Below, in pieces: positions 1 through 9,841 of a stretch of DNA of 9,841 nucleotides. The notes under the pieces are model-generated. The model did not search any database, was not told the origin of the DNA, and was given only the letters and a program-made list of their open reading frames with translations. The stretch comes from Candidatus Bipolaricaulis sp. (GTDB lineage: Bacteria; Bipolaricaulota; Bipolaricaulia; Bipolaricaulales; Bipolaricaulaceae): NCBI GenBank assembly GCA_020062805.1, contig JAGUVP010000230.1, forward strand, positions 1 through 9,841, read 5' to 3'. A program made the position numbers and the translations under genes. Each line of letters starts with the position of its first letter. Within the stretch, counting starts at the first letter, position 1.

Positions 1-804
1 CCGGGCCGGCGGGTCGTCCCACGTTGCCCGGTCCAGCCACACCTCGCGCACCATCTCCCCGCCGACGACGAAGGGGGGGAGTTGCGACAGGAGTTCCCGT
101 TGTCCCCACAAGACGCCGATCCCGGTCGGGCCGAGCATCTTGTGCCCGGAGAACGCGACGAGGTCGGCCCCCAGCTCCCGCACGTCCACCGGCATGTGGG
201 GCACGGATTGGGCAGCATCCGCCACCACGATCGCCCCGACCTGATGAGCCTCCGCGGCGATCTCTGGAACCGGGTTCACCGTCCCCAGGGCGTTCGAGAC
301 GTGCACCAGGGTCATAACCTTCGTCTGTGGGGAGAGCTTTCTCCGCAGGTCGTCCCGATCCAGTTCTCCGGCCGGAGTCACGGCCACTGCGCGGAGGTGC
401 GCGCCCCGTCGGCGCGCCGTCTCCTGCCACGGGAGGAGGTTCGCGTGGTGCTCCATCTCTGTGACGAGGATCTCGTCCCCCTGCTCGATCACTGTCTCCC
501 CGAGCGTCCACGCCGCGAGGTTGAGGGCCTCCGTCGTGCCCCTTGTGAACACGATCTCCTCCGGTCTCGCCCCGATGAGGGACGCGACCGCGGCCCGCGC
601 TCCCTCGTAGCAGTCGGTGGCCTCGGCGGCGAGTTCGTACACCCCGCGCCGCACGTTGGCGTACGACTCCCGGTAGAAGCGAGCCTCGGCCTCGATCACC
701 GCGGTCGGCTTCATGCTCGTGGCGGCGGAGTCGAGGTACACAAGGGGCTTTCCGTGCACGGTGCGGCGGAGGATCGGGAAGTCGTCGCGAACGCGCGCGT
801 CCAT
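1..804 (-). CDS. sufS: SufS cysteine desulfurase (partial, C-terminus beyond left edge)
   Basis: The minus strand reads open from ATG at 804 to position 1, giving 268 codons with no stop. The family is usually about 400-415 residues, so roughly the last third is missing. It is a class V, PLP-dependent aminotransferase-fold enzyme that takes sulfur from L-cysteine as an enzyme persulfide and passes it to the SUF scaffold in the cytoplasm. Visible motifs: YLDSAATS near 23-30, the TRGTTEALNL cofactor-binding stretch at 87-96, TEMEHHANLLPW at 115-126 with the PLP-stacking His120, the VADAAQSVPH segment at 194-203 (Asp196, Gln199), and the Schiff-base lysine in SGHKMLGPTG (Lys222). The active-site cysteine loop lies in the missing part. 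The ATG overlaps the sufB stop by one base (TGATG), implying translational coupling; upstream GAGAAGG is only a weak ribosome site. The motif set and the position after sufCB favour SufS over IscS/NifS. The long plus-strand open frame over it (82-924) is a codon-bias shadow. Confidence 0.96.
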   Translation of the reverse strand, partial: MDARVRDDFPILRRTVHGKPLVYLDSAATSMKPTAVIEAEARFYRESYANVRRGVYELAAEATDCYEGARAAVASLIGARPEEIVFTRGTTEALNLAAWTLGETVIEQGDEILVTEMEHHANLLPWQETARRRGAHLRAVAVTPAGELDRDDLRRKLSPQTKVMTLVHVSNALGTVNPVPEIAAEAHQVGAIVVADAAQSVPHMPVDVRELGADLVAFSGHKMLGPTGIGVLWGQRELLSQLPPFVVGGEMVREVWLDRATWDDPPAR

Positions 805-2138
805 CAGCCGATGGCCTTCTCGAAGCTCATCTCGAGGAGCCCCTTGAGCTCGATCGAGTACTCGAGCGGGATCTCCTTGAGGATGGGGGACACGAACCCG
901 TTTACGATGAGGCTCATCGCCTGAGCCTGGGACAGCCCACGGCTCATGAGGTAGAACAGCTGGTCCTGGGACACCCGCCCCACCGTCGCCTCGTGGCCGA
1001 GCTCGACGTCGTCGGTCTCCGCGTTGAGGATGGGAATGGTCTCCGTCTTCGCGTCCGGGGTGAGGAGGAGGGTCGAGCACTCGACGTGGGCCTTGGAGCC
1101 CTTGGCATGGGGGTAGACGTGGACCGTGCCTCGGAATACGGACTTCCCACTCCCCTGGATCACGGACCGCGAGATGAGGCGCGACGTGGTGTCCGGCGCC
1201 CGATGGAGGGCGCGCGCGCCGCTGTCGAGCCACATCCCGTCCTGGGAGAACGTGAACGAGAGGTTCTCCGTCCGCGCGCCGGGTCCGAGGAGGACCGTGG
1301 TGGGGTAGAGCATCGTCACCTTGCTCCCCAGGGATCCGGACACCCAGTCCACCGTTGCCCCGGCATGAGCGAGCGCCCGCTTGTTGTTCAGGTTGTACAC
1401 GTTCTTCGACCAGTTCTGGATGGTAGTGAACCGGACCTTGGCCCCGTCTTTGGCGAAGATCTCCACCATCCCCGAGTGGAGAGCGGACCGAGCGAATCGG
1501 GGAGCAGAACAACCCTCGATGTAGTGCACGGACGATCCGGGCTCGGCGACGATGAGGGTGTGCTCGAACTGGCCGACGGCCTCGGTCTGCATCCGGTAGT
1601 AGGCTTGGAGCGGCACGCTCACCTCGACCCCCGGTGGAACCCAGATGAACGTGCCCCCGCTCCACACCGCGCCGTGGAGGGCGGCGAACTTGTTGTCCTC
1701 AGCGGGGATCGCTTTCATGAAGTAGTCCCGAATCCACGGGTGCTCGCGCACGGCCGTGTCCATGCTTGCGAAGATCACCCCTTGGGCGCGGACCTCGTCG
1801 AGAAGGGATCGGTACACGACCTCCGAGTCCACTTGCGCTCCCAGCCCAGCGAGGGCCTTCTGTTCGGCCTCCGGAAGCCGCAGCGCGTTGAACGTGCGGC
1901 GGAGCTCGTCGGGAAGGTCCTCCCACCGCTTGACGGGGTCCACCGGCCGGGCGTAGTAGGAGAGATCGGAGAAGTCGAGCCCGGAGAGGTCCGGGCCGAA
2001 CCGGGGCAACCGCGCCCCCTCGAACACCGCGAAACACCGGTCGCGATGGGCCCTCATCCAGGTCGGCTCGCCCTTTTCTACCGACAGCGCCTCGACGAAC
2101 TCCCGGGTCAGAACCCGCGGGGACCCCTGGACCGTCAT
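804..2138 (-). CDS. sufB: SufB Fe-S cluster scaffold protein
   Basis: This 444-residue protein is SufB, the cytoplasmic scaffold on which Fe-S clusters are built together with the ATPase SufC; it is somewhat shorter than E. coli SufB (495). The N-terminus has the family signature EKGEPTWM (21-28) and GPDLSGLDFSDLSYY (48-62). The beta-helix core carries YIEGCSAPRF (206-215, Cys210), FTTIQNWSKNVYNL (237-250) and SGSLGSKVTMLYP (267-279). The C-terminal region has VECSTLLL with Cys354 and GHEATVGRVSQDQLFYLMSRG with His382 and Glu383, the residues that in SufB correspond to cluster or sulfur handling. The N-terminal signature rules out SufD. ATG at 2138 overlaps the sufC stop as ATGA and has a good Shine-Dalgarno, GAGGTGG (2152-2146), 7 bases upstream inside the sufC end. 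The downstream gene is sufS directly, with no sufD between them. Confidence 0.97.
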   Translation of the reverse strand: MTVQGSPRVLTREFVEALSVEKGEPTWMRAHRDRCFAVFEGARLPRFGPDLSGLDFSDLSYYARPVDPVKRWEDLPDELRRTFNALRLPEAEQKALAGLGAQVDSEVVYRSLLDEVRAQGVIFASMDTAVREHPWIRDYFMKAIPAEDNKFAALHGAVWSGGTFIWVPPGVEVSVPLQAYYRMQTEAVGQFEHTLIVAEPGSSVHYIEGCSAPRFARSALHSGMVEIFAKDGAKVRFTTIQNWSKNVYNLNNKRALAHAGATVDWVSGSLGSKVTMLYPTTVLLGPGARTENLSFTFSQDGMWLDSGARALHRAPDTTSRLISRSVIQGSGKSVFRGTVHVYPHAKGSKAHVECSTLLLTPDAKTETIPILNAETDDVELGHEATVGRVSQDQLFYLMSRGLSQAQAMSLIVNGFVSPILKEIPLEYSIELKGLLEMSFEKAIG

Positions 2139-2857
2139 CTTCGCACCACCTCGAACCCCTGTTCTCCGATGCGATGGGCGAGTTCAGGGCCTCCGTGCTC
2201 GACAATGCGTCCGCCGTCGAGAACGAACACGTCAGAGAGCGGCACATGCTCCAAGATCCGTGGGTAGTGGGTGATGATGAGCACTGCTGCTCCACTCTCG
2301 GCGAGGGTGCGGATGGCACCAGCGATCAACCGCAACGCGTCCACATCCACCCCTGAATCGGGCTCGTCGAGGAGGGCGACCTTCGGCTTGAGGAGGTAGA
2401 GCTGGAGGAGCTCGGCCCGCTTCTTCTCGCCGCCGGAGTACCCAACGTTGAGCTCGCGGCCGTCGAACGCCTCCATTCGCAGCTGGCTGATTGCCTGGGG
2501 GTAGCTCTTGTGGAACTCGCAGAACCCCTGGCCCCGTTCTGCACAGGCAAGGCGGAGGAACTCCCGCAGGGAAACGCCCTCGATTTCGGGGGGATACTGG
2601 AACGCGAGGAAGAGACCTTTGCGGGCCCGCTCAAACGGGGGCAGTGACAGGAGATCTTCTCCATCCAAGGACGCCCGCCCCCGGGTAACCTCGTACCCCG
2701 GACCACCGGCGAGGCTGAGGGCAAGGGTGGACTTCCCCGACCCGTTGGGACCCATCAACGCGTGGACCCGGCCGGGATTCAGGGCAAGGTTGACCCCGCG
2801 CAGGATCGGCTCTCTGCCGACAGAGACGTGAAGATCCTCTACGACCAGAACTGGCAT
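2135..2857 (-). CDS. sufC: SufC Fe-S assembly ATPase
   Basis: This 240-residue ABC-type ATPase of the SUF system works in the cytosol with SufB rather than with a membrane permease; ATP-driven dimerisation remodels the scaffold. Motifs from the chosen start: Walker A GPNGSGKS (36-43), Q-loop FQYPPEIEGVSLREFLR (from about 87), ABC signature YSGGEKKR (140-147; the EKKR form is typical of SufC), Walker B VALLDEPDSGVDVDAL (160-175) and switch His197 in ITHYPRIL. The DEPDSGVD wording is also SufC-specific. I chose ATG at 2857 because the protein then begins MPVLVVEDLHV, as family members do. A longer in-frame reading from TTG at 2923 would add 22 low-complexity residues and has no ribosome site. 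The chosen ATG also lacks a Shine-Dalgarno but sits 10 bases behind a -10-like element (see the promoter entry). It is the first gene of sufCBS. Confidence 0.96.
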   Translation of the reverse strand: MPVLVVEDLHVSVGREPILRGVNLALNPGRVHALMGPNGSGKSTLALSLAGGPGYEVTRGRASLDGEDLLSLPPFERARKGLFLAFQYPPEIEGVSLREFLRLACAERGQGFCEFHKSYPQAISQLRMEAFDGRELNVGYSGGEKKRAELLQLYLLKPKVALLDEPDSGVDVDALRLIAGAIRTLAESGAAVLIITHYPRILEHVPLSDVFVLDGGRIVEHGGPELAHRIGEQGFEVVRR

Positions 2858-2867
2858 ACGGAGAACG

Positions 2868-2896
2868 AGGCTACCCCCCCCGCGAGCGGCCCGCAA
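2868..2896 (-). promoter_or_regulatory. Candidate sufC promoter with a G8 tract in the spacer
   Basis: On the minus strand TTGCGG (2896-2891) is followed after exactly 17 bases by TAGCCT (2873-2868), ending 10 bases before the sufC ATG. The spacer contains eight consecutive G on the minus strand (2881-2874). The hexamers are only partial matches to the sigma-70 consensus (TTG and TANNNT cores). The same arrangement occurs before two neighbouring genes, which raises its credibility. A start about 7 bases after the -10 would give a leader of about 3 bases. The rest of the 124-base gap between tdk and sufC (2858-2981) shows no clear terminator or gene. Confidence 0.45.
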
Positions 2897-2981
2897 CACG
2901 ACCGCCGCAAGTTCCCCCGACAAGGCATACGCGAGGTGAAGGGAAAGGTTTGCCGCGGACGGTTGTCCATACCAACAGGGC

Positions 2982-3584
2982 TCAGGTCATCGCGCGGTCC
3001 GCTTGCAGGGCTGGGGAGGAGAAGTGGGCTCGGCAGCGCGGCTCGTAGCTCTCCAGTCCCCCGATCAAAACTTCCGGACCTCCTACCACAGGCTTCCCAC
3101 CCACCAGTCGCTGGGATCGGGTAGCCGGCTCGCCACACACGGTGCACACGGCCGACAGCTTGACCGTCTCGTCCGCAAGCGCCAACAGTCCGGGCATCGG
3201 CCCGAACGGCTCGCCGCGGAAGTTCAAATCGAGGCCAGCAACGATGACCCGCTTCCCGATGGACACCAGCCGTTCGCAGAGTTCTGGAAACGACGGGCCG
3301 AAGAAGTTGGCCTCGTCGAACGCGAACACGTCGGTGACGGGTGACGGGTGACCTGTGAGGAGCTGGGAGAACTCGGGCCAAGAGATGTTGGTGGGCAGCC
3401 GGCGGCAGGGCAGCGACCGACCGTAGTGGGTGACCACCTCTTCCACCGCGTACCGGGTGTCGAGCTCAGGTTTGAAGAGGAGCACTTCTTTCTTGGCGAT
3501 GCGCGCCCGCTCCACGCGGCGCAGAAGCTCCTCCGTCTTCCCCGAGAACATGCACCCCGTGACCGCCTCCAGCCGCCCCGCCAT
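2982..3584 (-). CDS. tdk: Thymidine kinase (class II, TK1-like)
   Basis: This 200-residue enzyme matches the family length (about 190-205). It phosphorylates thymidine (or deoxyuridine) with ATP to dTMP in the cytoplasm, a nucleoside salvage step. Visible motifs from ATG 3584: P-loop GCMFSGKTEEL (10-20), LFKPELDTRY (36-45), a DEA box FDEANFF (89-95) with the catalytic Glu91 (most relatives have DEAQFF, so Asn replaces Gln here), GLDLNFRGEPFGPMP (117-131), a zinc site with CTVC (Cys147, Cys150) and CRAH (Cys184, His187), and VVGGPEVLIGGLESYEPRC in the thymidine-binding lasso region. The start at 3584 gives MAGRLEAVTGCMFSGK, the usual N-terminus. An upstream in-frame ATG at 3668 would add 28 unrelated residues and overlap the divergent gene. 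Residues 78-84 (GHPSPVT) are encoded entirely by a 7-bp tandem repeat. Confidence 0.96.
   Translation of the reverse strand: MAGRLEAVTGCMFSGKTEELLRRVERARIAKKEVLLFKPELDTRYAVEEVVTHYGRSLPCRRLPTNISWPEFSQLLTGHPSPVTDVFAFDEANFFGPSFPELCERLVSIGKRVIVAGLDLNFRGEPFGPMPGLLALADETVKLSAVCTVCGEPATRSQRLVGGKPVVGGPEVLIGGLESYEPRCRAHFSSPALQADRAMT
3333..3353. repeat. Heptanucleotide tandem repeat within tdk
   Basis: The plus strand shows three consecutive 7-bp units, GGTGACG, GGTGACG and GGTGACC. They fill exactly 21 bases and encode exactly residues GHPSPVT of the thymidine kinase, just before the beta-strand leading to the catalytic DEA box. Because the unit is not a multiple of three, gain or loss of one copy would shift the tdk frame, while three copies together are frame-neutral. 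It looks like a small microsatellite that expanded into a surface loop. Confidence 0.9.
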
Positions 3585-3593
3585 GACCCGCGG

Positions 3594-3622
3594 ATCGTAG
3601 CCCACGCACCGGCTGCGGCCAA
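3594..3622 (-). promoter_or_regulatory. Candidate tdk promoter (near-leaderless)
   Basis: On the minus strand TTGGCC (3622-3617) and TACGAT (3599-3594) are separated by 17 bases, and the -10 element ends 9 bases before the tdk ATG at 3584. No Shine-Dalgarno precedes that ATG, so the transcript probably starts at or within a few bases of it. It overlaps by only a few bases, back to back, with the divergent promoter-like element at 3625-3653. Confidence 0.5.
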
Positions 3623-3624
3623 GG

Positions 3625-3653
3625 TTGTGCCCTCCCGAAGGGGGTAGTACATT
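3625..3653 (+). promoter_or_regulatory. Candidate promoter of the transporter/nuclease operon
   Basis: TTGTGC (3625-3630) and TACATT (3648-3653) have a 17-base spacer. The -10 ends 13 bases before the permease ATG at 3667, predicting a leader of about 6-7 bases. The spacer holds an imperfect hairpin, CTCCC-gaa-GGGGG, that could also serve as a regulator site. No convincing Shine-Dalgarno is placed before the ATG; the G5 run ends 22 bases upstream. Together with the tdk promoter this makes an 82-base divergent control region. Confidence 0.5.
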
Positions 3654-3666
3654 AGCCCTGGCCAGC

Positions 3667-4527
3667 ATGCAACGGTACCGGGTGAGAGCGGACGTTTATC
3701 TCCTCCGGCGGGGCGCGGGGCTCCTCGTGGTGTACGCGCTGCTGCTGGTCGTTGCGGTGATCATGGCGATGCCGCTCCTGTGGATGCTCAGCACGTCGCT
3801 CAAGGACCTGGTTCAAGCCCTTCGTGTACCCACCCCTGCGAACTGGATCCCCAAACCCGCCTTCTGGGACAACTTTCCGACCGCATGGAACGCAGCTCCG
3901 TTCGCGATCTACTTCTGGAACTCGTTCTTCCTCGCGGTGACGACCACGGTGGGGGACGTGATCACGAGCATCCCCGCCGCCTACGTCCTGGCGAAGATGA
4001 AGTTTCTCGGCCGAGGCTTTCTGCTGGGGCTTCTCCTGGGAACACTGATGATCCCCGGCCAGATGTTGCTGGTGCCGAGCTTCATCCTCATCAACCGCCT
4101 GGGCTGGTACAACACCTACTGGGCGCTCATCATCCCCTGGACCGCGGGGGTGTTCGGGATCTTCCTCCTCCGCCAGTTCTTCAAGACGATTCCCGATGAG
4201 CTGTGGGACTCGGCCCGGATCGACGGGTGCCATCGGCTGCGCTACATCTTCCAGATCGCTGTGCCGCTGGTCCGCCCCGGGATCGCCACCGTGGCCCTGT
4301 TCAAGTTCGTGGGCTCGTGGAACGCGTTCCTGTGGGTGATCATCATGACCGACAAGGTGGGGTTGCGGACCGTGCCCGTGGGACTGAGGTTCTTCATGAT
4401 GGACATCGGCACGGACTACCCACGGCTGATGGCAGCGGCGACGATGGCCATCGTTCCCGTCCTCATCTTGTTCGTGTTCGCCCAACGGCAGTTCATCCAG
4501 GGGATCGCCCGCACGGGGATCAAGTGA
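3667..4527 (+). CDS. Carbohydrate/organophosphate ABC transporter permease, MalG/UgpE type
   Basis: This 286-residue integral membrane protein has the length and six-helix pattern of the MalG/UgpE (CUT1) family, one of two permeases forming the import channel. The first helix is at about 17-40, followed by the typical MPLLWMLSTSLKD exit. Further signatures are WNSFFLAVTTTVGDVITSIPAAYVLAKMKF (84-113), MIPGQMLLVPSFILINRLGWYNTYWALIIP (128-157) and the cytoplasmic EAA loop that docks the ATPase, here DELWDSARIDGCHRLRYIFQIAVPLVRP (177-204) with the conserved Gly187 and Pro200; Asp-Ser-Ala replaces Glu-Ala-Ala. ATG at 3667 gives a normal MalG-like N-terminus; an upstream TTG reading from 3625 adds 14 unlikely residues. 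It is the first gene of the operon, an unusual place for the MalG-type subunit, which normally comes last. The substrate cannot be read from the permease. Confidence 0.93.
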   Translation: MQRYRVRADVYLLRRGAGLLVVYALLLVVAVIMAMPLLWMLSTSLKDLVQALRVPTPANWIPKPAFWDNFPTAWNAAPFAIYFWNSFFLAVTTTVGDVITSIPAAYVLAKMKFLGRGFLLGLLLGTLMIPGQMLLVPSFILINRLGWYNTYWALIIPWTAGVFGIFLLRQFFKTIPDELWDSARIDGCHRLRYIFQIAVPLVRPGIATVALFKFVGSWNAFLWVIIMTDKVGLRTVPVGLRFFMMDIGTDYPRLMAAATMAIVPVLILFVFAQRQFIQGIARTGIK

Positions 4528-4536
4528 GAGGGAGGT

Positions 4537-4572
4537 GAGAACGAGGGGAGAACGGAGGACCTTAGGAGAACG
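4537..4572 (+). repeat. Three direct copies of GAGAACG in the permease-binding protein gap
   Basis: GAGAACG occurs at 4537-4543, 4548-4554 and 4566-4572, that is with 11- and 18-base periods, inside the 83-base purine-rich gap between the first permease and the binding-protein gene. The 11-base step would place two copies on the same helix face. The sequence does not match a PHO box or another operator I recognise. The purine richness of the gap could produce such repeats by chance. Confidence 0.4.
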
Positions 4573-4597
4573 CACGAGAGGCGTTTGGACAACCTAC

Positions 4598-4602
4598 GGA
4601 GG
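4598..4602 (+). promoter_or_regulatory. Strong Shine-Dalgarno deciding the binding-protein start
   Basis: GGAGG at 4598-4602 ends 8 bases before ATG 4611, an ideal spacing. It rules out the in-frame GTG at 4602, which lies inside the ribosome site itself. It is the best ribosome site in this operon, consistent with the high expression needed for a binding protein. Confidence 0.85.
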
Positions 4603-4610
4603 TGGGTGAC

Positions 4611-5801
4611 ATGCGACGAGTTGCGATAATAGCGTTGGTATGTGCGTTGGGAGTAGGGGCCCTCGGTCAGGTGACGATCAGTTTCTGGCATGCGATGGGC
4701 GGCGCTTTGGGCACGACGTTGACCGAGCTCATCCAGAAGTTCCACGATGAGAACCCGGGGATCACGGTGGACCTGATCCACCAGGGAGGCTATAGCGCTC
4801 TCCAGCAGAAGCTGATTGCGGCGGTGGCGGCAGGCGAGCCTCCAACCCTCGCCCAGCAGTACGAGAACTGGACCACGCTGTGGTTGGATGCGCTGGTGGA
4901 CCTCGACCTGTTCCTCCCGGAGGAGACGCTGGGCAGCTTCCTCCCGCAGTTCGATCAACTGTTTGAGGGACGGATGGTGACGGTGCCGTTCAACAAATCG
5001 ATCCTCGTGCTCTACTACCGGCCGGACCTCGTTCCCAACCCGCCGACCACGTGGGCGGAGTTCGAGACCTACGTCACCGCGATCGGGAAGGATGAGGCGA
5101 AGGGCGTGTATGGGACGGCGTTCCGTCCCCCGAACCCCGAGATCTTCCTGACCCTCCTCACCCAAGCCGGCGGTTCCATCCTGTCCGAGGACTGGTCGGA
5201 GGTCACGATCAACAACGCGACCGGCCTTGAGGCCGCGGAGTTCGCGGCGCGGCTGGCCAAGTACGCCCTGCTTGACAGCGCCTACACTTCGGATGCGATT
5301 CAGAAGGGGATCGCGATCGGGATGTTCATCGACACCTCGGCGGGCTACACCTACAACATGAACGCCGCCAAGACCGCGGGGGTTCCGCTGGCGGTGGCTC
5401 CTCTGCCCTGCTACGTGAACTGCGCGTCGATGATCCAGGGGACAAACCTCGCCGTGTACGCGCCGAAACAGACCCGGGCGCAGATCGAGGCGGCGGCCAA
5501 GGTCATCGCGTTCCTGCTGCGCGAGGACAACACCGCCTACTGGGCTCAGAAGACGGGGTACCTCCCGGTAACGAAGACGGCGATCTACGGCGAGGCGTGG
5601 CAGACGTACATCGCCGATAAGCCTGAGCAGAAGGCAATGACGGAGCAGCTGATCGCCGGTGGGTTCGGCCAACTTCTCCATCCGAGGTACATGGACATGC
5701 GCAGCCTGCTCATCACCTACTGGGAGCTCCTCGTGAAAGGAGAGGACACACCGAAGGCGATCATGGACGCACTCGCTGCGGAGATCGACGCCATCAAGTA
5801 G
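4611..5801 (+). CDS. ABC transporter solute-binding protein, UgpB-like (family 1)
   Basis: This 396-residue secreted protein captures substrate outside the cytoplasmic membrane and delivers it to the two flanking permeases. The N-terminus is a signal peptide: MRR, a hydrophobic core VAIIALVCALGVGAL, and a likely cleavage after Ala-Leu-Gly near residue 19. The single Cys in the core does not sit in a convincing lipobox, so it is probably not a lipoprotein. The mature start, ITISFWHAMGG-like (VTISFWHAMGG, 21-31), and the following IQKFHDENPGITVDLIHQGGYSALQQKL (41-68) resemble UgpB and other family 1 (COG1653) binding proteins. VPFNKSILVLYYRPDLVPNPPTTWAEFE (125-152) is the conserved hinge region. 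Resemblance to UgpB hints at a glycerol-phosphate-type ligand, but many members bind oligosaccharides, so the substrate is unresolved. It lies between its two permeases rather than before them. Confidence 0.93.
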   Translation: MRRVAIIALVCALGVGALGQVTISFWHAMGGALGTTLTELIQKFHDENPGITVDLIHQGGYSALQQKLIAAVAAGEPPTLAQQYENWTTLWLDALVDLDLFLPEETLGSFLPQFDQLFEGRMVTVPFNKSILVLYYRPDLVPNPPTTWAEFETYVTAIGKDEAKGVYGTAFRPPNPEIFLTLLTQAGGSILSEDWSEVTINNATGLEAAEFAARLAKYALLDSAYTSDAIQKGIAIGMFIDTSAGYTYNMNAAKTAGVPLAVAPLPCYVNCASMIQGTNLAVYAPKQTRAQIEAAAKVIAFLLREDNTAYWAQKTGYLPVTKTAIYGEAWQTYIADKPEQKAMTEQLIAGGFGQLLHPRYMDMRSLLITYWELLVKGEDTPKAIMDALAAEIDAIK

Positions 5802-5811
5802 GAGGCGGAAC

Positions 5812-5843
5812 GAGCGGGGGAGGGAGGTCACCCTCCCCCGCTC
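5812..5843 (+). promoter_or_regulatory. Perfect 13-bp hairpin between binding protein and second permease
   Basis: GAGCGGGGGAGGG (5812-5824) and CCCTCCCCCGCTC (5831-5843) are perfectly complementary around the 6-base loop AGGTCA. The following TCCTCT is not a true U tract, so it would be at best a weak terminator. Such hairpins after binding-protein genes often stabilise the upstream mRNA and lower downstream expression. Here it also lies between a Shine-Dalgarno, GGAGG (5801-5805, overlapping the binding-protein stop), and the permease ATG at 5850. In the linear message these are 44 bases apart; if the hairpin folds, only 12 unpaired bases remain. Confidence 0.85.
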
Positions 5844-5849
5844 TCCTCT

Positions 5850-7016
5850 ATGAAGCTGCCTACGCTGCGGCAAGGCCGGCGGTTCTGGTGGGACACGTTG
5901 GAGGCGTACGTCTACCTCCTTCCCACCCTCGCTGTGCTGGGGCTGTTCACGTTCTACCCGTTTGTCAACGCGTTCATCTACAGCGTGTACGACATCCGCA
6001 CGCGAACAGTGGCCGGCCCGGTCGTGCACACCACAATGGACAGCACGACATGGGTGACCCCCCTCGCACGGGGCCGGATCCCGGAGGAGCTTGCGGATGC
6101 TTTGCTCAAGCGCGGGGTAGCCCGAGACGGCCTCTGGGTACGTCTGCGTCAGGCCGATCGCTGGGTGATCAAGGACGAGGCATCAGCGCAGGAGTACATC
6201 ATCGTCCGTGAGGGGGAGGAGATCCGTGTGCACTTAGCCACCACGGGCTGGGCGATGGAGTCCGTGGGCTGGGACAACTTCGCCCGGGTGTTCCGCGACC
6301 CGGACTTTGCTAAAGCCCTCCTCAACACGACGATCTACGTAGCGGTAAGCGTTCCGACGACCCTGCTCCTGGCCCTTCTTCTGGCCACGCTGCTCAACCG
6401 AGCGGTGCGCGGGAAGGCGCTATTCCGGCTGGCGAGCTTCCTCCCCTACATCACCCCCATCGTGGCCATCACCATGGTCTGGGCGTGGATCTATGATCGG
6501 AATTACGGTCTCCTCAACTACTTCCTGGGCACGGTCGCCGGGTGGTTCGGTGCGGAGTTCAACCTCATCAACTGGCTCAACGACCCGCGGTGGACGAAGC
6601 CCGCTCTGATCATCATGAGCGTGTGGCGGTTCATGGGGTACCAGGCCCTGATTCTGCTCGCCGGGATGCAGGGGATCGACCGCGAGTACTACGAGGCGGC
6701 GCGGGTGGACGGAGCCGGCCCCCTTGCAGTGTGGCGGAAGATCACTGTCCCCATGGTTACCCCACAGATGTTCTTCCTCTTGATCATCTCCCTTATCGGT
6801 TCGTTCAAGATCTTCGAGGAGGTGCTCATCCTCCTTCAAGGACCTGGCCCCCAGAAATCGGCCTTGACCGTCGTGTACTACGTGTTCACCAAGGCGTTCG
6901 ACTCTGGGCACTACGGACTCGCTTCCGCCGCCTCGGTGATCTTGTTCGCCGTCATCTTCGCCTTGTCGCTGTTCCAGCTCACTGTGGTTCAGAAACGGGT
7001 GCACTACGAACGCTAA
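5850..7016 (+). CDS. ABC transporter permease, MalF/UgpA type, with an extracytoplasmic insertion
   Basis: This 388-residue partner of the MalG-type permease is about 90 residues longer than the usual 290-300 for UgpA-type subunits. Helix 1 lies at about 20-45 (YVYLLPTLAVLGLFTFYPFVNAF region). Residues about 49-136 are hydrophilic and unlike the family core, which resumes at VGWDNFARVFRDPDFAKALLNT (139-160). Later signatures are LPYITPIVAITMVWAWIYDRNYGLLN (198-223), the EAA loop YYEAARVDGAGPLAVWRKITVPMVTP (280-305) with a full Glu-Ala-Ala and Gly288, and a last helix at about 361-380. The insertion sits between helix 1 and the next core helix, the same topological place as the P2 loop of E. 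coli MalF, which touches the binding protein. ATG 5850 is preceded by the hairpin and no close Shine-Dalgarno. No methionine occurs again until residue 63, beyond helix 1, so this start is favoured. Confidence 0.92.
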   Translation: MKLPTLRQGRRFWWDTLEAYVYLLPTLAVLGLFTFYPFVNAFIYSVYDIRTRTVAGPVVHTTMDSTTWVTPLARGRIPEELADALLKRGVARDGLWVRLRQADRWVIKDEASAQEYIIVREGEEIRVHLATTGWAMESVGWDNFARVFRDPDFAKALLNTTIYVAVSVPTTLLLALLLATLLNRAVRGKALFRLASFLPYITPIVAITMVWAWIYDRNYGLLNYFLGTVAGWFGAEFNLINWLNDPRWTKPALIIMSVWRFMGYQALILLAGMQGIDREYYEAARVDGAGPLAVWRKITVPMVTPQMFFLLIISLIGSFKIFEEVLILLQGPGPQKSALTVVYYVFTKAFDSGHYGLASAASVILFAVIFALSLFQLTVVQKRVHYER

Positions 7017-7025
7017 GGGGGGGCC

Positions 7026-8939
7026 ATGTTGACGAAGCTTTGGGGGCTTCTGCTGATCGTCGCGGTAGGCACAGGCATCGCGATGGCCCAGCCGCCGGCG
7101 GGAAGCGTCGCGGCTCGCATCACCCGCTGGGTGGACGGAGACACGGTGGAAGTGCGCCTGCTCGATGCTGTACCGGGTCTCGGCTCGTGGGAACGGGTGC
7201 GGCTCCTTGGGATTGATGCCCCGGAACTCGGGGAGCGGTGGGCCGATGAGGCGACACGGTTCCTACGGGAGATGACGATGGGCAAGACCGTCCACCTTGA
7301 GTTGGACCGACAGGTGCGCGACACCCACAGCCGCCTGCTTGCCCACGTGTGGGTGGAGGGCGGTAGCGGATGGTTGCTGACCGGGGAAGAACTGCTTCTC
7401 GCAGGACTCGCCAGGACGTTGTTCATCCCCCCCAACGCCGTGTACCAGAGCCGGTTCCAGCGTGCCCAACGGCTTGCGCAAGCGTTCTGTCGGGGGTTGT
7501 GGCAGACGGCCTGCGTCATCCTGGATGTGGACGATGTCGAGGCTGATCCCGTATCGTACGTGACGGATGCTGTCTCCGTGCGGTTCGTGCTGGGCTACTG
7601 GGAGAAAAGGAGCGATGGGCGATGGGTCCTCCATGCGGCCGGCTCACGCTATGGGTTCCACGTGATCCTCACCCCTGAGCTAGGGACAGATCTTGAGGGG
7701 GATCTGGTGCGGTCCCTCGGCCGGCCGGTGATCGTCCGCGGGGTGTTGGGTTGGCTGGACCGCCGTGGCCCGTTCGTGGAAGTCGACGTCGCGGAGCAGA
7801 TCGAGTTACCCGAGGGCTGGCCTGCTCTTCCTTTCGTGCACGGCCCGTACAGCGGCGCGCCGGCGTCCACGGAGGCTACCGTGTCCTGGACCGCGGAGCG
7901 TCCCTTGTCCGGCCGGGTGGAGTACGGACCGTGGGAGACCTTCGTCGCCTCGGCATCGTTGGAGTTAACCCAGGAGCATGCGCAGGGGAGTTCCTCTGGC
8001 CGGGAGACCGTGCACCTCCGGCTTCGCGGCCTGGAACCGGGAACCCGCTATGCCTACCGGGTGGTCCTCGACGAAGACACCGCAAGCTGGACGAGCCCGG
8101 TGGGGACCTTTGCCACAGCGCCCGTTGCTGGAGAGCCGGTGGCGTTCGCTGTGATTGCGGATACCCAGTGGCAATGGGACGGGGTGAACCGCATCCAGCT
8201 CGTCGGTGATGCGCTGGCGACCGACCCCACCCCCTTTCAGTTCATCCTTCACGCGGGGGATCTCGTAGAGAGCCCGATCCCCCGGTACTGGGATCATCTG
8301 TTTGCATCGCTGTCCGGGGCACTCCTTCGGGCCCCGTTCCTGCCTGTGCTGGGCAACCACGAGCGTAACAGCGTTACCTACTACCGGGCGTTCGACCTCC
8401 CACCTGGGGGAGGGCAGGAGGGAAAGCGGTGGTGGGCCCTCGAGTTCGGCGACGTGATCGTGGTGGGGCTGGACACGAACGTGACGCGACCCCAGGAATT
8501 CCATGACCAGATTGAGTTCGTCCGGGAACGGATGTCCGGCGACTTCGCCTGCCGGTTCGTGATCTTCCACCACCCGGTGTTCTCCTCCGATGCCATCTAC
8601 GGGCCGGGAGGAGAGGGGCTGCAGGTTCTGTGGCACCCTGTGTTTGTCGAGCTGGGCGTGGACATCGTCTTCGCAGGGCACGCGCACAACTACGAGCGGA
8701 TCGAACGGGATGGGGTGACCTACCTCGTGGTGGGCGGGGGGGGGGCGACCCTGCGACCGCTTGCCGAGGAACGTCTCGAGGGATCCCAGGTCGGCCACGA
8801 CGACCGCCACTTCTACGTGCGGGTGATCGTGGCGCCGGATGGCATTCGGATGGTGGCCGTCGTTGTTGCACGGCAGCTCGACGACAGCGTCGTCCTGAGC
8901 CCGGAGCTGCTCGATGCGTTCACTCTGCCCAGGAAGTGA
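7026..8939 (+). CDS. Secreted nuclease-phosphoesterase fusion (SNase + OB-like + FnIII + calcineurin-like phosphoesterase)
   Basis: This 637-residue exported protein starts with a signal peptide (cleavage probably AMA-QP near residue 21). Residues about 29-165 form a staphylococcal-nuclease domain with all five catalytic positions: Asp39 in VDGDTV, Arg59, Asp64 and Glu67 in RLLGIDAPE, and Arg103 in DTHSRLLAHV. Residues about 175-262 look like an OB-fold (GRPVIVRGVLGWLDRRGPFVEV, then EQIEL). Residues about 268-366 resemble the purple-acid-phosphatase N-terminal FnIII domain (TVSWTAERPLSGRVEYG; LRGLEPGTRYAYRV). Residues 371-637 are a metallophosphoesterase: ADTQ (Asp379), GDLV (Asp412), GNHE (Asn444, His445), FHHPVFSS (His515/516) and GHAHNYER (His552, His554). 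The first motif has Gln where DxH has His, and the Tyr of plant-type purple acid phosphatases is Glu415. It likely cleaves nucleic acid and removes phosphate outside the cell. The start follows an AGGGGGGG ribosome site, 9 bases after the permease stop. Confidence 0.9.
   Translation: MLTKLWGLLLIVAVGTGIAMAQPPAGSVAARITRWVDGDTVEVRLLDAVPGLGSWERVRLLGIDAPELGERWADEATRFLREMTMGKTVHLELDRQVRDTHSRLLAHVWVEGGSGWLLTGEELLLAGLARTLFIPPNAVYQSRFQRAQRLAQAFCRGLWQTACVILDVDDVEADPVSYVTDAVSVRFVLGYWEKRSDGRWVLHAAGSRYGFHVILTPELGTDLEGDLVRSLGRPVIVRGVLGWLDRRGPFVEVDVAEQIELPEGWPALPFVHGPYSGAPASTEATVSWTAERPLSGRVEYGPWETFVASASLELTQEHAQGSSSGRETVHLRLRGLEPGTRYAYRVVLDEDTASWTSPVGTFATAPVAGEPVAFAVIADTQWQWDGVNRIQLVGDALATDPTPFQFILHAGDLVESPIPRYWDHLFASLSGALLRAPFLPVLGNHERNSVTYYRAFDLPPGGGQEGKRWWALEFGDVIVVGLDTNVTRPQEFHDQIEFVRERMSGDFACRFVIFHHPVFSSDAIYGPGGEGLQVLWHPVFVELGVDIVFAGHAHNYERIERDGVTYLVVGGGGATLRPLAEERLEGSQVGHDDRHFYVRVIVAPDGIRMVAVVVARQLDDSVVLSPELLDAFTLPRK
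8736..8745. repeat. G10 homopolymer inside the phosphoesterase coding region
   Basis: Ten consecutive G encode most of the Gly-Gly-Gly-Gly stretch (residues 570-573) in LVVGGGGATL, a loop common near the end of this phosphoesterase fold. One-base slippage would alter or remove about the last 65 residues, although all metal-ligand motifs lie upstream. It is also a likely site of assembly error; the intact downstream frame ending HFYVRV...DAFTLP argues that the present count is right. Confidence 0.85.
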
Positions 8940-9048
8940 CGAGCCCTTCTAGGCTAGAGAGATCACGGTCTTGGTGCGGGCTGCAGGCGAGGTTGGGGCA
9001 TCAACGGGTGAGAGAGACGGCTTCAAGCAGTTCTCAAAGTCCATAGAG

Positions 9049-9060
9049 GGTTCATGAACC
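9049..9060. repeat. 12-bp perfect palindrome in the convergent gap
   Basis: GGTTCATGAACC is identical to its reverse complement. It lies in the 153-base gap (8940-9092) between the converging phosphoesterase and ABC-2 permease genes, 33 bases from the permease stop. The gap has no strong GC hairpin with a T tract; AGCC-cttcta-GGCT at about 8943-8956 is a very short stem. The palindrome could be a protein-binding site, part of a weak bidirectional terminator, or chance. Confidence 0.35.
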
Positions 9061-9092
9061 GACCCACCCCGACCGAGAACGCTCATCATCAG

Positions 9093-9806
9093 CTACTTCC
9101 ACCGGGTGAGGATCTCCTCGCGACGGAACAGCTTCACCGCCAGGTAAAGGAAGACGGCGTTGAGAACGACGAGAATCCCCCCTTCCAGGATTACGAGGAG
9201 GAAGTTCACCGCGGTCAGCTGAACGGAGTACACGATCAGCGGGATAAGGGTGGGAACGACCGCCAGCCCCGAGAACTGGTAGGCGGCCCGGGGATCGCTC
9301 GTCCGCGACGAGACGAGCATAGACACGAGGACTCCGAACACGGCGAGTAGGGGTGAAAGGACGAAGATGGAGAGGAGCCACGGCGCAGAGAGCACGCCCG
9401 CCGGGATCCCGCCCAGCATGACGTGGGCGGCAATCAGGAACAGGGAGAACACCCCCCACGTCAGACCGATCGAGGGAAGCACCGCGACCAACGCCTTGCC
9501 CACGAAGATCTCCCAGTCCGTGAGCGGGGTGGCGAGGAGGGGCTCTAGTGTTCCCTGCTCTTTCTCCCCGACGATCGAGTACACGGCGAGCGTGACGGGG
9601 ATCATCACCGGGAGAATGAGGAAGTACATGAGCGCCGTGTTGAACAGGGCAGCTTGGGCCTCGACCGGCAGGCCCTGCCCTTGCCAGACCATGAATCCGG
9701 CCAACCCTCCCATCAAGAGAGGCAGGAACAGGGCACCGTAGAGAACCATCTTGATCTTGAACAGCTCCTCCCACTCCTTGAGCATGAGCACCCTAAGCCG
9801 CCCCAT
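9093..9806 (-). CDS. ABC-2 type transporter permease
   Basis: This 237-residue membrane protein resembles NatB-like and related ABC-2 export permeases. It has a short cytoplasmic N-terminus (MGRLRVLMLKEWEELFKIK) and then about six hydrophobic segments (roughly 20-40, 58-79, 103-128, 142-166, 180-200 and 203-225). The diagnostic cytoplasmic coupling motif GEKEQGTLEPLLATPLTDWEIFVGK (80-104) follows the second helix. The C-terminus is basic (KLFRREEILTRWK). It should pair with the ATPase whose end overlaps it by 14 bases. The exported substrate (ion, drug, lipid or peptide) cannot be told from the sequence. ATG 9806 fits the family N-terminus; a later ATG at 9785, behind a TAGGGTG, is a possible alternative that would drop seven residues. 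It converges on the nuclease-phosphatase gene and is probably unrelated to it. Confidence 0.9.
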   Translation of the reverse strand: MGRLRVLMLKEWEELFKIKMVLYGALFLPLLMGGLAGFMVWQGQGLPVEAQAALFNTALMYFLILPVMIPVTLAVYSIVGEKEQGTLEPLLATPLTDWEIFVGKALVAVLPSIGLTWGVFSLFLIAAHVMLGGIPAGVLSAPWLLSIFVLSPLLAVFGVLVSMLVSSRTSDPRAAYQFSGLAVVPTLIPLIVYSVQLTAVNFLLVILEGGILVVLNAVFLYLAVKLFRREEILTRWK

Positions 9807-9841
9807 CGTCCCCCCCCACGAGCTCGAGGTACACGTCCTCG
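9793..9841 (-). CDS. ABC transporter ATP-binding protein, C-terminal end only (partial)
   Basis: The minus-strand frame entering from the right edge reads EDVYLELVGGDDGAA and stops with TAG at 9795-9793. The LEDVFLELTGG-like ending is typical of ABC-2 family ATPases, and the frame overlaps the start of the ABC-2 permease by 14 bases, as expected for a coupled ATPase-permease pair. Only 15 codons are in the window, so no catalytic motif can be checked. Eight consecutive G (minus strand, 9817-9810) lie just before the permease start. Confidence 0.75.
   Translation of the reverse strand, partial: EDVYLELVGGDDGAA

Follow-up and report, generated by a model that had tools for sequence, protein, structure and literature searches.

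The window analysed in this study, a stretch of 9,841 nucleotides from contig JAGUVP010000230.1 of a Candidatus Bipolaricaulis genome, raises the question of why a staphylococcal nuclease (SNase) and a metallophosphoesterase should be joined in one polypeptide, and what role such a protein could play where its gene stands behind the genes of an ABC importer. A sequence-only reading of the gene had proposed a secreted protein of four parts, the catalytic domains of which might act on nucleic acids in two coupled steps. The features of the window that bear on this question are as follows.

2982..3668, minus strand: thymidine kinase gene pointing away from the importer genes, probable start 3584 (PF00265, 144.9 bits)
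3585..3666, no strand: short stretch separating the probable starts of the divergent thymidine kinase and importer genes (start candidates)
3625..4527, plus strand: UgpE-like permease, the first of the CUT1 importer, with a probable start at 3667 (PF00528, 70.4 bits)
4602..5801, plus strand: UgpB-like solute-binding protein of the CUT1 importer, with its best match among solved structures in the 7C0V/7C0F series (Pfam, NCBIfam and structure-sequence matches)
5850..7016, plus strand: UgpA-like permease, the second of the CUT1 importer, ending 9 bases ahead of the fused gene (Pfam, NCBIfam)
7026..8939, plus strand: gene for a 637-aa fusion of SNase, beta, FnIII and metallophosphoesterase domains (Pfam and relatives)
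7026..7088, plus strand: signal-peptide-like start, residues 1-21, ending in AMA (read from the sequence)
7098..7505, plus strand: staphylococcal nuclease domain, residues 25-160 (Pfam, catalytic residues)
7518..7811, plus strand: middle beta domain, residues 165-262, OB-like by topology only (secondary structure of the model)
7857..8117, plus strand: FnIII-type N-terminal domain of purple acid phosphatases, residues 278-364 (PF16656, 43.1 bits)
8145..8936, plus strand: calcineurin-like phosphoesterase domain spanning residues 374-637 (Pfam Metallophos, matched over 374-556)

The fused gene and its domains

The gene at 7026-8939 (plus strand) is a single open reading frame of 637 aa running from ATG to TGA. 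The claim that one polypeptide combines an SNase with an FnIII plus calcineurin-like module was confirmed, as three Pfam domains score above their curated cut-offs, namely SNase (PF00565, residues 57-160, 51.7 bits against 21), Pur_ac_phosph_N (residues 278-364, 43.1 against 30) and Metallophos (residues 374-556, 50.1 against 21.5). The signal peptide that had also been claimed is borne out as a signal-peptide-like start, since residues 1-21 appear, by eye, hydrophobic and terminate in AMA. The C-terminus, read in the same manner, carries no sorting signal, and a Pfam scan of the fused protein at E 0.01 returned no match to 5_nucleotid_C.

The nuclease domain adopts the SNase fold, and the five catalytic residues previously named are all present in the alignment, in which D39, R59, D64, E67 and R103 correspond to D21, R35, D40, E43 and R87 in the residue numbering of the Staphylococcus aureus nuclease. 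Among 26 nucleases compared, which comprise that of the window and those of the examined loci (8 fused, 18 separate), the equivalents of D21, R35, E43 and R87 are invariably kept, and the position of D64 (equivalent to D40) is occupied by Asn in eight (G004, G003, G030, G028, G032, G034, G011 and G020), of which the G004 nuclease is a fused copy.

Concerning the phosphoesterase half, the FnIII and calcineurin-like catalytic domains together present the fold of plant purple acid phosphatases, and the best structural matches are purple acid phosphatases that span the whole FnIII and catalytic unit. In a comparison of 21 phosphoesterases (6 fused, 15 from split pairs), the six metal-ligand positions D379, D412, N444, H515, H552 and H554 are kept throughout, while Q381 and E415 are each found in 20, the exception being that of G029. 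The description of this module as purple-acid-phosphatase-like therefore holds for the fold but not for the iron-binding tyrosine: the position of the Fe(III)-binding Tyr of purple acid phosphatases aligns with Glu415, and is Glu in 20 of the 21 rows and Thr in one, so that the enzyme does not qualify as a purple acid phosphatase sensu stricto. Because of this replacement, it probably lacks the purple colour, and its metal may be Mn, Zn or Fe(II). As judged from their residues, both catalytic domains of the fusion look intact.

The middle domain had been called OB-like, which as far as the predicted topology goes may hold. In the AlphaFold model of residues 1-262 (pLDDT 94.9), the order of elements over residues 165-262 is strand-strand-strand-helix-strand-strand, which fits an OB barrel, but no Pfam match was found for residues 165-267 even at E 10. 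In a fold comparison of the same model, the matches were taken up by the SNase domain and the middle domain was not reached.

Fusion and split gene pairs in Bipolaricaulota

A search of 5.8 billion proteins, in which 7,990 candidates were scored and 137 matched at E 1e-10, revealed at least 14 full-length relatives of the fused protein (57-96% identity) among the best 120 of the 137 matches; among the matches listed, the three full-length relatives bearing an organism name are all Bipolaricaulota. In a survey of 100 Bipolaricaulota genomes (matches to E 1e-20, counted by eye), 68 were found to match the fused protein. The fusion is present in eight, being full in G000, G010, G004, G009, G016 and G021 and cut by contig ends in G002 and G014. 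Nuclease and phosphatase are encoded by adjacent split genes, in the same order and on the same strand, in a further 18. Another 13 genomes have the two genes at separate places; contig ends may hide a pair in some of these.

An assembly join of two genes, which would have undermined the earlier claim, is ruled out, since full-length fusions were observed in six genomes, including the single-contig G009, and in 14 protein clusters. A stop within the fused copy of G021 sits upstream of the start used, from which the frame is open, and an apparent further fusion in G081 proved to be an ORF run-on across the upstream gene.

In nine of the 15 split pairs examined, the candidate start of the phosphatase overlaps the nuclease stop by 4 bases; three pairs are spaced by 1-2 bases and two by 28-32, and the phosphatase start of G034 is ambiguous. 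With the exception of that of G034, the split phosphatases start with their own hydrophobic, signal-like stretch (by eye), and no such stretch occurs at the nuclease/phosphatase junction of the fused copies. One tree was constructed for each half, with 32 and 34 rows, from the genome rows and 8 of the 14 listed proteins, three further phosphatases being added to the first. In both trees the fused rows fall together on the same side of a branch, with 87/100 and 85/86 as support, which is compatible with a single origin of the fusion. The split genes of G007 adjoin the fused rows in the phosphatase tree and group with G006 in the nuclease tree, and because of this difference in placement its two halves may differ in their history. 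Fragments of the fused gene, with 90 and 85% identity, were also met on two contigs labelled 'Thermotoga sp.' (L022 and L024; DYGJ01000004.1 and DYGJ01000011.1), a label that is probably wrong.

Based on these findings, we conclude that the fusion is genuine and inherited. The occurrence of the same two proteins as neighbouring genes in related species makes the coupled nuclease-phosphatase action proposed earlier much more likely, as do the intact-looking domains and the inherited fusion, but two steps of one enzyme alone do not describe the locus, in which a row of importer genes lies beside a thymidine kinase gene.

A putative scavenging set and its alternatives

The fused gene closes a row of CUT1 ABC-importer genes. 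In all 35 examined loci that hold this nuclease (from 35 genomes, the loci having been chosen by matches to the fused protein and not to the permease), the nuclease sits after the second permease on the same strand, an order that extends to eight genomes of family f2 (G042, G054, G078, G080, G081, G084, G092 and G093). Neighbour conservation was assessed over 23 loci, near-copies being left out, at a BLAST threshold of E 1e-8 that may count non-orthologous relatives: counterparts of the three importer genes were found in 22 loci each, of the thymidine kinase in 17, of SufC in 8 and of the ABC2 gene of L025 in one other locus. The other window neighbours decay faster than the importer genes. 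Inheritance may explain part of the gene order conserved across two related families. Several importer loci of family f5 and others (L060-L064, L079) hold neither nuclease nor phosphatase, while G048 and G017 combine importer and phosphatase without the nuclease, indicating that the phosphatase can partner the importer alone; in these (L054 in G048, L065 in G017) it directly follows the importer, and G048 has two phosphatase copies.

Further genes were observed around the module. Many relatives encode the ATPase, permease and binding protein of an NMT1/THI5-type ABC importer to the thymidine kinase side of the locus (L036:375-2940, minus strand, L058, L076 and others), its substrate perhaps being a pyrimidine-like compound. 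The same side holds a second SNase-like gene at L039:348-1142 (minus), L032:1052-2107 (minus), L066:5416-6270 (plus), L067:4789-5598 (minus), L068:4097-4903 (minus) and L069:9410-9918 (plus). All five catalytic residues are kept in four of the ten such rows aligned (L066-L069, directly behind the thymidine kinase), and the other six are without D21, D40 and E43 and look dead; G023, G019, G035 and G012 have the thymidine kinase followed by a second SNase-like gene with the five residues intact. The module nuclease of G078 is doubled (L078:1504-3711, minus strand), one copy bearing a long leucine-rich-repeat tail (736 aa), which is another lineage-specific extension. Genes for a GH57 / glucodextranase-C protein and for a MalE-like binding protein come after the module in G007 (L032:9597-13768), with ORFs of similar size at this place in other genus g1 loci, and are probably a separate starch-type cluster.

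It is our view that the nuclease-phosphatase fusion, with its predicted export, the CUT1 importer genes and the divergent thymidine kinase probably constitute an extracellular nucleic-acid scavenging set. SNases yield 3'-phosphorylated products, and the nuclease domain would cut DNA or RNA outside the cytoplasm to mono- and dinucleotides of this kind, from which the phosphoesterase domain would strip the terminal 3'-phosphate to leave nucleosides and dinucleoside monophosphates. The binding protein and permeases would then import nucleosides and dinucleotides, probably with an ATPase encoded elsewhere, and inside the cell the thymidine kinase would, in keeping with the function of its family, convert thymidine to dTMP.

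The serious rival is phosphate scavenging, according to which nuclease, phosphatase and an importer of glycerol-phosphate type would form a phosphate-starvation set, the prize being phosphate or glycerol phosphate. We regard this as rather improbable as the sole explanation, although it may hold alongside nucleic-acid scavenging since phosphate removal yields both products. The importer itself argues against it. The matches to UgpB, UgpA and UgpE all fall far below the NCBIfam equivalog cut-offs: the best match of the first permease is UgpE, below its cut-off, and the binding protein reaches 88.7 bits against a cut-off of 411 for UgpB (NF008211). Among solved structures, the binding protein best matches the series 7C0F to 7C1B, with 123-129 bits for ten variants of 406 residues, beside a further entry of 380 residues, whereas the UgpB entry 4AQ4 scores 73 bits. 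This series presumably represents mutants of the dinucleotide-binding protein of Thermus thermophilus; tyrosines 226 and 248 are changed to Ala in its chains, which would agree, with an offset of two, with the presumed titles of these entries. Nothing relevant was found under these PDB codes in the open-licence literature. One of these mutated tyrosines corresponds to Ala232 in the window's binding protein.

The excerpted text of PMC12718374 describes the T. thermophilus U3G-binding protein and a glycerophosphocholine (GPC) binder as closely related to UgpB, with two Tyr and two Ser that coordinate phosphate common to the UgpB, GPC and U3G binders and two Trp that in UgpB clamp the glycerol part. 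When aligned to E. coli UgpB at the residues named in that text, the window's protein is seen to have the phosphate-coordinating set (Y64, S133, S246 and Y320), which is shared by UgpB and so is not dinucleotide-specific, and also keeps the Glu, Gly and Arg of UgpB (E88, G280 and R367). The Trp clamp is absent, its place being taken by F174 and a gap, and no Trp occurs in either clamp column of the 34 proteins and pieces aligned. The stretches DTSAGYTY and QGTNL are common to the window's protein and the 7C0F protein, and E. coli UgpB differs there. On the low NF008211 score and the absent clamp, membership in the UgpB glycerol-3-phosphate type was rejected. The retained Tyr/Ser set, the missing clamp and the stretches shared with the 7C0F protein would favour a phosphate-bearing ligand larger than glycerol phosphate, and since a nuclease adjoins the importer genes, a dinucleotide would be the natural guess.

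The thymidine kinase likewise speaks against phosphate as the prize. Its match to the NCBIfam equivalog NF003296 (212.8 bits) is over the cut-off of 183, and its gene diverges from the importer across a gap which we infer to be a shared promoter region. The binding protein was found in 42 of 60 genomes searched, 38 of which also have a thymidine kinase; the latter lies at most 5 kb from the binding protein in 28 of the 38 and on another contig in the remaining ten. Two genomes (G005 and G008) display a changed arrangement, with the thymidine kinase just downstream of the phosphatase, on the same strand and not divergent. Finally, no Pst or Pho gene was found among the 18 window and neighbour proteins scanned with Pfam, most of the neighbours being unclassified.

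It is quite unlikely that export or expression in common is all that links the two catalytic domains, the nuclease acting on DNA and the phosphoesterase on another substrate such as a phosphodiester or phospholipid head group. The separation of the two genes in 13 genomes, the position of the phosphatase beside the importer without a nuclease in G048 and G017 and the presence of the diesterases GpdQ and Rv0805 among the lower-ranked structural matches would suit such a role, but the best structural matches over the FnIII and catalytic unit, the repeated adjacency, the stop/start overlap and the final fusion argue against it. That the nuclease clears biofilm DNA or acts against phage or rival DNA, as secreted nucleases do in some bacteria, and does not serve nutrition is highly improbable given its constant position behind the importer permease and the frequent proximity of the thymidine kinase, both of which point to uptake.

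The nucleic-acid scavenging reading bears on the supply of thymidylate. ThyA was found in 3 and ThyX in 57 of the 100 Bipolaricaulota genomes (55 over cut-off), and in 42 neither is over cut-off, for which the possible reasons are dependence on salvage, incompleteness of the genomes or a thymidylate synthase that escapes recognition. Among 60 genomes, 18 match neither ThyX nor ThyA, and each of these has a match to thymidine kinase, which in G047 is a piece of 150 bases; all 11 without a thymidine kinase have ThyX (Fisher p 0.024 for thymidine kinase against synthase absence, relatedness ignored). In this comparison G045 and G002, with weak or partial matches, were scored as having ThyX. Missing genes in incomplete genomes weaken the salvage-dependence reading. 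The single-contig genome G005, the nuclease of which is identical at 253/261 positions to one named Ca. Bipolaricaulis anaerobius, was found to have neither ThyA nor ThyX. The window's own genome has ThyX and so need not depend on thymidine. Pyrimidine nucleoside phosphorylase, found in 77 of the 100 genomes but not in the 73%-complete genome of the window, is compatible with nucleoside use and is not specific to the module.

A more far-reaching proposal, which we advance only tentatively, is that in Bipolaricaulota an exported nuclease-3'-phosphatase, fused in one lineage, feeds a CUT1 dinucleotide/nucleoside importer to which databases give the name of a glycerol-3-phosphate system, and that members without ThyA and ThyX (such as G005) would have this route with the thymidine kinase as their only source of dTMP, making them obligate scavengers of the DNA of other cells. 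If nucleic-acid scavenging by this set is true, it would account for the way in which a candidate phylum of global distribution could live on extracellular DNA, assign a substrate to an importer currently labelled as of glycerol-3-phosphate or sugar type, and predict thymidine dependence in some Bipolaricaulota species, suggesting the inclusion of thymidine or DNA in enrichment media; the fusion would represent a ready two-step enzyme from DNA to nucleosides.

Comparison with known systems

To the sequence-only reading, the exact four-part architecture was not known as a described enzyme. In a search of open-licence literature, the best 8 of 354 matching papers do not, by title and abstract start, concern a fusion protein of SNase and purple acid phosphatase; the joining of an SNase to a metallophosphatase, however, has a precedent in YhcR of Bacillus subtilis, on which Oussenko et al. 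are said to have reported in 2004 and which we take to be an exported SNase joined to a calcineurin-like metallophosphatase/nucleotidase. Like YhcR, the window's protein unites SNase and metallophosphatase in one protein with predicted export. YhcR is named in PMC4118848, PMC12445088 and PMC12020853, the excerpts of which mention OB folds, nuclease, a sortase motif and a 5'-nucleotidase domain. As far as these excerpts go, YhcR possesses a 5'-nucleotidase C-terminal domain and a sortase motif, whereas the window's protein has an FnIII of purple-acid-phosphatase type and neither a 5_nucleotid_C match nor a sorting signal.

At the level of the locus, no account of a nuclease-importer-thymidine kinase set was found in two Bipolaricaulota papers by words for nuclease, nucleoside and thymidine, and a subseafloor genome study, in its excerpted text, names other phyla and not Bipolaricaulota as holders of DNA-degradation genes (PMC9979476). 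A parallel is offered by DNA-degrading loci of Izemoplasmatales, which according to the excerpt encode extracellular nucleases, phosphohydrolases and ABC importers, nucleoside or nucleobase import being inferred (Wasmund et al. 2021, PMC8289736). The window's set likewise joins nuclease, phosphatase and ABC importer genes; Izemoplasmatales belong to another phylum, and the same excerpt mentions neither an SNase-phosphatase fusion nor a thymidine kinase beside the importer. In Mycoplasma bovis, the importer MBOVPG45_0748 is annotated for glycerol or glycerol-3-phosphate, and metabolomics of a mutant indicated reduced nucleoside uptake, including thymidine; unlike in the window, nuclease and phosphatase are not fused there, MnuA and a 5'-nucleotidase being separate proteins (PMC12838404, in excerpt). 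S. aureus Nuc and AdsA jointly produce deoxyadenosine from DNA but, in contrast to the window's fusion, are two proteins that act against host immune cells, with no importer row mentioned in the excerpt (PMC8960049).

The window's binding protein resembles the T. thermophilus dinucleotide (U3G) binder of Chandravanshi et al. (2021), as described in PMC12718374, in being CUT1-type and close to UgpB. If the 7C0F series is that protein, the two share QGGY, PFNKSI.VLYY, DTSAGYTY, QGTNL and TGY.PVT and differ at one mutated tyrosine, where the window's protein has Ala232.

The SNase-metallophosphatase fusion (YhcR, as we take it to be) and loci of nuclease, phosphohydrolase and ABC importer (PMC8289736, in excerpt) are already known. 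As far as our searches of the open-licence literature reach, the novelty of the present locus lies in the domain combination, in its origin from a conserved gene pair and in its link to a UgpB-type importer and a thymidine kinase in Bipolaricaulota.
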